DNA of 64,000 bases, taken from positions 186,001-250,000 of the forward strand of contig NZ_JAHXBG010000010.1 of NCBI RefSeq assembly GCF_020103725.1. Direction: 5' to 3'. A program made the translations under genes and the position numbers. Every line of letters begins with the position of its first letter. Positions within the stretch are counted from its first letter, which is position 1. Below are positions 1-64,000 of this stretch, piece after piece. The notes under the pieces were generated by a model. The model searched no databases and was not told the DNA's origin. It was given only the letters and a program-made list of their open reading frames with translations. The stretch comes from Hyalangium gracile (GTDB taxonomy: Bacteria > Myxococcota > Myxococcia > Myxococcales > Myxococcaceae).

Positions 1-2
1 AG

Positions 3-1529
3 ACGCTGCGCGAGGAGCTGGCCTCGCTGCGCTCCCGCCTCCAGGGCTCCGAGGAGGCCTCCGCCCGCAGGTTGGAGGCCCGGCTGGGACAGCTCTCCCG
101 GGAGCTGCTGGCGGATCGGCTGGCGCTCTCCCAGGCCGTGAGCGGGCTGGACGAAGAGGTGCGACGCGCGCGGACCCTGCCCTTCGCGGAGGCCTGCGAG
201 GGGCTGGAGCGCACCGCGCGAGACGTGGCCCGCGGCGCCGGCAAGCAGGTGCGGCTGGAGGTGCATGGCGGAGCGCTGGAGCTGGATCGCTCGCTGCTCC
301 AGGGCCTGCGCGAGCCGCTGCTCCACCTGGTGCGCAACGCCGTGGCCCACGGCCTGGAGACGCCCGAGGAGCGCCGCCGCGCGGGCAAGCCGCCGGAGGG
401 GCGCATCAGCCTCGCCGCCAGGCTGTCCGGAGGCCGCGTGCAGGTGTCGGTGGAGGACGACGGGCGGGGGCTGGACCTCGACGCCATCCGAGCCCGCGCG
501 AGGGCCCAGGGGTGGGATGTCCCCGAGGGCATCGACGCCGCCCGGCTCATCTTCCGCCCAGGCCTGTCCACCGCCTCGCAGGTGACGTCCGTCTCGGGGC
601 GAGGCGTGGGGCTGGACGTGGTGCGCTCCCAGGTGGAAGGGCTCCGGGGCAGCGTGGATGTGTCCTTCCTGCCGGGCGCGGGCACCCGCTTCGTGCTGGA
701 TGTGCCGCTCACCTTGAGCACGCTGCGGGTGCTGCTGGTGAGCGCGGGCGGGCAGCAGTTCGCCCTCCCCGCCGAGAGCGTGGAGCGGCTGATGCGGCTG
801 GCGCCCACCGAGGTGCGCGAGGTGGAGGGACGGCAGGTCTGGGTCGCCCAGGACGTGCTGGTGCCGCTCACCTCGCTAGCCAGCGTGCTGGGCCTGCCCG
901 CCGGGGTTCCGCGCGCCCGCCTCGCCACGGTGGTGCTCGCCTCGGGCTCGCTGCGCGTGGCGCTGGGCGTGGACGAGGTGCTGGCCGAGCAGGAGGTGCT
1001 CGTCCGCGGGCTGGGTGCCCGCGTGCGCCGGGCCCGCCACGTCTCCGGCGCCGCGGTGCTTCCCGACGGGAAGATGGCGCTCCTGCTCCACCCCGCCTCC
1101 CTGATTCGCATCGCCGAGGGCCTGCCCCACGCCAGCCTCTTCCCCGCGCCCACCGCGCGCCGGGCCCGCCAGCGCATCCTCCTGGCGGATGACTCGCCCA
1201 CGACGCGGGCCCTGGAGCAGAGCCTGCTGGAGGCCGCGGGCTACGAAGTCCTGGCGTGCGCGGACGGCGCCGAGGCCTGGGAGCGGCTGCAGCGCGTGGG
1301 CGCCGACGCGCTCGTCACCGACGTGGAGATGCCGCGCATGGACGGCTTCGCCCTCACCGAGGCGGTGCGCACCTCGCCGCGCTTCTCGCGGCTGCCCGTG
1401 GTGCTCGTCACCGCCAGGGACAAGCCCGAGGACAAGACGCGCGGCCTCGAGGTGGGCGCCAGCGCCTACCTGGTGAAGAGCGCCTTCGATCAGACGAACC
1501 TGCTGGAGACCTTGAGGCGACTGCTATGA
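3..1529 (+). CDS. cheA: CheA-type hybrid histidine kinase with C-terminal receiver, 5' end cut off by the window
   Basis: Open from the left edge with no stop, so the N-terminal part, including any Hpt domain, lies outside. Visible domains in order: helical dimerisation segment, CheA-type ATPase (N box HLVRNAVAHG, then DDGRGLD and GRGVGLDVV), a CheW-like coupling domain, and a receiver starting RILLADDSPTTRA with phospho-acceptor Asp in ALVTDVEMPRMDG and Lys in YLVKSAF. CheA-receiver fusions occur in myxobacterial systems such as FrzE. The protein should autophosphorylate in response to a chemoreceptor and pass phosphate to its own receiver or to the downstream CheB. Its stop overlaps the cheB start as ATGA, so the two are translationally coupled. 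The pathway output cannot be told from the sequence. Confidence 0.93.
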   Translation, partial: TLREELASLRSRLQGSEEASARRLEARLGQLSRELLADRLALSQAVSGLDEEVRRARTLPFAEACEGLERTARDVARGAGKQVRLEVHGGALELDRSLLQGLREPLLHLVRNAVAHGLETPEERRRAGKPPEGRISLAARLSGGRVQVSVEDDGRGLDLDAIRARARAQGWDVPEGIDAARLIFRPGLSTASQVTSVSGRGVGLDVVRSQVEGLRGSVDVSFLPGAGTRFVLDVPLTLSTLRVLLVSAGGQQFALPAESVERLMRLAPTEVREVEGRQVWVAQDVLVPLTSLASVLGLPAGVPRARLATVVLASGSLRVALGVDEVLAEQEVLVRGLGARVRRARHVSGAAVLPDGKMALLLHPASLIRIAEGLPHASLFPAPTARRARQRILLADDSPTTRALEQSLLEAAGYEVLACADGAEAWERLQRVGADALVTDVEMPRMDGFALTEAVRTSPRFSRLPVVLVTARDKPEDKTRGLEVGASAYLVKSAFDQTNLLETLRRLL

Positions 1530-2587
1530 ACGCCAACCTGCCCAACCCGCTGCGAGTCGTGGTGGCCGAGGACTCGCCCACCGCCCGCCGCCTGCTGGTG
1601 GAGATCATCCGCGCCGACCCGGGGATGCAGGTGGTGGGCGAGGCCAGGGACGGGCTCGAGGCGGTGGAGCTCACCCAGCGGCTGCGCCCCCACCTGGTCA
1701 CCATGGACATCCAGATGCCGAACATGGATGGGCTGCAGGCCACCCAGCGCATCATGACGGAGGTGCCCACGCCGGTGGTGGTGGTGTCCACGCTGGTGGA
1801 GCGCGACATCCAGACGTCCATGGCCGCGCTGCGCGCCGGAGCGCTCGCCGTGCTGCAGAAGCTGGTGGGCCCCGAGTCCCCGGACTTCGAGCGCGAGAGC
1901 CGCCACCTGCGCGACACGCTCAAGGCCATGGCCGTGGTGAAGGTGGTGCGCCAGTGGCCCCAGCGCGGGCGGGTGTCCACCTCGCTGCCTCCCGTCACAC
2001 CCGTGTCGAGGACCCGGCCCTCGGTGCTGGCCATCGCCGCCTCGACGGGCGGGCCCGCGGCGCTCCACCGCATCCTCTCGGGGCTGCCGGAGAACTACCC
2101 CCTGCCCATCCTCGTCGTGCAGCACATCGCCCTGGGCTTCGCGGAGGGCATGGCGCAGTGGCTCGACTCCGTCACACCGCTGGAGGTGAAGGTGGCCAGC
2201 GAGGGCGAGCTGCTGAAGCCGGGCACCGTCTACATCGCCCCGGACGATCGGCACCTCGGCGTCACCTCGGAGGGGCGGGTGCAGGTGTCGAACGCGGCGC
2301 CCGTGGGGGGCTTCCGGCCCTCGGGCACCTGGCTCTTCCGCTCGGTGGCGCGCGCCTACGGCTCCAGCGGCATCGCGCTCATCCTCACCGGCATGGGCCA
2401 GGACGGCCTCGAGGGCGTGCGAGAGCTACGCCAGGCCGGTGGGCGGGTGCTGGCGCAGGACGAGGCCACCTCCGTCGTCTACGGCATGCCCGGAGTGGTG
2501 GTGGGCGCGGGGCTGGCCGACGCCGTGCTCCCGCTCGACGGCATCGCCGCCCACGTGAGGGAGCTGGCCGCTCCGGCCGCGGGCTGA
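1526..2587 (+). CDS. cheB: Chemotaxis response regulator protein-glutamate methylesterase CheB
   Basis: 353 aa. An N-terminal receiver (VVVAEDSPTARR, Asp in HLVTMDIQMPNMDG) is followed by a linker and a CheB methylesterase domain with the expected catalytic set: Ser in AIAASTGGPAA, His in VVQHIALGF and Asp in LTGMGQDG. It removes methyl groups from receptor glutamates to reset adaptation. It begins inside the stop of the preceding CheA hybrid (ATGA). The last 109 bp overlap, on the opposite strand, the 3' end of the conserved hypothetical gene downstream. A second CheB belongs to the separate cluster at 18-28 kb, so the window holds two chemosensory systems. Confidence 0.95.
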   Translation: MNANLPNPLRVVVAEDSPTARRLLVEIIRADPGMQVVGEARDGLEAVELTQRLRPHLVTMDIQMPNMDGLQATQRIMTEVPTPVVVVSTLVERDIQTSMAALRAGALAVLQKLVGPESPDFERESRHLRDTLKAMAVVKVVRQWPQRGRVSTSLPPVTPVSRTRPSVLAIAASTGGPAALHRILSGLPENYPLPILVVQHIALGFAEGMAQWLDSVTPLEVKVASEGELLKPGTVYIAPDDRHLGVTSEGRVQVSNAAPVGGFRPSGTWLFRSVARAYGSSGIALILTGMGQDGLEGVRELRQAGGRVLAQDEATSVVYGMPGVVVGAGLADAVLPLDGIAAHVRELAAPAAG

Positions 2588-3279
2588 ACCTCCGGGCTCG
2601 CGGGCGCGGAGGGCTTGAAGGTCAGCCGCAGCGCCTCGATGAGCCGTCCCAGCTCCCACACCCGGAGGTAGCGGATGCGCAGGTGGACCTGGCGGTTGTG
2701 CACCTGAGCGTCCACCCTGGGAGGAAAGCGGGTGTTGTCCTGGAAGAAGCGCTTCAGCGTCTCGAGGAAGCTCTCCACCGGCGCCTCCTCCGGCTCCAGC
2801 TTGCCATGGCCGGGCCAGGCGCGCCGGGCCTGGATGGCCGCCCTCAAGTCATCCGCGGTGCAGTCCGCGAAGGGCTTGGCGATCTGCAGTCCCCCTCGGC
2901 GCGGAATCTCGATGGGCGTGGAGCCCGGCTCCTTCCTGTCGATGTGCCAGATCCAGATGTGGGCCAGCCGCAGGTACTCCAGGAGCGCTCCGAGGCTGGC
3001 CATGCCGTACTTCTCACACACCGCCAGGGGGAAGGCCCGCGCCACCGCCCCGTACATCGTCAGCGTCGACTGCGAGAGCACCCGGACGTGCCGGCGGAAG
3101 TACTCGCGCGTCGTCCGGTACCCGCGATTCACCGCCAGCCGGCGGGCCACGATGTGGTTGTAGAGCAGGCCGATGCGGTAGTGGCCAGCCGTGCCCTGCA
3201 TCAGGCACTGAAGGATGCCGTCGTGGCACTGCTCGAGCGTCATCGTCCAGGGGATGATCTCCGCGTTCTTCTCGTTCAT
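2479..3279 (-). CDS. Conserved hypothetical protein, 266 aa, function unknown
   Basis: Starts at the ATG at 3279, preceded by a GAGG ribosome site. The frame runs open far upstream but loses protein character there. The first 220 residues look like a compact helical protein with many charged and aromatic residues (YRTTREYFRRHVRVLSQ, LAHIWIWHIDRKEPG). The last 40 residues are low-complexity Ala/Ser/Pro and are encoded where the gene overlaps cheB tail-to-tail. From memory it resembles a multi-copy family of myxobacterial hypothetical proteins with a central YGAVARAF-type motif; I know no function for it. Divergent from the kinase at 3571, with a strong palindrome in between. Confidence 0.75.
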   Translation of the reverse strand: MNEKNAEIIPWTMTLEQCHDGILQCLMQGTAGHYRIGLLYNHIVARRLAVNRGYRTTREYFRRHVRVLSQSTLTMYGAVARAFPLAVCEKYGMASLGALLEYLRLAHIWIWHIDRKEPGSTPIEIPRRGGLQIAKPFADCTADDLRAAIQARRAWPGHGKLEPEEAPVESFLETLKRFFQDNTRFPPRVDAQVHNRQVHLRIRYLRVWELGRLIEALRLTFKPSAPASPEVQPAAGAASSLTWAAMPSSGSTASASPAPTTTPGMP

Positions 3280-3346
3280 GGGTGTCTGCCTCGTTCTGGG
3301 AGTGGTGGAGCGCAGCGCCCCAGAGCAGGATCCAGACCAGACAGGA

Positions 3347-3368
3347 AACCCTTTGAATTCAATGGGTT
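3347..3368. promoter_or_regulatory. Near-perfect 22-bp palindrome, candidate operator
   Basis: Arms AACCC-T-TTGAA and TTCAA-T-GGGTT meet without a spacer; only the central T of each arm is unmatched (20 of 22 positions symmetric). It lies in the 291-bp gap between the divergent hypothetical gene (start 3279) and the histidine kinase (start 3571). It is much AT-richer than its surroundings. A dimeric DNA-binding protein site is the simplest reading; no regulator is identified. Confidence 0.5.
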
Positions 3369-3570
3369 GGGAAAACCGAGAGCCTCCCCGAAGTCCCACG
3401 GCATGGATCGGCGGGTCCACGGGCCTGGACGGATGGCGGTGACCCGGGCAACTGTTCTCCATCATCAGATAGGGCCTTGAACAAGCAGCCGAGCCCCTGG
3501 ACACTCCGGGGGTCCAAGGAACAAATCTCCCCCCGCTGTCTTCTTCCTGCGCGTGAGCATCCCCAGAGTC

Positions 3571-5259
3571 ATGAGCGAGCAGACCGATACGTGGGCCCAG
3601 GTCTTCACGGCCCTTCCGGATCCGGCCTACCTGCTCGACGAGACAGGCCGCATCTGCGCATGCAGCGCGGCCGGCGCGCGCACCCTGGGCCTGGAGCCCT
3701 CGCAGCTCCTCGACCGCCGCTGGGGCGAGCTCCCCGTGGAGCTTCAACTGCTCGCCCGTCTGGAGACCGAGCGGACCCAGGTGCTCGCCACCGGGCTGCC
3801 CCGCTCCGTGGAGCTCTCCTGGCCCACGCCCGAGGGCACCAGCCTGCATGCCTTCCAGCTCACGCTCGTGCCCGGCGCGGCCGGAGCAGGCGCGCGGGTG
3901 CTGGTGACGGCGCGCTCGCTCTCGGAGGCGGAGACCGTCTATGCCCGCGCCCTGGAGCTGGAGCAGGCCGCCCGCGCCGAAGTGGAGGCCGCCGAGCGCC
4001 GCCGCTCCTTCCTCTATCAGGCGATGAGCACGCTCTTCGCCCACCCGCCGGACCCCCAGGCCATGTACACGCTCCTGGCCCACCTGGCCGTGCCGGACCT
4101 GGCGGACTGGTGCCTGGTGGATGCGCTCGAGCAGGGCGCCTGGGTGTCTCGCGTGGCCTCCGCCTGCCTGGACCCGACCCAGGAGGAGAAGGTCCGCGCG
4201 CTGCCCCAGCGACTGGAGCTGCGCCCGGATGCGCCCATCGGCCTGCTGCGCGTGCTGCGCACCGGTGAGTCCGAGCTGGTGCCCGCGGTGACGGACTCGC
4301 TGCTGCGCGCCGCCGCCGCCGAGCCCCACCACCCGGTGCTGCTCTCCGTGCTCCAGGCCCGCTCGTACATGATCGTCCCGCTGCGCGCGCGCGGGAACAC
4401 GCTCGGGGCCGTCACCTTCGTGGCCTCCAGCTCCGGGCGACGCTACGGGCAGGAGGACCTGGCCCTGGCCGAGGACCTGTGCCAGCGCGCCAGCCTCGCC
4501 ATCGACAACGCGCGCCTGTTCGGCGAGTCGCGCCGGGCCACCCGCGCCCGCGAGGACCTGCTGGCCGTCGTCTCGCACGACCTGCGCAACCCGCTGAACG
4601 TGGTGCAACTCGGCTCGGCGCTGCTGCTGCGCGAGCGCCCCGGCGTCCCGCGCGACGAGCACGTCGTCAAGCACGCCACCCGCATCCGCGACGCGTCGGA
4701 CCGGGCGCTGCGGCTCATCTCGGATCTGCTGGACTGGGGCCGCCTGGAGGAAGGGCACCTGCCGCTGGAGCTGCGCGAGGAGGACCCGTCGACGCTGCTC
4801 ATGGAGGCCGTGGACAGCATCCGCGCCCTGGCCGAGGCCCACCACCTCCACGTCACCCTGGATGTGCCCGACGAGCTGCCGCGGGTGCGGTGTGACCGGA
4901 CGCGCGTGCTCCAGGTGCTGGGCAACCTGCTGGGCAACGCGGTGAAGTTCACCGAGGCCGGCGGACAGCTCACCGTGAGCGCCCGGATGCGCGGCCACGA
5001 GATCCGCCTCCACGTGCGCGACACGGGCAAGGGCATCGCCCCCGAGCAGCTGCCCTACGTCTTCGATCGCTACTGGCAGGCCAAGGACGCGGCCAGCCGT
5101 GGCACGGGGCTGGGGCTGGCCATCGCCAAGGGCCTGGTGGAGGCCCACGGCGGCCGCATCTGGGCCGAGAGCACTCCGGGTGAGGGCAGCACCTTCTCCT
5201 TCAGCCTGCCCGCGCTGCAGCTGTCCCAGCAGCCGCCCGCCGAAGACGCCCGCTCCTGA
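3571..5259 (+). CDS. Cytosolic sensor histidine kinase (PAS-GAF-HisKA-HATPase)
   Basis: 562 aa from the ATG at 3571; a GTG at 3553 in the same frame is the alternative start, and neither has a clear ribosome site. Order: PAS-like domain (about residues 5-110, FTALPDPAYLLDETG), a short coiled linker, a GAF domain (about 145-315), HisKA with His336 in VVSHDLRNPLNV, and HATPase (N box LGNLLGNAVKFTE, DTGKGI, GTGLGLAI). No membrane segment or signal peptide, so it probably senses an intracellular cue. It is followed within 65 bp by a second kinase and an NtrC-type regulator, so it may share their transcript. No receiver of its own. Confidence 0.9.
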   Translation: MSEQTDTWAQVFTALPDPAYLLDETGRICACSAAGARTLGLEPSQLLDRRWGELPVELQLLARLETERTQVLATGLPRSVELSWPTPEGTSLHAFQLTLVPGAAGAGARVLVTARSLSEAETVYARALELEQAARAEVEAAERRRSFLYQAMSTLFAHPPDPQAMYTLLAHLAVPDLADWCLVDALEQGAWVSRVASACLDPTQEEKVRALPQRLELRPDAPIGLLRVLRTGESELVPAVTDSLLRAAAAEPHHPVLLSVLQARSYMIVPLRARGNTLGAVTFVASSSGRRYGQEDLALAEDLCQRASLAIDNARLFGESRRATRAREDLLAVVSHDLRNPLNVVQLGSALLLRERPGVPRDEHVVKHATRIRDASDRALRLISDLLDWGRLEEGHLPLELREEDPSTLLMEAVDSIRALAEAHHLHVTLDVPDELPRVRCDRTRVLQVLGNLLGNAVKFTEAGGQLTVSARMRGHEIRLHVRDTGKGIAPEQLPYVFDRYWQAKDAASRGTGLGLAIAKGLVEAHGGRIWAESTPGEGSTFSFSLPALQLSQQPPAEDARS

Positions 5260-5322
5260 CGGCTCCGCCCCTGCCGCGGCGCGAGGCGACAGCCGGCGCC
5301 TACCTCCGTCCCCCGAGGTCCC

Positions 5323-6776
5323 TTGAAGCTCGCGCGAAAGATCAGCCTTGCCCTGGCCCTGCTCGCCATCGCCGTGCTCGCGGGGATGGAGTCGCTCGAG
5401 GTGAGGCGCGAGCTGGCGCACTCGTCGGCGGACATGCGGCACAATCACCGCCTGATGGGCCACACGATCGCCGGCTCCATCAGCAAGGCCTGGCAGCAGG
5501 CGGGAGAGACCGAGGCGCTCGCGCTGCTCGAGCAGGCCAACCGCGTCCAGGGCCAGGTCCGCCTGCGCTGGGTGTGGCTCGAGGGCTCCCTGGAGCACCC
5601 GCCCCGCGTGCCGCTCCCGGCGCCCGTGCTCGACCGGCTGCGCGCCGGGCTGGACGACGCGGTGACGGACCTGGACGAGCCGCCGGGCACGCTGCGCTCC
5701 TATATCCCCGTGCCCGTGAATGGCCGGGCGGGCGCCATCGAGCTCTCCGAGCCGCTCGTCGAGGCGCAGCGGCACGTGCGCAACACGGTGATTGGCACCA
5801 CCATCGCCACGCTGGCCATCGCCGGGGCCTTCCTGCTCGTGGCCATGGCCATGGGCAACCGGCTGGTGGGCCGCCCCATCGATCAGCTCGTGCAGCTGGC
5901 CCGGCGCATCGGCGAGGGGCAGCTGGATGCCCGCGTCCAGTTTCGCCAGAGGGATGAGCTGGCCACGCTGGCCGCGGCGATGAACCAGATGGGCGAGATG
6001 CTCCAGCACGCGCGAGAGACGCTCGCGGCGGAGACGGCGGCCCGCCTGAACACGCTCGAGCACCTGCGCCACGCGGACCGGCTCACCACGGTGGGCAAGC
6101 TGGCCTCCGGCGTGGCCCACGAGCTGGGCACCCCGCTCAACGTGGTGCTCGGCCGGGCGAAGATGATCTCCTCCGGCGAGGTGGTGGGCGAGGAGGTGGG
6201 CGAGTGCGCCCGCATCATCTCCCAGCAGGCCGAGCACATGACGCGCATCATCCGCCAGCTGCTCGACTTCGCGCGGCGCCGAGAGCCCCAGCGGACCCCG
6301 GAGCCGCTCGCCCAGCTCGTGGCGCGCACGCTGAGCATGCTCCGGCCCATCGCCCACAAGCGGGAGGTGGCCCTGGTGAACGAGGTGCCGGAGGCGCTGA
6401 CGCTGGAGGTGGATGCCGGGCAGCTCCAGCAGGTGCTCACCAACCTGGTGATGAACGGCCTGCAGGCCATGAAGAAGCCCGGCACCGTGCGCGTGAGCGC
6501 CGAGCCGGCCCGGGCCACGCCTCCGGCGGACATCGGCGGACCGGAGGCGGACTGGCTGCGGCTGGACGTGCGCGACGAGGGCGAGGGCATCTCCGCGGAG
6601 CACCTGCCCCACATCTTCGAGCCCTTCTTCACCACCAAGGACGTGGGCGAGGGCTCCGGCCTGGGGCTGTCCGTGTCCCATGGCCTCATCCAGGACCATG
6701 GGGGGTGGATCTCCGTGCGCAGCGAGCCCGGCCGCGGCAGCTGCTTCTCCATCTACCTGCCGCGAGGAGACACCAC

Positions 6777-6795
<19 letters not shown>
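5323..6795 (+). CDS. Membrane sensor histidine kinase, NtrB/AtoS-like
   Basis: 490 aa starting at TTG 5323, with GAGG six bases upstream. Two membrane helices (about residues 5-21 and 148-172) flank a periplasmic domain of about 125 residues. A HAMP domain follows (GRPIDQLVQLARRIGEGQL), then HisKA with His266 in LASGVAHELGTPLNVV and an HATPase ending FFTTKDVGEGSGLGLSV. The HELGTPLN and FFTTK motifs are typical of kinases that partner sigma-54 activators. Its 3' end overlaps the start of the NtrC-like gene by 19 bp, so the pair is almost certainly cognate. The periplasmic domain is not a recognised family, so the signal is unknown. Confidence 0.93.
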
Positions 6796-8147
<1,352 letters not shown>

Positions 8148-8255
8148 AAGAGCGGGGCTCCGCCGTGATTACAATCTTGCGGTAAGCCGGTCCGACATTC
8201 CGCGGGAGAACCGGCAGCGGGCCATGCGCGTGACGGGGTATGGTGGCGGCCTCGA

Positions 8256-8927
8256 ATGCGTCCCCTGCTCCTCGTCCTCGTCCTCGCCGCGAGTCAGCCG
8301 GCTCGCGCCCAGGACAGCGCGGGCCCCGTGCCCTATGTGCCACCGCCGCGCGCGCTGACCCATGAGATCCACTCTCAGTGGGGGCTGCTGACGGGAGGCT
8401 ACTCGCACGGCGGCGGGAGCTGGGACGACCTGTACATGGCCAGCATCACCGGGGGCCACTACCTCTTCAACGGCTTCACCGTGGAGGCGGGGCTCCTGTC
8501 GCTCACGCCGCTGGAGCGCGGCGGCCCCAACCTGAGCGCCTCACTCAGCGTGCGCCTGGGCTACACCGGCGAGCGCTGGAGCGTGCTGGCCGGCCCGGTG
8601 ATCCAGGCCTCGTACCCCTCGACGCCGCTCGTCACGGTGCTGCCCTCGGTGCGGGGGCTCTACCGCTTCGAGAAGGTGTCGCTGGACGCGGGCCTGCTGG
8701 ACCTGGTGGGCCTGGTGCCCGCGCACGTGGGAGCCACCTACGGCCCGGTGAGCCTGGCGTACGTGCTGCCCCTGGGCGCCAGGGCCTCCGTGCGAATCCC
8801 GCTCTCCGCCCGCGCGGGCATCCAGGTGGATGGCTTCGCCTTCCGCTTGGGCACCGCCCACAGCGCCATGCTCGTGGTGGGGCTGGTGGGCAATCCCCCG
8901 TCGTCCCGGCCAGGAGGCAAGCCATGA
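8256..8927 (+). CDS. Exported protein, possible outer-membrane beta-barrel, 223 aa
   Basis: A clear signal peptide (MRPLLLVLVLAASQPARA-QD) precedes about 200 residues of alternating Gly, aromatic and small residues arranged in short strands (VEAGLLSLTPLE, SVRLGYTGERWSVLAG), as in small outer-membrane barrels. No catalytic motif or named family recognised. Its stop overlaps the start of the glycosidase gene (ATGA), so the two proteins are co-translated and both are exported. Confidence 0.75.
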   Translation: MRPLLLVLVLAASQPARAQDSAGPVPYVPPPRALTHEIHSQWGLLTGGYSHGGGSWDDLYMASITGGHYLFNGFTVEAGLLSLTPLERGGPNLSASLSVRLGYTGERWSVLAGPVIQASYPSTPLVTVLPSVRGLYRFEKVSLDAGLLDLVGLVPAHVGATYGPVSLAYVLPLGARASVRIPLSARAGIQVDGFAFRLGTAHSAMLVVGLVGNPPSSRPGGKP

Positions 8928-10333
8928 GCCGCCGGCACCTGCTCTCCCTGGGCCTGCTGCTGGCCGCGTGCAGTGATCGGCCGAACTTCGACGAGGACGT
9001 GGTGAAGGCAACGCCCCTGGGCGAGGGCCTGCCCGCCGGCTTCATGCTGGGCACCTCCACCTCCTCCCATCAGACCGAGGGCGGCCTGGAGAACGACTGG
9101 GCCGTCTGGGAGCGCGGCCGCTGGCCGGACGGGCGCCCGCATATCAAGGATGAGTCGGTGTCCGGGGACGCCACGGACTCGTGGAACCGCTTCGACGAGG
9201 ACGTGCGGCTCATGGAGCGGCTGGGCGCCAACGCCTACCGCTTCAGCGTGGAGTGGGCGCGCATCCAGCCCACGCCGGACACCTGGGACGAGGAGGCCCT
9301 GGCACGCTATGCGCGGTGGGCTCGCACGCTGCGCCAGCAAGGCATCACCCCGCTGGTGACGCTGTACCACTTCACCCTGCCGACGTGGGTCTCGGACACG
9401 GGCGGCTGGGAGAACCCCGCCACCATCGACGCCTTCGAGACGTACGCGGCGCGGGTGGCCCAGGCGCTCGGCGGCGAGGTGGACTGGTGGTGCACGGTGA
9501 ACGAGCCCAACGTCTACGCGGTGCTCGGCTACCTGGATGGCGAGTGGCCTCCGGGCAAGCAGGACATGAAGGCCACGGCCGACGTGCTCTCCCACCTCAT
9601 GGAGGGCCATGCCCGAGCGGCCCGCCAGCTCCGCGCCCTGGACACGGTGGATGTGGACGGGGACGGCGCCGCCACGCGCATCGGCCTGGCCCACCACGTG
9701 CGCGTCTTCCAGCCCGCCACCGGCACCACGGCGGACACCCTGGTGGCGGGCCTGACGGACGACTTCTTCAACGAGAGCGTGCCCGAGTCGCTGCGCACCG
9801 GCCGCATCCGCCTCTCGGTGCCGGGGCAGGTGAGCATCGATCGCGCGGTGGAGGACCTGAAGGGCTCCATCGATTATCTGGGCATCAACTACTACACGCG
9901 TGACTACGTGCGTCAGTACTTCGGCGAGCCCTCGCTGTCGCGCCAGTACGTGCCGCGCGGCCGGGACACGAATGACCTGGGCTGGGAGCTCTACCCGGAA
10001 GGCCTCTACCTCTTCCTCACCCGCTACGCGAAGCTGGGCCTGCCCCTCGTCGTCACGGAGAACGGCATGGCGGACAGAGCGGGCGAGCGACGGCCCTACT
10101 ACCTCCAGAGCCACCTCTACGCCGTGGAGCAGGCCATCGCGAAGGGCGCGGACGTGCGCGGCTACTTCCACTGGAGCCTGCTGGACAACTTCGAGTGGGC
10201 CGAGGGCTATGAGCCGAAGTTCGGTCTTTTCACGGTGGACCTGGAAAGTCCGGAGAAGACGCGAACGGAGACGGCCGCGGTGTCCACCTTCCAGGACATT
10301 GCACGAAGGCTGGGCCTCACCCCCAGGCCCTAG
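8924..10333 (+). CDS. Glycoside hydrolase family 1 beta-glucosidase-like lipoprotein
   Basis: 469 aa. A lipobox (LLLAACS, Cys16) predicts membrane anchoring outside the cytoplasm, which is unusual for GH1 enzymes since most are cytosolic. GH1 landmarks: QTEGG near the N-terminus, the acid/base in TVNEPN (Glu194), LGINYYTRDYV, the nucleophile in VVTENGMA (Glu379) and the C-terminal HWSLLDNFEWAEGY. It should hydrolyse beta-glucosides or related beta-glycosides, perhaps oligosaccharides freed outside the cell. Coupled to the exported protein upstream. A 53-bp gap separates it from the next kinase. Confidence 0.93.
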   Translation: MSRRHLLSLGLLLAACSDRPNFDEDVVKATPLGEGLPAGFMLGTSTSSHQTEGGLENDWAVWERGRWPDGRPHIKDESVSGDATDSWNRFDEDVRLMERLGANAYRFSVEWARIQPTPDTWDEEALARYARWARTLRQQGITPLVTLYHFTLPTWVSDTGGWENPATIDAFETYAARVAQALGGEVDWWCTVNEPNVYAVLGYLDGEWPPGKQDMKATADVLSHLMEGHARAARQLRALDTVDVDGDGAATRIGLAHHVRVFQPATGTTADTLVAGLTDDFFNESVPESLRTGRIRLSVPGQVSIDRAVEDLKGSIDYLGINYYTRDYVRQYFGEPSLSRQYVPRGRDTNDLGWELYPEGLYLFLTRYAKLGLPLVVTENGMADRAGERRPYYLQSHLYAVEQAIAKGADVRGYFHWSLLDNFEWAEGYEPKFGLFTVDLESPEKTRTETAAVSTFQDIARRLGLTPRP

Positions 10334-10386
10334 CTTCCCCCGCGCGACCATGCTGGTGTTATCGATAGGATGAGCTGATTCCCCGA

Positions 10387-12066
10387 ATGTCCGAGCCCCC
10401 CGCCAAGAAGCGCTCCCGGCGCACCGACCCTGCCCCCGACCCCACCTCGGGCAAGCCCACCGCCAGCAAGCGCGCCGCGCAGAGCGGCGACACGAAGAAG
10501 GTCCCCGCCGGCCAGCAGGGGCGTCGCGTGGCCGCGGCGGGCCCGGCCTCCGACTCGCCGGAGGCCCAGAAGGCCTACGAGGCGCTGCGCGCCGTCGTCG
10601 CGGGCTCCACCGACTCGGTGTCCGCCAAGGATCTCCAGGGCCGCTACCTGCTCATCAACGAGGCGGGCGCTCGGGCGCTCGGGCGCTCGGTGGAGCAGGT
10701 GCTGGGCAGGGATGACTCGGAGCTGCTCCCACCGGAGCAGGCCGCGGACGCCATCGCCAAGGACCGGCAGGTGCTGTCCACCGGGCAGACCATCACCTTC
10801 GAGCGGGTGGAGCACACGCCCGGCGGGGCGCGCGTGCTGCTGTCCACGCAGGGCGTGCTGAAGGACACGGCGGGGCAGGCGTTCGGCACCTTCTGCGTCC
10901 ACCGGGACATCACCCGGCACCAGCGGGTGGAGGAGGAGCAGTCGCTCAACGTGGAGCGGCTGCGGCTGTGCATGGAGGCGGCCCAGGTAGGCACGTGGGA
11001 CTGGGACATCCAGGCGGGGCGGATCCGCTGGTCGGAGAACATCGACTCCATCCTGGGAGGCGTGCCGGGCGGGCCGGGAGACACGTACGAGGCCTTCCTG
11101 CAGCGGGTGCTGGCGGAGGACAGGACGCGCTTCGCGCAGCAGGTGGCGGCGGCGCTGAAGGCGCCGGCGGACTTCGAGGCGGAGTTCCAGGTCTACGTGC
11201 CGCAGGGGGCGCCGAGGTGGATGCGCTCGAAGGTGCGGGTGCTGTCGCGGGACGGGCAGGCCACGCGGATGCTGGGCACGCTGAAGGACGTCACGCGCGA
11301 GCTGCAGATGGAGGAGGAGTCGCGCCGGGCGGTGGACTTCCAGGAGCAGCTGGTGGGCATCGTCAGCCACGACATCCGCAGCCCGCTGGGGGCGATCATC
11401 TCCTGGGCGCGCATCATGGCGGCGGGAGGCCCGCCGCCGGAGGAGCAGCAGCGCACGTTCAAGCGCATCACGTCGGCGGCGCTGCGCATCGAGCGGCTGA
11501 CGCGGCTGCTGCTGGACTTCGCGCGGGCGCGGCTGGGCGGGGGCATCACGCTGGAGCCGCGGCGGTGTGACATGCGTGAGCTGCTCCAGAAGGTGACGCA
11601 CGAGTTCCGGGTGGCGTACCCGGATCGCGCGGTGTCGTTCGAGGTGGAGGGGGCGGACAGCCACGGGAGCTGGGATCCGGATCGACTGGGGCAGGTGCTG
11701 TCGAACCTGCTGGAGAACGCGCTGAAGTACAGCCCGCCGGACACGGCGGTGCGGCTGGGGGCTCGGGGGGAGAAGGATCAGGTGGTGCTCGCGGTGCACA
11801 ACCAGGGCAAGCCCATTCCCTCGGAGCTGATGCCGCACATCTTCGAGCCGTTCCGGCGGGGGCCGCAGTCCTCGCGCACGGCGAAGACGAGCTACGGGCT
11901 GGGGCTCTACATCGTGCAGGAGATCGTCCACGCGCACGGGGGCACCATCGAGGTGCGCTCGGACATCGAGGAGGGCACCACGTTCACCGTGTGCCTGCCG
12001 CGAGTGCCGCCCGCGGCGATGGAGCTGATGAAGCGCCCGTCCCCGGTGGCGCCTCAGCGCCCGTGA
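10387..12066 (+). CDS. Cytosolic sensor histidine kinase with two PAS domains
   Basis: 559 aa. A basic, Pro/Lys-rich N-terminus (about residues 1-55) precedes PAS1 (60-170) and PAS2 (190-310, AAQVGTWDWDIQAGRIRWSE). HisKA follows with His328 in VGIVSHDIRSPLGAI, then HATPase (LLENALKYSPPD, SYGLGLYIVQEIVHAHGG). The motif ARARLGGGI after the H box places it with the kinases at 16103 and 51552. No partner receiver is adjacent, so it is an orphan. Two oddities: a triplicated octanucleotide inside PAS1, and a decayed second copy of its 3' end at about 14.25 kb, beyond a toxin/immunity cassette. Confidence 0.93.
   Translation: MSEPPAKKRSRRTDPAPDPTSGKPTASKRAAQSGDTKKVPAGQQGRRVAAAGPASDSPEAQKAYEALRAVVAGSTDSVSAKDLQGRYLLINEAGARALGRSVEQVLGRDDSELLPPEQAADAIAKDRQVLSTGQTITFERVEHTPGGARVLLSTQGVLKDTAGQAFGTFCVHRDITRHQRVEEEQSLNVERLRLCMEAAQVGTWDWDIQAGRIRWSENIDSILGGVPGGPGDTYEAFLQRVLAEDRTRFAQQVAAALKAPADFEAEFQVYVPQGAPRWMRSKVRVLSRDGQATRMLGTLKDVTRELQMEEESRRAVDFQEQLVGIVSHDIRSPLGAIISWARIMAAGGPPPEEQQRTFKRITSAALRIERLTRLLLDFARARLGGGITLEPRRCDMRELLQKVTHEFRVAYPDRAVSFEVEGADSHGSWDPDRLGQVLSNLLENALKYSPPDTAVRLGARGEKDQVVLAVHNQGKPIPSELMPHIFEPFRRGPQSSRTAKTSYGLGLYIVQEIVHAHGGTIEVRSDIEEGTTFTVCLPRVPPAAMELMKRPSPVAPQRP
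10665..10688 (+). repeat. Three tandem copies of an 8-bp unit inside the kinase PAS1 coding sequence
   Basis: GGGCGCTC occurs three times head to tail. The unit length is not a multiple of three, so gain or loss of one copy would shift the frame within residues 93-101 of the kinase at 10387. The present copy number keeps the frame open. Confidence 0.85.
11863..11981 (+). repeat. Left copy of a roughly 118-bp direct repeat (kinase 3' end)
   Basis: This segment encodes PQSSRTAKTSYGLGLYI and following residues of the kinase HATPase domain. It recurs in the same orientation at 14245-14362 with about nine differences by eye, including a one-base deletion. The two copies bracket the SitA/SitI-like cassette. 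Confidence 0.85.
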
Positions 12067-12081
12067 GGCGGGGCGGACCGT

Positions 12082-12684
12082 TCAGAGGTACACGCCGTCT
12101 ACCTGCTCCAGAACGGCCCTGATGGCTTCTTCTGTCGTGCCGCAGAAGGCCGCGAGCTCCGGGGCTGCATGTGTCACGGCGACGGTCGAAGGAGGATCCT
12201 TCGCAAAGCGCTTCCCGAAGATGGAACCATGTTCTCCGGGCCATGGCAGAGCCTGCAGCTCACGCCACCTGGCCGCAGGTTCCAGAATGGTAAAGCAGGG
12301 CCATGAAGGGAACCGAAGCGTCTGGGTGTCGCACCCGAGAAAGCGCGTCCAATTCAAGTGCGCCTCGGAGAAATCACACCCCTCGATGCTTCCCTCGGTG
12401 GGCCGATCCGGCCAGCTCCCGAAATCGTTTCCACTGAAGCGCCCCTTGAACCGGCAGCCCCGCAGGTGAGCCGTGTCCCAGCGGAAGTCCTTCAGTGGCT
12501 TCTTGATGATGAACGTGCAGTCGATGAACCGGGCCTGGGGAATGATCAGGTTGCGCGCGGACATCCCCAGCACGAGCGTGCAACCGCGAAGCGTCAGCAT
12601 CGGCCCGAGAAAGCACACGACCCCGGAACCGAACTCGAGCCGCTCGTGTGTGAGCTCCCTGTTTTCGAGATTGACCTGGGTCAA
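12082..12684 (-). CDS. Putative SitI-like immunity protein with pentapeptide-like repeats
   Basis: 200 aa, TTG start at 12684 with a GGGCGGGAAG ribosome site. It begins 18 bp after the stop of the SitA-like toxin gene, so the two are co-transcribed. Residues 30-125 show irregular repeats built on Cys/aromatic steps (RGCTLVLG, ARFIDCTFI, LRGCRFKG, IEGCDFSEAHLNWTRF), resembling a pentapeptide-repeat right-handed helix. The C-terminal 60 residues are different. No signal peptide, so it should be cytosolic, as expected of a protein that neutralises an incoming toxin. The immunity role is inferred from position. Its stop lies only 15 bp from that of the convergent kinase. Confidence 0.65.
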   Translation of the reverse strand: MTQVNLENRELTHERLEFGSGVVCFLGPMLTLRGCTLVLGMSARNLIIPQARFIDCTFIIKKPLKDFRWDTAHLRGCRFKGRFSGNDFGSWPDRPTEGSIEGCDFSEAHLNWTRFLGCDTQTLRFPSWPCFTILEPAARWRELQALPWPGEHGSIFGKRFAKDPPSTVAVTHAAPELAAFCGTTEEAIRAVLEQVDGVYL

Positions 12685-12702
12685 GTCTTCCCGCCCTCGG
12701 GC

Positions 12703-14196
12703 TCAGAACGCGATCATGCGAAAGAAGATGTCCGCCATCCGCCGTCCATGAAGCTCCATGTTCGAGTGGGTTCCAGAGAGCACCTCGTAGCGAATGCCCG
12801 TGGCAGGGTCAACCGCATCCACTCCCCTGCCGTTCCATCGCAGGTGTGTGAACTCCCTGCTCAACATCCGCTCCACCCATTGTCCCCGAAACCTGCGCTC
12901 CATCAGGTGTGCCTCGAGAAACCTGCCCTGAGCTCTCGCCTTGTCGATGGCGGCGGACTGCTCTCGCGAAAATTTGTCAGGGCCCCAGTCCCTGGCGATG
13001 CGCCTCCCCGCTTCCACCAGTCGATCCCCCACCGGATCCTTGAGGGGAATCTCCCGGCTGGACTGGCCGGCTCGCAGGTGCCAGCGCTGGCCATTGTCGA
13101 GGAAGACCTGACGGTTGCCGCCTCGGTGGCGGATGATGGTGGTGACACCAGCCCGGACCGCCCTGGCTTCTTCCGCCACCGCCGCGGTGCTTCCGGGACG
13201 GCGCACCATCAGGGTGAAGGTCCGCTCCTCGGCAACCCCCACCGCCTCCACTTCGCCCACTGCCGTCAGCCTCAGCCCCTGCGCCTCTGCCCACGCCGCC
13301 GCGCGCTCGAAGCCAGGCAGCCGGGGCAGCTTCGCGGCGAACCTCACCGCTCCCCCCGTCAGCACCGCCGTCACCAGCATCACCACCACTCGCGCCGTGT
13401 TCTCCCCCATCACCCGGCGGAAGCGCTCGCTGGCTTGCTCTATCTGTCCGTAGCTGGTGGCCCGGTCCACCTCCCTCACCAGCAGCGCCCACCCATCCAT
13501 CAGGCTCCACAGCGCCTGCACCGGCAACCACGCCAGCAGTGCCACCGTCAGGCTCGCCGCCAGCGCCTTGGAGACAGGCTCGGGCAACAGCCACAGCAAC
13601 AGATAGAAGCAGCCGGTCCACACCACCATGGACACCAGCGCCGCGGGCGACACCAGTTGCCGGAGCGCCATCCGCGTCTCCTTCAGCACCTGCCTCAACG
13701 ACAGCGCCAACCCCAGGGTGCGCAGGTCCTCACGCGTCAGGACGGGCCCGTCCGTGAACAGCCCCAGGCAGTCGCCCCCGCCGTACTCCTCCTGGCACAT
13801 TCCCCCATAGCCGCGTGCAATCTCCGCCACGGAGGCCGCCTCCAGAGGGCCGCCCTCCTCCAGCGGTAGCAGCCGCACCACTCGCCCTCGCTCGATCTCC
13901 GCCCTCAACTCCGCTCGCAGCTCGCCCTCCATCAGCCAGCGCGCAAGCTCCCGGGGCTCCGAGGTGAGGTGCAGCTCCGGCGCCACCATCCTCATGGCCC
14001 GCTGAAACTCCTCCTTGGGTACCACCACCGGCTCGGCGCGTCCCATGTCCGCGCTCAGCTCGTGCTCCTCGTAGCCAGCCGCCGCGGACTCCGCCTCCTC
14101 CGGCTCCACACCCAGCTCCCGGTGCACCACGCGGGGTGTCCCCGAGCACCCCATCAACAGCACCAGGAAGAGCGCTCCCACTTCGCGTGGGCTCAT
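12703..14196 (-). CDS. SitA-like polymorphic toxin lipoprotein
   Basis: 497 aa, ATG at 14196 behind GGGAGG. A lipobox (LVLLMGCS, Cys17) is followed by an acidic region, then three strongly hydrophobic segments (about residues 181-205, 208-232, 263-286), then a polar C-terminal domain of about 100 residues ending GIRYEVLSGTHSNMELHG and a short aromatic tail. A lipoprotein head, hydrophobic middle and variable C-terminal toxin tip match the SitA toxins (SitA5-like, from memory) that myxobacteria pass between cells by TraA/TraB outer-membrane exchange. The following gene is the likely immunity partner; no SitB-like gene is adjacent. The toxic activity is unknown, though a nuclease-type tip would fit. 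Family assignment is from recalled architecture. Confidence 0.72.
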   Translation of the reverse strand: MSPREVGALFLVLLMGCSGTPRVVHRELGVEPEEAESAAAGYEEHELSADMGRAEPVVVPKEEFQRAMRMVAPELHLTSEPRELARWLMEGELRAELRAEIERGRVVRLLPLEEGGPLEAASVAEIARGYGGMCQEEYGGGDCLGLFTDGPVLTREDLRTLGLALSLRQVLKETRMALRQLVSPAALVSMVVWTGCFYLLLWLLPEPVSKALAASLTVALLAWLPVQALWSLMDGWALLVREVDRATSYGQIEQASERFRRVMGENTARVVVMLVTAVLTGGAVRFAAKLPRLPGFERAAAWAEAQGLRLTAVGEVEAVGVAEERTFTLMVRRPGSTAAVAEEARAVRAGVTTIIRHRGGNRQVFLDNGQRWHLRAGQSSREIPLKDPVGDRLVEAGRRIARDWGPDKFSREQSAAIDKARAQGRFLEAHLMERRFRGQWVERMLSREFTHLRWNGRGVDAVDPATGIRYEVLSGTHSNMELHGRRMADIFFRMIAF

Positions 14197-14244
14197 GTGA
14201 TGCCTCCCTCAAGGCGGAAGACTTCACGCTACACCCAGAGAAGA

Positions 14245-14362
14245 CCGCAGTCCTCGCGCACGGCGAAGACGAGCTACGGGCCGGGGCTCTACATCGTCCA
14301 GGAGATCGCCCACGCGCACCGGGCACCATCGAGGTGCGTTCGGACATCGCGCAGGGCACTAC
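14245..14362 (+). pseudogene. Decayed second copy of the histidine-kinase 3' end
   Basis: Translates as PQSSRTAKTSYGPGLYI and matches the C-terminus of the kinase at 10387. One base is missing in the stretch CACGCGCACCGGGCACC, which breaks the frame, and similarity ends just short of the kinase stop. No start codon or upstream kinase sequence accompanies it. It lies immediately upstream of the SitA-like gene, so intact kinase, cassette and kinase fragment are in line. Confidence 0.85.
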
Positions 14363-14407
14363 CTGGCCGTCCACTCAGGTCCGACGAGGAGTTTCCGCGA
14401 CTCCGTG

Positions 14408-14436
14408 CGAACTGGTCTGCTTGTCATACCAGTTCG
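14408..14436 (-). repeat. Dispersed palindromic repeat, copy 1
   Basis: 29-bp core: arms CGAACTGGT and ACCAGTTCG around the 11-base spacer ATGACAAGCAG, on the minus strand here. The next 40 bases on its 5' side also belong to the unit and hold a second hairpin (CCAGGGAGG then CACCCTGG), as in the 48.7-kb copies. It lies between the kinase fragment and another gene remnant. Confidence 0.9.
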
Positions 14437-14527
14437 GTACCGGTCCGCTCCCAGGGTGCCTCCCTGGCCGGGCGCATGTCCGCCGCTGGCAGGTCGAGAC
14501 GACACATCCCGCTCCTCTCGGGCACTC

Positions 14528-14683
14528 ATGGCAGGTGAGCACGAGGGTCGCTTCTTCATTCACGGCGCGGGAGAGCTCGAGGTGCAGGAGTTCGACCCGG
14601 TCGCCCGCCACTTCGTGGCCCTCGGAGAGCTGTACCCCGAGCAGGGCGGCACCGTGTCGCTCTCATGGGACGTGACGGGGTGA
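14528..14683 (+). pseudogene. Probable 3' remnant of an unidentified gene
   Basis: 51 codons with good coding bias (AGELEVQEFDPVARHFVALG, then [11 protein letters not shown]) but no ribosome site before the ATG. The sequence reads like the tail of a larger beta-rich protein. Its stop overlaps the end of the convergent HxlR gene by 21 bp. It could be a real small gene, but with a kinase fragment and a palindromic repeat on its left, a truncated remnant is more likely. Confidence 0.4.
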
Positions 14684-15115
14684 GGGCGCTGGCCGCCGAG
14701 CCGCTCGGACGGTGCCGCCCGACGTAGGCGCTGCGCTCCCACTCTTCCTCCCGCTCGCATCGAAGCGCTCACGCGCGGCCTGGATCGCCTCTCGATGATT
14801 CTGGGCCCACGCCGCCAGGGCATTCACCGGCTCGAGCAACGTGCGCCCGAGCTCCGTCAGTCCGTACTCCACCCGCGGGGGCACCGTCGGAAACACCGTC
14901 CTCGTCACCAGCCCGTCGCGCTCGAGTCCCCGCAGCGTCAGCGTGAGCATTCGCTGGGAGATGCCTTCGATGCTCCGCCGCAGATCGCTGAAGCGCAGAG
15001 GCCCGTCCCCCAGGCTCCCGACGATGAACACGCTCCACTTGTCGCCCACGCGGTTGAGCACTTCGCGCGCGGCGAGGCACTCGGCCTCGGGATGCCTGGT
15101 GTTCCTTGGTGACAT
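14663..15115 (-). CDS. HxlR-family winged-helix transcriptional regulator
   Basis: 150 aa from the ATG at 15115, which has AAGGAGG eight bases upstream; an upstream in-frame GTG at 15139 has no such site. The HxlR domain spans residues 12-100, with Cys13 in [19 protein letters not shown] and the recognition region [20 protein letters not shown]; the last 30 residues are a basic tail. HxlR proteins sense redox or electrophile stress or small metabolites and often control a divergent enzyme gene. Here the divergent gene encodes a pirin, and a perfect inverted repeat lies between them. Confidence 0.9.
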
Positions 15116-15171
15116 CGGTGTGCCTCCTTGCGCGGCCACAGGCTCCTCTTTAGAGACTCTGGGAACAAGCA

Positions 15172-15194
15172 GTAACCAGCCTCCTGCTGGTTAC
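15172..15194. promoter_or_regulatory. Perfect inverted repeat, candidate HxlR operator
   Basis: GTAACCAGC and GCTGGTTAC, 9-bp arms around the 5-base spacer CTCCT, within the 102-bp gap between the divergent HxlR and pirin genes and 24 bp before the pirin start. Position and symmetry fit autoregulation and control of the pirin gene by the HxlR dimer. Confidence 0.65.
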
Positions 15195-15217
15195 CAACCT
15201 ATGACTGGAGCCCGTCC

Positions 15218-16078
15218 ATGGCCCTCCCCCTCCTCTCCCACCGAAAGCTCGCTCGCGTGCGCACACTGCCCGCCCCCTCACCGGGCCAGTTCGGCCCGGC
15301 CCACACCGCCATCGAGGTCATCCGGCCTCACGAGTGGGAGGACGCTGACCCGTTCATCCTGCTGATGGATGACCGCCTGGACGGTCGGTTGGTGGCCGGC
15401 CCTCATCCCCATGCCGGCTTCGAGACCGTGACCTTCCTCGTCGACGGAACCATGCCCGCCGAGCACCAGCGCGAAGGCGCGCTCGCCGCCGGAGACGTCG
15501 AGTGGACCACCGCTGGCAGTGGCATCGTTCACGGCCCCGATGCGCCCATCGAAGGACGGATGCGCGTGCTGCAACTCTGGCTCACGCTTCCCCAGGCCCA
15601 GCGCTGGACGGAGCCCGATCATCAGTTCATCCGCCGCGATGCAGCGCTCGTGCGCCGCGAGCCCGGGGCGGAGGTCCGTCTCTACAGCGGAGCGACCGGC
15701 TCGCTCGTCTCGCCGACGCGCAACCGCGTGCCCGTCACCCTCGTCGACGTGCATGTTCAGCCGGGCGCGGAGGTGACGCAGCTCCTGCCCGCGTCCCACA
15801 ATGGCTTCCTCTACGTGCTCGAAGGCGAGGCGCGAATCGGCATCGATGCCCAGCCGCTGAGGCCCGGGCAGGTGGGTTGGCTCGATCGTGTGATGGGCGA
15901 CGGGGAGACGGCGCTGCGCATCGCGAACGCTGGCGCGGAGCCGCTGCGTGTCCTGCTCTATACGGGCCAGCGGCAGAACATCCCCCTGGCCTGGTACGGC
16001 CCCTTCATCGGAGACACCCGCGCGGACATCGTCCGTTCGTTCGAGCGGTACCAGGCAGGGACCTTCCTCAGGGTCTGA
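15218..16078 (+). CDS. Pirin family protein (cupin; possible quercetinase-like activity)
   Basis: 286 aa, two cupin domains. The N-terminal metal motif is present (GPHPHAGFETVTFLVDG, then GIVHGPDAP), and the C-terminal half carries the pirin_C domain (LYVLEGEARIGIDAQPLRPG). Bacterial pirins bind iron in the N-terminal cupin; some oxidise quercetin and others modulate enzyme partners. Divergent from an HxlR regulator and probably under its control, as with many HxlR-linked stress genes. Substrate not predictable. Confidence 0.93.
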   Translation: MALPLLSHRKLARVRTLPAPSPGQFGPAHTAIEVIRPHEWEDADPFILLMDDRLDGRLVAGPHPHAGFETVTFLVDGTMPAEHQREGALAAGDVEWTTAGSGIVHGPDAPIEGRMRVLQLWLTLPQAQRWTEPDHQFIRRDAALVRREPGAEVRLYSGATGSLVSPTRNRVPVTLVDVHVQPGAEVTQLLPASHNGFLYVLEGEARIGIDAQPLRPGQVGWLDRVMGDGETALRIANAGAEPLRVLLYTGQRQNIPLAWYGPFIGDTRADIVRSFERYQAGTFLRV

Positions 16079-16102
16079 GCGTCCGGCACTCCCGGCGGAA
16101 GC

Positions 16103-17992
16103 TCACCCCGCCTGAAGGCCGTGCGCGCGCCACGGCAGGTGCACGCTGAAGGTCGTGCCGTGAGGGTCCATCGAGGACACGAGGATCCGCCCACTGTGCG
16201 CCGTGACGATCCGCTCCGCGATGTACAGGCCGAGGCCGAGCCCCTCGGACTTCCGCCCACCGCTGCTCTCCCCCCGGATGAAGGACTGGAAGATGCGAGG
16301 GAGCAGCTCCGCCGAGATGGGCGCTCCCTGGTTGTGGATGCTCAGGACGCACTCACCCTCGCGGGCCTCGACCCTCACGTCCACGGGGCTGCCGGCGGGG
16401 CTGTGGTTCAGGGCGTTGCTCACCAGGTTGGCCACCACCTGGGCCAGCCGCGCGGCGTCCCACACCCCTTGCAGGGACTCCGGTAGCTTCAGGTGGATGT
16501 CGCGCCCGGGGTGCGCGGCGCGATGCTCCTCGACCACCTGGAGGATGATCGCGTGCAGATCACACGGCTGCGGCTGGATGGGAATCCCTCCCCCGAGCCG
16601 CGCCCGGGTGAGGTCGAGCAGATCCCGGATGATGCGGCTGGCGCGCTCGGTCGCGGCGTTGATGACATGCACCTTGCGCAGCAGCTCCGGATCCCTCAAG
16701 CGCTGCGAGAGCAGGGTCGTCGCGAAGGAGATGGCGCTGATGGGGTTGCGCAGATCGTGGCCCACGATGCCCACCAACCGCTGCTCGAGCTCCATCATCC
16801 GGGAGGACTCCTGCTCCTGGTGTTTGCGCTCGGAGATGTCCCGCAGCGTCCCCACGGAGCGCTCCGCCGCGCCCCGCGCATCCCGGAGGATGCGGCCCTG
16901 CACCGCCACCCAGCGCTCCACCCCATCCTCCGCTCCCACCGTGCGGAACTCGTCCTGGTACACCGCCTGCCCCGGGGCGGCCAGGGTGGACTCGATGTTC
17001 GCGATGACGCGCGGGCGATCCTCGGCGTGCAGCGCCGCGCTCAGGGACGCGCGATCCAGGGCCTGCTCGGCTCGCAGGCCCAGCAGCGCCCGGGAGCGGC
17101 TGTCACACGTCAGCTCGCGGCGCCTGGCGTCGTAGTCCCACGTCCCGATGTCTCCCGCCGCGATGGCCAGCCGCAGCCGCTCCTCGCTCTCACGCAAGGC
17201 CTGCTCCGCGCGGACCTGCGCCGTCACGTCTCGCGCGATGCACAGCACCGACGTCACCTGCCCCTGCTCATCCCGCTCCGGGACGAGGCGGGAGTGGAAG
17301 TGGCGCCGCAGTCCGTCCGCGGCCACGAAGTCGAAGCTCATCGACGTCTCGCTCCCTCCCAGCGCGGTGTCGATGGCGGCGCTCCAGCTTTGGACCAGCT
17401 CGGGCGGCATGCCGAGCTCGGCATTCGTCTTCCCGATGAAGTGGAAGCTCGGGATGCCGCCGAGGCGGGTGATGCCCGGGCTGACGTAGAGGTGCCGGTG
17501 CTGGGTATCGAAGCGCGACACCACGTCCGGGAGGTTCTCCGCCAGCCGGCGGAACTGCAGCTCGCGCTCGCGCACCTCGGCCTCGGCCCGGAGCGCCCGC
17601 TGGTGGTTGCGGCGCAGCCGCGCCAGCCCGTTGGCTCGGGCCGCGAGCTCCGCGGCGGCATAGGGCTTGGCGAGGTAGTCGTTGGCGCCAGCGGACAGGC
17701 CCTCGACGATGTCCGCGCTGGTGTCTCGCGCGGTGAGCAGGAGGATCGGCAGCTTTGCAGCGTCCCACTGCTGGCGCACGAAGCGGCAGATATCGAGCCC
17801 CGATGAGCCAGGCAACATCCAGTCGAGCACGACGACATCCGGCAGGGACCCCAGCGACAGCCGCTCGAGGAAGGAGGGCCCGTCGCGAAAGGCCGCGACG
17901 TCACAGGAGCCCGCCAGGGAGCGCTGAATCGCGGCGGCCTCCATGGGGCTGTCATCCACGACCCAGACGATGTAGCGCTCTGAGAAACTCAT
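16103..17992 (-). CDS. Hybrid histidine kinase: receiver-PAS-PAS-HisKA-HATPase
   Basis: 629 aa from the ATG at 17992; a TTG at 18007 is the alternative, and neither has a strong ribosome site. The N-terminal receiver (IVWVVDDSPMEAAA, acceptor Asp in VVVLDWMLPGSSG, Lys in YLAKPYA) precedes two PAS domains (about residues 155-275 and 290-400). Then comes HisKA with His412 in VGIVGHDLRNPISAI, the TRARLGGGIPI motif shared with other kinases here, and HATPase (LVSNALNHSPAG, GLGLGLYIAERIV). An N-terminal receiver suggests that another kinase controls this one. It points tail-to-tail at the pirin gene. The 267 bp upstream hold short inverted repeats (for example ACCC-N7-GGGT near 18.10 kb) but no convincing promoter. 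Confidence 0.92.
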   Translation of the reverse strand: MSFSERYIVWVVDDSPMEAAAIQRSLAGSCDVAAFRDGPSFLERLSLGSLPDVVVLDWMLPGSSGLDICRFVRQQWDAAKLPILLLTARDTSADIVEGLSAGANDYLAKPYAAAELAARANGLARLRRNHQRALRAEAEVRERELQFRRLAENLPDVVSRFDTQHRHLYVSPGITRLGGIPSFHFIGKTNAELGMPPELVQSWSAAIDTALGGSETSMSFDFVAADGLRRHFHSRLVPERDEQGQVTSVLCIARDVTAQVRAEQALRESEERLRLAIAAGDIGTWDYDARRRELTCDSRSRALLGLRAEQALDRASLSAALHAEDRPRVIANIESTLAAPGQAVYQDEFRTVGAEDGVERWVAVQGRILRDARGAAERSVGTLRDISERKHQEQESSRMMELEQRLVGIVGHDLRNPISAISFATTLLSQRLRDPELLRKVHVINAATERASRIIRDLLDLTRARLGGGIPIQPQPCDLHAIILQVVEEHRAAHPGRDIHLKLPESLQGVWDAARLAQVVANLVSNALNHSPAGSPVDVRVEAREGECVLSIHNQGAPISAELLPRIFQSFIRGESSGGRKSEGLGLGLYIAERIVTAHSGRILVSSMDPHGTTFSVHLPWRAHGLQAG

Positions 17993-18259
17993 ATGAATGG
18001 GGCACAAAACAGCGGGTGTCGAGCCAGCCCCCCTCTCGAGTGCCCGCAGCGATGAGCATCCCCGCAGCGGTAGCTGTTACCATAAGTGGAGTACCCATTC
18101 ATCGGGTGCAACACAATCCAGTGTTTCATGCGCTGGAACGCATCAGGCGCGCGGCGGCTCGACGCGGCGCGGCCACGAACGGGCGCACGCTCGGCGGAAC
18201 GGGCCAGGGGCAGGCAGCGGGTCAGCCGCCCCCCACCCGCCCTTCGAGCCTGCTCCGGC

Positions 18260-19297
18260 TCACCGCACGTAGCGCTCGATGAGCGCCGCCATCTCGTCGA
18301 GCGGAGCCCTGTCATCCGAGAGGCCCGCCTCCGCCACCGCCCGAGGCATGCCGTACACGACGCAGGACTCGGGCGACTCCGTCAGCACGCGTCCCCCCGC
18401 CCGGCGGATGGCACGCGCGCCCGCCAGCCCATCCTCCCCCATGCCCGTGAGCACCACGCCCACCACGTCCGAGCCCCAGCCCGCCGCCGCGCTCTCGAAG
18501 AGCACGTCCACCGACGGGTGATGGGGGGCCTGCAGCGGCGCCCGGCTCAGCCGCACCCGGGCCTGCTCTCCGTCCCGCTCCACCCGCAGGTGCATGCCCG
18601 CCCTCGCCAGCACCGCCCGCCCGGGCCTCAGCGCCAGGCCATCCGCCGCCTCCAGCACCTCCAGCGGGCTGTAGGTGTCGAGCCGCCGCGCCAGCGCCTC
18701 CGTGTAGCCCGCGGGGATGTGCAGCGCCAACGCCAGCGGCGCCGGAAAGTCCGCGGGCAGCGACAGCAGCAGCTTCGTGAGCGCCGCCGGGCCTCCCGTG
18801 GAGGTGCCCACCACCACCAGCCGCCGCGCGAGCTCCGTCTGCGGCGAGGCCATGGGCTTCTCCGCCGGCCGAGGCTCCGGTGCCGTGCGCACCCGAGCCC
18901 CCGCCGCCGTGCGCACCTTGGCCACCAGCTCCGCGCCCAGCTCGTAGAGCCTGTCCGTGGCCAGCGCCGTGGGCTTGTGCACCAGCTCCACCGCCCCCGC
19001 CTGGAGCGCCGCCACCGCCAGCTCGCTCTCCTCGCCCGCGCTGCTCACCACCACCACGCGCGGCGAGGCCGCTCCCGCCAGCGCCTTCAGCACCCCCAGC
19101 CCGTCCAGGCCCGGCATCACCAGGTCCAGCGTCACCACGTCCGGGCTCAGGGCGGCGATCTTCTCCAGCGCATCCAGCCCGTCGCGCGCCGTGTCCACCA
19201 CGGTGATGCCCGCCGCCGCGGAGAGCACCTGCCGCAGCACCTTGCGCGCGAAAGCCGAGTCGTCCACCACGAGCACGCGGATGGGTACGTCCGTCAC
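18260..19297 (-). CDS. cheB: Chemotaxis methylesterase CheB (last gene of the chemosensory operon)
   Basis: 345 aa. GTG start at 19297 overlaps the cheR stop (GTGA). Receiver (VLVVDDSAFARKV, Asp in VVTLDLVMPGLDG) plus methylesterase with Ser in VVGTSTGGPAA, His in ALALHIPAGY and Asp in LTGMGEDG. The His motif reads LHIP where many CheBs have QHMP, but the catalytic residue is kept. With CheR it sets the methylation state of the soluble receptor encoded three genes upstream. Divergent enough from the CheB at 1526 to belong to a separate system. Confidence 0.95.
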   Translation of the reverse strand: MTDVPIRVLVVDDSAFARKVLRQVLSAAAGITVVDTARDGLDALEKIAALSPDVVTLDLVMPGLDGLGVLKALAGAASPRVVVVSSAGEESELAVAALQAGAVELVHKPTALATDRLYELGAELVAKVRTAAGARVRTAPEPRPAEKPMASPQTELARRLVVVGTSTGGPAALTKLLLSLPADFPAPLALALHIPAGYTEALARRLDTYSPLEVLEAADGLALRPGRAVLARAGMHLRVERDGEQARVRLSRAPLQAPHHPSVDVLFESAAAGWGSDVVGVVLTGMGEDGLAGARAIRRAGGRVLTESPESCVVYGMPRAVAEAGLSDDRAPLDEMAALIERYVR

Positions 19298-20118
19298 GGT
19301 CCCTCCTTCGGACGGGTGTAGAAGAAGGCGCCCCGCCGCTCCTCGCAGTTGAGCGCGGTGCCGAAGCGCAGCAGGGACTCGGAGGTGCCCACCACCAGGC
19401 TGCCGCCGGGCACCAGCGCGCGCGTGAGCGACTCCGCCACGCGACGCGCCGTCTCGTCCTGGAAGTAGATGAGCACGTTGCGGCAGAAGATGACGTCGAA
19501 GGTGCCCAGCGCGGAGATGGCCTCCGCGTCCACCAGGTTCACCCGCCGCCAGTCCACCGCGGCCACCAGCTCCGCGCGGACGCGCGGCCGACCGTCCACG
19601 ACGTCCAGGTAGCGCCCCTCGATGCCCACGGGCAGCGCCCGCATCGAGCGCAGGTTGTGCTCGCCCGTCCGGGCCCGCTCCAGCACGCGCTGGCTGTAGT
19701 CCGTGGCCAGCAGGGACACGCTGTCCAGCACCCCGCGCTGGTGGAGCATCATCGCCAGCGTGAGGGGCTCCTCTCCGGTGGAGCAGGCCGCGCACCAGAG
19801 CCTCGGCCGCCGCCCCAGGCGCACGGCGAGCGCCACCTCGTCCGCAATCACCTCCAGCGACAGCGGATCCCGGAAGAAGTACGTCTCGTGCACCAGCAGC
19901 GAGTCGACGAGGGCGTCCAGCGCGGCCGACCCGTCCGGGTCGTACCGGAGGAAGTAGTAGTAGTCGAGCAGGGACTCGAACCCCGCCTCCAGCGCCCGCG
20001 CGGACACCTTGTCCGCCAGGAGCTCCCGGTCATCGGCCTCATAGTGCAGCCCCGCGCGCTGCTCGATGAGCGCGGCGAGGATGGCGAAGACCTGGGGGGA
20101 CAGCGGCAGCGAGGGCAT
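19294..20118 (-). CDS. cheR: Chemotaxis receptor methyltransferase CheR
   Basis: 274 aa. An N-terminal helical domain (VFAILAALIEQRAGLHYEAD) precedes the SAM-dependent methyltransferase domain with motif I LWCAACSTGEEPLTLAM and motif IV FDVIFCRNVLIYF. No TPR extension. Methylates glutamates of the MCP. Both ends overlap neighbours by four bases, within an unbroken coupled operon. Confidence 0.95.
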   Translation of the reverse strand: MPSLPLSPQVFAILAALIEQRAGLHYEADDRELLADKVSARALEAGFESLLDYYYFLRYDPDGSAALDALVDSLLVHETYFFRDPLSLEVIADEVALAVRLGRRPRLWCAACSTGEEPLTLAMMLHQRGVLDSVSLLATDYSQRVLERARTGEHNLRSMRALPVGIEGRYLDVVDGRPRVRAELVAAVDWRRVNLVDAEAISALGTFDVIFCRNVLIYFQDETARRVAESLTRALVPGGSLVVGTSESLLRFGTALNCEERRGAFFYTRPKEGP

Positions 20119-22472
20119 CAGCGACTCAGCGCGAGGAGACAGGCTCGCCGGACCTCGGGGTCATCATCCTGGGCAGCGGTCTTCTCGAGCAGCTCGCGCG
20201 CCTCCACCGTCCCCAGCGCCGCCACCGCCGTGGCCGCCGCGCGCCGGCCCGCGGGGCTGCTCGAGCCCAGCGCCGTGAGCAGGGCCGCGCGCGCGTCGGC
20301 GCGCTGCATCCGCGCCAGCGCCGCCACCAGCAGCGGCGCCACCGCCTCGTCCGCCGCCTCCAGCGCCGTGAGCAGCCCGGGGATGCGCCCCTCGGCCGGC
20401 AGCGCCAGGGCGCTCACCACCCGCTCACGCAGGGCCGGGTCTCCCAGCAGCGACACGAGCGCCTGCGTGGCGCTCGTCCCCGAGCGGGTGGCCAAAAAGC
20501 CCACCGCCGCGCTGCGCACGCTCTCGTCCGGGTCGCCCGCCGCGCGCAGCAGGGCCGTCACCGTCTCTGGCGCGTCGTACTCCGCCACCGCCGAGAGGGC
20601 CACCAGCCGCGTGGCGGGGTCCCCCTGCGTGGCGGCCTCGAGCAGCACGGGCAGGGCATCCGGGCGCTTGGAGACGCCCAGCCCCAGCAGCGCCGCGCGG
20701 CGCACGTCCGAGTCCTCGGAGGCGGCCGCGCGCCGCAGCGCCGCCATGGCACTCTCGGTGTGCAGGTGGGCCAGCGCGTCCACCACCGCCACGCGCACCT
20801 GGCCCGCGTCGTCGTTGGCCAGCGCGACGATGGCGTCCGCGGCGGCCTCCTCGTTCAGCTTCCCCAGCGACTGGCACGCGTAGTAGCGCACCCACGGGTC
20901 CTTGTCGTTGAGCCCGCCCAGCAGGCACGAGGTGACGCGCGCCTCCTTCTCCGTCTGGCCCAGGGCGCGCATGGCCGCCGCGCGCGTGCGCTCCGAGTCG
21001 TGGCGCGAGGCCTCCAGCAGCGCGTCCACCGCGCGCGGATCATCGATGAAGGGCAGGCCGTAGATGGCCGCGTCCCTCAGCCGCTCGTCCTGCTCGCGCA
21101 TGGCCTGGAGCAGCACGTCCAGCCCGCGGGGATAGCCGAAGTAGGAGATGATGCGCAGGGCCGCGCGGCGGCGCCGGGGGTCCGCCGAGCGCGCCGCGGC
21201 CAGGGCCAGCTCCTCCGTCTGCTCGCTGCCGAGCGACTGGATGGCGCCCACCGCCGCCTGCGCCACCCGCTGGTCCTCGTCGCCCAGGTGCTCGAAGAGG
21301 GCGCTCACGGCCGACGGGTCTCCAATGCGGGAGAGGGTGTCCGCGGCCAGGGACCGCACCGTGGGGTCTCTATCCTCCAGGCACAGCACCACCTCCGGCA
21401 CCGCCGCGGAGCGCCGGGCCACCAGCGGCAGCAGCACCAGCCGCCGGGCGCTGTCTCCGTCGCGCAGGGCCTGGAGGATGGGGCCGTCCGCCTCCGGGCC
21501 CAGCTCCATGAGGGCGTTGGCCGCCGCGCGGGCCACCGTGGGCTCCGTGTCCAGCAGCGCCAGCAGCCCCGTGGCGGCGTCCGGTCCGCCCACCCAGCCC
21601 AGCAGCCGCGAGAGCGCCGCCTTCTCCGCCGCGTCCGCGCCCGACAGGCACCGGGCCAGCCGGCGCCCCAGGTCCGCGGTGCTCGCGCGCACGCGCAGCG
21701 CCGTCTGCACCACGCGCGTGCCGCCGAAGCGCTGCACCTGCGCCTCGTGGATCTCCACCAGCGCCACCGCCGCCACGCGCATCACCGCGTCCGTGCCCCG
21801 CTGCAGCAGCCCCACCAGCGCGGGCACCGCGGCCTCCTGGCCGGTGCGCCCCAGGGCGCGCGCCGCCTCGGTGGCGTAGAAGGGGTCTCCCAGCAGGTCC
21901 AGCAGCGCCGGCACCACGGAGGGGTCGCCCGAGCGGCCCAGCACGTCGATGGCGGGGAAGATGCGGAAGAAGTTGCCGCTGCCCAGCGCCGCCAGCAGCG
22001 CGTCCACCGCGGCGCCGCCGCCAATGCGGCCCAGCGCCTCGATGGCGGCCACGGCGACGTTGTCGTCCGGGTGCAGCGTCAGCTTCGCCAGCAGCGGCAC
22101 GGCGCGCCGGCTGCGGCGCCGGCCCAGCACCTGCGCCACGTCACAGACGACGGCGGGGTTGGCGTCCTCGCCGAGCGCGATGACGCACCCGTCCACCTCG
22201 CCCGTGGAGGCCACCAGCGCCTCGACGATGGCGGCCAGGCGGGCCTCGTTGTCGCGCCGGTGCTGGAGCAGCTCGCACAGCGGCTCGACGGCCGGGGTGC
22301 CCATGCGCGCCAGCGCGCCGATGACGGCGCGGCGCACCGCCCAGCTCGGCGTCTCCAGGTCCACGATGAGGAACTCCAGGCTGGAGGCGCCACGGCGGGC
22401 GAGCGCCTCCACCTCCTCCACGCGGGAGCGGTCCTCCGAGGACAGAGACAGCGGATGGCTGGGGGCTCTCAC
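20118..22472 (-). CDS. HEAT-repeat (PBS-lyase-like) protein of the chemosensory operon
   Basis: 784 aa from the GTG at 22472, which overlaps the MCP stop (GTGA) and has GGAG upstream; the longer TTG/ATG-type start at 22514 would cut 46 bp into the MCP gene. Almost the whole length is tandem 30-residue HEAT repeats of the PBS-lyase type (for example [29 protein letters not shown]), more than 20 by eye, forming a superhelical protein-binding scaffold. No lyase or other catalytic motif. HEAT proteins are not core chemotaxis parts; from memory M. xanthus Che7 has a HEAT protein (Cpc7) acting at its output. A scaffold or output partner is the likely role. Confidence 0.88.
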
Positions 22473-25015
22473 GCCTGCTCCACCGCGCGGGCCGACTTCC
22501 CCTCCGGCCTCCACGCGCCTCTCAAGAGCCCGCTCAGCCGCGTCAGGTGCTCCACCTGCTCGCCCTGCATCCGCGACAGCTGGGTGATGCGCGTCGTCAC
22601 CTCGCGCACCTCCCCGGCGGTGCTCGCCGTGCCGCGCGCCTGCTGCGCGGTGGTGGCGGCGATCTCCCGGGAGCGGTTGCGCATGTCCTCCACCGCGCGG
22701 GCGATCTGCTCGGTCATCGCGGCCTGCTCCGTGGAGGCCTTGGCCACCGCCGACACGGCGGCCACCTGACGGCTGGAGGAGGCGGTGGTGGCGTTGAGCA
22801 CCTCGGCCTGCTCGTCCAGCGCGCGCGACGTCTGCTTCGCCACGCGGCGCACCTCCTCGCCGCTGCGCGACAGCAAGGTCAGCGCCTGGCTCTGCTCGTC
22901 GGTGGCGCGCGTCACCTCCGCGGCCAGCTTCGCCACCTGGCGGGCGGCCGTCTCGCTCTGCTTCACCGCCCGGCCCTGCTCGGTGACGGCCTTGGCCACG
23001 TGGGACACCTGCTTGCGCGTGTCCTCCATGGCCCGGGCCACCTCGCCGGCGGCCTTGGCCTGCTCCGCCAGGCCAGCCAGGGTGCGCTGGGTGAAGGTCG
23101 ACACCTCCTGCGCGAGCGCGGCCACGCCGGCCACCTCCTTGTTCTGCGCCACCACCGCCGAGCTCACCTGGTGCACCAGCGCGCGCATCTGCGTGGCCGT
23201 CTTCGCCAGCTCTCCGGCCGCCGAGGCCTGCTCCTGCATGGCGCGGGACACCTGCTCGGCGGACGCGGCGAGCTGCCCGTTGGAGCGCACCGCGTCCCGG
23301 AGCGCGCGCGCCTGGTCCACCGTGGCCTGCGTCGTCTGCTTGGCCATGCGGCGCATCTCCGCCGCGCCCTGCGCCAGGGACTGCGCCGCCTGCGCCTGCT
23401 CCGTGGCGGACGCGGTGATGAGGCGGCCCTGCTCGCTCACCCGGCCGGTGGCCTGCGAGAGCGCCTGCACCGCCTGCACCTGCTCGTTGGTGGCGCGCGA
23501 CACCTCGCGCACCGTCGTGCCCAGCTCGTCCACGCCCTTGAGGATGGCGCCCAGCGCCCGCTCCGCGTCGGCCGCCAGCGAGGCGCCCTCGTCCGCCGCG
23601 CGCACGCCGTCGCCGGTGGCCGCAGCCGCCTCGCGCGCCGTGTTCTGCAGGCCCCGGACGATCTTCGCCACGTCCGCGCTGGCCGCCGCCGCCCGGTCCG
23701 CCAGCGCGCGGATCTCCTCGGCCACCACCGCGAAGCCGCGCCCGTGCTCGCCCGCGCGCGCCGCCTCGATGCTGGCGTTGAGCGACAGCAGGTTGGTGCG
23801 GTCCGCGATGAGGTTGATCGTCTGGACGATGTCGCCGATCTCCTCGGCGCGCCGGCCCATCTCCTTCATCACCCCGGCGGACTCGGTGATGGACTGGCGG
23901 ATGCGGGTGAAGCCGGAGATGGAGCGGGCCACGGTGGCGCCACCCTCGCGGGCGGTGGTGCTGACGCGCTCACCGGTGGCGCGCGCCTCCTCGGCCATCT
24001 GCGCGATGCGCCGCGTGGACGTCTCCAGCTGGCCGGAGGACGTGGCGCTGACGGCGGCCAGGGTGTTGATCTGCTCGGCGCTCCGGGCCACCGTCTGCGC
24101 GGAGCGGGCCAGCTGCTCGATGGTGGCGGCGTTGGCGTCCACGGTGGCGGCGTTCTTCTCCGCGGTGGCGGCCACCTCCTCCACGCTGGCGGCCACCTCC
24201 GTCACGGTGGAGGCGGTGGAGGTGGCGGACGCCTCCAGGGTGCGAGCGTGCTCGGCCACCCCGCGCACGGAGCGGGCCACCTCCTCGGTGGTGGAGGCCG
24301 TCTCCTCCACGCTGGCGGCCATGCTGGTGGCGTCCCGGGACACCTCGCCCAGGGCCCGGCCGATGCCCACCACGGCCGTGGTCACCGTGGCCACGCGCTC
24401 GCCCACCCCTTGCGCGTCCGTGGCCAGCCGGGTGATGCCCTTGGACATCTCCTCCATGGTGGCGGCCACCTGCTCGGCGGCGGAGGCGCTGGTCTGGTTG
24501 CGCGCCACCACGTCCGTCACGGTGGCGTTCATCTGCGTCATCGTGGCCAGCAGCTCCTCGCTGGCGGCGGCCAGGTCCTCCGCGCTGGCGCTCACGCCCT
24601 TCACGGAGCGGGCCGTCTGCTCCAGGGTGGCCGCGATGTTGTCCGCGGAGGTGGACAGGGCGGCCCCGTCCTTGCGCACCGCGCCGATGGAGGCGGTCAG
24701 CTCCTGGATGGCCCCGGCCGTCTGCTCCACCTCCTGCTGCACGCTCCGGGCGGACTCGCTCACCGCGCGCTGCGAGCGCACCAGCGCCTGCACCGAGGCG
24801 GAGGTCTCCTCCACGCTGGCGGCCACGGCCTCGATGGAGGCCCGCACCTGCTCGCTGGCGGCGGCCTGCTCGTTGCCGTTGGCCATCAGCCGCGAGGCGA
24901 GCTGCTCCACCGTCTGCAGCACCCCGGCGCTCTCCTGCACCGAGCGGGAGGCGCTCTCGGCGAGCACTCGGGGATCCTCCACCGCCTGGGCGGCATTCAC
25001 GTTCTCAGTCGGCAT
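22469..25015 (-). CDS. mcp: Soluble methyl-accepting chemotaxis protein
   Basis: 848 aa with no membrane segment or recognisable sensor domain. Residues 20-385 and 445-830 are Ala/Ser/Thr/Val/Glu-rich heptad coiled coil that would pack into an extremely long antiparallel hairpin. The conserved tip is at about 390-440 ([20 protein letters not shown], then [20 protein letters not shown]), where CheA and CheW bind. The C-terminus lacks a CheR-tethering pentapeptide. Start at ATG 25015 overlaps the cheW end by 11 bp. A receptor made almost wholly of signalling hairpin must get its input from a partner protein; the coupled HEAT protein is a candidate. Confidence 0.93.
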
Positions 25016-25442
25016 GAACCTTCTCCTCCCCGATGACTCGGGAGAAATCGATGAGCATCACCAGCCGCGGGCCGAGCTGGGCCACGGCCTTCACGAAACC
25101 TCGCGCCTGCTCCGCCACCAGCGGGGGCGGCGGCTGGAGCTGCTCGGGCGCCAGCTTCATCACCTCGCGGGCGCTGTCCACCAGCAGCCCCACGGTGCGC
25201 GTGCCGAGCTGGCCCACCACCACGCGCGAGTCCAGCGTCCGCTCCGCGGCCGGCATGCCGAAGCGCGCCCTGGCATCCACCACCGGCACCACCCGGCCTC
25301 GCACCTGCACCAGCCCCGCCACATGCGGGGGCGCTCCGGGCACGGGCGTGGCCCCGGTGAAGGACTCCATCTGCAGGACTTCGGAGGCGGGGATGGCGTA
25401 CTCGGCCCCCGCAACCTTGAACACCACGTGGAGCGTGCTCAT
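25005..25442 (-). CDS. cheW: Chemotaxis coupling protein CheW
   Basis: 145 aa, a single CheW SH3-like domain ([18 protein letters not shown], then [20 protein letters not shown]), bridging receptor and CheA. ATG at 25442 overlaps the cheA stop (ATGA). Confidence 0.95.
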
Positions 25443-27499
25443 GCCACGCCTCCTCTCTGCGCCGGGCGCTCCGCGCGGGCAGCGCCTCCACGTGCCGCGC
25501 CCAGCGCGGGCAGGTCCAGCACCAGCGTGGGCTGACCATCTCCCAGGTCCGTGGCCCCCGCCACCCCGGGCACCTGGACGAGCGGATCCTCGAGCGGACG
25601 CAGGACGATCTCCTGCTGGCCGAGCAGCCGGTCGACGGCGAAGGCCACGGGCGTGCCGCGCTGCCGGACGACGAAGGCCTTGGGCCCCGGCGCCGCGCGC
25701 CCATCATCCCGCTGCAGCAGCCGCTCCAGGCGCACCAGCGGGACGGCCTGGCCCCGGCGCTCCACCAGCGTCACCCCTCCGTCGCCCAGCCCCGGGGGCC
25801 GGACGAGGTGGGCGGTGTCCACCTCGATGATCTCCTCCACCGCGCTCACCGGCACCGCGTAGCGCAGGGCGGCGCACTCGAAGACGAAGGCGTCCAGGAT
25901 GGTGATGGTGAGGGGCACGCACAGGCTGAACGTCGTGCCCTTGCCGGGCTGCGTCTCCAAGCTCAGCTCGCCGCCCAGCTGATCCACGATGATGCGCTTG
26001 ACGATGTCCATGCCCATGCCGCGCCCGCTGGTGGCGTTCGCGGAGGCGCGGGTGGACAGGCCCGGGCGGCACAGCAGCTCCAGCAGCTCGGCGGAGGAGC
26101 CGGGCACGGGCACCCCGGCGCGCGCGGCCACGGCGGCCACATCCACCCCGCGCCCGTCATCGCTCACGGTCAGCTCGAGCCGCCCGCTGGTGCGCGCATG
26201 GCAGGCCAGGCGCACCACGCCCTCCTCGGGCTTGCCCGCGGCGCGGCGCTCGTCGGGCCGCTCCAGGGCGTGGTCCATGGCGTTGCGCACCAGATGGACG
26301 AGCGCGGGCAGCAGCCGGTCCGCCACCGCCTTGTCCAGCTCCGCGTCTCCCACGTCCATCACCAGCCGCGCCTGCTTGCCGGTGGTGCGGCGCAGCCCTC
26401 GCAGCAGCAGCGGCATGCGCTCCAGCACGTCGCCCACGCGCACCATGCGCAGGTGGAGGATGGCGGCGCGCAGATCCCTCAGCTGGCGCGCGTTCTCCTG
26501 GAGCACCTGGACCAGCTCGCGCGTGGGAGCCCCGGCCGCGGTGAGCTCCGCCACGGCGCGCGCCAGCTTCGAGCGGTTGACGACGAGCGCGGCCAGCCGC
26601 TCCAGCGCCTCGTCCAGGCGGGACACCTCCACGCGCAGCACGCCAGCACGGCGAGGCTCGGCGGCCGCCCGCTCCTCCTCGAAGAGGGACGACTCGTCGG
26701 GGAGCGCCGAAGCCGCGGGGGCGGGAGCAGGCTCGGCCGGAACGGACGAGAGCGGCGTCACCTTCGCGGGAGGGCCGCCCACCGCCTCGAGCAGCACCGC
26801 GTCCTCCGTGCTCGTGAGCAGCAGCAGCGCGAAGGTGAGGTTTCCCGCCCCCGAGGTGGGGCCCGCCACGGGGATGACCTTGACGATCTCCGCGAGCTTG
26901 CCCAGGCGCTCGCGCACGGTGTTGATGGTGAGGCCGGCGGCGGCGCGCTCGGCCGAGGGAACGTAGTCCAGCCGGATCGCCCGGCGGCCGCCGTTCACGC
27001 CCGCCAGGAGCTGCTCCTGCTCGGACGTGGAGAGCTTCGCGGCGAGCGTGGGCTCCAGCTCCAGCCTCGCGGAGGCGGTCTGGGTGCTGGCGCGTCCCGG
27101 GGCGTTGAGGTCCAGGGCCTCCAGCCGCTCCAGCAGCGCCCGGGGCACCTCCGCGATGGGCTTGCCCAGGGCGAGCTGACGCACGCGCTGCTCGATGGCG
27201 CGCAGGCCCTCCATCAGCGGCTCGATGCTGGACTCGGGCAGCCGCCCGCCGGCGTGGTCCGCCTGACGCAGGGCCGTCTCCATCCAGTGGGCGATGGAGA
27301 CGATGGTCTCCACGTCGATCATCGCCGACAGGCCCTTGATGGTGTGCAGGGCGCGGAACAGCTCCCGCACGTGGCGAGGGCTGGCCGAGCGCTGCCGGGC
27401 GGCCGTCTCCAGCGCCAGCAGGTGGGTGTTCGCGGCCCCGAGCAGCTCCTCCACCTCGGTGAGGTAGGCGGGGAGGAAGTCCGCCAGATCGACGCTCAA
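25439..27499 (-). CDS. cheA: Chemotaxis histidine kinase CheA
   Basis: 686 aa, TTG start at 27499 overlapping the stop of the CheY-like gene. Hpt domain with His52 (ELFRALHTIKGLSAM), a poorly conserved P2 region, dimerisation helices (RLDEALERLAALVVNRSKLA), ATPase (LVHLVRNAMDHALERP, DDGRGVD, GRGMGMDIV) and a C-terminal CheW-like domain. No fused receiver, unlike the hybrid at the left edge; phosphate should go to the single-domain receiver just upstream and to CheB. A variable Ala/Pro stretch lies near residues 250-270. Confidence 0.96.
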   Translation of the reverse strand: MSVDLADFLPAYLTEVEELLGAANTHLLALETAARQRSASPRHVRELFRALHTIKGLSAMIDVETIVSIAHWMETALRQADHAGGRLPESSIEPLMEGLRAIEQRVRQLALGKPIAEVPRALLERLEALDLNAPGRASTQTASARLELEPTLAAKLSTSEQEQLLAGVNGGRRAIRLDYVPSAERAAAGLTINTVRERLGKLAEIVKVIPVAGPTSGAGNLTFALLLLTSTEDAVLLEAVGGPPAKVTPLSSVPAEPAPAPAASALPDESSLFEEERAAAEPRRAGVLRVEVSRLDEALERLAALVVNRSKLARAVAELTAAGAPTRELVQVLQENARQLRDLRAAILHLRMVRVGDVLERMPLLLRGLRRTTGKQARLVMDVGDAELDKAVADRLLPALVHLVRNAMDHALERPDERRAAGKPEEGVVRLACHARTSGRLELTVSDDGRGVDVAAVAARAGVPVPGSSAELLELLCRPGLSTRASANATSGRGMGMDIVKRIIVDQLGGELSLETQPGKGTTFSLCVPLTITILDAFVFECAALRYAVPVSAVEEIIEVDTAHLVRPPGLGDGGVTLVERRGQAVPLVRLERLLQRDDGRAAPGPKAFVVRQRGTPVAFAVDRLLGQQEIVLRPLEDPLVQVPGVAGATDLGDGQPTLVLDLPALGAARGGAARAERPAQRGGVA

Positions 27500-27873
27500 C
27501 CGCGCCCCCGCTCCAGCAGCCCCTTCACCTCTCCGAGGATGGCGTCGGGAGTGAAGGGCTTCGTCATGAAGCGGTCGGCGCCGACCTCGAGGGCCCTGGC
27601 GCGCGAGGCCTCGTCCCCACGGGTGGTGACGATGACGATGGGCAGGTGGCGCAGCGTGTCCTGGCTGCGCACGAACTCCACCACCTCGATGCCGCCGATG
27701 TCCGGCATGTTCAGGTCGAGGATGATGAGATCATACGGCTTGAGGGACAGCCGCTCGATGGCCTCCAGGCCGCTGGAGGCATGGGTGAAGGCGAGCCCGG
27801 GGTAGGGCCGCAGGCAGGCCACCACCATGTCCCGCATCACCTTGCTGTCATCGACGACGAGTACTTCGGGCAT
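27496..27873 (-). CDS. cheY: Single-domain CheY-like response regulator (first gene of the chemosensory operon)
   Basis: 125 aa from the ATG at 27873, preceded by AGAGGA; the frame is open further upstream without protein character. Receiver residues: VLVVDDSKVMRD, acceptor Asp in LIILDLNMPDIGG, Thr in VIVTTRGDE, Lys in FMTKPFTPD. It heads a seven-gene minus-strand operon in which every junction overlaps. It is the likely phosphoryl output of this system. Confidence 0.95.
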   Translation of the reverse strand: MPEVLVVDDSKVMRDMVVACLRPYPGLAFTHASSGLEAIERLSLKPYDLIILDLNMPDIGGIEVVEFVRSQDTLRHLPIVIVTTRGDEASRARALEVGADRFMTKPFTPDAILGEVKGLLERGRG

Positions 27874-28255
27874 GAACGTCCTCTGGCAACGACTGGCCAA
27901 CCTAGAGGGATTCCGTTGGAGGGAAAGGCTCTCGCCGTCCGACGTACCATGGCATCGACCAGTGGCCGACATTCCGGCGGGACTGATACGGGGATGTAGC
28001 GACGGGGTCCCTCTCCGCGCCACGAGCCCTCCCTGGCTCGGAGCCGGGCAGCCGTGCCAGCAGACCAGAATAGAACACGCGAGGGGTGCCCCGTCCGCTA
28101 CTCAACTCGAGGGCCTGGCGGCCGTGGGAAACACGCAGCCCGCCGCCCGCCAGCGCGACGCCTTGCGCCGCTCCGATGCTGCTTTACGGTTGGGTGAGAC
28201 GGCGGCGAGCCCCCGGGACTTCGCCGCCTGGCGAAGCAGAGAAGGAGGAACCGTC
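27874..28255. other. Divergent intergenic region between the chemosensory operon and the small heat-shock gene
   Basis: 382 bp that must carry both promoters. I see no convincing -35/-10 pair, CIRCE element or sigma-54 site. Only the ribosome sites are clear: AGAGGA before the CheY-like gene and GAAGGAGGAA before the heat-shock gene. Confidence 0.5.
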
Positions 28256-28774
28256 ATGGCTGATCTACCTGTCCGTCGTGCTGGTAGCAGTGGCAGCGGT
28301 CTGCAGAGGACCCGCGAGTGGGATCCCTTCCAGCGGATGCAGGAGCTGATGGGGTGGGATCCGTTGGAGCTGATGAACCAGTGGTTGACCAGTGGAGGAC
28401 GTGAGAGCTCGCTCGCCTTCGTGCCGGCCTTCGAGGTGAAGGAGACGAAGGACGCCTTCATCTTCAAGGCGGACCTGCCGGGCGTGGAGGAGAAGGACAT
28501 CGAGGTGACGCTCACGGGCGACCGCATCGTCGTGAGCGGCAAGCGCGAGTCCGAGAAGCGCGAGGAGTCCGACCGCTTCTACACCTACGAGCGCAGCTAC
28601 GGCACGTTCAGCCGCGCGTTCACCCTGCCCGAGGGAGTGAACCCGGAGGCCGTGAACGCCGACCTGAAGAGCGGCGTGCTGACCCTCACGCTGCCGAAGC
28701 GGCCCGAGGTGCAGCCCAAGCGCATCAAGGTGAGCGTGGGCAGCTCGGAGAAGAAGGAGCAGATCAAGGCGTAG
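28256..28774 (+). CDS. hspA: Small heat-shock protein of the Hsp20 / myxobacterial SP21 type
   Basis: 172 aa, ATG at 28256 with GAAGGAGG. An alpha-crystallin domain at residues 55-150 (FKADLPGVEEKDIEVTL, GVLTLTLPKR) follows an N-terminal arm MADLPVRR, REWDPFQRMQELMGWDPLEL. Arm and C-terminal tail (PEVQPKRIKV, KKEQIKA) closely resemble, from memory, SP21 (HspA) of Stigmatella aurantiaca, made in heat shock and fruiting-body development. ATP-independent chaperone that holds unfolding proteins; in relatives it associates with spores. This is one of the better taxonomic clues in the window. Confidence 0.93.
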   Translation: MADLPVRRAGSSGSGLQRTREWDPFQRMQELMGWDPLELMNQWLTSGGRESSLAFVPAFEVKETKDAFIFKADLPGVEEKDIEVTLTGDRIVVSGKRESEKREESDRFYTYERSYGTFSRAFTLPEGVNPEAVNADLKSGVLTLTLPKRPEVQPKRIKVSVGSSEKKEQIKA

Positions 28775-28855
28775 CGGCCTGGAGCTGGAAGGACGTGGCT
28801 CGGCTGCCGCTCCCGGTGGCCGGGCCACGCAGCCCTGGGGACTCCAGGACCAATT

Positions 28856-28874
28856 GATAATGACAATCAATTTC
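28856..28874. promoter_or_regulatory. Fur-box-like operator
   Basis: GATAATGACAATCAATTTC matches the classical 19-bp Fur box GATAATGATAATCATTATC at 16 positions. It ends 16 bp before the start codon of the RCC1 lipoprotein gene, in a short AT-rich patch that stands out strongly from the GC-rich surroundings. Iron-dependent repression of the two-gene operon downstream is the natural inference. Confidence 0.72.
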
Positions 28875-28890
28875 GGATATTCCGGCGGCG

Positions 28891-30660
28891 ATGAACTTCC
28901 GCCCCTGGATGGTCCTGTCCGCGCTGCTGCTCGTCGCCTGTGAGCCGGCGCCCGTCTCCCCGAAGCACTCCCAGCCGGTCGCCCCGCTGTTCGTGGTGTT
29001 CTCGCCTGGGCCCGTCACGGAGCTCCATGAGGAGTCCGTGCAGGTGTCTGGCCGGGTGAGGGCGGGAGGCGGCCTGCGCGAGCTCACCTGGCAGGCCGAT
29101 GACGGAGCGCCGCGGCCCCTCGCGTTCGAGCTGGATGCGATCGACCAAGCCTTCTCGTTCACGGTGCCCATGGCCGAGGGCGAGCACGTGGTGCGGCTGA
29201 GGGCGGTGGATGGCAACGACGGGGTGGGCTCGGCGACGATGCGCATCACCCGCTCGCCCGCGCCGGACACACGGGCTCCGGAGGTGCGGGTGCTCACGCC
29301 GACGGAGGGCCAGAGCGTCACCGTGAGGCGCGTGCGCCTGGAGGGCACGGCCACGGATGACCGGCGGCTGGCGTCGCTCACGTGGGAGCTCAACGGCGCG
29401 GTGGGACAGGCGGTGGATGTGGCGGCGCTGGGAGCTGGCGGGGCCTTCGCCCTCGAGGTGACGCCTCGCCCCGGCGCCAACGTGGTGGTGCTGCGCGCCA
29501 CGGATGCGAGCGGCCATACCACCGAGGCGACGGCCTCCTTCCACTTCGGCAGCCGGAGCGGCGGTGGCGGGCTGCACAGCGGCGTGGTGCGAGACGGCGC
29601 GCTCTACACGTGGGGCCGCAACAACCGGGGCCAGCTCGGCCTGGGGGCGGCGGTGACGGCGGACCAGAAGCTGCCGCTGCGGGTGCCGGGCTTCGAGGGC
29701 GTGGCCGCCATGGCCTTCAACCAGAACAGCTCGCTGGCGCTGAAGGCGGACGGCACGGTGTGGTCCTGGGGAGAGAATGCGCAGGGCCAGCTCGGCCTGG
29801 GCGCGCCGCCGGATGGGTCGCAGCCGCGCACGCCGGACCTCACGCCCCGCTGGAGCCCCACGCGCATCGCCGGCCTGAGCGGCGCGGTGGCCATCACCCT
29901 GGGCTACCGCCACGCGCTGGTACTGATGGAGGATGGCTCGGTGCGCGCCTTCGGCGACAACAGCACGGGCCAGCTCGGTGACGGCTCCTCGGAGAGCCTG
30001 AGGGACTACCCCGTGACGGTGGTGGGGCTGCCAGAGGTGGTGAAGGTGGTCGCCGGCTCCATGCACTCCGTGGCGCTCGGGCGCAATGGCACGGTCTGGG
30101 TCTGGGGCCGCAACACGTACGGCAACCTGGGCCAGGGCACCGTGGACAGCGCCTCCCACTCCACGCCGGCGCGGGTGCCCGGGCTGGAGAACGTGGTGGA
30201 CATCGCCACGGGGCGCGACCACGTGCTGGCGCTGCACGCGGACGGCACGGTGTCCTCATGGGGGCTGGATGCCAGCGGCCAGCTCGGCTTCGGCGAGGTG
30301 TTCCCCGACGAGGTGAGCGCCATGCCGGTGAAGGTGAAGGGGCTGACGGACGCGCGCGCCATCTTCGCCAACGGCAACATGAGCTACGCGCAGCGGGCGG
30401 ATGGCGCGCTCGTCTCCTGGGGGCAGAACTTCAACGGCCAGCTCGGCAATGGCGGCAAGACGGACGTGAACGTGCCGACGCCCTCCGTCCCGCTGCTGTC
30501 GGGGCTGCTCACCCTGGCGCCGGGCGCCACGCACGTCATCTCCATCCGGAAGGATGGGGCGCTCTTCGCCTGGGGCTGGAACGCCCGCGGCAGCCTCGGT
30601 CGGGATGATCTGCTGGACAACTGGTCCTACCCCGAGCCGATCCAGGTCACGCTGCCGTGA
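28891..30660 (+). CDS. RCC1-repeat lipoprotein
   Basis: 589 aa. Lipobox LLLVACE (Cys16). Residues 30-205 form two Ig-like beta domains (VQVSGRVRAGGGLRELTWQ; VRRVRLEGTATDDRRLASLT). Residues 215-585 hold about seven RCC1-type propeller repeats (LYTWGRNNRGQLGLG, VWSWGENAQGQLGLG, VRAFGDNSTGQLGDG, LFAWGWNARGSLGRD). RCC1 propellers bind proteins or ligands and have no enzyme signature. Downstream of a Fur-box-like site and coupled (GTGA) to the di-haem protein gene, so it is probably a surface component of an iron-responsive pair. Partner unknown. Confidence 0.9.
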   Translation: MNFRPWMVLSALLLVACEPAPVSPKHSQPVAPLFVVFSPGPVTELHEESVQVSGRVRAGGGLRELTWQADDGAPRPLAFELDAIDQAFSFTVPMAEGEHVVRLRAVDGNDGVGSATMRITRSPAPDTRAPEVRVLTPTEGQSVTVRRVRLEGTATDDRRLASLTWELNGAVGQAVDVAALGAGGAFALEVTPRPGANVVVLRATDASGHTTEATASFHFGSRSGGGGLHSGVVRDGALYTWGRNNRGQLGLGAAVTADQKLPLRVPGFEGVAAMAFNQNSSLALKADGTVWSWGENAQGQLGLGAPPDGSQPRTPDLTPRWSPTRIAGLSGAVAITLGYRHALVLMEDGSVRAFGDNSTGQLGDGSSESLRDYPVTVVGLPEVVKVVAGSMHSVALGRNGTVWVWGRNTYGNLGQGTVDSASHSTPARVPGLENVVDIATGRDHVLALHADGTVSSWGLDASGQLGFGEVFPDEVSAMPVKVKGLTDARAIFANGNMSYAQRADGALVSWGQNFNGQLGNGGKTDVNVPTPSVPLLSGLLTLAPGATHVISIRKDGALFAWGWNARGSLGRDDLLDNWSYPEPIQVTLP

Positions 30661-32096
30661 GGCCCGTGCTCCTGCCGCTGCTGGCGCTGCTGCTCGCGCT
30701 CGCGGCCTGCCAGTCCGAGGAGGCTCGGCCCCCACCGCCACCGCCGGAGGAGCCTCGGCCTCCAGAGGAGCCTCGCCATGACTTCGTCGAGCCGGGCGAG
30801 GAGTCGCCCGGTGGCGCGACGACCGTGCGGGACACGAGCCGTGACGCCTTCACCCACCCGGCGGCCAACCTCACGCTGGAGCGGCGCTCCGAGTTCATCG
30901 TCGGCGAGGCCTTCTTCGAGACGGACTGGTTCGCCGCGCCCAACGCCCGGACGGATCGGGACGGGCTGGGGCCGCTCTTCAACGCCCTCTCCTGCCTGGC
31001 CTGCCACGAGCGCAACGGACGCGGTGCGGCGCCCGACCCCTCCCAGCCGCCGCTCTCGCTGCTGATGCGGCTGAGCGTGCCGGGCACGGACTCGCGAGGC
31101 GCTCCCCTTCCCGAGCCCAGCTACGGAGATCAGCTGCAGCCGCGCGCCGTGGCGAGCGTCCCTCCGGAGGCCCGCGTGGCGGTGCGCAACACCGAGCGGG
31201 CGGGCACCTTCGAGGACGGCGAGCCCTACGGGCTTCAGGTGCCCGAGTACGTGCTCTCGGAGCTGGCCCATGGCCCGCTGCATCCGGACACGCGCCTGTC
31301 GCCCCGGATGGCGCAGCCGATGTTCGGGCTGGGGCTGCTGGCCGCCGTGCCGGAGTCCACCCTGCTGGAGTGGGCGGATCCGGAGGACGCGGACGGCGAC
31401 GGCATCTCCGGGCGTCCCAACCGCGTGTGGAACAAGCGGCTCGGACAGACGGTGCTGGGGCGCTTCGGCTGGAAGGCGAACCAGCCGGACCTGGAGCACC
31501 AGAACGCGGGCGCCATGGCGGGAGACCTGGGCATCACCTCGCCGCTGGCGCTCGACGAGCCCTGCACGGCCGCCCAGGCCGAGTGTCTCGCCGCGCCCAA
31601 CGGGGGCACGCCCGAGCTGGATGCGCGCAGGCTCACGGCGCTCACCTTTTATACCCACGTCATCGGAGTGCCCGCGCGCCAGGGCGTGGACGCGGCCGAG
31701 ACGCTCCGGGGCAAGGATGTCTTCCACCGGGTGGGCTGCGCGAAGTGCCACCGGCCCTCGGTGGTGACGGGCACGCTGGAGGGCTACCCGGAGCTCTCCG
31801 GCCAGCGCATCTGGCCATACACGGACCTGCTGCTGCATGACCTGGGCGAGGCGCTGGCGGACGGGCGCGAGGACTTCGCCGCCTCCGGGCGGGAGTGGCG
31901 CACGCCTCCGCTGTGGGGGCTCGGGCGGACGCAGGAGGTGAGCGGCCACACGCGCCTGCTGCACGATGGACGGGCGCGCTCGGTGATGGAGGCCATCCTC
32001 TGGCACGGCGGCGAGGCCGAGCCCGCGCGCGAGCGGGTCCGGCGCCTCTCGAGCCAGGAGCGGGCCGCCCTGCTCACCTTCCTCGACTCTCTCTGA
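30657..32096 (+). CDS. Di-haem DUF1111 (thiol oxidoreductase-like) lipoprotein
   Basis: 479 aa, GTG at 30657 overlapping the preceding stop. Lipobox LLALAACQ (Cys18), a Pro/Glu-rich linker, then the DUF1111/COG3488 domain with two c-type haem motifs: CLACH (Cys113, Cys116, His117) and CAKCH (Cys361, Cys364, His365). DUF1111 proteins are related to di-haem peroxidases and are often found beside imelysin-type iron-uptake proteins; here an RCC1 lipoprotein takes that place. Works in the periplasm or at the outer membrane after haem attachment by the cytochrome c maturation system. The reaction is unproven in the family. Confidence 0.9.
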   Translation: MRPVLLPLLALLLALAACQSEEARPPPPPPEEPRPPEEPRHDFVEPGEESPGGATTVRDTSRDAFTHPAANLTLERRSEFIVGEAFFETDWFAAPNARTDRDGLGPLFNALSCLACHERNGRGAAPDPSQPPLSLLMRLSVPGTDSRGAPLPEPSYGDQLQPRAVASVPPEARVAVRNTERAGTFEDGEPYGLQVPEYVLSELAHGPLHPDTRLSPRMAQPMFGLGLLAAVPESTLLEWADPEDADGDGISGRPNRVWNKRLGQTVLGRFGWKANQPDLEHQNAGAMAGDLGITSPLALDEPCTAAQAECLAAPNGGTPELDARRLTALTFYTHVIGVPARQGVDAAETLRGKDVFHRVGCAKCHRPSVVTGTLEGYPELSGQRIWPYTDLLLHDLGEALADGREDFAASGREWRTPPLWGLGRTQEVSGHTRLLHDGRARSVMEAILWHGGEAEPARERVRRLSSQERAALLTFLDSL

Positions 32097-32108
32097 GGGG
32101 CAGCGGGC

Positions 32109-34082
32109 TCACGCCTGCGCGGGCCTGGCGCTCGCGTGGACGGCGACGCCGGCCCGAGGCAGGAGGACGCGGAAGGTGGCGCCCTGGCCCGGCACGCTGT
32201 CCACCGTCACCGCGCCGCCATGGGCCTCGACGATGCGGCGCACCCGGTAGAGCCCCAGCCCCAGGCCTCCGTAGTGGCGGGCCGACACGGCGCGCTCGAA
32301 GCGCTGGAAGAGCCCCTCCACGCGCTCGGGGGCAATGCCGATGCCGTGGTCGCGCACCTGCAGCACCGCCGTTTCGGACTGGGACTCGAGCGCCACCTCC
32401 ACGGGCTTGCCCGGGCCGAACTTCATCGCGTTGGCCAGCAGGTGCTTCACCACCTGCGCCATGCGGACGCGATCCCAGCGCCCCGGCGTGCTCGGCATCG
32501 GGCGCAGCACGAGGTGACAGCCGGCGCGGGAGGCCTCCTGCTCCGAGCGGGACACCGCCTCGCGCACCACCACGGCCAGGTCCACGTCCTCCAGTTCCAG
32601 CCGCGGCGCCTGGTGGAGCTGGGACACGTCCAGCAGCGTGTCCACGAGGCTGGCGAGCCGCTCCACCTGCCGGTCCGCGGAGCCGAGCGCCTGGGTGATG
32701 CTCTCGGGCGACCAGGGCCTGTCCTCGTTCAGCGTCGTCGTCACGCCCTGGAGCCGCAGCCGCAGCGCGGTGAGGGGCGTGCGCAGCTCGTGGGCCGCCA
32801 CGCTGAGGAACTCGTCGCGCGTGCGGACCGCCTCCTGCGTCTCGCGCAGCAGGCGCAGCCGCTCGGTGACGTCGTCGATGATGCCGGCCATGCGCACCGG
32901 CCGTCCCGCGGCGTCGCGCAGGGCGCGGCCCCGGCTCACGCAGGAGCGGTAGCCGCCGTCGGCATGGCGCAGCCGGAAGGAGACATCATAGGGAGCGGCC
33001 TGCTCCAGGTGGGACGACAGGGCGTTCACCACCGTGTCGCGGTCCTCCAGGTGCAGCCGCTCCACGAAGGCTTCATAGGTGCCCGGGAAGGCGTCCGGCG
33101 CCAGGCCGAGCATCTCCAGCAGGCGCGGGCTGCACCAGAACGAGCGGCGTCGGAGATCCCAGTCCCAGACGCCATCGAAGGACCCGGCGACGATGAGGCG
33201 GTAGCGCTCCTCGCTCTCGCTGACGGCGCGCTCGGCCTGGGTGAGCAGACCCACCTGACGCTCGAGCCGCCGCACCATGCCGTGCAGGTGCTCGTCGACG
33301 GAGGGGCTCTGGTCCGAGGCGACGGAGACGGAGCCGCCGTGGCGCAGCTCACGCAGGAGCGCGCCGATGATCTCGTCTCCGTCCTGGGAGCGGCGCACGA
33401 AGCCGTTGGCGCCCACGTTCTGGGCCATGCGCAGGTCCAGCTCATCCGGCGCACCGATGTGCGTGAGGAGGACGGGCACGTGGGCCAGGCGCGGCTCCTT
33501 GCGGAGGGCCAGACACAGCCGGAAGCCATCCATTCCGGGCATCAGCACATCCGCGAGCACCGCGTCCGGCCGCCTCCTGCGAGCCACCTCCAGGGCGGAC
33601 AGCCCATCGGTGGCCATCACCACGTCGAAGTGGAAGGGCGCGAGCAGCAGCAGGAGCAGCTTGCGGGAGACGGGGTCGTCATCGGCCACGAGGAGGGTCG
33701 GGCGGTGCACGCCATCGGGAGTCTGGGCTTCGGGCGGCAGGGTGGCGCGGACGGCGGCCACCAGGGCGCCGAGGGAGAGCGGGTGGCCCAGGAAGACGGC
33801 CCGGAGCTTCTGACGGGACAGCCGCTCCTGCTCGGCGGCGGAGGCAATCACGAGCAGGGGTGCGCCCAGGGCCTCCAGCGCACGACGCGGTGCATCCTCG
33901 GAGGCCAGGCCCTCCAGGGGCGCGCTCGCCTCGAGCACGATGGCGTCGGGCCGGGGTCCCCACGAGGTGATGGCCGAGACGGAGTCCGCCTCATGGACCT
34001 GCCAGCCCTGGCTCTCCAGCGCCAGCGTCTGGAGGGCTCGGACATGGGGCGAGCCCGAAATGAGGAGGATGAGGGGCTTCAT
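32109..34082 (-). CDS. Hybrid histidine kinase with pseudo-receiver, receiver, PAS, HisKA and HATPase
   Basis: 657 aa from the ATG at 34082; the frame extends upstream without protein character. Residues 1-115 resemble a receiver fold (LILLISGSPHVRALQTLAL) but lack the acidic pair and acceptor Asp, so this is a pseudo-receiver. A complete receiver follows (LLVADDDPVSRKL, Asp in AVLADVLMPGMDG), but its usual Lys is replaced (GFVRRSQDG), so phosphate switching may be altered. Then PAS (about 280-410), HisKA with His431 in VAAHELRTPLTAL, and HATPase (LANAMKFGPG, GGLGLGLYRVRRIV). Soluble. Convergent with the DUF1111 gene, stops 12 bp apart; no neighbouring partner. Confidence 0.9.
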   Translation of the reverse strand: MKPLILLISGSPHVRALQTLALESQGWQVHEADSVSAITSWGPRPDAIVLEASAPLEGLASEDAPRRALEALGAPLLVIASAAEQERLSRQKLRAVFLGHPLSLGALVAAVRATLPPEAQTPDGVHRPTLLVADDDPVSRKLLLLLLAPFHFDVVMATDGLSALEVARRRRPDAVLADVLMPGMDGFRLCLALRKEPRLAHVPVLLTHIGAPDELDLRMAQNVGANGFVRRSQDGDEIIGALLRELRHGGSVSVASDQSPSVDEHLHGMVRRLERQVGLLTQAERAVSESEERYRLIVAGSFDGVWDWDLRRRSFWCSPRLLEMLGLAPDAFPGTYEAFVERLHLEDRDTVVNALSSHLEQAAPYDVSFRLRHADGGYRSCVSRGRALRDAAGRPVRMAGIIDDVTERLRLLRETQEAVRTRDEFLSVAAHELRTPLTALRLRLQGVTTTLNEDRPWSPESITQALGSADRQVERLASLVDTLLDVSQLHQAPRLELEDVDLAVVVREAVSRSEQEASRAGCHLVLRPMPSTPGRWDRVRMAQVVKHLLANAMKFGPGKPVEVALESQSETAVLQVRDHGIGIAPERVEGLFQRFERAVSARHYGGLGLGLYRVRRIVEAHGGAVTVDSVPGQGATFRVLLPRAGVAVHASARPAQA

Positions 34083-34364
34083 CGAGGTGTACGCGCTGGC
34101 TGCTCGGGCAAAGTTGGGAAGCCCTCTTCCAGGATGGAAGAGATCGCAGTCTCGGCATCGAGGCCGCACAGTCAAGACGCCATTCCGGCGGATGTTCAAA
34201 GTTGCAATTCAAATTGCGCACGGCACCGGAGATTGGAGCGCCACCTCGCCTGGTCCCTGGGCGAAGTCGCGGTGGCGCCCCGGCGGAACGAAGATGGAGG
34301 GCTGAACCCACGCATCACCTTCGCTTCTCGCGGTCGCGTGCTCTGGGGAGGTGCCAGGAATGGG

Positions 34365-34626
34365 ATGCGCGTGCTCGCGCTGGGTTGGCTCCTGGCCGGG
34401 TGCGGCGAGGACGAGCCTCCCGCGCCACCGGAGCTGAGTCTTCGCGCAGGAGGAGGATCCGAACGCGCCCGAGGAGCTGCCAGGCCTGCTCCTGGTGGTC
34501 CCGACTCCGGAGCCGACCCTGGGCAAGGCGGTGCGACTCACCGCGGCCGTGGTGACGGAGGCGCAGGCCCGCGCGACGGACTCACGCTCGGGCACGCTCC
34601 AGTGGGGCCCGGACGCCTGTCCCTGA
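34365..34626 (+). pseudogene. Frameshifted lipoprotein gene remnant
   Basis: ATG at 34365, behind GGGGAGG, opens a good lipoprotein signal (MRVLALGWLLAGCGEDEPP). The continuing protein-like sequence (EDPNAPEELPGLLLVVPTPE, then AVRLTAAVVTEAQARATDS and CP-stop at 34626) is in another frame, so a single-base indel near 34440-34450 splits it. The joined product would be about 87 residues and may itself be a truncated head of a longer lipoprotein. A dispersed palindromic repeat begins 50 bp downstream. Confidence 0.6.
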
Positions 34627-34675
34627 ACCCCATCAGGCAGGTCGGCCAATGCCCCCTGTCGGGCCGAACCCGGAC

Positions 34676-34704
34676 CGAACTGGTATGACAAGCAGACCAG
34701 TTCG
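34676..34704 (+). repeat. Dispersed palindromic repeat, copy 2
   Basis: 29-bp core identical to copy 1 (arms CGAACTGGT and ACCAGTTCG, spacer ATGACAAGCAG). The 5' flank keeps only part of the longer unit. Located just after the frameshifted lipoprotein remnant. Confidence 0.92.
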
Positions 34705-34826
34705 GTCTGGTCGCGCGCGACAGGGCCACCTCTTCAACGACGGTCCACCGGACTATCGGGAGTCGGCGGGGTCCGACGTGGGCTGCCGCTTGCGGCGGGG
34801 AGCGACAGCAGGGGCGTAGAGGTTCC

Positions 34827-36029
34827 TCAACCTGTGCTCTTCACTGGATGCACACAGGCACGCCGCAAGGCGCTGACGAGCGGGCGGAAGCGGTTCAGGA
34901 AGTCTCCCGGCCCTGCGTTCCCGTTCGTGATGATGCCCACCGCCAGACCCGTGGCGTGGTCGCCGAAGCCGAGCGTGCAGAACGCACCGGCATGCCCGAA
35001 GCAGGAGCTCGTAGCCCATGCTCCGTAGAACGAGGGCCAGGGCGTGCCAACCAGGAACCCACGCCCCGCCGAGAACGGAAGCCGGTTGCTGCGATCGAGG
35101 CCGAAGACAGCTCGCGCGGTATAGGCACGCACGGTGCTCTCAGCCAGGAGTCGCTGCCCCCCACGAGCGACGCCTCCGCTGACGAGCAGTTCATAGAGGG
35201 CGGCGAGATGCGCGGCATCCGTCCATAAGCTCGCGCCAGGGACGAAGGCCGTCAGCACCTGCGGCGCGTTGTAGACCGTCTCGAGCTGGGCGCTGACGTC
35301 CACCTCGTGCACGCGCACGGCGCGGGAGCCTACCCAGTAGCTGCGGGCCACCTGCGATGCCTCCTCGGCTCTTCCCTGGAAGCGCATACCCACCACGCCC
35401 GCCGGAGCGAGCAGCTCGCGTTCGCAGAGAGCCGGCAGTGGCTGCCCCGTCACGCGCCGGACGACCTCGGCGAGGATCCATCCGAACTCGTTGGGGTGGT
35501 ACGCCAGGGTCCCACGTCTGTAGCGAGGAACGGCCCGCACCAGGGCGTCCACCACCGCGTCCCAGTCTCCCCACTTCTCCCAGGACTGGATGAAATCAGG
35601 CAGGAGCACACCCCCGCGGTGCGTCAGGACATCGAGCAGGGTGATGGCGTCCTTGCCGTGGGCCGCGAACTCCGGAAAGTACCGCGCCACCGGAGCCGAG
35701 AGCTCCACCTGCCCCGCCTCCTCCAGCCGTGCGATGGCGAGCGCCACCAGCGGCTTGCTCGCGGAGAAGACATTGAAGCGCGTCTCGGGCGTGACGACGG
35801 CCTCCGCGACCTCCTGCCGGAAGCCTCGTGCGAGCCCCACCGCGAGGTTGGCGACGCAGTGTCCTGCCCGGCGCACCACCAGCTGCCCTCCCGGAAAGGC
35901 ACCACGGGCCTGCTGCGCGCGGAAGAGTCCGAGCGCGCGCTCGAGCCTCGCTGGATCCATTCCGGCCGACGCGGGAGCCACCACGGGGTCATGAGGGAAA
36001 GATTTGTGCATGGCAGGCCTGGTCACCAT
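34827..36029 (-). CDS. Serine beta-lactamase-fold hydrolase (class C / EstB type)
   Basis: 400 aa from the ATG at 36029 (an ATG at 36011 is also possible). Penicillin-binding/beta-lactamase fold with active-site SxxK in VFSASKPLVAL and the YxN-type motif in AYHPNEFGW; the third motif is probably FGHAGAF rather than KTG, as in esterase-type members. No signal peptide, so a cytosolic esterase or peptidase is likelier than antibiotic resistance. Stands alone; the region on each side holds a pseudogene and a copy of the dispersed palindrome. Confidence 0.88.
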   Translation of the reverse strand: MVTRPAMHKSFPHDPVVAPASAGMDPARLERALGLFRAQQARGAFPGGQLVVRRAGHCVANLAVGLARGFRQEVAEAVVTPETRFNVFSASKPLVALAIARLEEAGQVELSAPVARYFPEFAAHGKDAITLLDVLTHRGGVLLPDFIQSWEKWGDWDAVVDALVRAVPRYRRGTLAYHPNEFGWILAEVVRRVTGQPLPALCERELLAPAGVVGMRFQGRAEEASQVARSYWVGSRAVRVHEVDVSAQLETVYNAPQVLTAFVPGASLWTDAAHLAALYELLVSGGVARGGQRLLAESTVRAYTARAVFGLDRSNRLPFSAGRGFLVGTPWPSFYGAWATSSCFGHAGAFCTLGFGDHATGLAVGIITNGNAGPGDFLNRFRPLVSALRRACVHPVKSTG

Positions 36030-36086
36030 GGAATCGAAACGTCCATGCTAGTCGCTCGGTCCTCCACCCAGGCGCCGAACAGCCAG

Positions 36087-36115
36087 CGAACTGGTATGAC
36101 AAGCAGACCAGTTCG
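36087..36115 (+). repeat. Dispersed palindromic repeat, copy 3
   Basis: Same 29-bp core as copies 1 and 2, in the 146-bp gap between the start of the serine hydrolase gene and the 3' end of the broken sigma-54 activator gene. Confidence 0.92.
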
Positions 36116-36175
36116 CACAGAAAGCGCCCGGAGCGCGTCGCCCGTGTGCGATGACGGCTCAGTGGGAGGGGGAGC

Positions 36176-36780
36176 TCAGCTCCGGCGCGGCGCTGTTTCC
36201 CCCCGACTGTCTCGTGCCAGGGCGCCGTAGCGCTTCAGCTTCCGGTAGAGCGTGGCGGCGCCGATGCCGAGCTGTCGCCCAGCAACAGCGTCCCTCCGCT
36301 GGCCGCCTCGAGCAGCCCGGGCCGGTCGCGCACCGCGCCCGTGAACGCTCCGCGCGCATGGCCGAAGAGCTCGCTCTCCAGCAGCGTCTCCGAGAGCGCC
36401 GCGCAGTTGATGGCCAGGAACGGCCCGGACGCCCGCGAGGACTCCTCGTGGATGAGCCGCGCCACCCGCTCCTTGCCGACCCCACTCTCGCCCGTGATGA
36501 GCACGGTGGAGTCCACCTGCGCCACCCGCCGCGCCAGCTCGATCACCCGCCGCAGCTCCCGCTCCGCGCGCACCAGCGCCGCGGTGACCTGGCGCAGCGC
36601 TCCTTCCAGCCCCTCCTGCCCGAAGAAGGGCAGGTGCGGCTCCAGCGCGGCGCCCCAGGCCTCCCGCGTCCTCGCGTGGAAGTCTCGCCCGGCTGGAGGC
36701 GCTCTTCTCCCGCCAGACTCCACGCTCCCCTGCCCGCAGAGCAGGCGAGCCAGCGGCCTCTCCGGGCGCACTCTGTCCAC
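36176..36780 (-). pseudogene. Internally deleted sigma-54 activator (NtrC-type) gene
   Basis: From GTG 36780 the frame gives a linker and an AAA+ head with Walker A GESGVGKE and the sigma-54 loop GAFTGA. Immediately after SGGTLLL the sequence jumps: Walker B, arginine finger and the rest of the ATPase are missing. The next bases encode, one frame over, a Fis-type recognition helix ([18 protein letters not shown]) to a stop at 36176. About 600 bp normally separates these points, so an out-of-frame deletion joined them. The product would have neither ATPase nor DNA-binding function. Confidence 0.85.
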
Positions 36781-36976
36781 TACCCACCGGGCCCGTGCCC
36801 TGGCGCGGGTCAGGTCAGGTCGGATGCAGCCCTACAGTCCAAAAGGGCGAACGTTTATAATAAGTCTCCGCGAGTTTAGCCTTGATTCCGGGCCATGAAG
36901 TGCAAATACATGGGCCCTCAGAATTTTGCCCCCCGAGCTGGAACATCCCGGGGTGGCTGCCTGGAGGCACACACAC

Positions 36977-38416
36977 ATGGAGACGAAGGGGCTGCGGGAC
37001 TTCCTCGAGATTCCGTACGACGAGCTGGAGGCGATGAACCTCCGCGTGAAGGAGCAGCGTCTGCGGCGCGAGTCTCCCGACAAGCTGCGCGAGGAGCGCA
37101 TCAAGTACCTGACCGACGAGAAGCGCATCAAGGCGGTCACCGTGTGCTTCACCGACCTCGAGGGTCGGCTGCACATGCTGGACTACGACAAGAAGTTCCT
37201 GCTCAAGAGCTCGGACAACCTCACCTTCGACGGCTCGTCCATCCGCGGCTTCTCGGCGCAGGCCGAGAGTGACCTGCGCCTCAACCTGGACTGGGCGTCC
37301 TTCTACTGGCTGCCCTCGGACATCTTCGGCCCCGGCAAGGTGCTGATGTTCAGCGAGGTGCTCGAGCGCGACGGCTCGCCCTACCACTCGGACATGCGCG
37401 GCCTGCTCAAGAAGATCACCGAGCAGATGTACCAGAAGGACGGCACGGTGTTCCACGCCGCGCCCGAGATTGAGGGCTTCCTCTTCAAGGGGCGCGACGC
37501 CGAGCGCCACTACCACGAGACGGGCACGCTGGAGTTCGTCTCCACCGGCGGCTACTACCACTCGCTGCCGGGTGACGCGCTGCGCGCCTTCATCGACAAG
37601 GCCGCCGAGGCCCAGCGCGCCATGGGCTTCCAGAACGAGAAGGACCACCCGGAGGTGGCGCCCAGCCAGTTCGAGATGAACTTCTCGTACAGCGAGGCGC
37701 TCATCGCCGCCGATCAGATCCAGCTCTACAAGCTGCTGTGCCGCCAGGTGGCCGCGCAGATGGGCCTGACGGCCAGCTTCCTGCCCAAGCCGGTGACGGG
37801 CGTCAACGGCAACGGCATGCATATGAACATGTCGCTGTCCAAGGGCGGCAAGAACCTGTTCTACGACAAGAACGGCCAGGACGGCCTGAGCGCGATGGGC
37901 TGGGACTTCATCGACCGCATCCTCAACAACGCCAACGACATCTGCCTGGTGCTCAACTCGAGCGTGAACGCGTACCGCCGGTTGGATCCGCACTACGAGG
38001 CGCCCAACCAGATCAAGGCCAGCCCCAACAACCGCGGCGCCATGGTGCGCATCCCCTTCGGCAACGAGCGCAGCGCGCGCGTCGAGTGCCGCTCGGTGGC
38101 CCCGGACGCCAACCCGTACATGGTGCTCTACGCCCTGCTGCGCACCGGCCTCGAGGGCCCGCAGCCGCAGGAGGACGCGGAGACCAAGCGCAGCCGCACC
38201 CGCTTCCTGCCCGACAACATCTTCGACGCCGTGCGCCTGTTCAAGGGCAGCCAGTTCGTCGCCCAGACGCTGGGTGAGAACGTGCAGGGCAAGTTCGCCG
38301 AGCTGAAGCTCGCCTCGGCCGAGCGCTGCCCCAAGCAGCTGGGTACCCGCGTGAAGGCCGCGGAGATCCAGTTCCACCACGAGGTCACCAACCAGTACCT
38401 CTGGAACCAGTTCTAG
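36977..38416 (+). CDS. glnA: Glutamine synthetase, type I-like
   Basis: 479 aa from the ATG at 36977, with GGAGG upstream. It carries FDGSSIRGF, the catalytic Glu/His segments (AAPEIEGFLF, VNGNGMHMNMSLSKGG) and the substrate Arg region (NRGAMVRIPFGNERSARVECR). Makes glutamine from glutamate, ammonia and ATP. The NLYxLP adenylylation loop of enterobacterial enzymes is absent (the C-terminal region reads KRSRTRFLPDNIFDAVRLF), so GlnE-type control is unlikely. The first 50 residues include a charged helix not typical of short type I enzymes. A TATAAT at 36856-36861 in an AT-rich patch is a possible -10 box with a poor -35. A strong terminator follows. Confidence 0.94.
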   Translation: METKGLRDFLEIPYDELEAMNLRVKEQRLRRESPDKLREERIKYLTDEKRIKAVTVCFTDLEGRLHMLDYDKKFLLKSSDNLTFDGSSIRGFSAQAESDLRLNLDWASFYWLPSDIFGPGKVLMFSEVLERDGSPYHSDMRGLLKKITEQMYQKDGTVFHAAPEIEGFLFKGRDAERHYHETGTLEFVSTGGYYHSLPGDALRAFIDKAAEAQRAMGFQNEKDHPEVAPSQFEMNFSYSEALIAADQIQLYKLLCRQVAAQMGLTASFLPKPVTGVNGNGMHMNMSLSKGGKNLFYDKNGQDGLSAMGWDFIDRILNNANDICLVLNSSVNAYRRLDPHYEAPNQIKASPNNRGAMVRIPFGNERSARVECRSVAPDANPYMVLYALLRTGLEGPQPQEDAETKRSRTRFLPDNIFDAVRLFKGSQFVAQTLGENVQGKFAELKLASAERCPKQLGTRVKAAEIQFHHEVTNQYLWNQF

Positions 38417-38441
38417 AGCGCTCGAAACCACACCCGAAGTG

Positions 38442-38494
38442 AACGGGGCCGTCGCCTTCCCGCATGCCGGGCAGGGGCGGCCCCGTTGCTTTGC
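38442..38494 (+). terminator. Rho-independent-type terminator after glnA
   Basis: A 10-bp perfect stem, AACGGGGCCG pairing with CGGCCCCGTT, 25 bp past the glnA stop. The T run after it is short (GCTTT). The loop holds a small second hairpin. Confidence 0.75.
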
Positions 38495-38705
38495 GTGGCC
38501 GCTTCCGGGCCAGCAGGGTCCAAGGGTCAGCCCGCTCACTCCGCCTGGCGCCCACTGGACAGGTAGGATCCGATCGGGTTATCGCACCCTGGGTTCTAAT
38601 GAAATCGAGCTACATGAGCGCTTCCGTACGAAAGGTCTCCTCGAAGTCCCGAGTCAGGTCGCACCCGGCGGCCCGGAGGAGCACAACCCGGGGGGTCCCG
38701 AGCGA

Positions 38706-38738
38706 CTCCCCGGCCAGGCACGTGAAAGTGCCGGGGAG
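38706..38738 (+). promoter_or_regulatory. Hairpin that would mask the ribosome site of the Fur-family gene
   Basis: CTCCCCG (38706-38712) pairs with CGGGGAG (38732-38738), and GCAC with GTGC inside it, leaving a 6-base loop and a 5-base bulge. The 3' arm contains GGGGAG, the ribosome site seven bases before the ATG at 38746. If formed in RNA it would limit translation; no regulator or ligand is known. Confidence 0.4.
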
Positions 38739-38745
38739 ATCCGCT

Positions 38746-39207
38746 ATGCGACTGGCCATGGGTGAAAAGAAGGGCACCGCCCAGCCGAAGCTCGCCGACT
38801 TCCAGGAGAAGATTCGCAACGCGGGCCTGCGCAGCACCGCGCCTCGCGTGGCCGTGCTGCGAGAGCTGGAGGCCGCCACCGCGCCGCTGAGCCACGCCGA
38901 CCTGGTCGAGTCCCTGGGGGACGAGGGCTATGACCGCGTCACCATCTACCGCAACCTGACGGACCTCACCGAGGCCGGGCTCGTGGTGCGCGCCGACCTG
39001 GGCGACCACGTGTGGCGCTTCGAGCTGAAGCGGGCCACCAAGGCGCACTCCGGCACCCACCCGCACTTCACGTGCACCGACTGCGGCACGGTCTCCTGCC
39101 TGCCCGAGGAGTCCGTCCGCATCACCCCCGCCAAGGGCGCGCCCAAGGCCCTCATCTCCCGCGCGGTCGAGGTCCACCTGCGCGGCCTGTGCGACCGCTG
39201 CGACTGA
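38746..39207 (+). CDS. Fur-family metalloregulator
   Basis: 153 aa; the ATG at 38746 fits the GGGGAG ribosome site better than the internal ATG at 38758. N-terminal winged helix (LRSTAPRVAVLRELEAATA, then YDRVTIYRNLTDLTEAGLV) and C-terminal metal-binding domain with HPHFTCTDCGTVSC and the terminal zinc pair CDRC. Could be Fur, Zur or PerR; the metal cannot be read from sequence alone. The next gene, 87 bp downstream, encodes a TonB-like protein, and a Fur-box-like site lies 10 kb to the left, both favouring an iron role. The 329 bp upstream hold the glnA terminator and the masking hairpin. Confidence 0.9.
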   Translation: MRLAMGEKKGTAQPKLADFQEKIRNAGLRSTAPRVAVLRELEAATAPLSHADLVESLGDEGYDRVTIYRNLTDLTEAGLVVRADLGDHVWRFELKRATKAHSGTHPHFTCTDCGTVSCLPEESVRITPAKGAPKALISRAVEVHLRGLCDRCD

Positions 39208-39294
39208 GTGCCGAGGTGGCCGGCGCGGCCACGGCTGTCCACCCGCTGACGGCCCGGAGTTGAGCGCTCCCGCTCTTTCTGGGAGCGTGGAGCC

Positions 39295-40581
39295 GTGCGG
39301 CGCTCACGCCTCAGATGGGCCGGGCTCGTCTCGGTCCTGCTCCACGCGGCCCTGCTGGCCGTGCTCTGGGTGCATGAGCCCGTACCCCCGGAGCAGGCAC
39401 CGCCGGCCCCGCCTCCGCTCGTGGTGGAGATCCTCTCCGCTCCTCCGGAGGCGTCCCCGGCCCCTGCTCCCACACCGCCGCCACCGCCCTCCGCCCCGGC
39501 TCGGCCCGAGCATCCCCGGCCCGCGCCCCGCCCTCCCCCACCCGCAGAGCCGCAGCCCTCCGCGCCCGCTCGCCCCGAGGAGTCCCCGCCTTCCTCGGCA
39601 CCCGAGCAGACCGCGCAGCAGGCCCCCGCTCCCCCGCCTGCTGCCCAGACGGTTCCTCCTCCCGACGCGCCGCTCGCGGAGCAGCAGCAGCACCCTTCGC
39701 TCCTGCCCTCCACGCCCTCGGGAGGCTGGAGCCTGCCGCCGGGGATGGCCGAGGCCCCTCGGGGACGGACCCTCTACCCGGACGACCCCAGCCTCACTCC
39801 CGAGGCGCTGGCCGCCGAGGAGCACGCCCGCGTCAGCGCCCGGGTGCAGACGTGGGCCGAGGATGACCTGGCGAAGCTGCGCGTGGAGAACGGGCTGGTG
39901 CACCCGTACTTCAGTGGCATTCGCTCCGCGCTGGAGAAGCAGATGGAGAAGCCTCCGCTCTTCACCACGAAGGGCACCACGCAGCGGCTCGCCCAGGCCT
40001 ACGTGAACCAGGCCCAGCGCTATGGAGCCACCGGCACCACCGCGCCCCCGCGCAAGCCCCAGGGGCCCGAGGGCCGCGAGCCCCCCACCGCCTCCGAGCG
40101 GTTCGAGTCCATCTCGCGTGGCAACCCCGCGCATGACTCGATGCGCGCCTTCTTCCAGGCCGGCGAGGCCATGCAGCAGCTCGCCGAGCCCGCGCCGGAC
40201 CTCGTCATCGTCCTGGAGCTGCAGCAGGCGGCCGATGGCCAGCTGCGCTCGGTGCAGGTGGTGGAGCCCAGCGGCAACCCGGCCTTCGACCAGTACGTGC
40301 TGGACTCGGTGCCTCCCTCGCTGGCGAAGCTCACGCCTCCGCCCGCCAACGCCGTGGGCGTGCGCAAGGACGGCATCCGCACCCTCTGGGCCGTGGAGGG
40401 CCGCGTCGTCTATATCCGCCACATCAAGGAGCTGGAGGGCCAGGACGCCTGGTACATCGCCTCCGCCGCGGGCCTGGGCGTGCTCTCCGGCCGCTTCGAG
40501 GAGACCACCGGCGACATCTACGTCATCGACCTGCGCAACCCGAAGTTCGTCTGCCGCCCGAGGCTGCTGAAGCTCTGGTAG
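39295..40581 (+). CDS. tonB: TonB-like energy transducer with long proline-rich arm
   Basis: 428 aa, GTG start behind TGGAG. A single N-terminal membrane helix (LVSVLLHAALLAVLWVH) is followed by a Pro/Ala-rich periplasm-spanning arm (about residues 28-145), a helical charged section, and a C-terminal TonB_C-like domain (VLELQQAADGQLRSVQVVEP, FDQYVLDSVPPSL). TonB passes proton-motive energy to outer-membrane receptors. The C-terminal region is longer than in E. coli TonB and ends with an extra segment of about 50 residues. Lies after the Fur-family gene; ExbB/ExbD are not in the window. Confidence 0.8.
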   Translation: MRRSRLRWAGLVSVLLHAALLAVLWVHEPVPPEQAPPAPPPLVVEILSAPPEASPAPAPTPPPPPSAPARPEHPRPAPRPPPPAEPQPSAPARPEESPPSSAPEQTAQQAPAPPPAAQTVPPPDAPLAEQQQHPSLLPSTPSGGWSLPPGMAEAPRGRTLYPDDPSLTPEALAAEEHARVSARVQTWAEDDLAKLRVENGLVHPYFSGIRSALEKQMEKPPLFTTKGTTQRLAQAYVNQAQRYGATGTTAPPRKPQGPEGREPPTASERFESISRGNPAHDSMRAFFQAGEAMQQLAEPAPDLVIVLELQQAADGQLRSVQVVEPSGNPAFDQYVLDSVPPSLAKLTPPPANAVGVRKDGIRTLWAVEGRVVYIRHIKELEGQDAWYIASAAGLGVLSGRFEETTGDIYVIDLRNPKFVCRPRLLKLW

Positions 40582-40729
40582 CCCGAGCAGCGCCCGCCTG
40601 CCTGGCTGCTCTGCCTGGCTGCTCCCCAGACAGGGAGTGCCCGGTGAGGAATGACTCGGTTGGCACGGACAGGAAGGCTCCCCACCGTTTCCCCCGAAGT
40701 TCATTCACTCCGTTCAAGGGGATTCGGGA

Positions 40730-41437
40730 ATGAAGAAGCTCATTGCGGCGCTGGCGCTGTGCCTGGGCACTGCGGCCTTCGCGGAAGACACCAACACCAA
40801 GGTCCAGAACCAGCAGGAGGCCCAGCAGGCCAAGAAGCGCGACGCCACCCAGGTGTTCACGCAGCAGCCGGGAGACTCCATCCGCGAGGCGAAGCGGGAC
40901 GCGGAGGAGGGCGTGGACGCCACCCAGGTGGGCCCCAAGATTGGCAAGGCGGCCAAGGACGTGACGGGCGTCCAGACGGAGGACGAGGGCACCTTCAAGA
41001 CGGCCCAGGCCTTCTCCATGCGGGGCACGCTGAAGGACAAGACGATGGAGGGCATCACCCTGGAGCGTCAGGGGCTGCCGGCCGCGGACCTCGACATCCG
41101 TGACAAGACGGCGGTGTGGCTGGACGGCAAGAAGGTGGACAAGGACGCGCTGCCCGAGGGCGCCCAGGTCCGCGCCAAGTTCCAGCTCGAGGGCCAGGAC
41201 ATCGTCGCGGTGGAGCTGCGCGCCACCAGCCCCAAGGGCACCAAGGCCAACAAGTCCATGAACAAGGACTCGGTCAACGCTCCGGCGACCAACGACGCCA
41301 CCGGCGGCTCCGGCACGCTGCGCGATGACACGCGCGAGATGGGCAACGACATCAAGAGCGGCGCCAAGGACGTCGGCAACGACGTGAAGGAGGGCGCCAA
41401 CGAGGCCAGCGACGACATGAACAAGGCGCTGAAGTAG
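40730..41437 (+). CDS. Exported hydrophilic protein, 235 aa, function unknown
   Basis: Signal peptide (MKKLIAALALCLGTAAFA-ED), then a Gln/Lys-rich segment, a central beta-rich domain (about residues 85-165, MRGTLKDKTMEGITLERQG, then VDKDALPEGAQVRAKFQLEG) and a C-terminal amphipathic stretch with 11-residue periodicity (DIKSGAKDVGNDVKEGANEA), of the kind seen in LEA-like or apolipoprotein-like stress proteins. No named family recognised. Followed by a terminator-like hairpin. Confidence 0.75.
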   Translation: MKKLIAALALCLGTAAFAEDTNTKVQNQQEAQQAKKRDATQVFTQQPGDSIREAKRDAEEGVDATQVGPKIGKAAKDVTGVQTEDEGTFKTAQAFSMRGTLKDKTMEGITLERQGLPAADLDIRDKTAVWLDGKKVDKDALPEGAQVRAKFQLEGQDIVAVELRATSPKGTKANKSMNKDSVNAPATNDATGGSGTLRDDTREMGNDIKSGAKDVGNDVKEGANEASDDMNKALK

Positions 41438-41461
41438 TCGCCCTGATCGCCTCGAGCACTC

Positions 41462-41492
41462 GGGCCCGCTTCCCTCATGGGGGAGCGGGCCC
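41462..41492 (+). terminator. Terminator-like hairpin
   Basis: GGGCCCGCTTCCC pairs with GGGGGAGCGGGCCC over at least 12 bp around a tight TCAT loop, 24 bp after the stop of the 235-aa protein. Downstream T residues are scattered (TGCTGCTTCTG), so termination is probable rather than certain. Confidence 0.6.
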
Positions 41493-41617
41493 TGCTGCTT
41501 CTGGGTAAAGCCGTTCCCTCCCTGTGACGCCAACCGCCCTTCCCGGGCCCTCCACCCCCGCCTACGGCCCGGTACGGCGATTGCTTCTGATCCTGCCGGT
41601 CGAGGAGGCAACAGAGC

Positions 41618-43093
41618 GTGAGACGGAGACTGTTGGGGGCGTGTGCGGTCGTGACAGTGGCACTGGCGTGGGCCTGTGGAGAGTCCGAGAAGCCGATCCA
41701 GCCGTTCGCGGATCCGCCGGAGGAGCCGCAGGTGCCCGAGACGCCGAACCCGGGCAATCCACCGGACCCGGTCAACCCGAATCCCGGCAACCCGCCGGAC
41801 CCGGTCATCCCGGATCCGGGCAATCCGCCGGACCCGGTCATCCCGGATCCGGGCAACCCGCCGCCGCTGGCCGGGCCGGGCCCCTGGCCCAACGAGCCCA
41901 TCGTCAACTACACGCAGCGCTACAACCTGGGCCGCGTGCGCTCGGTGGGCGTGGATGACGCGTACAACATCTGGCTGCTGGACGGCGAGCGCATCGGCGT
42001 GCTGCGCCCCGGAGACACCCAGCCGCGGTGGGTGAGCAACATCGGCCAGGCGAGGCTGGGCTTCGGGCCCGACAAGCTGGCGCTGGGCTCCACCGTCATC
42101 TGCGGCGGCAGCGCGGGCCGGGCCTACGTGGGCTACTCGGCGCCGGACCTGTCGCCGGCGTTCATCTACAGCCCGGACGGGCGCTCGCACCCCAACTACG
42201 ATGATCCGGACCCCACCCGCTTCGATCCGGTGCGCTACGAGGAGTACCAGAAGGGCGACCTGGACGCGGTGAAGCTCACCGAGGACGGCTCCATCGTGCT
42301 CGAGGAGCACCTGCAGAAGTCCGCCCGTCCCAACGGGCCGCAGAACGTCGGCATCCGCAACACGAACGATCACCACTTCGACGAGGACCGCACGGTGCTC
42401 AGCTGCACCAAGGTGATGCACGGGCAGCACAAGGGTGAGCTGTACATCGGCACCAACCACGGCGTCACCCGCATCCGGGGGCTGGTGTACAACAGCCACC
42501 GCCACCCCATCTGGTACAAGCCCAAGGTGGACGACCAGGGCAACGTCGTCGGCAAGACGCAGATGACGGGCCTGTCCTACGCGCTGGGCATCGGCCTGAA
42601 CGGCGACGTGCTCATCGGCAACGACTGGAACGTGGGCGTGGTGGCGCCCTCGCCGAACCTGGCCGACTGGGACAAGGTGGACGACAGCCTCAACCTGGAG
42701 CGGCTCAGCACCTACGTGCCCCAGGTGAACAGCCAGGAGGAGTTCGACTACTGGCGCGGCTTCCAGCAGACGAAGGACGGCAGCTACTACCTGGGCAGCC
42801 GGGACTTCGGCCTGTGGCAGCTGAACATCGTGCGCAAGTCCGATGGGCGCGGCGTGAAGGTGGCGGGGCTGCCCACCGACTCGGTGCTGTCGCTGGCGGC
42901 CACGGAGGATGGCTCGCTCTTCATCGGCACGGGCGGCGGCGGCCTGTGGCGCATGGATGCCCAGAAGCAGCTCAGCAAGGTGAACGGCGTGGCGGGCAGC
43001 ACCGTGAAGGAGCTCCGCTATGATCCGACGGTGAGCCCGGCCATGCTCTACGTCCTCACGGATGCGGGGCTCACGGTGCTGCGCGGCCACTGA
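41618..43093 (+). CDS. Lipoprotein with proline-rich tandem repeats and a propeller-like domain
   Basis: 491 aa, GTG start behind CGAGGAGG. Lipobox LAWACG (Cys20), then a Pro-rich spacer containing 11-residue tandem repeats (residues 44-82), then about 400 residues resembling a beta-propeller of the two-component-regulator or YVTN type (VGVDDAYNIWLLDGERIGVL, LSLAATEDGSLFIGTGGGGL). No catalytic motif. Probably a surface-exposed binding protein held off the membrane by the stiff spacer. Ends with a clear terminator. Confidence 0.8.
   Translation: MRRRLLGACAVVTVALAWACGESEKPIQPFADPPEEPQVPETPNPGNPPDPVNPNPGNPPDPVIPDPGNPPDPVIPDPGNPPPLAGPGPWPNEPIVNYTQRYNLGRVRSVGVDDAYNIWLLDGERIGVLRPGDTQPRWVSNIGQARLGFGPDKLALGSTVICGGSAGRAYVGYSAPDLSPAFIYSPDGRSHPNYDDPDPTRFDPVRYEEYQKGDLDAVKLTEDGSIVLEEHLQKSARPNGPQNVGIRNTNDHHFDEDRTVLSCTKVMHGQHKGELYIGTNHGVTRIRGLVYNSHRHPIWYKPKVDDQGNVVGKTQMTGLSYALGIGLNGDVLIGNDWNVGVVAPSPNLADWDKVDDSLNLERLSTYVPQVNSQEEFDYWRGFQQTKDGSYYLGSRDFGLWQLNIVRKSDGRGVKVAGLPTDSVLSLAATEDGSLFIGTGGGGLWRMDAQKQLSKVNGVAGSTVKELRYDPTVSPAMLYVLTDAGLTVLRGH
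41747..41863 (+). repeat. 33-bp tandem repeat, about 3.5 copies, encoding an 11-residue Pro-rich unit
   Basis: The encoded unit is NPGNPPDPVNP, then NPGNPPDPVIP, DPGNPPDPVIP and a partial DPGNPP. The DNA copies are nearly identical, so unit number could change by slippage without breaking the frame. Confidence 0.9.
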
Positions 43094-43117
43094 GCCTCAC
43101 GCGAAGCGCGGTAGGAC

Positions 43118-43160
43118 AACGGGGTGAGGGTGCTCAGGCGCCCTCCCCCGTTTTCTTTTG
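43118..43160 (+). terminator. Rho-independent terminator after the repeat lipoprotein gene
   Basis: AACGGGGTGAGGG pairs with CCCTCCCCCGTT, followed by TTCTTTTG; 24 bp past the stop codon. This is the best intrinsic terminator in the window. Confidence 0.85.
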
Positions 43161-43363
43161 TCTGCCCATGTCGGACGGCCGGTGGGCAGCCCGGGAAGCT
43201 GCACGAAGTGTAGGTGCCGGAATTTCCAGGAGCCGCTCGCGTTTTTCCTTCCCGCCAGGTCTCTGGATGCTCGTGGGGCAAGCAGGTCCAAACCCCCACC
43301 TTCAACCGCGTGGGACCTGTTCTCTAGAATCCACCGCACCCCCGCACCGATGGAAGGAACAGA

Positions 43364-44275
43364 ATGCGCCTGAGACTCTCCCGCCGCACCGCCCACCGCG
43401 CCGCGAGCCCGGCGCCATTCTCCCAGGGGCGCAACACGCTGGCGCTGGCGCGGAACGAGGTGGTGGCGAGGGGCTACGAGGATCCGCTGCGCTCCGAGCT
43501 GCGGCTGCGCTGGAGGGACCACTTCGCGCTCAACGAGTACGAGCTGCATGTCCCCGGGCTGCACCCGGCGCACCACGGGCTGCGCGTGGCGCAGCTGTCG
43601 GACATCCACGTGGGGCAGGCCACCTCGGACATCCGCATCCGCCGGGCGGTGATGGCGGTGAACGCCTCGTCGCCGGACATGGTGTTCCTCACGGGCGACT
43701 ACGTGACGCACAGCCCCAAGCCGCTGCCGCGCGTGCGCGAGGTGCTCGCCGGGCTGCAGGGCCCCGTCTTCGTGGTGCTGGGCAACCATGACCACTGGGT
43801 GAACGCGCCCTACCTGCGCGACGGCTTCGAGCGGCTGGGCTACACGGTGTTGCAGAACGAGCACCGGACGGTGAGCGTGCGCGGGGCTCCCGCGTGCGTG
43901 CTGGGCGTGGACGACGGGCGCACCGGCCGGGATGACGTGGAGGCCACCTTCCGGGGCGCGCCCACCTCCGGCACGCGGCTGGTGCTGGCGCACACCCCGC
44001 CCACGGTGGAGAAGCTGCCGCCGTACGCGGGGCTGGTGCAGTTCTCCGGGCACACGCACGGTGGCCAGTTCGTCGTGCGCGGCCTCACCGAGGCCCTCTT
44101 CCGTCGCGCCGGCCAGCCCTACATCCGCGGGCACTACGCGGTGCGGGGCAACCAGCTCTATGTGAACCAGGGCCTGGGCTTCGGCTTCGGCGGGCCGTAC
44201 CTGCGCCGTGGCACCGAGCCGGAGGTGGCCTTCTTCACCCTGCGCGCCGCTCCCGCGGTACAGGCGGTGGAGTAG
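43364..44275 (+). CDS. Calcineurin-like metallophosphoesterase
   Basis: 303 aa. Metal-binding motifs in order: QLSDIHVGQ, LTGDYV, LGNHDHW, LVLAHTPPT and FSGHTHGGQ, the complete di-metal centre of the YkuE/LpxH-like branch. Related YkuE proteins are often exported and some act on membrane phospholipid headgroups, but no signal peptide is seen here. Stands alone with a 270-bp leader that begins with the preceding terminator. Confidence 0.92.
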   Translation: MRLRLSRRTAHRAASPAPFSQGRNTLALARNEVVARGYEDPLRSELRLRWRDHFALNEYELHVPGLHPAHHGLRVAQLSDIHVGQATSDIRIRRAVMAVNASSPDMVFLTGDYVTHSPKPLPRVREVLAGLQGPVFVVLGNHDHWVNAPYLRDGFERLGYTVLQNEHRTVSVRGAPACVLGVDDGRTGRDDVEATFRGAPTSGTRLVLAHTPPTVEKLPPYAGLVQFSGHTHGGQFVVRGLTEALFRRAGQPYIRGHYAVRGNQLYVNQGLGFGFGGPYLRRGTEPEVAFFTLRAAPAVQAVE

Positions 44276-44284
44276 TCCCCGGCC

Positions 44285-45481
44285 TCACGGCTTTGGGCTC
44301 TCGGCTGTCCGGCCGTGGGCACGCGCCTCCGCGTCGTTCCCGGAGGCGTGCCCGGCCAGCGCCTGGCGCGCGTCCCGCGGCAGCAGCACGGTGAAGGTGG
44401 TGCCCTCCTCCTCGGTGGAGCGGACCGCCACCCGTCCCCCGTGGGCCCGGACGAGCTCCCTCACGATGTAGAGCCCCAGCCCCAGCCCCTGGCGGCGCTT
44501 GCCCGGGGCGCTCGCGGACTGGAAGGGCTCGAAGATGGTGGCCAGCCGGTGCTCCGGGATGGGCGCGCCCGGGTTGTGGACCTCCAGCGCCAGCCGCTCG
44601 CCTCGCGGGTAGGTGCGCACGAAGACCGGCACGTCCGCGCCGCCGTGCTCCAGCGCGTTGGCGACCAGGTTGCTCACCACCTGCGCCAGCCGCTCGGCAT
44701 CCCAGATGCCCTCGCTGGAGCCCTCCTCCTCGTAGGAGATGTGCCGGTTCGGGAAGGCCGTCGCCAGCTCGGCCACCACCTGCTGGCACACCGTGGACAG
44801 GGACGTGGCGGACAGCGACAGCGGGATGCCGTCCGGGCGCCGCGCCCGCGTCAGGTCCAGGATGTCGGCGATCATCTTCGCCATGCGCGCCGCGCTCGAC
44901 TCGATGCGCTGGCCCAGCTCCTGCTGCATGGCGGTGAGCGAGCCGTAGTGCGCCATGGCTCGCGCCGAGAGGGTGATGGCGTTGAGCGGGTTGCGCAGAT
45001 CATGGCCCAGGATGCCGAGGAAGCGCTCTCGGAACTCGGCCTCCTCGCGCATGCGCTCCTCGCGAGCCCGGGCCCGCTCCAGCGCCTCGCGGGCCTCGCG
45101 CGCCTCCAGCCGCTCGCGGGTCGTGTCCCGCAGCCACAGCGCGAAGCCATCGCCCCACTGCACCGCGGTGGCGAGCCACCAGCTCTCGGCTACGTCCGTC
45201 CGCAGGTGCAGCTCGGCGACGTAGGGCTCGCCCGTCTCCACCACCCGAGCGCAGGCCGGCAGCTCGAGCAGGCTCGCGAGAGACTCCACCCACCGGGAGA
45301 GCCGCCCGTCCGGCCCGTCCATCCGGGCACAGGCCTCCGCGGCCGGGTTGCCCGACACGCAGCGGAAGGCGAGCAGATCTCCAGCGCTATCGCGCATCGC
45401 CTCGAAGAGGAGGCACGGCGTCGAGCTGTCGGCATGGTGCCGTCCCACCAGGCGCTTTCCTGGCGAAGGAACCGTGTACAT
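44285..45481 (-). CDS. Orphan sensor histidine kinase with a PAS-like N-terminus
   Basis: 398 aa from the ATG at 45481, chosen because recognisable sequence begins there; the frame is open to 45604. PAS-like sensor (about residues 15-125), a coiled linker (EAREALERARAREERMREE), HisKA with His160 in GILGHDLRNPLNAI, and HATPase (LVANALEHGGAD, QGLGLGLYIVRELVRAHGG). It belongs to the same kinase group as those at 10387, 16103 and 51552, although the GGGI motif reads RPDGI. No receiver nearby. Convergent with the phosphoesterase gene, stops 10 bp apart. Confidence 0.9.
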   Translation of the reverse strand: MYTVPSPGKRLVGRHHADSSTPCLLFEAMRDSAGDLLAFRCVSGNPAAEACARMDGPDGRLSRWVESLASLLELPACARVVETGEPYVAELHLRTDVAESWWLATAVQWGDGFALWLRDTTRERLEAREAREALERARAREERMREEAEFRERFLGILGHDLRNPLNAITLSARAMAHYGSLTAMQQELGQRIESSAARMAKMIADILDLTRARRPDGIPLSLSATSLSTVCQQVVAELATAFPNRHISYEEEGSSEGIWDAERLAQVVSNLVANALEHGGADVPVFVRTYPRGERLALEVHNPGAPIPEHRLATIFEPFQSASAPGKRRQGLGLGLYIVRELVRAHGGRVAVRSTEEEGTTFTVLLPRDARQALAGHASGNDAEARAHGRTAESPKP

Positions 45482-45690
45482 GGATGCAACCCCCCAGCGC
45501 ACCGCGATCGAGCCAGGGAGTCGGACACAGGAGAGAGCGGAGCGGCGATCAGGACCCTGCCATATTTCAGGGAAGTCGTGATCCTCCACCGCGCTCGAGT
45601 GCACGAAGATGATCAGCGACGAACACTCCCACCGTCCAGCGCCGAGAGGCTGTTCTTGGCTCGACAGCCCTTTCGTTCAAGGGAGCTTGA

Positions 45691-48570
45691 TCAATAGCGC
45701 CCCTTGAGCCCGAGGATGGGCAGCACCACGGGAAGGCCGATGGGCCGCTTCTCCAGCTGCGTACCCGTGGGTCCCAGGCCCACATAGTCGAACCCCACCA
45801 CCTCCTGGCTGATCGTCACGTTGAGCATGTCCAGGTAGGCCTCGAGCGTGAACGTCTCGTAGGCCCAGGCCTTGGCCACCCGCACGTCGAAGCGGAAGAA
45901 GGCGGGCAGCCGGTCCACCTGGTCGCGATCCACGGGAATCCAGTCGGTGTGGGGGGTGCCATCACTCGGGTCGACCCGGACGCCCACGCGGTGCGTCTGG
46001 TTCCCGAGCGCGCTCGTCTCCGGGCGCCCCGTGTTGAAGTGCAGCACGCCGCCCACGGTGATGTTGTTGGAGAACCTGTAGCTGAGGACCATGTTGAGGA
46101 TGTGGGTCTGGTCGAAGACGAAGGGCAGGTCCTTCGCCACCACTTCCACGGCTTTCTGCTGCTCGTCATGGCGGACGAAGCGCGTGTAGCGCGTGCTGCG
46201 CTGCAGCGAGTACGAGAGCCACCCGAACCAGTTGCCGCCCAGCGGGCGGCGGATCAACACCTCCATGCCGTACGCCATGCCGTGGCTGGCCAGGCTCGGA
46301 AGCTCCTCGTCGTCGATCTGGATCTGCGAGGCCCTGACCCGCTCGCGGCGGGGCGTCAGCCGAGGCTTGTCGATGGGCTCCGGGTCCGACGGGAACGAGG
46401 GGTCCTCCTCGTCATCGTCGAAGAGCGTCTCGTCCGCGAAGGGGGTCAGCTCCACCGTGCGCAGCATCGGGTTGACGTAGAAGTCCAGGCCCACCTCGAA
46501 GTTCTTGGGCGCCTTCCACTCGGCTCCCACGGAGAACTGGAGCGCCTCCTGCAGCCCCTGCCCCAGCCCCGCGATGTCCACCACGGGCAGGCTGATCAGC
46601 GTGGTGGGCGCCTGGTGGAAGAGCCCCGCGCCGTCCTTGAGCGTCAGGTCCTCGCGCAGCTGGTAGCGCGCGGTGAGCCGAGGCTCCACGGCCACGTGGT
46701 TGGTGCCGCCCGACAGGTGGTAGTTGTCCACGCGCAGCCCGGGTACCACCGTCCACCGGTCGTCCGGCTGCCACCGCAGCTCGCCCCAGGCGCCCGTGAA
46801 GAGGCCCACGGCGACCGGCATGGTGATCTCCAGCTCCTCGAACTCGTCGAAGGGATCGTCCTCGGAGAGCAGGGTGACCTCCGCGCTCTTGCGGTCCACG
46901 TCCGCGCCGCCGCGCAGCGACAGGCGCTCGGCGAGCTTCGCCTCGTAGCCCACCCGGACCGCCAGGCTCCCCTGGTCGATGGCGAACTCGGACTCGTCCT
47001 CCGGACCGCGGCTCACCGTCGAGAGCCGATCCACGCCCCACGTCACGCCCAGCTCCAGCTCGCCGGGCCCCGCGCTCCGCCGGTCTCGCAGGTCCAGGCG
47101 GTGGAAGGCGATCCTCTGCAGCGCCGTGGTGCCGAGCTCGTCCTGGGCCTCCGTGCCCAGCGTGTCCGAGGAGCCGAACGCTAACAGCCGCAGCTTGCCG
47201 CCCGCCAGGTCCTGCTCCACGCGCGCCTGGTAGTCCCAGAAGTCCAGGACGAGCCTGTCGTTCTTCCTGCCGCGCGGCGGCGGATCCTGGATGGCGTTGG
47301 CCGCCAGGGAGATGATCCACGGCGTGTACGAGTAGCGTCCGGCGATGGAGACGTTGGTGCCCGTGGACTTGAAGGGGTACTCGAGGAAGACGCCCGCGTT
47401 GATGAGGTCCGCGTAGGCGCTGCCGTGGACGCGGTCATCGTTGGGACGGCTGAGCCGGCCGTTGATGGCACCGCCCATCAGCCGTCCGTACTCGGGCGGC
47501 GGCGTGCCCGGGTAGAAGTCGATGGTGTCGATGAAGTCCGGGTGGACCACCGCCGGACCGAGGAAGAGGTGGAAGAGGATGGGCACGCGGATGCCGTCCA
47601 GGTAGTAGCCCGTGGACGACGGCTGGCTGCCGCGCACCACGGGGTACGCCACGCCCGACACCATGCTGCCCACGCCGGGCAGCAGCATCACCACGCGGAA
47701 CGGGTCTCCCATGGTGCCCGGCACTTCGCGCAGCTCCGCCTCGCGCAGGGTGACGCGGGACACCTCGGTGCGCTCGCGGTCCCCGCGCACCACCGTCTCG
47801 TACGGGTTGATGATGAGCGGCTCCAGGCCGTAGACCACCTCCAGCGTCTCGCCCCGGCTCAGGTTCTCGATGAAGGTGCCGGGCTTGTGCCCGGATGCCG
47901 TCACGCGCACCTTCTGGCCGGCCGCGGGCCAGCGGGCCTCGAAGCGTCCCTCCGCGTCCGTCTCCACCGGCGAGTCCGGCGCGGCGTCCGACACCAGCAC
48001 CGCTCCCGGCAGTGGCCGGCGGTTGCCCTTCTGCCGCACGAGGCCCTTGAGCGTGACGGGAGCAAGCCGCGGCGCCGTGCCCCCGTCTCCGCCCTCGACG
48101 GCTGCCTCGGCGGGCGCCTCGAAGCGGTACTCGAAGCCGATGCGCACCGGCACCGGCTGGCCGTCCAGCAGCGCCGGAGTGAAGCGCAGCCCCATCGCCG
48201 CATGCAGCGCGGCGTCATCGAGCAGCGGATGCGGCCCCTCCACCAGCGTGGCGGACTCCACCTCGCCCGCCTCATCCAGCAGCAGCTCCAGCCGCACCGT
48301 GCCCGTCACCTGCTCCGTGGCGAGCTCCCGCGGATAGGATGCGGGCGAGTCCGCCAGCAACGTGGGAGCCTGGAATGCCGGCCCCGTGCCCGCATCGGCC
48401 GTACCGCCGGCCTCCAGCTCGAAGCCCGCGTCCGTCCGCCGCAGTCCCACCTCCGTGGCCGTTCCCGCGTCCGGAGTCCCCGCATCCGCCGGCCCACTGC
48501 CGGCGCCCCACGCCCCCTGAGCCAGCAGCACCAGCCCCAGAGCCAAACTCAACCCGAGAGCGCGACTCAC
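45691..48570 (-). CDS. TonB-dependent outer-membrane receptor with an N-terminal TonB_C-like domain
   Basis: 959 aa from the GTG at 48570, which begins a signal peptide (ALGLSLALGLVLLAQGAWG); longer versions of the frame would translate the palindromic repeats and are rejected. Order: Asp/Ala/Gly-rich linker; a TonB_C-like domain at about residues 75-165 (TGTVRLELLLDEAGEVESAT, LHAAMGLRFTPALLDGQPV); a carboxypeptidase regulatory-like domain (LPGAVLVSDAAPDSPVETDA); plug (VVRGSQPSSTGYYLDGIRVP); and a 22-strand-type barrel to the C-terminus. Imports large substrates such as chelated iron or glycans; the substrate is not determinable. The built-in TonB-like domain is unusual outside this group. 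Confidence 0.9.
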   Translation of the reverse strand: MSRALGLSLALGLVLLAQGAWGAGSGPADAGTPDAGTATEVGLRRTDAGFELEAGGTADAGTGPAFQAPTLLADSPASYPRELATEQVTGTVRLELLLDEAGEVESATLVEGPHPLLDDAALHAAMGLRFTPALLDGQPVPVRIGFEYRFEAPAEAAVEGGDGGTAPRLAPVTLKGLVRQKGNRRPLPGAVLVSDAAPDSPVETDAEGRFEARWPAAGQKVRVTASGHKPGTFIENLSRGETLEVVYGLEPLIINPYETVVRGDRERTEVSRVTLREAELREVPGTMGDPFRVVMLLPGVGSMVSGVAYPVVRGSQPSSTGYYLDGIRVPILFHLFLGPAVVHPDFIDTIDFYPGTPPPEYGRLMGGAINGRLSRPNDDRVHGSAYADLINAGVFLEYPFKSTGTNVSIAGRYSYTPWIISLAANAIQDPPPRGRKNDRLVLDFWDYQARVEQDLAGGKLRLLAFGSSDTLGTEAQDELGTTALQRIAFHRLDLRDRRSAGPGELELGVTWGVDRLSTVSRGPEDESEFAIDQGSLAVRVGYEAKLAERLSLRGGADVDRKSAEVTLLSEDDPFDEFEELEITMPVAVGLFTGAWGELRWQPDDRWTVVPGLRVDNYHLSGGTNHVAVEPRLTARYQLREDLTLKDGAGLFHQAPTTLISLPVVDIAGLGQGLQEALQFSVGAEWKAPKNFEVGLDFYVNPMLRTVELTPFADETLFDDDEEDPSFPSDPEPIDKPRLTPRRERVRASQIQIDDEELPSLASHGMAYGMEVLIRRPLGGNWFGWLSYSLQRSTRYTRFVRHDEQQKAVEVVAKDLPFVFDQTHILNMVLSYRFSNNITVGGVLHFNTGRPETSALGNQTHRVGVRVDPSDGTPHTDWIPVDRDQVDRLPAFFRFDVRVAKAWAYETFTLEAYLDMLNVTISQEVVGFDYVGLGPTGTQLEKRPIGLPVVLPILGLKGRY

Positions 48571-48694
48571 ACCGGCGCGCCTGTCCCGCCCACTCCGCCT
48601 GGGCAGTTCCGGGGAAGGCCTTGCCCCCTGGAGGGAACCGCCTGCGCCAAGGCAAAGCCCCGGCCAGGGAGGCGCCCTGGGCGCGAACCGGTCG

Positions 48695-48723
48695 CGAACT
48701 GGTACGACAAGCAGACCCGTTCG
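48695..48723 (+). repeat. Dispersed palindromic repeat, copy 4 (left of a tandem pair)
   Basis: Core with two changes (spacer ACGACAAGCAG; right arm ACCCGTTCG). It is preceded by the full 5' part of the unit, including hairpin CCAGGG-AGGCG-CCCTGG. Confidence 0.88.
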
Positions 48724-48754
48724 CCCAGGGTGCGCCCTGGGCTCGGACCGGTTG

Positions 48755-48783
48755 CGAACTGGTATGACAAGCAGACCAGTTCG
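48755..48783 (+). repeat. Dispersed palindromic repeat, copy 5 (right of a tandem pair)
   Basis: Core identical to copies 1-3, exactly 60 bp after copy 4. The accompanying hairpin is CCCAGGG-TGCG-CCCTGGG, so this pair defines a two-hairpin unit of about 60 bp. Confidence 0.92.
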
Positions 48784-49071
48784 GAGCCAATGCGACCGGC
48801 AGGAGGGCGGTCCGGACGCGGGGGCGGGCTCGGGCCCTCGACCCGTCCCAGGTGGCGAAGCCCGTTCGGGAGTCGTGAAGAGAGCTCTTCGGACCTGCTC
48901 AGCCGCCATGTCCCATCCCCAGCTTCCGCATGGGGTCATGAGGCCAGGGGCTCCGCGGGGATGACAAGCGCCGGTTGCCGCCTGTCGGCCTCTTCGTCGC
49001 GCCTTGAACGCACAGCGGCGTGCCAGACACCCACGCCCGGCACGCCCGAGCCTGGGACGAGCAGGCGCGTC

Positions 49072-49560
49072 TCAAATGCGCGCGATGATGGCCGTGGCCA
49101 CCAGGTGCATCAGCTTGATCTGCGGCCGCTTCAGCCGACGCAGGCTTCGCAGCAGCCGCCGCATCTCCGGCGTGTCATCCAGCCCGGAGGGCACCTCGTC
49201 GGCCCAGGGGGACTCCCCGGAGCCGTTGCGCGGCGCCAGCCCCATGAGCTCGTCCGGGCCGCTGCGCAGCGCCACGCACAGCCGCAGCAGGGTGGGCACG
49301 CTGGGCAGCATCTTCCCGCGCTCCATCCGCCCGTACACCTCGGTGGCCACGCCGATGCGCTCGGCCACATCCGCCTGCGTGAGCCCCGCGCGCATCCGCG
49401 CCAGCCGGGACGACTCGCCCACCGTCGTCGCCAGCCGCTTCTCCATCCGCCGCACCGCCTGAGGCAGTGCTGGCCCCTTGCGGCGCGAACCTCGCCGCCC
49501 CGAGGAGAACGAGACCGTGGAACCTTTCAGGTTGGCTCTCAACACACGAACCTTGCGCAC
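49072..49560 (-). CDS. XRE-family helix-turn-helix regulator
   Basis: 162 aa from GTG 49560; an internal ATG at 49446 would give a 124-aa protein and is a real alternative, since the intervening residues are basic and unremarkable. The HTH_3 domain spans about residues 48-105 (LARMRAGLTQADVAERIG, YGRMERGKMLPSVPTLLRLC). The C-terminal 40 residues are helical (PEMRRLLRSLRRLKRPQIKL). Similar small regulators are numerous in myxobacteria. It is divergent from the Ser/Thr kinase gene. Confidence 0.85.
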   Translation of the reverse strand: MRKVRVLRANLKGSTVSFSSGRRGSRRKGPALPQAVRRMEKRLATTVGESSRLARMRAGLTQADVAERIGVATEVYGRMERGKMLPSVPTLLRLCVALRSGPDELMGLAPRNGSGESPWADEVPSGLDDTPEMRRLLRSLRRLKRPQIKLMHLVATAIIARI

Positions 49561-49883
49561 ATGGCCGGCTGTAGGGGAGTGGCCTGCTGGCGCTCGCCTC
49601 CAGGCGAGTCGTTATAACCTGCCACGTCGGGAGCACATACCCCTATTTACCAGGTAGCGCCCTATTTGATGGGTTGTCTCCCCCGCCCTTCCCGCCGTCT
49701 AAGCCCTGGATTTTCCGATTAGGCCGCGCCGCCTCGACACACCGCGTCAGACAGGCCCTATCAGGTAGGACGGCGCCCAGGCAGTCAGTGGTGCCTCCAC
49801 GCCCTCCCAGGTGACCCGATAGGTGACGCGGGCCAGCGGACGAACCATACTCTCCAGGTCCTCCCCGCCACAGGAGAGCCGTC
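49561..49883. promoter_or_regulatory. Divergent regulatory region with repeated CCCTAT...CAGGTAG motif
   Basis: 323 bp between the XRE regulator and the Ser/Thr kinase gene. CCCTATTTACCAGGTAG at 49641-49657 is partly repeated as CCCTATTTGATGGG at 49660 and as CCCTATCAGGTAGG at 49756-49769. The repeats suggest binding sites for one protein, possibly the XRE regulator itself. No definite -10/-35 pair. Confidence 0.4.
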
Positions 49884-51041
49884 ATGCCGTCCCTGTCCTC
49901 AGAGCCCCCCCTGTCCGAGGTGCTGCTGCGGTCCGGACCCACGTCATATGAGTTCGTCCGGAAGCTGGGCCCGGCCCGCAACGGAGAGCTCATCCTGGCC
50001 CGCCGCCGCTATGACGAGGGCTTCGGCGGCTTCAGCGTCATCAAGCGCCCCGTGTCCCCGGTGTCCGAGGAGGCTCGGCGCCGGCTGCTGGACGAGGCCC
50101 GCGTCAGCTCGCGGCTGCACCACCCCAACCTCCTCACCACGCTGCAGCTCAAGGGCCCCGATGGCATGCCGCACCTGGTGCTGGAGCACGTGCCCGGCTA
50201 CCGGCTCGAGGCGCTGCTGGAGGCCTCCGAGCGGGCTCGGCAGCCCCTCTCGGAGGGCCTGGCCTGCCATGTGGTGGCGGAGATCGCCGATGCGCTGCAC
50301 CACGCCCACACGCTGCTGGATGAGCACGGGCGCCAGCTGGGCATCGTCCACCGGGATGTGACGCCCCACAACATCCTCCTGAGCGAGCACGGCGAGGTGA
50401 AGCTCTTGGACTTCGGCGCCGCCTGGTCCCGGCTGGAGGGGCGCGTGAGCAGCGAGGGCCCCGCCGTCCAGGGGAGCCTCGCCTACGCCGCCCCCGAGCA
50501 CGTCCACCGCCTGGCGCTGGACGGCCGCGCCGATCAGTTCTCCCTGGGCATCGTCCTGCTGCAGCTGCTCACCGGCCGTCACCTCTTCGAGGGCGCCGAC
50601 CGCTTCGACGCGCTCCAGCGCCGGCCGCGCCGGGTGGAGAATGCCACCACCCGCCTGTGCGCTCGCGAGCTGGCCGCGCGCATCCGCGGCTACACCGTGG
50701 CGGACCTGGAGGCCGCCACGCGCGCGGTGCCCGAGGTGCTGCGCCCCATCGTCCACCGTGCGCTCGCGCCGGAGCGCACCAGCCGCTTCCCCTCGTGCGC
50801 CCACCTCTCGCGGGCCCTGCGCGACCACCTGCGAGACACCGAGCAGGCGTGGGGGCGGCACGAGGTACTCACCGAGCTCGTCACCCTGCGCTACGTCACC
50901 CTGCGGGTGGAGTCCGGGGAGGCCCCGGATGACGCCGTCCATGATCGGCTGCTGCCCGAGCAGCCTGCCCCACGGTCCGCTCCTCGCTCCCACACGGTCC
51001 ACAGAGGGGCCAGGCTGCGTGGTACCCCGCGGCGCCGTTGA
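49884..51041 (+). CDS. Eukaryote-like Ser/Thr protein kinase
   Basis: 385 aa. Kinase domain from about residue 22 to 310: a loose Gly-rich loop (KLGPARNGELILARR), Lys in FSVIKRP, catalytic loop GIVHRDVTPHNILL, DFGAAW in the DFG position and the APE-like sequence YAAPEHV. All key residues for phosphotransfer are present. The last 60 residues are basic and disordered; no membrane helix or sensor domain, so it is a cytosolic kinase. Expansion of such kinases is characteristic of myxobacteria. Substrate unknown. Confidence 0.93.
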   Translation: MPSLSSEPPLSEVLLRSGPTSYEFVRKLGPARNGELILARRRYDEGFGGFSVIKRPVSPVSEEARRRLLDEARVSSRLHHPNLLTTLQLKGPDGMPHLVLEHVPGYRLEALLEASERARQPLSEGLACHVVAEIADALHHAHTLLDEHGRQLGIVHRDVTPHNILLSEHGEVKLLDFGAAWSRLEGRVSSEGPAVQGSLAYAAPEHVHRLALDGRADQFSLGIVLLQLLTGRHLFEGADRFDALQRRPRRVENATTRLCARELAARIRGYTVADLEAATRAVPEVLRPIVHRALAPERTSRFPSCAHLSRALRDHLRDTEQAWGRHEVLTELVTLRYVTLRVESGEAPDDAVHDRLLPEQPAPRSAPRSHTVHRGARLRGTPRRR

Positions 51042-51148
51042 TCCATCGAGTACACAACATCCCCGAATCCAAAGACTTCACTCTTCACCGGCTTCGGATG
51101 AGGCTTCGGGGTGAACTCGTGCGCCCGTGAACAGGGGGATGGACCGCA

Positions 51149-51541
51149 ATGCAGGAGCACTTCCGCGTCCTAGTCGTCGAGGACCACAACGACAGCCGGG
51201 AGATGCTGGAGGAGTTCCTCACCGAGGAGGGCTTCACCGTGGAGAGCGCCGTCAACGGGCTCCAGGCCCTGGAGCGGCTGCTGCGCCCGCCTCGGCCAGA
51301 CCTGGTGCTGCTGGACCTGATGATGCCGGTGATGACGGGGTGGGACCTGATGGCTCGGGTGGAAGAGGAGCCGTCGCTGTGGGGGCTGCCGGTCATCATC
51401 GTCTCGGGCGCGGGCGCCACGCGCCCCGTCCCGCGGCGCATCGTGGCGTCCATCCCCAAGCCGTTGGATCTGAACCTGCTGATGGACACCATCGCGCGCC
51501 TGCGCACGGGCCACGGCAGCGCGCTGGCCGCTGGCCGCTGA
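51149..51541 (+). CDS. Single-domain response regulator
   Basis: 130 aa, ATG at 51149 with GGGGGATGG upstream. Receiver: VLVVEDHNDSREML, acceptor Asp in LVLLDLMMPVMTG, Ser in IIVSGAG, Lys in ASIPKPLDL. No output domain. Its stop is 10 bp from that of the convergent histidine kinase at 51552, which makes that kinase a plausible though unproven partner. Confidence 0.93.
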   Translation: MQEHFRVLVVEDHNDSREMLEEFLTEEGFTVESAVNGLQALERLLRPPRPDLVLLDLMMPVMTGWDLMARVEEEPSLWGLPVIIVSGAGATRPVPRRIVASIPKPLDLNLLMDTIARLRTGHGSALAAGR

Positions 51542-51551
51542 AGCTTCCGCC

Positions 51552-53993
51552 TCAGGACGCCGTCAGCGCCGGGGCCGTCGCCGCCATCCGGGGCAGGATG
51601 ACCCGGAACGTCGTGCCCGCCTCCTCGGTGGACGTCACGTCGATGCGGCCGCCGTGCCCCTTCACCACCTGCTCGACGATGTAGAGGCCCAGCCCCAGCC
51701 CGCCTCCCTCGGAGGAGGCGCGCCGGAACGGATCGAACAGGTGCGGCAGCGCCTCGGCGGGGATGGGGCTGCCGCCGTTGTGCACCTCCAGCTCCACCAT
51801 CTCTCCGGTGTCCCGCAGCAGGAAGGAGATGGCCGTGTCCGGCGGGCTGTACTGGAGCGCGTTGCTGCCCAGGTTGGTCACCACCTGCAGCAGCCGGTCC
51901 GCGTCCCACTCGCCCTCGTAGCGCCCGGGCTCCGCGCGCAGGCGCACGTTGCGCTCGGGCCAGGCGGCCTCCAGCTCCTCCACGCCCTGGCGCAGCACCT
52001 GGCGCAGGTCTCCCGTCGTGCGGTGGATGGGGATGCCGCCGCCCAGGCGCCCGCGGGTGAAGTCCAGCAGCTCGGAGATCATCCGCTTCATCCGGTCGGT
52101 GGACTTGGCGACGCGGGCCGCGGCGCGCTGATCCCTCGCGGACAGCGTCTCGCTGTGCAGCAGCTGGGTGGCGGACAGGTGGATGGCGTTGAGCGGGTTG
52201 CGCAGGTCATGGCTGACGATGCCGATGAGCTTGCCTCCGAACTCGGCGGCCTGACGCGCGGCGGCCTCGGCGCGGCGCAGCGGCGTCACGTCCACGAACG
52301 TCACCACCGCCGCGACGATCTGCCCCACCCTGTCCCGGATGGGCGCGCTGGAGCAGAGCACGGCGGTGCGCTGACGATCGCTCCGGCGGAACTCGATCTC
52401 CTCGCCCTGCACCACCTCGCCGCCGAGCAGCGCGCGCGCCAGCGGCCACTCCTCGGGCGTATAGGGCCGGCCATCCAGGTGGAAGCCTGGATAGGCGGAG
52501 TACTCGCCGATGTGGTCGGCCTGGATGAAGGGCATGCCGAGGATGCTCTCCACCTGCCGGTTGCCCATCAGCATCCGCCCCGAGGGCGCCTCGGCGAGGA
52601 TGACGCCCGCCGGCAGCTGCTCCAGCAGCGTGGCCAGCCGGGAGCGCTCGGCCTCGATGTCGGCCAGCAGCCGCTGGCGCTCGAGCTCCGCCGTGCGCCG
52701 CTGGGTGATGTCCAGGAAGGTGCCCGCGCGCTGCACCACCTTGCCGGACGCGTCCCGCAGCGCCGTCACGTGCGTGAGGACGGGGAAGCGGCTGCCGTCC
52801 TTGCGCAGGTGCATGGACTCGTACTCGTGATGGAGCTTGGAGCTGGCCGCCGCCACGTGCCGCGCCAGCACCGCCCGGGACTCCGGGGCGAAGACGTCCA
52901 CCAGCGGCCGGCCGATCAGCTCCTCGCGCGTGTAGCCGTGCATCTGCGCGAACGCCGGGTTCACGTCCTCCAGCACGTTGTCCTCGGAGCGGGCCAGCGC
53001 CACGCCCACGCCCAGGTGGGTGAAGATCTCCTCCCACCGCTCGCGCTGCGACTCGCTCGCCCGCAGCCGGGCCATGGACTGCTCGGCCTGGGTCCGGGCC
53101 ACCTGCTCGCGGGCATGGGCCTGGGCCCGCGCAATCATCGAGGTGGTGCGCGCCGCCATGGTGCGCAGCAGCAGCCGATCCTCGTCGGAGAACTCGTGGC
53201 TGGCGCGGCTGCCCATGTGCACCACGCCGAGCACCTCGTCGCCCAGCAGCAGCGGCACGGCGTAGAGGGCGCGCAGGCCACTGCCGCGCAGCGCCTGACC
53301 GAGCACCCGGGCATCCGTCGCCGCGTCGCGCACGGTGGTGGGCTGGCGCGAGGAGGCCGCCTCGCCGGCGAAGCCCTCTCCGACGCGCACGCGGAAGTCC
53401 TCCTCGAAGGTGATGCCCACCGAGCTCTCCACCCGGAGGAAGTCCCCCTCTCGCACCAGCACGGTGACCGAGTCCACCACCGGAACGGTCTCCCGCAGCA
53501 CCTCGAGCAGGCGCGGCAGGAAGGCAGGAAGGTCCGGGCTGCCGATGGCCGCGGCGGAGATGCGGTCCAGCGCCTGCAGGGTGCGCTCCCGCACCTGCAT
53601 GTAGCGGCTGACCGAGGCGGCCACGGCCTCGTCCACCGCCTCGTGGAAGAGAGTCACCGCCTCCCACGTATCGGTGAAGCCCTGGGCCGCCCACAGCCGC
53701 AGCACGCACCGGCGCAGCAGCCGGTACTCGGTGACGACCTGCCGCAGATCGAACCCCTCGCCCAGCCGCTCCAGGGCATGCACATCCGGGACGGAGCCGA
53801 GCTCGGCGGCCACCTCCGTCTCCGGCGAGCGGGAGATCAGCCGCGCGATGCTGTCCAGCAGCAGCGGCAGGTGGTCTCGCAGCGCGGTGCGCGACAGGCT
53901 CTGCGCGGCGGGAAGCTGACGCACCTCCGCCTCCCATGCCTCCAGGATGGCGTCACGGTGGGTGCGGAAGAACTCTGCAAGTCGAGGTGCCAC
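51552..53993 (-). CDS. Sensor histidine kinase RsbRD_N-GAF-PAS-PAS-HisKA-HATPase
   Basis: 813 aa, GTG start at 53993 without a clear ribosome site. The N-terminal 150 residues match the RsbRD N-terminal type (FFRTHRDAILEAWEAEVRQL, then FDLRQVVTEYRLLRRCVL), a helical sensor otherwise known from stressosome-linked proteins. Then GAF (about 165-310), two PAS domains (about 325-450 and 465-580), HisKA with His595 in IGIVSHDLRNPLNAI, TRGRLGGGIPI, and HATPase (LGSNALQYSPPD, GGGLGLGLYIVEQVVKGHGG). Soluble with several potential inputs. The convergent single receiver at 51149 may be its target. Confidence 0.92.
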   Translation of the reverse strand: MAPRLAEFFRTHRDAILEAWEAEVRQLPAAQSLSRTALRDHLPLLLDSIARLISRSPETEVAAELGSVPDVHALERLGEGFDLRQVVTEYRLLRRCVLRLWAAQGFTDTWEAVTLFHEAVDEAVAASVSRYMQVRERTLQALDRISAAAIGSPDLPAFLPRLLEVLRETVPVVDSVTVLVREGDFLRVESSVGITFEEDFRVRVGEGFAGEAASSRQPTTVRDAATDARVLGQALRGSGLRALYAVPLLLGDEVLGVVHMGSRASHEFSDEDRLLLRTMAARTTSMIARAQAHAREQVARTQAEQSMARLRASESQRERWEEIFTHLGVGVALARSEDNVLEDVNPAFAQMHGYTREELIGRPLVDVFAPESRAVLARHVAAASSKLHHEYESMHLRKDGSRFPVLTHVTALRDASGKVVQRAGTFLDITQRRTAELERQRLLADIEAERSRLATLLEQLPAGVILAEAPSGRMLMGNRQVESILGMPFIQADHIGEYSAYPGFHLDGRPYTPEEWPLARALLGGEVVQGEEIEFRRSDRQRTAVLCSSAPIRDRVGQIVAAVVTFVDVTPLRRAEAAARQAAEFGGKLIGIVSHDLRNPLNAIHLSATQLLHSETLSARDQRAAARVAKSTDRMKRMISELLDFTRGRLGGGIPIHRTTGDLRQVLRQGVEELEAAWPERNVRLRAEPGRYEGEWDADRLLQVVTNLGSNALQYSPPDTAISFLLRDTGEMVELEVHNGGSPIPAEALPHLFDPFRRASSEGGGLGLGLYIVEQVVKGHGGRIDVTSTEEAGTTFRVILPRMAATAPALTAS

Positions 53994-54038
53994 GCGAGAA
54001 AGGTATGCGAGGGAACGAGAGACCGAGGCTGCGGGTGA

Positions 54039-54311
54039 TCAGGAAGTCGAGGCCGCCATCCCTTCATCCGGGCCCCTGAGCTCCAACAAATGGAGCAGCC
54101 CATGCTTCCAGTCCACGGCGTAGTGAACATGGAAGCCCGAGGGAAGCAAGCAGGCGCCAGCGTGTTCCGTTCCCGGTGTCTGGCTCTCCGTGCCGAGCAG
54201 CGGACCGGAGAAGATGGCGCCCAGTTCATGCAGGACGCGCTCGCGCACGGCCGGCTGGCAGGCGGAGAGCACTCCCACCGCCTGGGGCATGAACTGGAGT
54301 CGGAAGGCCAT
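54039..54311 (-). CDS. Small RelE/ParE-fold-like protein
   Basis: 90 aa from the ATG at 54311. The sequence has RelE-superfamily topology: strand FRLQFMP, helical pair (AVGVLSACQPAVRERVLHEL), then a beta-hairpin (GFHVHYAVDWKHGLLHLLEL). There is no antitoxin gene beside it. Instead the divergent gene 163 bp away encodes a receiver fused to what looks like the same fold. Typical RelE catalytic residues cannot be assigned with confidence, so activity on mRNA is uncertain. Confidence 0.6.
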   Translation of the reverse strand: MAFRLQFMPQAVGVLSACQPAVRERVLHELGAIFSGPLLGTESQTPGTEHAGACLLPSGFHVHYAVDWKHGLLHLLELRGPDEGMAASTS

Positions 54312-54473
54312 CGTGGCCTCCAAGCTGGCCACTCGCCGGGGAGAGAGCAAGCGGCCTGGGAGCCAGCCGAGGGCCGCCATCTGTCACTCAGGCAACGGTT
54401 GAGGGCCCCTGAGGGGCAGTTCCTCTCCTCCCAGGAGGAGGGTTCGGGGGGATGGCCCTAGGCTGGCGCTCTC

Positions 54474-55151
54474 ATGTCCGCTCCCCCGAGACTGCTCATC
54501 GTGGAGGATGATCCCAGCTGGCGGGAGGTGCTCCGGGTGACGGCCCGCTCGGAAGGGTGCGAAGTCGCCCTCGCCTCCGACGGGCTGGAGGCGCTCTCGT
54601 ATCTGAGCGACGCCGGGCGGCAGCGACCGAACCTCGTCGTGCTGGACCTGATGCTGCCCCGCCTGGACGGCTGGGAGCTGTACGGGCGGATGCGCACCCA
54701 TGAAACCCTGCGCGACATCCCGGTGCTGATGATGTCCGTGGCCAGCCAGAGCGTGACCCTGGGTGGCGTGGTGGGCTTCCTGCACAAGACGGCCACGCCG
54801 GAGCCCGCGCTGCTGGAGCTGCGGCAGCGTCTGCGCCGCTTCGAGCACTCCGGCCGGGTGCACGAGGAGCGCGGGCCCTATGGCCTGCGGATGTCGGAGG
54901 AGACGCTCCTCACGCTGAGCGCGCTGCCCTCGTCGCTGCACCACGCCGTGCGTCAGCACCTGCACCGGGCCGCGGAGTTGGCGGACGGTGCGCTCCCCCT
55001 GGCGTCCACCTGGCTCGTCGCGCTGCCGGGAGAGCCTCCCTCGCTGCTGGTGACGGTCCAGGGCATCCGGGTGGTGCTGGAGGTGGACGACGTGGCGCGC
55101 GAGCTGACCGCCACCACCGCCATCATCCCCACCTACCTGCCGCGCACGTAG
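54474..55151 (+). CDS. Response regulator with an unusual C-terminal domain resembling the neighbouring RelE-like protein
   Basis: 225 aa. Receiver in residues 1-125 (LLIVEDDPSWREVL, acceptor Asp in LVVLDLMLPRLDG, Ser in LMMSVAS, Lys in FLHKTATP). Residues 140-225 are not a known DNA-binding output domain. They read as a helical pair (LRMSEETLLTLSALPSSLHH, AVRQHLHRAAEL) followed by a hairpin (LLVTVQGIRVVLEVDD), aligning without gaps over 28 residues with the divergent small protein (shared LSA, V and L positions, then G..V and VD). This suggests a receiver-controlled RelE-like fold. Function not known. Confidence 0.75.
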   Translation: MSAPPRLLIVEDDPSWREVLRVTARSEGCEVALASDGLEALSYLSDAGRQRPNLVVLDLMLPRLDGWELYGRMRTHETLRDIPVLMMSVASQSVTLGGVVGFLHKTATPEPALLELRQRLRRFEHSGRVHEERGPYGLRMSEETLLTLSALPSSLHHAVRQHLHRAAELADGALPLASTWLVALPGEPPSLLVTVQGIRVVLEVDDVARELTATTAIIPTYLPRT

Positions 55152-55165
55152 CGCTCGCGCGCCGG

Positions 55166-58030
55166 CTACTGGACGGGGATGCGCCTCGCCGCGCCTTCCC
55201 TCAGGTCCACCCGAAGCAGCCGGCCCGTGGTGTCGAAGATGAGCAGCTCGCCCGCGCAGAAGCGGGCTCGCACGCGGGCCTCGCCCTCGAAGAGGAAGCG
55301 CGCCCGGGCCGGGCCTCCCTTCGCGGAGAGCTCCACCTGGTGGCCCTCGCCCGTCCTCATGCTCGTCAGCGACCACGGCGGCGAGACGAGGAAGCCGTCC
55401 ACCCGCTCCACCCTCGCCGTCTTCTCGTCCACAACCACCATCGGCAGGCCGTCTCCGTGGCGGCGCTCGGCGCGCGAGCGCAGCGTGGGGCCTCCGGGCA
55501 GGGCGTATGTCCACAGCTGCGGCTCGCGGCCAAAGGTGGCGAAGCGCAGCGAGTCCGCGTCCGCCTCCAGCGCCACCACCACGCCGCCCACCTGGGAGAC
55601 GCGCCAGAGCGCGCGCAGGCCGTCCGTGGCCAGCGCGTCCACCGCCATCACCGTGTCCGCCTCGGCGAGGAACCACAGGTTGCCGTCGTAGCTGGGGGCG
55701 AACGCATCCACCTTCGCGTCGCACCAGTGCCGGGCGCGCCGGGGGCCGGGCTCGATGACGGAGATGTGCTTGAGCTCCCCGCGCGGCGCGAGCGCCAGCA
55801 CCCGGTCCTCGTGCACCGACGGCACCAGCCAGAAGGCCGGCACGTCGAAGTGCGCCACGCGGGTGCCATCCGAGCGGATCAGCCGCACCCCGCCCTCTCC
55901 GAGCGCCAGCAGGATGCGCTGGCTCGACAGCGCCACCGCGTCGTGGATGGGGTAGGGGCCGGCCTCGGTCGCGGCGATCCGCTCGTGCAGCAGCGCGGCG
56001 CCTTGCTCCTCGGCCCAGTTGCGGGGACGGGGATCGGCGAAGGTCGGGAGATCGGCCCGCAGCGTGCCATCCCCCACGTCCCGGAGGAGCCGCGTGAGGA
56101 AGCTCGCGTCGATGCGCGTGTGGCCCGCCGCCCTGTCCCTGAGGAGCGCGCGGACCGCCGGGCCCACCAGGAGGGTGCGCGGCTCGGAGCGCTGCTCGGT
56201 GGCGAGCACCTCCGCGAAGGCGAGCCGCTCGGCCGCGCGGGGGTGGCTCTCGTCCTCGAGCAGCGCGAGCGCCGAGGCCTGCGCCGAGGCGAAGGCGTCC
56301 GGGAAGGCCAGCATCAGCCGCGCCAGGGCACGGGCGCCGCTCACGCCGCCGACCGTGGCGCCCTGCTCCAGCCAGGCCCGCGCCAGGGGATGCGCATCCT
56401 CCAGCGGCCACACCACCACCGCGGCGCGCAGGTAGTCCCCGGCCTCCGCGAGCGTCTCCGCCCAGAGCAGCCGCAGCGTGCGGGCCTCGGACGGGTGCGT
56501 GCGCTCCAGCCGCAGCACCGCGTCCGGGAAGGCGCCGCTGCGCCGGGCGATGGCCACCGCGCGCCGGATGTCCCTGGCCAGCAGCCACTGGCGCACCACC
56601 AGCCCGGGAGCCAGCCCGCGCCCCTCGGCCAGCTCGGCCGCGAGCCGCAGGCGCTCGTGCTTCTCGAGGAAGGACACGGCCTCCTCGTGCGCGCCGAGCA
56701 GCTCGGTGAGGACGAAGGCGGCCTCGTCGATGCGGCCCTCTCGCTCCAGGCGCTTGAAGGCGGCGCGGTAGCGCTCCTTGAGCGCGGAGTAGATCTCCTG
56801 GCCGCCACCGAAGATGGCCGCGCCTCCGCCCCGACGCGTCTGGATGGCGAGGCTCTCGCGCGGGCCCGGCAGCCCCAGGGCGATGCGCGCCTGCTCCGTC
56901 AGCTTTTCAGCACCCAGGGGGATGGCGTGGCGCAGCGCCTCGTCGAGGTTGCCCTTCTCGAACATCTCGAAGAGGCGCTGGACGTACTCCGCCTTGCGCT
57001 GTCCCAGCAGCGGGCCGAGCGGCGTGTTGCGCAGCAGCCACTCCGAGAGCCGCGACACGAGTCCCGGGCCTCGCGGCGGGGGCGGTGAGGAGGGCGGCGG
57101 AAGCGCCGGCTGGCTCGAGGCAGCGGAGGCCGGGAACAGGGACTGCCGCAGGAACCCGAACATGCGCGACAGCAGGGACGGTGCTCCGGGCCGCTGCTCG
57201 CGGACCTGCGCCTTCGCGGGCGCGCCCGAGGGCAGCTGGGGGATGGCCTCGGCGGTCGACGAGACGCGGGGGGCCAGCGCGCGCTGGAGCCAGGCCTTGA
57301 GCCGGCCCAGGGCCGAGGAGCTCGCGCCGGGGGCCGGCGTCGCCGAGGCGGGAGTGGCGCTGGCGACCTTCTGGGCCGTCGCGGGCGTGCCACGCTCCGC
57401 CCTCCACCACGCGCGCAGCCGATCCCACAGCGAGGCTGAGGCGCCCACGCTCGCGGCCTGCACCTTCTGGAGCGCCTGGGGGACGGGGCGGCCCTCCATG
57501 CGCGCCCGGACCGCCTCGGCCTCGGGACTGGCGGGAGGCACGCCGCCGAAGAGGCTGCGCGCGGGCGTCGCGACGGGCTCGAGCACCTTGATGGGCCTGG
57601 GGGGCGCTCCGAGCCCCTTCACGGTGACGGTGCTCCACTCGGAGACATCGAGCCACTCCGCCACATCCAATCGGCGAGAGGGCTCCGCGGAGAACACCTC
57701 CGCGCGTCCGGCTCGCACCAGCACGATCGAGCCGGGAGGAGGCGCCAGCTGCGCCCGCTCGGTGGCCGACAGAGGCGCGGAGAGCAGCACGCCATCCTCG
57801 AGGGTGAGCGGCAGCCCGGGCGCGGTGGCGCAGTTCACGGGCTGGACGCGCGGCAGCCGCAGGAGGAAGCCTCCCGCGATGGCGAAGACGGCCGTGCCCG
57901 GCGTCCACGTGGCGAGCACGCGCCCACGGGCCTCGCGCTCGCCCAGGAGCGAGGGATCGAACCAGAGGGCCGACGTCACCACGATGCCGCGGTGCAGGTG
58001 GAGCCGAGGCCTCACGGGGCGCGCGCTCAT
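55166..58030 (-). CDS. bpX6-like beta-propeller protein of a MoxR/vWA ternary system
   Basis: 954 aa, ATG at 58030 overlapping the preceding stop (ATGA). The first 150 residues form a beta-rich head (GIVVTSALWFDPSLLG, then PPGSIVLVRAGRAEVFSAEP) that I recall as the bpX6 type. A Pro/Ala-rich disordered linker follows to about residue 335, then alpha-helical repeats of TPR-like character (about 350-620), then a propeller-like C-terminal third (VVVDEKTARVERVDGFLVS, GELLIFDTTGRLLRVD). No catalytic motif. Last of four coupled genes headed by a MoxR ATPase; likely the effector-side or substrate-recognising part. Assignment rests on operon context plus recalled sequence. Confidence 0.65.
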   Translation of the reverse strand: MSARPVRPRLHLHRGIVVTSALWFDPSLLGEREARGRVLATWTPGTAVFAIAGGFLLRLPRVQPVNCATAPGLPLTLEDGVLLSAPLSATERAQLAPPPGSIVLVRAGRAEVFSAEPSRRLDVAEWLDVSEWSTVTVKGLGAPPRPIKVLEPVATPARSLFGGVPPASPEAEAVRARMEGRPVPQALQKVQAASVGASASLWDRLRAWWRAERGTPATAQKVASATPASATPAPGASSSALGRLKAWLQRALAPRVSSTAEAIPQLPSGAPAKAQVREQRPGAPSLLSRMFGFLRQSLFPASAASSQPALPPPSSPPPPRGPGLVSRLSEWLLRNTPLGPLLGQRKAEYVQRLFEMFEKGNLDEALRHAIPLGAEKLTEQARIALGLPGPRESLAIQTRRGGGAAIFGGGQEIYSALKERYRAAFKRLEREGRIDEAAFVLTELLGAHEEAVSFLEKHERLRLAAELAEGRGLAPGLVVRQWLLARDIRRAVAIARRSGAFPDAVLRLERTHPSEARTLRLLWAETLAEAGDYLRAAVVVWPLEDAHPLARAWLEQGATVGGVSGARALARLMLAFPDAFASAQASALALLEDESHPRAAERLAFAEVLATEQRSEPRTLLVGPAVRALLRDRAAGHTRIDASFLTRLLRDVGDGTLRADLPTFADPRPRNWAEEQGAALLHERIAATEAGPYPIHDAVALSSQRILLALGEGGVRLIRSDGTRVAHFDVPAFWLVPSVHEDRVLALAPRGELKHISVIEPGPRRARHWCDAKVDAFAPSYDGNLWFLAEADTVMAVDALATDGLRALWRVSQVGGVVVALEADADSLRFATFGREPQLWTYALPGGPTLRSRAERRHGDGLPMVVVDEKTARVERVDGFLVSPPWSLTSMRTGEGHQVELSAKGGPARARFLFEGEARVRARFCAGELLIFDTTGRLLRVDLREGAARRIPVQ

Positions 58031-59817
58031 GCCGCCTCCTCTGGAGCCGCGCGATACAGGGCCATGCCCTGCTGGAGGCTCCACACCACGAGCTCACCCT
58101 TCACCGTCAGCCACGCGAGCACGGGCAGCCCGTGGCTCACCGCCGCGTGTGCCACGTTCTCCGCGGCGCGCGTCAGCAGCTGCATCCTCGAGGGAGTCTG
58201 CAGCATGAAGGTCCGTCGGTCGGAGGCGAGCAGCACCAGCCCCGGCTCCTCCAGGGCCTGGGAGCTGTCGGCCACGCCCACCACCCGGTATTCCGGGCGG
58301 ACGTCGAACCGGACGTGGCCATGGGCGACCAGCACCTGCCAGGTGCCGGGGCGCTGGCGCAGCGCGAGCAGCCCCGCATCCGCGTGGCCCAGGGAGGCGG
58401 TGTGGCCGAAGTAGGCCTCGTCCTCGCCGGTGCCGAGCGGCAGGTGACGCTGGTGGTTGTCCTCCAGCAGGCCCAGCCACATGCCCTCCACGGAGGAGCC
58501 CTCCGTGGGCGTCATCACGAAGGCGGGCTTGCGCCGCACCTCGGCGAAGGCGCTCACGCGGCTCGCCAGCAGCGCGGGCCCCTGCTGGCTGACGACGAAG
58601 AGGCGGCCCTCGCTGTCACGCGCCAGCACGCGCTCGCGGTCGTCCTCGAGCACCGAGGTGGCCAGCCCTGGAAGGCGGTTCGGCGGAGGCGCGTCCGGCA
58701 GCAGCCCCTCGTAGCCGAGGTAGGGGATGCCGCGAGGCCTGCTCCCTCCGATGCCCCTCACGCCTCCATGAATCCAGAGGACCTTCTCGTCGCGGGTCAG
58801 CACGAGCAGCCCGCCATTGCGCCGCCAGCCGACGGCCACGAGCCGATGGTCCGCCGGGGGCTGGAAGCGCCGCGGCTTGGGGACGGTGGAGCGCGGCGAG
58901 TGGGGGATGGGCTGAGCGGCCACGCTTCCATCCGCGCGGATGAGGATGAGCCGCGTGCCATCCGCGGAGAAGAAGAACGCCTGGATGCGGGTGGCGTTGG
59001 ACAGGCGCACCGGCGTCGCGGCGCGAGCGGTGAAGGGCTCCCTCAGCAGGCGGACGCACTCCTCCGGCGGGGGCAGCTCCAGCGCCACGGAGGCGGGGGC
59101 ACGGGCCACTCGCCGCACCGAGACGCAGAGCGCGCGTGCGCCGGGAGCCATCCGCTCCTCCACCTCCACGCGGGACAGGCCCGCGGCCTCGGGGAGGCGG
59201 GCGAGCCGCGAGCTGCCCACGAGCCAGCAGTCCTCCGGGGCGGAGCCGAGCGCCAGCGCCTCGCGCCACCGGCTCACGTGCTCTCCCGTCACGGGCGTGA
59301 TGCTGCGAGCGGCGAGCCAGGACTGGACGGTGCCCGCGGTGATGGCGCTGAAGGGGCCTCGGTCCGGAGAGGACTGGAGCACGCCCCAGGCGAACTCGGC
59401 GCCGGCGGCCTCGGCGCGCCGCTGCAGCACCACGAGCAGCGCCAGGTGGGCGATGCGGGGAGCACCGAGCTGATCCGGCCCCGCGTCCAGGAGCACCACG
59501 GAGCGCCGCGAGCCCTGGGGCTGCTTGAAGGCGGGCTTGAGGAAGGCGTGCTCGCCGAAGGCCGCGCGGCGGATGAACTCGTCGGGGGACTCCAGGGCGT
59601 AGAGCCACTCGGTGAGCAGGAGCCGCTCATAGGGGCCGCGGCGGGTGAGCCCTTCGTAGCCCTGGGGCTCTCCGCCGTCCGTCTCGCCGCGAGGGCGGAG
59701 CGCGCCGATGGCCGCGGCCAGCCGGGCCACATGCGGGCCGAGGCTGAGCGCCAGGTCCTCCGGGAAGAGGGAGAGCTGCATCGCCCAGGGGCGCAGCACG
59801 GCGGGCAGGCTGCTCAC
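58027..59817 (-). CDS. vWA-like plus beta-propeller protein of the MoxR/bpX operon
   Basis: 596 aa from GTG 59817, overlapping the previous stop (GTGA). Residues 1-95 are helical (YERLLLTEWLYALESPDEF). Residues 107-230 look like a von Willebrand A fold (SVVLLDAGPDQLG, then IAHLALLVVLQRRAEAAGA) in which the metal-binding DxSxS is degenerate. From about 260 onward, repeated strands form a beta-propeller (FFFSADGTRLILIRADGSVA, LVAVGWRRNGGLLVLTRDEK). In MoxR-vWA-bpX ternary systems the vWA protein links the ATPase to its propeller partner; here both parts seem fused. Without a structure search the vWA call is moderate. Confidence 0.6.
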   Translation of the reverse strand: MSSLPAVLRPWAMQLSLFPEDLALSLGPHVARLAAAIGALRPRGETDGGEPQGYEGLTRRGPYERLLLTEWLYALESPDEFIRRAAFGEHAFLKPAFKQPQGSRRSVVLLDAGPDQLGAPRIAHLALLVVLQRRAEAAGAEFAWGVLQSSPDRGPFSAITAGTVQSWLAARSITPVTGEHVSRWREALALGSAPEDCWLVGSSRLARLPEAAGLSRVEVEERMAPGARALCVSVRRVARAPASVALELPPPEECVRLLREPFTARAATPVRLSNATRIQAFFFSADGTRLILIRADGSVAAQPIPHSPRSTVPKPRRFQPPADHRLVAVGWRRNGGLLVLTRDEKVLWIHGGVRGIGGSRPRGIPYLGYEGLLPDAPPPNRLPGLATSVLEDDRERVLARDSEGRLFVVSQQGPALLASRVSAFAEVRRKPAFVMTPTEGSSVEGMWLGLLEDNHQRHLPLGTGEDEAYFGHTASLGHADAGLLALRQRPGTWQVLVAHGHVRFDVRPEYRVVGVADSSQALEEPGLVLLASDRRTFMLQTPSRMQLLTRAAENVAHAAVSHGLPVLAWLTVKGELVVWSLQQGMALYRAAPEEAA

Positions 59818-60311
59818 GGGGAGCCCTCCGCGGCCTTCAGCCACGCGGCGAGCGTCTCACGGGCCACCGGCCGCGCGGCCCCCACGGGCACCAGGAACCC
59901 CGAGCGCGGGAGCACGGCGAGCGGTGCCCCGTCCGAGGCGTGGGCCACCAGGGCGCGCTCGAGCAGGGCGGGGGCGACCTCGGGCGCGAGCGCGCACGGA
60001 AGCAGCAGCGAGGGCGCGGCCCCATCCCTCCCGAGGTACACGGCCCCATCGACCCACGGCAGCGAGTGCGCCTCTCCCAGGAGGACGAGGAGGTCCGAGC
60101 CGGCCACGCCGCTCCAGGCGCCCAGCCGCGCGTCGTCCGCCGCGAGCGCCCTGCGAGCGAGCGCGAGCGCCACGGCCCCGACGCCCGCGACGGCGAGGGC
60201 GGGCAGCGGCTCCATCCGGGGGCTCCACGTCACCGGGAGTCGCGCGGGGGCTTGCGATGAGGCACGAGCGCTCAAGGGAACCCGACCTTGATTGAACCGA
60301 GGCAAGCGCAC
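59814..60311 (-). CDS. bpX5-like small protein of the MoxR/bpX operon
   Basis: 165 aa, GTG at 60311, three bases after the MoxR stop. A basic N-terminus, an Ala/Leu-rich segment (about residues 36-55) that could be a helix or weak membrane anchor, then a compact alpha/beta domain (DLLVLLGEAHSLPWVDGAVY, LGRDGAAPSLLLPCALAPEV). This resembles, from memory, the bpX5 adaptor of MoxR-vWA ternary systems. Position between the ATPase and the vWA-like gene agrees. Confidence 0.6.
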   Translation of the reverse strand: MRLPRFNQGRVPLSARASSQAPARLPVTWSPRMEPLPALAVAGVGAVALALARRALAADDARLGAWSGVAGSDLLVLLGEAHSLPWVDGAVYLGRDGAAPSLLLPCALAPEVAPALLERALVAHASDGAPLAVLPRSGFLVPVGAARPVARETLAAWLKAAEGSP

Positions 60312-60314
60312 GCC

Positions 60315-61487
60315 TCACGCCTGGGCCACGGCGGCAGGGACGGCTGGGGCGTCAGTCTCGAGCACCATGCGGATCTCCTCGCGCAGGGCCTGGAGCTCCG
60401 TCGGCAGGGCCTCGGGCGCGAACCCGGCGTCCATCTCTCGCACCACCCCCTCCAGCTTGAGCCTCCACGCGGGCAGCTCCTCGGCGCCCTCGCCGGGCCG
60501 TCCCGCCAGTACCTCGCGCCCCGCCCGAGCGATGCGCTGCGCCCGCGCCAGGGGCCCCGCGCTCGCCTCCAGCGCCGCCGCCGCGAGCGCCGGGTTCTCC
60601 GTGGCGGCCAGCAGCTCGCGCAGCACCTCGCGCGCCAGCGCCTGCCCCTCCTTCGTGGGCACCGCGTAGATGAGCGGCCACAGGTCTGCCACTCCCGGCG
60701 TCCTGCGCCCCGCCAGCGCCGCCGCCGCGGCGATGAGCCGCTGCACCTTCACCGCGCGCCGGTCGGACAGCCCGATGCCCGAGGCTCGCAGCGTGCGCAG
60801 CGCATGCGCCAGGTGAGGCCGCACCGGTGCCAGGTCCGACTCCTGCGCGGCGCGCGCCAGCACATCCAGCGCCTGCAGCGAGGCCACCCGGGCCTCGCCC
60901 TCGCGCCACAGCGAGGCACCGCCCGCGAGCAGCTCCTCCAGCCGCGGGTCCGGCACGGGCTCCACGAAGATGCGCGCCAGGAAGCGGTCCGCGAAGGCCG
61001 CCAGGGACTCCTCCTCGGGCAGGCCGTTGGAGGCGCCCACACATACCCGTAAGGGAACCTTCATCCGGGTATGGCCGCGCCGGAAGGTGCGCTCATTGAG
61101 TACCCCGAGCAGCGTGTTGAGGATGGCGGTGGAGCCGAGGAACACCTCATCGAGGAAGGCCACCTCCGCCTCGGGCAGCATGCCGGTCGTCTCGGTCTCC
61201 ACGGTGCCCTCGCGCAGCTTGCGCAGGTCCACCGGGCCGAAGATCTCCGACGGCTCGGTGAAGCGGCCGAGCAGGTACTCGAAGTAGCTGCCACCCAGGG
61301 CCCGCGCGGTGCGGCGGACGGCCTCGCTCTTGGCGGTGCCCGGCGGGCCGATGACGAGCAGGTGCTCGCCGGCGACGGCGGACAGCGCCACCAGCTCCAC
61401 CATGGCCTCGCGCTCCACCAGGCCCCGGCCGGCATCGGCGAGGGCATCCCGGAGTGAGGCGGCGGCATCTTCGAAGGTCAGGGACAT
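60315..61487 (-). CDS. MoxR-family AAA+ ATPase
   Basis: 390 aa, ATG at 61487. Walker A IGPPGTAKSEAVR, Walker B VAFLDEVFLG, sensor 1 VGASNGLPEE and the MoxR/RavA pattern GRFTEPSEIFGPVD. The C-terminal 120 residues are a helical lid and tail. MoxR ATPases are chaperones that work with vWA proteins to remodel or activate partners. First gene of a four-gene operon; the divergent gene on its left flank is 102 bp away, and no promoter motif is obvious. Confidence 0.93.
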   Translation of the reverse strand: MSLTFEDAAASLRDALADAGRGLVEREAMVELVALSAVAGEHLLVIGPPGTAKSEAVRRTARALGGSYFEYLLGRFTEPSEIFGPVDLRKLREGTVETETTGMLPEAEVAFLDEVFLGSTAILNTLLGVLNERTFRRGHTRMKVPLRVCVGASNGLPEEESLAAFADRFLARIFVEPVPDPRLEELLAGGASLWREGEARVASLQALDVLARAAQESDLAPVRPHLAHALRTLRASGIGLSDRRAVKVQRLIAAAAALAGRRTPGVADLWPLIYAVPTKEGQALAREVLRELLAATENPALAAAALEASAGPLARAQRIARAGREVLAGRPGEGAEELPAWRLKLEGVVREMDAGFAPEALPTELQALREEIRMVLETDAPAVPAAVAQA

Positions 61488-61589
61488 GGGAGCACAGTGT
61501 ACGAGGCATGCGCTCGATTCCGAACGGTGAACCGAGCCCCGGGGGGCGGGTGGACCGGCCCCCTGCCCAGTGGGCTAGGCTGCGGGGGG

Positions 61590-62183
61590 ATGAGACGCGG
61601 ATCCATGCACGGGGCGTTGGTCGGGCTTCTACTCTGGGCGGGAGCCGCCCAGGCCGGAGAGTGGCGCGGGTACCTCTCGCTCGGAGCGGGAGTGGCGCTG
61701 GATCGCCTCAGCGAGTGGGACGCCAAGGGCGCCGCGATCAACGCGTACTTCGGCGTGGAGCTGCCCGTGGGGCTGTCCTTCGGCATCTACGGCGAGGCCG
61801 CGGAGACGTGGGGCCAGAAGTTCGAGGACTTCCGGGACTCGCAGTCCACCAGCCGGGTGCAGCTCGACTACCGGCAGTACGGGCTGGAGATACGGTTCCG
61901 GGGGTTCCGGGACAGGATGATTTCGCCCTGGCTGGCCGTGCGGCTGGCGCGCAGCCGCTCCACGCCGCAGACGCCGGACGAGTTCGGCCAGCTCGTCCGC
62001 CAGGAGTTCGATGCGATGAGCGCGGCGGTGCGCGGCGGCTTCGACGTGTGGCTGGGCATGAACTGGGGCCTCACGGCGGCCACGTCCTGGCAGTGGTGTG
62101 ACGTGCGCTACGAGAAGGCCGCTGTCCGCGAGTGCACCCGGCCCATCAACTCGCTGCTCGTCGGGCCCACGCTGCGCTTCTGA
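61590..62183 (+). CDS. Exported protein, possible outer-membrane beta-barrel, 197 aa
   Basis: Start at ATG 61590 (ATG 61605 is the alternative, with the GGGGGATG ribosome site better spaced). Signal peptide ALVGLLLWAGAAQA-GE. The mature part alternates amphipathic strands (YLSLGAGVALDRLSEW, FGIYGEAAETWGQ) and ends VGPTLRF, with the C-terminal Phe typical of outer-membrane barrels. No family recognised. Overlaps nothing; divergent from the MoxR operon. Confidence 0.75.
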   Translation: MRRGSMHGALVGLLLWAGAAQAGEWRGYLSLGAGVALDRLSEWDAKGAAINAYFGVELPVGLSFGIYGEAAETWGQKFEDFRDSQSTSRVQLDYRQYGLEIRFRGFRDRMISPWLAVRLARSRSTPQTPDEFGQLVRQEFDAMSAAVRGGFDVWLGMNWGLTAATSWQWCDVRYEKAAVRECTRPINSLLVGPTLRF

Positions 62184-62278
62184 GCGGGCGGGGACGGTTG
62201 TTCACTCCCGCGCGCCCGGGCGTCGTCGCGCGTTCGCGACTTCATCGCACGGGGCGCGAGCGCTAAGGTGACGCCCCT

Positions 62279-62992
62279 ATGAACCGCGAATACCACCGCT
62301 GGTACAGCCACCGCCTGGGCCGGGACATGGAGCTGCTGCTCTTCGGGCACTCGGGCGAGCCGGTGATCATGCTGCCCACGAGCCGCGGTCGCTTCTACCA
62401 GAACGAGGACTTCGGGCTGGTGGGCGCCATCGCGGACCGCATCCAGGCGGGCCGCTACCTGGTGGTGTGTCCGGACGGAGTGGACGAGGAGAGCTGGCTC
62501 AACCGGCACATCCACCCGCACGACCGGGTGGCTCGGCACGCGGCGTGGGAGTCCTACCTGCTGCACGAGGTGGTGCCTCTGGTGATGAGCCGCGGCACGG
62601 GCGGGCGGCTGACGCTGGCTGGGTGCAGCTTCGGCGGCTTCCACGCCTACAACGTCGGCCTGCGCCACCCGAACACCTTCCGGCGGCTCATCTCCATGGG
62701 CGGCAAGTTCGAGACCGAGCCGTACCTCGACGGCTACCACGACGAAAGCGTGTACTTCCACTCGGCCCTGCAGTGGCTGCCGAACGTCTCGGATCCGGCG
62801 CAGCTCTCCGCGCTCCAGAAGGTGGAGATGGTGCTGGCGGTGGGCGAGCACGACTTCTGCCGCGGCGCCAACGAGCACCTCTCCAACGTGCTGTGGAAGA
62901 AGGACATCGGCAACCACCTGTCCATCTGGCAGGGCGGCACCCACGACTGGCCCACCTGGCGGCGGATGATCCAGCAGTACCTGCCCTGGTAG
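62279..62992 (+). CDS. Alpha/beta-hydrolase, esterase-D-like
   Basis: 237 aa. Nucleophile elbow GCSFGG (Ser117), probable acid in VLAVGEHDFCR and catalytic His in GGTHDW. The N-terminus (YHRWYSHRLGRDMELLLFGH) and overall length match cytosolic esterases of the esterase D/FrsA-like group. Likely acts on small acyl or phospho-esters; natural substrate unknown. Convergent with the MATE transporter gene, stops 4 bp apart. Confidence 0.9.
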   Translation: MNREYHRWYSHRLGRDMELLLFGHSGEPVIMLPTSRGRFYQNEDFGLVGAIADRIQAGRYLVVCPDGVDEESWLNRHIHPHDRVARHAAWESYLLHEVVPLVMSRGTGGRLTLAGCSFGGFHAYNVGLRHPNTFRRLISMGGKFETEPYLDGYHDESVYFHSALQWLPNVSDPAQLSALQKVEMVLAVGEHDFCRGANEHLSNVLWKKDIGNHLSIWQGGTHDWPTWRRMIQQYLPW

Positions 62993-62996
62993 CCGC

Positions 62997-64000
62997 TCAG
63001 GCCTCCAGCGGGCGCAGCGTGCCGGCGCTCATCCGATGGAAGCGCCACACCAGGGCGAGCGCCACGGCGATGAGCCCCGCGCACAGGCCCCACCAGATGC
63101 CGACGATGCCCAGCTTCAGCCCGAAGCCCAGCAGCAGGGACAGCGGCAGGCCGATGGCGTAGTGCCCCACCATGTTGGCGAGGAAGGTGAACCGCGTCTC
63201 CCCCGCCCCGCGCAGCACACCGGCCCCCACGCCCTGCAGCCCGTCGAAGATCTGGAAGACGGCGGTCACCATCCACAGGGGGACCAGCAGGGGGATGACC
63301 TCCTCCGACGCGCCGGCCAGCCGGGACAGCGTCTGCGGGAAGAGGGCGAACACCAGCGCCGACAGGGCCATGAAGCCCCCACCGCCCGCCAGGGCGATGA
63401 AGCCGCTCATCCGCGCCTGGGGCGTGTTGTGCGCCCCCACCGCCCAGCCCACGCGCACGCTGCCCGCGTTGCCGATGCCCACCGCGATGGTGAAGGAGAC
63501 GCTCGCGAAGGAGATGGCGATCTGGTGCGCCCCCATGCTCGCCTGGCCCAGCCGGAAGGCCAGGACGCCCGCGAGCGCGAAGACGCCGATCTCCGCCGCC
63601 AGGTGCAGGCCGATGGGCAACCCCACGCGGAAGGCCTGCCCCAGGTCCGGCCACACCGGGCGACGCACGGGCGCCGGCCCCTCCGAGGCAGTGGACCGCA
63701 CCGCCGCCAGGACGATGGCCAGCTGGAGCACGGTGCACAGCAGCGTGGCCAGCGCCGCGCCGGCGGCGCCCATGGCGGGGATGCTCCGCAGCGGCCCGAA
63801 GCCCTCCGGCAGCACGCCGCCACCGAAGACGAGGAGGATGTCCGCGCCCAGGTTGAAGATGTTGGCCGCCACGGTGGCCACCACCAGCGGGCGGGTGTTC
63901 GCGGTGGACTGCAGGTAGCCGCGCACCATGAGGAACGCCAGCATCGTCACCAGGCTGGGCGCGCGCCAGTACAGGTAGGCCCGAGTCTCCGCCAGGTCCT
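62997..64000 (-). CDS. MATE-family efflux transporter, 5' end beyond the window
   Basis: The frame is open to the right edge (upstream codons read AETRAYLYWRAPSLVTM), so about 333 C-terminal residues are visible, containing roughly nine membrane helices and the MATE-type loop FLMVRGYLQSTANTRP. MATE proteins export drugs and cationic metabolites using Na+ or H+ gradients. The missing N-terminal part should encode the first three helices. Confidence 0.93.
   Translation of the reverse strand, partial: DLAETRAYLYWRAPSLVTMLAFLMVRGYLQSTANTRPLVVATVAANIFNLGADILLVFGGGVLPEGFGPLRSIPAMGAAGAALATLLCTVLQLAIVLAAVRSTASEGPAPVRRPVWPDLGQAFRVGLPIGLHLAAEIGVFALAGVLAFRLGQASMGAHQIAISFASVSFTIAVGIGNAGSVRVGWAVGAHNTPQARMSGFIALAGGGGFMALSALVFALFPQTLSRLAGASEEVIPLLVPLWMVTAVFQIFDGLQGVGAGVLRGAGETRFTFLANMVGHYAIGLPLSLLLGFGLKLGIVGIWWGLCAGLIAVALALVWRFHRMSAGTLRPLEA

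Follow-up and report, generated by a model that had tools for sequence, protein, structure and literature searches.

The window analyzed here is a stretch of 64,000 nucleotides from the myxobacterium Hyalangium gracile (contig NZ_JAHXBG010000010.1, positions 186,001 to 250,000). Its minus strand carries a seven-gene chemosensory operon, cheY-cheA-cheW-mcp-HEAT-cheR-cheB, which spans about 18260 to 27873 and is wider than the coordinates given in the preliminary description. All seven genes overlap. The first, cheY (27496 to 27873), encodes a single receiver domain of 125 residues (Response_reg, E 3.2e-26). It is followed by cheA (25439 to 27499), which begins at a TTG and encodes 686 residues with Pfam matches to Hpt, H-kinase_dim, HATPase_c, and CheW but not to a receiver domain. 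The cheW gene (25005 to 25442; 145 residues; CheW, E 2.1e-33) precedes mcp (22469 to 25015), which encodes a soluble receptor of 848 residues, predicted to form one long antiparallel hairpin. The gene for the HEAT-repeat protein (20118 to 22472; HEAT_2, E 4.3e-102) starts at the GTG of a GTGA whose 4 bases it shares with the end of mcp, as read directly from the sequence, and encodes 784 residues. The operon ends with cheR (19294 to 20118; 274 residues, without a TPR domain; CheR, E 2.5e-43) and cheB (18260 to 19297; 345 residues), a receiver joined to a methylesterase (Response_reg, E 7.9e-23; CheB_methylest, E 1.5e-58). The preliminary description had placed the receptor and HEAT genes at these positions and coupled them by GTGA, and we confirmed both the coordinates and the overlap. 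A hybrid kinase at 16103 to 18007 was left out of the operon because relatives have no full-length orthologue at that place, only partial or opposite-strand kinase matches.

Since the gene order is the same and the protein sizes are similar, the operon is, judged by sequence, the orthologue of the Myxococcus xanthus Che7 system, which is already known; the receptor corresponds to Mcp7, the HEAT protein to Cpc7, and the other five genes to cheY7, cheA7, cheW7, cheR7, and cheB7. M. xanthus Che7 has been reported as MXAN_6959-6965, with CheA7 of 683, CheY7 of 125, CheR7 of 273, and CheB7 of 348 residues (PMC3945109). Table 1 of the same paper gives Mcp7 as 821 residues without a transmembrane segment or HAMP domain and with its signaling domain at 317 to 534. 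The orthologue in M. xanthus AM003 (locus L081) has 850 residues from an earlier start. This locus holds the same seven genes, and its receptor and HEAT protein are 72% and 79% identical to those of the window. Both systems have the HEAT gene between mcp and cheR, a soluble receptor in which no HAMP domain has been found, and a CheA without a receiver domain, and we found no difference in kind between them.

The locus is also well kept among relatives. The seven-gene order and the 4-base overlap between mcp and the HEAT gene were present in 10 of the 10 relatives read. Absence of HEAT genes from orthologous operons had been named beforehand as the observation that would count against the pairing, and the gene was there in all 10. 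The HEAT gene adjoins the receptor gene in 43 of 45 named loci, and in the other 2 the contig ends inside it. Across 59 relatives the two genes are co-inherited: a close HEAT orthologue (at least 50% identity) and a full-length receptor orthologue occur in the same 11 genomes. Orthology to a published system takes away most of the operon's surprise, but the receptor is still unusual.

Pfam matched the receptor to MCPsignal only (residues 352 to 527, E 7.8e-43), with no HAMP and no sensor-domain match. Because its highest 19-residue Kyte-Doolittle mean was just 1.19, we consider it to lack a membrane segment. There is no proline from residue 16 to 836, and AF2 models the protein as helix throughout, turning at residues 421 to 425. 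This model is monomeric, of low confidence (mean pLDDT 62.8), and interrupted in its helix near residues 172 to 176, 563 to 570, and 669 to 682, so the continuity of the hairpin rests on the register of the sequence. The fraction of V, I, L, M, and F at the two core phases was 0.70 and 0.47 in the N-arm and 0.55 and 0.40 in the C-arm, with every other phase at 0.24 or less. The best core phase deviated in 2 of 11 35-residue segments of the N-arm and 3 of 11 of the C-arm, and the deviating segments sit near the tip and the canonical signaling region (residues 317 to 566). Overall, the architecture is all-helical and in one register. The hairpin tip (residues 383 to 457; 23645 to 23869) is the most conserved stretch of the alignment and matches the T. 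maritima receptor 2ch7 without gaps, which together with the MCPsignal match fits a methyl-accepting chemotaxis protein. By homology, the tip is the predicted kinase- and CheW-binding region.

The receptor had been described beforehand as an exceptionally long soluble hairpin without membrane segment or sensor domain, with arms of about 380 residues, and a sensor domain in a structure prediction had been named as contrary evidence. Pfam, hydropathy, and the AF2 model revealed neither a membrane segment nor a sensor domain, and the AF2 model in particular shows none of the latter. Two arms are indeed present, but their length had been understated, as we measured about 386 residues for the N-arm (37 to 422; 23750 to 24907; heptad phase table) and about 408 for the C-arm (427 to 834). 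The exceptional length is backed by the register, by the lack of indels, and by the other receptors of this genome. Residues 45 to 800 are free of indels in 48 of 52 distinct orthologues, and length stays at about 850 residues at about 50% identity; since the long-arm architecture is conserved across these 52 orthologues, we do not attribute it to chance. Among the genome's 24 receptors, the arm after the turn measures 140 to 188 residues in 21, 224 in one, 425 in the Mcp7 orthologue, and 603 in a receptor with additional sequence. The arms hold about 55 and 58 heptads, for a hairpin total of about 113 compared to 64H for the largest profiled class, and the hairpin would measure roughly 58 to 60 nm. 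The core aligns without gaps to 2ch7, a 44H receptor, over profile positions 325 to 556, whereas M. xanthus Mcp7 has been published as class 40H (PMC3945109).

While stacking the C-arm sequence, we identified twelve tandem units of 28 residues (residues 499 to 834; 22514 to 23521), which were also seen by autocorrelation at lag 28 (z of 3.3 for the window sequence and 4.3 for the consensus). Each unit comprises four heptads and has a Gln at the identical core position (d). This Gln falls at 512+28k in 12 of 12 units (hypergeometric p of 1.5e-11, or 5.8e-11 after multiplying by 4 offsets), and Gln runs at this spacing reach 1 to 4 in the genome's other 23 receptors compared with 12 here. The c-position residue ahead of the core Gln is Glu in 9 of the 12 units and Asp, Ala, or Gln in the rest, with D567 and A623 as the two rungs without Glu or Gln. 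We found no published description of such a ladder in the open-access literature searched, and the available text of the Mcp7 paper (PMC3945109) neither mentions a repeat architecture nor contains the word "coiled." The nearest paralogue class by sequence is a McpJ-like transmembrane receptor of this genome (L001). It shares a Gln at +89 from the turn with 28-residue spacing at the same offset, and its post-turn arm is the one of 224 residues, longer than usual; however, it has two membrane segments and just 4 rungs as opposed to 12. This is how an intermediate would look, which suggests a route by which the arms grew.

The consensus [ASTG][ASTG]xx[EQ][EQ]xx[ASTG][ASTG] for adaptation sites occurs 10 times in the receptor compared with 0 to 3 times in the other 23. 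Seven matches lie in the N-arm, where phase-preserving shuffles give 1.95 (7 was reached by 4 of 2,000), while the 3 matches in the C-arm are not unusual (160 of 2,000). At c, the methylation heptad position, 13 N-arm sites are at least 90% Glu or Gln, all within residues 105 to 329. On the tree, Glu and Gln were exchanged 66 times at these 13 sites, 10 times at 14 neighboring b sites, and 8 times at 14 C-arm c sites. Such switching cannot be taken as proof of methylation because, in an ordinary receptor family used as the positive control (L015; 21 members, out of 30 loci), the presumed methylation sites switch only 0 to 1 times each. We infer that the two arms form a ladder of candidate adaptation sites.

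The arms could instead be a passive spacer, with methylation confined, as is usual, to a few sites close to the tip, a reading that we rate as a serious possibility somewhat short of even. The 28-residue Gln layers would then hold a very long four-helix bundle in register without bending and fix how far apart the two baseplates of a cytoplasmic array lie, a distance reported as 27 to 35 nm in other species (PMC3964821). Arms without indels in 48 of 52 orthologues suit such a mechanical length constraint, as does a C-arm whose invariant residue is the core Gln at d and not a surface site. However, a spacer leaves unexplained why N-arm c positions hold only Glu or Gln and switch between them, while b positions hold Glu, and why full consensus motifs are in excess in that arm. 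Our more adventurous, tentative proposal is that the arms of Mcp7 consist of tandem four-heptad adaptation units (12 in the C-arm), with candidate methylation sites beside the core Gln layers, and that the receptor forms a wide array and keeps a graded, slow memory. If so, the sites open to modification on one receptor dimer would be several times as numerous as usual and spread over about 50 nm, and during development CheA7 and CheY7 would relay the slowly written memory to the HEAT protein. Cytoplasmic arrays would have baseplates 60 to 115 nm apart, compared with the usual 30 or so, a direct prediction for tomography in a model organism. Functional rungs would also make the receptor a natural test of the number of usable adaptation sites and of how far a signal reaches along one coiled coil.

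The HEAT protein matches HEAT_2 in 10 stretches and is modeled by AF2 as a single solenoid of 50 helices (pLDDT 91.4). The preliminary description had left it as either input or output. Because its M. xanthus orthologue Cpc7 is reported to bind the response regulator CheY7 (Darnell 2014, as cited in PMC11514114), the protein is most likely an output; for the input half of that proposal we found no evidence. A HEAT protein that binds along the receptor arms as an input or scaffold subunit and controls the array, without being the target of CheY, seems unlikely to us. Its gene lies directly behind mcp with the same 4-base overlap in each of the 10 relatives read, none of the 59 relatives has a close orthologue of one without the other, and one face of repeats 2 to 7 is strongly conserved, all of which would suit a receptor partner. 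The reported CheY7 binding speaks against this, and the overlap with mcp is nothing special because every gene of the operon overlaps. A Foldseek search gave only generic HEAT solenoids and no functional lead: the eukaryotic CAND1, SF3b, PP2A-A, and importins (E about 1e-12 to 1e-9) share the fold class alone, with TM-scores mostly 0.25 to 0.42 over the model and 11 to 18% identity, from which related function is not to be inferred.

Taken together, we believe that this is probably a Che7 system in which a giant-hairpin Mcp7, with arms grown as a ladder, works through CheA7 and CheY7 on the HEAT output Cpc7. The hairpin tip would gather CheW7 and CheA7 into a cytoplasmic cluster, CheA7 would phosphorylate CheY7, and CheY7 would act on the Cpc7 solenoid as a dedicated output that times development. 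About a dozen CheR7 and CheB7 target sites, compared with the usual few, could allow many graded activity levels, and the arms may have lengthened as copies of a four-heptad unit, derived from the adaptation region, were added in tandem. Cytoplasmic clusters, the CheY7-Cpc7 interaction, and developmental phenotypes have been reported by others in M. xanthus. A cytoplasmic array would be consistent with Mcp7-GFP in that species, which forms one or two mobile clusters (PMC3945109).

Since the receptor has no sensor domain, the most likely route for its input is the coil itself or a partner bound along it. That the coil senses on its own, with temperature, crowding, or small amphipathic molecules acting on the stability of an alanine-rich core, we consider quite improbable. 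The missing sensor domain (Pfam and model) and a composition of 21.8% Ala would fit it. B. subtilis McpB, in which the cytoplasmic part is reported to sense, offers a precedent (PMC7542364), and MXAN_6965 (CheY7) has been described as important for resistance to temperature stress (PMC9040617). On the other hand, FrzCD of M. xanthus shows that partners or DNA are able to feed input into soluble receptors (PMC12077210).

FrzCD is likewise a cytoplasmic receptor without a membrane segment in a myxobacterium. Its N-terminus binds DNA and is accompanied by two HAMP domains (PMC12077210), whereas residues 1 to 36 of the window receptor are net acidic (2 Arg or Lys and 5 Asp or Glu, counted by eye), and we therefore rejected a FrzCD-like nucleoid tether. 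The lack of a Pfam HAMP match in the window receptor counts weakly, because the HAMP domains of FrzCD were themselves newly identified only in 2025 (PMC12077210); the arm keeps its heptad register. Rhodobacter sphaeroides TlpT and the cytoplasmic arrays of Vibrio cholerae also consist of soluble receptors that cluster in the cytoplasm, and TlpT has its own che operon (PMC3964821). The available text of that paper describes no HEAT partner for TlpT, which has 567 residues. TlpT belongs to class 36H (PMC6829392), whose hairpins are about one-third as long as the one encoded here.

The window carries on its minus strand seven chemosensory genes arranged head to tail, which encode CheY (125 aa), CheA (686 aa), CheW (145 aa), an MCP (848 aa; 22469-25015), a HEAT protein (784 aa; 20118-22472), CheR (274 aa), and CheB (345 aa), in a genome of 11.7 Mb. 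The preliminary description had proposed that the mcp and HEAT genes are coupled by GTGA, and this was read directly in the sequence, where 22469-22472 belong both to the stop of mcp and to the start of the HEAT gene. The Myxococcus xanthus AM003 locus (L081) has the same seven genes in the same order, with MCP and HEAT proteins 72% and 79% identical to those of the window. Che7 of M. xanthus (MXAN_6959-6965) is described as having CheB7 of 348 aa, CheR7 of 273 aa, CheW7 of 148 aa, CheY7 of 125 aa, CheA7 of 683 aa without a receiver, and Mcp7 of 821 aa, with neither membrane segment nor HAMP and a signalling domain at 317-534 (PMC3945109). The Che7 gene listing of that paper does not include MXAN_6961, the number between cheR7 and mcp7. 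The M. xanthus HEAT protein Cpc7 is reported to interact with CheY7 and to regulate development (PMC11514114, citing Darnell 2014); because of gene order, we assigned it to the gene between mcp7 and cheR7. On these grounds, we take the operon in the window to be Che7 and its HEAT protein to be Cpc7.

We searched 59 relatives, counting the window's own genome. A HEAT orthologue of at least 50% identity was found in 11 of them, and the same 11 had a full-length MCP orthologue; the other genomes gave only generic HEAT and generic receptor matches, or none. Both the complete seven-gene order and the 4-base mcp-HEAT overlap were present in all 10 orthologue genomes besides the window's own. A close relative, named Hyalangium versicolor (L076), has a HEAT protein 92% identical to the window's. 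Across the phylum, 50 of 195 genomes gave strong HEAT matches. Named genomes were scanned as well, which yielded 45 loci from Myxococcus, Corallococcus, Pyxidicoccus, Polyangium, Sorangium, and metagenome bins; the MCP adjoined the HEAT gene in 43, and the remaining 2 ended with the contig inside the HEAT gene. At some named loci a small gap replaced the overlap, which reflects scripted start-codon choice, and the HEAT frame of one (L096) was read only in part. Three records have titles that look wrong for their DNA, which may reflect mislabelling or transfer: "Comamonas sp. KCTC 72670" (L086), with Che7 proteins 68 to 86% identical to the window's, and two "Planctomycetota" bins (L098 and L106), at 52 to 72%.

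The length of the receptor was strongly conserved. We collected 54 Mcp7 orthologues (52 distinct sequences), and 48 of the 52 had zero indels relative to the window over residues 45-800, the exceptions being L097, L103, L105, and L108. With residues taken modulo 7, the VILMF fraction in the N-arm was 0.70 at phase 1 and 0.47 at phase 5, which we read as heptad positions d and a; at these same phases the C-arm gave 0.55 and 0.40. The phases of the two arms satisfy i + j = 846, as expected if the arms pack antiparallel on either side of a turn at residue 423. At a helix rise of 0.15 nm per residue, the calculated arm length is 58 to 61 nm. The receptor core aligned gap-free over profile positions 325-556 with the Thermotoga maritima receptor 2ch7, which we take to be of the 44H class. 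Heptad counting, proposed earlier as a way of placing the MCP in a length class, went part of the way, giving about 55 heptads for the N-arm and about 58 for the C-arm; the published profiles, which count the whole hairpin, cover classes 24H to 64H (PMC6943060), and Mcp7 has been assigned to 40H (PMC3945109). The one-hairpin reading has two weak points: the AF2 model of the receptor was of low confidence, with the helix broken at three places, and in 5 of 22 windows of 35 residues, all within residues 317-566, the best phase differed from the arm's own.

Stacking the C-arm by 28 residues from residue 499 gave 12 units, each with Gln in its fourteenth column. All 12 sites at 512+28k were Gln, and only one further Gln occupies a d position in the C-arm (12 of 13; hypergeometric p 1.5e-11, or 5.8e-11 for four offsets). 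At least 10 of these rungs were retained in 50 of 52 orthologues and 9 in the other two, and eight of the first nine were Gln in all 52. Autocorrelation at lag 28 exceeded phase-preserving shuffles in the C-arm (z 3.3 for the window, 4.3 for the consensus) and in the N-arm extension (z 2.2 and 3.3). Among the genome's 23 other receptors, the longest 28-spaced Gln runs were of 1 to 3, except for a run of 4, at Mcp7's offset, in L001 (G000:C31:56727-57272), an McpJ-like transmembrane receptor whose post-turn arm has 224 residues. Mcp7 and McpJ have been described as a recent duplication (PMC3945109), and L001 is a possible intermediate in arm growth. The ladder may set the number of receptor adaptation states, or only array spacing. 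In another receptor of the genome (L019, G000:C9:148368-148907), the frame continues for about 600 residues past the tip before the locus end cuts it off, and it lacks the 28-residue Gln ladder; a further domain is also present in M. xanthus McpK (1048 aa) (PMC3945109).

In the published consensus, methylation falls on position c of the heptad, where the second member of a Glu/Gln pair stands (PMC6829392). Full motifs ([ASTG][ASTG]xx[EQ][EQ]xx[ASTG][ASTG]) numbered 7 in the N-arm against 1.95 expected from phase-preserving shuffles, of which 4 in 2000 reached 7; the 3 in the C-arm, against 1.02 expected, were not notable (160 of 2000 shuffles reached 3). Glu/Gln switches were counted on the HEAT-protein tree. 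Sites at least 90% Glu/Gln were 13 of 55 at N-arm c, 14 of 55 at N-arm b, and 14 of 58 at C-arm c, with 66, 10, and 8 switches, respectively; 43 of the 66 fell at residues 105-245, outside the canonical region. We read N-arm c switching as possible interchangeability of Glu and Gln, as would be expected where CheB deamidates Gln. Alternatively, c could be a neutral, exposed position that tolerates Glu and Gln only. A positive control, 21 sequences of an ordinary receptor family, gave only 0 to 1 switches per presumed methylation site, so the deamidation reading was not confirmed.

The AF2 model of the HEAT protein was a single solenoid of 50 helices (mean pLDDT 91.4). Conservation peaked in the first helices of repeats 2 to 7 (helices 3, 5, 7, 9, 11, and 13; 0.81 to 0.94) and near W527/Y530. 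Residues 105-245 and 520-570 hold the near-invariant polar or aromatic residues R118, R119, H134, D136, D137, N138, F168-F172, W527, and Y530, and this conserved surface is a plausible candidate for a partner or docking face. CheA phosphorylates CheY in standard chemosensory systems. Most probably, Mcp7 forms cytoplasmic clusters together with CheW7 and CheA7, CheA7 would phosphorylate CheY7, and CheY7 would act on Cpc7. Mcp7-GFP is seen as one or two mobile clusters (PMC3945109), deletion of CheA7 is published as causing defective motility and fruiting, and the orphan regulator MXAN_4468 is a possible further CheA7 target (PMC9040617).

A second chemosensory cluster begins just before the window (L065, G000:C10:184732-188587) and runs into it (1-2587); some 16 kb separate it from Che7. 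Its genes encode an MCP, a CheA that carries a receiver domain at its C-terminus (L065:9391-11529), and a CheB (window 1256-2587). The che6 (MXAN_6947-6952) and che7 (MXAN_6959-6965) genes of M. xanthus are also neighbours (PMC3945109), and loci L057-L061 have a second CheB match near Che7. Directly downstream of cheB, on the minus strand, lies a hybrid sensor kinase with receiver, PAS, and kinase domains (16103-18007), for which relatives have no full-length counterpart at that site. On the opposite strand, a gene for a 589-aa protein with RCC1 repeats and Ig-like domains (28891-30660, plus strand) adjoins the operon.

Follow-up and report, generated by a model that had tools for sequence, protein, structure and literature searches.

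A phospho-receiver joined to a predicted, degenerate RelE/ParE-fold domain and encoded beside an antitoxin-less RelE-like protein in Hyalangium gracile

Regulatory domains followed in the same chain by a RelE-fold domain are known from the CARF-RelE proteins, in which Cami1 (PDB 8phb, 8phj) is gated by cyclic tetra-adenylate through its CARF domain. These are the closest described relatives, by design, of a protein encoded in the window analysed here, a stretch of 64,000 nucleotides from contig NZ_JAHXBG010000010.1 of H. gracile. The latter carries a phospho-receiver and no CARF domain, and the residues that serve catalysis in RelE are largely lost from it. It likewise resembles response regulators with non-DNA-binding outputs, since a canonical receiver with a conserved phosphorylation site precedes a separate output domain, but a RelE/ParE-fold output is undescribed for such regulators in the literature searched. 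The likeness of this output domain, and of a 90-residue protein encoded divergently from it (hereafter the solo protein), to the RelE/ParE (BECR-fold) type II toxins lies in the predicted fold and in a weak but consistent profile similarity, the best PDB matches being RelE of E. coli, M. tuberculosis, T. thermophilus and P. horikoshii. Unlike type II toxins, however, the solo/fused pair is without an antitoxin gene, lacks a conserved catalytic set and shows no C-terminal helix in the models; both members stay below the Pfam cut-offs and one of them is fused to a receiver. The genes bpMoxR, bpX5 and bpX6 of the MoxR-vWA-beta-propeller ternary systems (Kaur et al. 2020, PMC7159879) adjoin the pair here too, although RelE-like proteins, receivers and histidine kinases go unmentioned in the section of that paper devoted to the subsystem. 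The combination of a receiver with a RelE-like output, proposed as new in the preliminary description of this DNA, indeed appears to be unreported: none was found in the literature searched, and the main text of a 2025 survey of multidomain RelE/ParE proteins mentions neither receivers nor response regulators (PMC11980606).

The nearest match to the locus that bears a species name comes from Hyalangium versicolor. The genes of the locus follow each other in the order protein kinase, single-domain receiver, histidine kinase, solo, response regulator, bpX6, propeller protein, bpX5 and bpMoxR. The response regulator (fused) gene is an open frame of 225 amino acids (54474-55151, plus strand) and the solo gene one of 90 (54039-54311, minus strand), both reading away from a common intergenic region of 162 bp (54312-54473). 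The solo gene is followed, some 45 bp further on and on the same strand, by a histidine kinase gene (51552-53993, minus strand), whose RsbRD_N-GAF-PAS-PAS-HisKA-HATPase architecture was assigned with Pfam and whose position is supported by synteny; convergent with it is the gene of the single-domain receiver (51149-51541, plus strand; Pfam Response_reg, E 4.1e-19), which is kept in place in most related loci. Three loci from some Myxococcus-type genomes hold an extra single-domain receiver gene between the solo and the histidine kinase genes. On the other side, Pfam matches identify in 55166-61487 a MoxR-vWA-beta-propeller ternary conflict system in one cluster, all of it on the minus strand: bpX6 (55166-58084, E 2.2e-40), convergent with the response regulator gene; a probable vWA/beta-propeller component (58027-59844), in which the propeller part was recognised (Gmad1 propeller, E 6.4e-5) and the vWA domain was not recognised by Pfam; bpX5 (59814-60311, E 2.6e-25); and the AAA+ ATPase bpMoxR (60315-61487, E 1.3e-83), with the P-loop GPPGTAKS. 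None of the seven proteins scanned with the PADLOC models was matched.

Both the solo and the fused gene are real and conserved across genera. In most orthologous pairs dN was lower than dS in the receiver, the C-terminal domain and the solo protein, indicating mostly purifying selection on the two genes. Among the 96 genomes of the taxonomic family that were searched, 61 encode the solo protein and 45 the fused domain; every one of these 45 also has the solo gene, and in the 44 genomes where both stand on one contig they invariably occupy opposite strands, with the domains 0.5-2 kb apart. The fused gene is nonetheless not essential to either the solo gene or the kinase, since 16 of the 61 solo genomes are without the fusion and several of them keep the kinase together with the solo gene. 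In one genome (G076:C1:390614-390868) a TAG stop interrupts the fused gene while the solo gene is intact. In the 31 loci compared, the intergenic region measures 145-223 bp and is in general poorly alignable, but holds a conserved element, TGTCNNNCAGSCRACG (54382-54397, plus strand), which is kept across genera and is a candidate promoter or operator; in its 18-base form this element is found at a single place in the 11.7-Mb genome.

The receiver half of the fused protein (residues 1-122; 54474-54839) was delimited by Pfam, VIA, conservation among orthologues and DSSP of the AlphaFold model. Its residues 8-108 match Response_reg (PF00072) with an E of 2.4e-17 and 63.5 bits, against a cut-off of 30.2, and its comparison with RR468 in VIA gives a Z of 18.6. 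The active site comprises the acidic pair D12 and D13, the phosphoacceptor D58, S88 and K105; the first four are invariant among the 29 orthologues and K105 is found in at least 90% of them. Judged by these residues, the receiver is complete and should be phosphorylatable. Helix alpha4 is absent from the model (AlphaFold, DSSP) and only 17 residues separate S88 from K105, and the lack of this helix suggests that the receiver presents an unusual output face. We also asked whether the receiver half arose, in the manner of a 'Rosetta stone', from the single-domain receiver encoded nearby (51149-51541) and found no support for this origin, since that receiver ranks only about fourteenth among the matches in the genome. 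A short variable linker of 12 residues (123-134; 54840-54875) follows the receiver; it changes fast, often with high dN/dS in orthologous pairs, is poorly conserved, and coincides with low model confidence around residues 121-136.

The remaining third of the 225-residue protein had no family assigned. The AlphaFold model of the whole chain, built with 29 orthologues, has a mean pLDDT of 86.9, with most of the C-terminal domain near 90, and resolves in this domain (residues 135-225 and the stop codon; 54876-55151, plus strand) the elements E137-140, H142-149, H153-170, E181-184, E190-195, E198-205 and E210-217. The resulting E-H-H-E-E-E-E topology of residues 137-217 is the element order of RelE/ParE. 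Searches with the whole fused model, both Foldseek and VIA, returned lists filled by receiver structures, and the assignment draws instead on profiles. Family A3, made up of solitary myxobacterial RelE-like proteins of about 104 residues, matches the output domain with a probability of 84, an E of 7.7e-6 and 32% identity, and all nine of its members match Pfam ParE_toxin, the best with an E of 4e-4, below the curated cut-off. With an extended profile (A5), to which distant antitoxin-less RelE-like proteins were added, the best 8 of 11 matches among all PDB sequences were RelE-family toxins, with E values from 5e-4. The gathering cut-off of ParE_toxin (PF05016, 23 bits) was reached by none of these proteins: the solo protein and the output domain have no match to the family and the bridging relatives score at most about 21 bits. 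Taken together, model and profiles make it very probable that the output half adopts a RelE/ParE fold. That the segment might be a disordered linker is ruled out by the confident folded model and by its conservation in orthologues. The domain has been retained in five genera, where R160, H162, R165 and E168 are invariant or nearly so, and in some orthologous pairs it changes somewhat faster than the receiver.

The solo protein has no Pfam or NCBIfam match at E values up to 10. Its AlphaFold model, built with 43 homologues (mean pLDDT 76.5), shows an E-H-H-E-E-E topology, and Foldseek places RelE toxins at the top of its matches (1wmi, E 2.1e-4; 4fxe, E 3.5e-4). VIA-align 2 superimposes it on M. 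tuberculosis RelE1 with a Z of 9.0 and an rmsd of 2.8 over 76 aligned residues, and most of the 50 VIA rows listed are RelE/ParE-type toxins. E. coli RelE likewise comes first when the profile of the solo family (A2) is run against all PDB sequences (E 0.007). Model and profile thus concur in assigning the solo protein to the RelE/ParE fold group. Neither of the two AlphaFold models, that of the solo or that of the fused protein, contains the C-terminal helix of RelE.

That the C-terminal segment of the receiver protein is a folded domain resembling the solo protein had been the core of the preliminary description, and the models and profiles bear this out, placing both in the RelE/ParE fold group. 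The helical pair noted there is predicted in either protein as two helices followed by a beta sheet, and the G..V...VD pattern is real, falling at G59, V62 and V66-D67 of the solo protein and at G197, V200 and V204-D205 of the receiver protein, with both glycines invariant in their families. The gapless alignment offered as evidence, in contrast, does not stand, since the best local and best ungapped scores of the solo protein against residues 134-225 do not exceed those of shuffled sequence (p 0.29 and 0.20) and lie off the homologous register. Direct profile-profile comparison of the solo protein with the output domain gave a probability of 0.9% and an E of 0.063. Their homology is visible in the sequence profiles only through bridging families of antitoxin-less myxobacterial RelE-like proteins: A3 reaches the solo family with a probability of 63 (E 7e-5) and A5 with one of 96.5 (E 7e-10), a score that none of 60 column shuffles attained. 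The solo protein is not likely to be the ancestor of the fused domain, as had been suggested, because it is not its closest relative; other solitary myxobacterial RelE-like proteins are closer (32% identity and E 7.7e-6, against E 0.063). A role as partner is plausible, given that all 45 fusion genomes carry the solo gene, adjacent wherever contigs allow.

For the question of activity we take the catalytic positions of RelE to be K52, K54, R61, R81 and Y87 (E. coli numbering). Alignment to E. coli RelE sets against the first four of these S190, L192, R199 and P219 of the receiver protein, and against Y87 no residue at all; R199, the sole equivalent kept, is arginine in 24 of the 29 orthologues and glutamine in the other 5. 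The solo protein has G52, C54 and H61 at the positions of K52, K54 and R61, and no conserved basic residue later on. The strongest polar conservation of the output domain falls instead on helix alpha2 (H157, R160, H162, R165 and E168). No small antitoxin-like gene is found among the neighbours of the solo gene, which are the kinase at 45 bp and the divergent response regulator at 162 bp. An effect on RNA or ribosomes, which the preliminary description had proposed to test, is no more than an analogy, as the receiver protein differs from RelE at four of the five catalytic positions and the solo protein is without the conserved set. Since the catalytic residues are largely missing and there is no antitoxin gene, a 'phospho-controlled ribonuclease' is unsupported, and we infer that a binding function is the better guess for the output domain. 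Yet absent catalytic residues do not exclude a toxic activity, because the ParE-type gyrase inhibitors are likewise without those of RelE (PMC11980606).

The reading that we favour, at about an even chance of being right, is that the fused protein is a response regulator with a degenerate RelE/ParE-fold output domain that has a non-catalytic binding role under the control of phosphorylation. A histidine kinase, most simply that encoded beside the solo gene, would phosphorylate D58, and this would change how the receiver, through its signalling face without alpha4, touches the RelE-fold domain, so that a binding surface becomes exposed or hidden. The best candidate for such a surface is the conserved helix HAVRxHLxRAAEL, which could take a protein or a nucleic-acid target without cutting RNA. 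The solo protein may act in the same pathway, either as co-ligand or as competitor for the same target.

Several other readings have to be weighed against this one. The RelE fold suggested by the model and by profile A5 would also suit a phospho-gated inhibitor of translation, in which phosphorylation of the receiver would let the RelE-fold domain into the ribosomal A site to block or cleave mRNA, as a two-component counterpart of Cami1; VIA matches the solo model to, among others, the apo and ribosome-bound chains of Cami1 (Z 7.9 and 7.7), and the joining of a C-terminal RelE-family domain to CARF is well established (PMC4012209). We nevertheless find it quite unlikely, given that the receiver protein does not conserve K52, K54, R81 and Y87, that the solo protein is without the conserved basic set, that the most conserved polar residues sit on alpha2 and not on the sheet face that forms the active site of RelE, and that the RelE C-terminal helix is absent in both models. 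The same want of a recognised catalytic site, along with the faster evolution of the output domain relative to the receiver in several pairs, could be taken to mean that the domain is a mere dimerisation device or structural cap and that the receiver alone is functional. This is very unlikely in view of the retention of the domain in five genera with its (nearly) invariant R160, H162, R165 and E168, and of the constant presence of a solo protein of the same fold in genomes with the fusion. Least credible of all, and barely so, is a phosphorylation-controlled output that acts on DNA gyrase in the manner of ParE or binds DNA. In its favour, the bridging proteins come close to Pfam ParE_toxin and the shared promoter region contains a conserved DNA element; but both RelE-type and ParE-type members are found in that family (PMC11980606), the predictions show no DNA-binding fold and the element may be a plain promoter.

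The adjoining ternary system brings in a further alternative, namely that the solo protein is a component of it, perhaps the missing effector, with the receiver-RelE protein as its phospho-controlled antagonist or competitor. The ternary systems are described, in section 22 of the paper that defines them (PMC7159879), as lacking conventional effector modules and having extra linked genes without assignment, and the solo gene has a suitable position: a bpX6 match lies within 4.2 kb of it and on the same strand in 42 genomes, and in the genomes examined that lack the response regulator and have a linked bpX6 (six loci) it comes directly after the bpX6 gene. The association is loose, however, with 10 genomes having the solo gene without bpX6, 9 showing the reverse and 4 having the two 20-55 kb apart; plain shared synteny would give the same picture, and the catalytic residues are missing. 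We therefore regard this alternative as unlikely.

The favoured reading of a phospho-controlled, non-catalytic regulator can be set in a wider context. A phylum-wide search with profile A5 retrieved many RelE-like genes, and among the loci fetched, where same-frame receivers were sought with a home-made receiver profile, no second receiver-RelE fusion was seen. One antitoxin-less RelE-like family is followed 150-280 bp downstream and on the same strand by a REC-LuxR response regulator gene (NarL/FixJ type) in 9 of 11 loci from four genera, which is convincing as conserved synteny, and three singletons, two in one genus and one in another, show a similar pairing. In a control of 40 random loci a receiver was found within 1.5 kb in four. 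Counted per family, the excess of receivers near RelE-like genes is only moderate: at a distance of up to 300 bp, a receiver is found in about 4-5 of 19 families and in 2 of 40 random loci. In all ten A3 loci read, from two other genera, a serine/threonine kinase gene stands close by on the strand of the A3 gene.

It is tempting to speculate that in myxobacteria RelE/ParE-fold toxins have given rise to a class of signalling proteins that have no antitoxin and act together with phospho-receivers, in trans where RelE-like and response regulator genes are paired and in a single chain in Hyalangium and its relatives, thereby placing a toxin-derived target, for instance the ribosome or a defence complex, under two-component control; this generalisation is tentative and we consider it doubtful rather than probable. 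Antitoxin-less RelE-like families below the Pfam thresholds are probably unannotated, and their repeated occurrence next to receivers, to kinases and to a conflict system argues, in a way that can be tested, for regarding them as signalling parts; the solo protein is a candidate for one of the linked genes without assignment in the beta-propeller ternary systems. If true, a toxin-derived fold would join the known outputs of two-component systems as a phosphorylation-controlled counterpart to CARF-RelE, and the H. gracile pair would exemplify the re-use of a toxin fold after the loss of its antitoxin and catalytic site.
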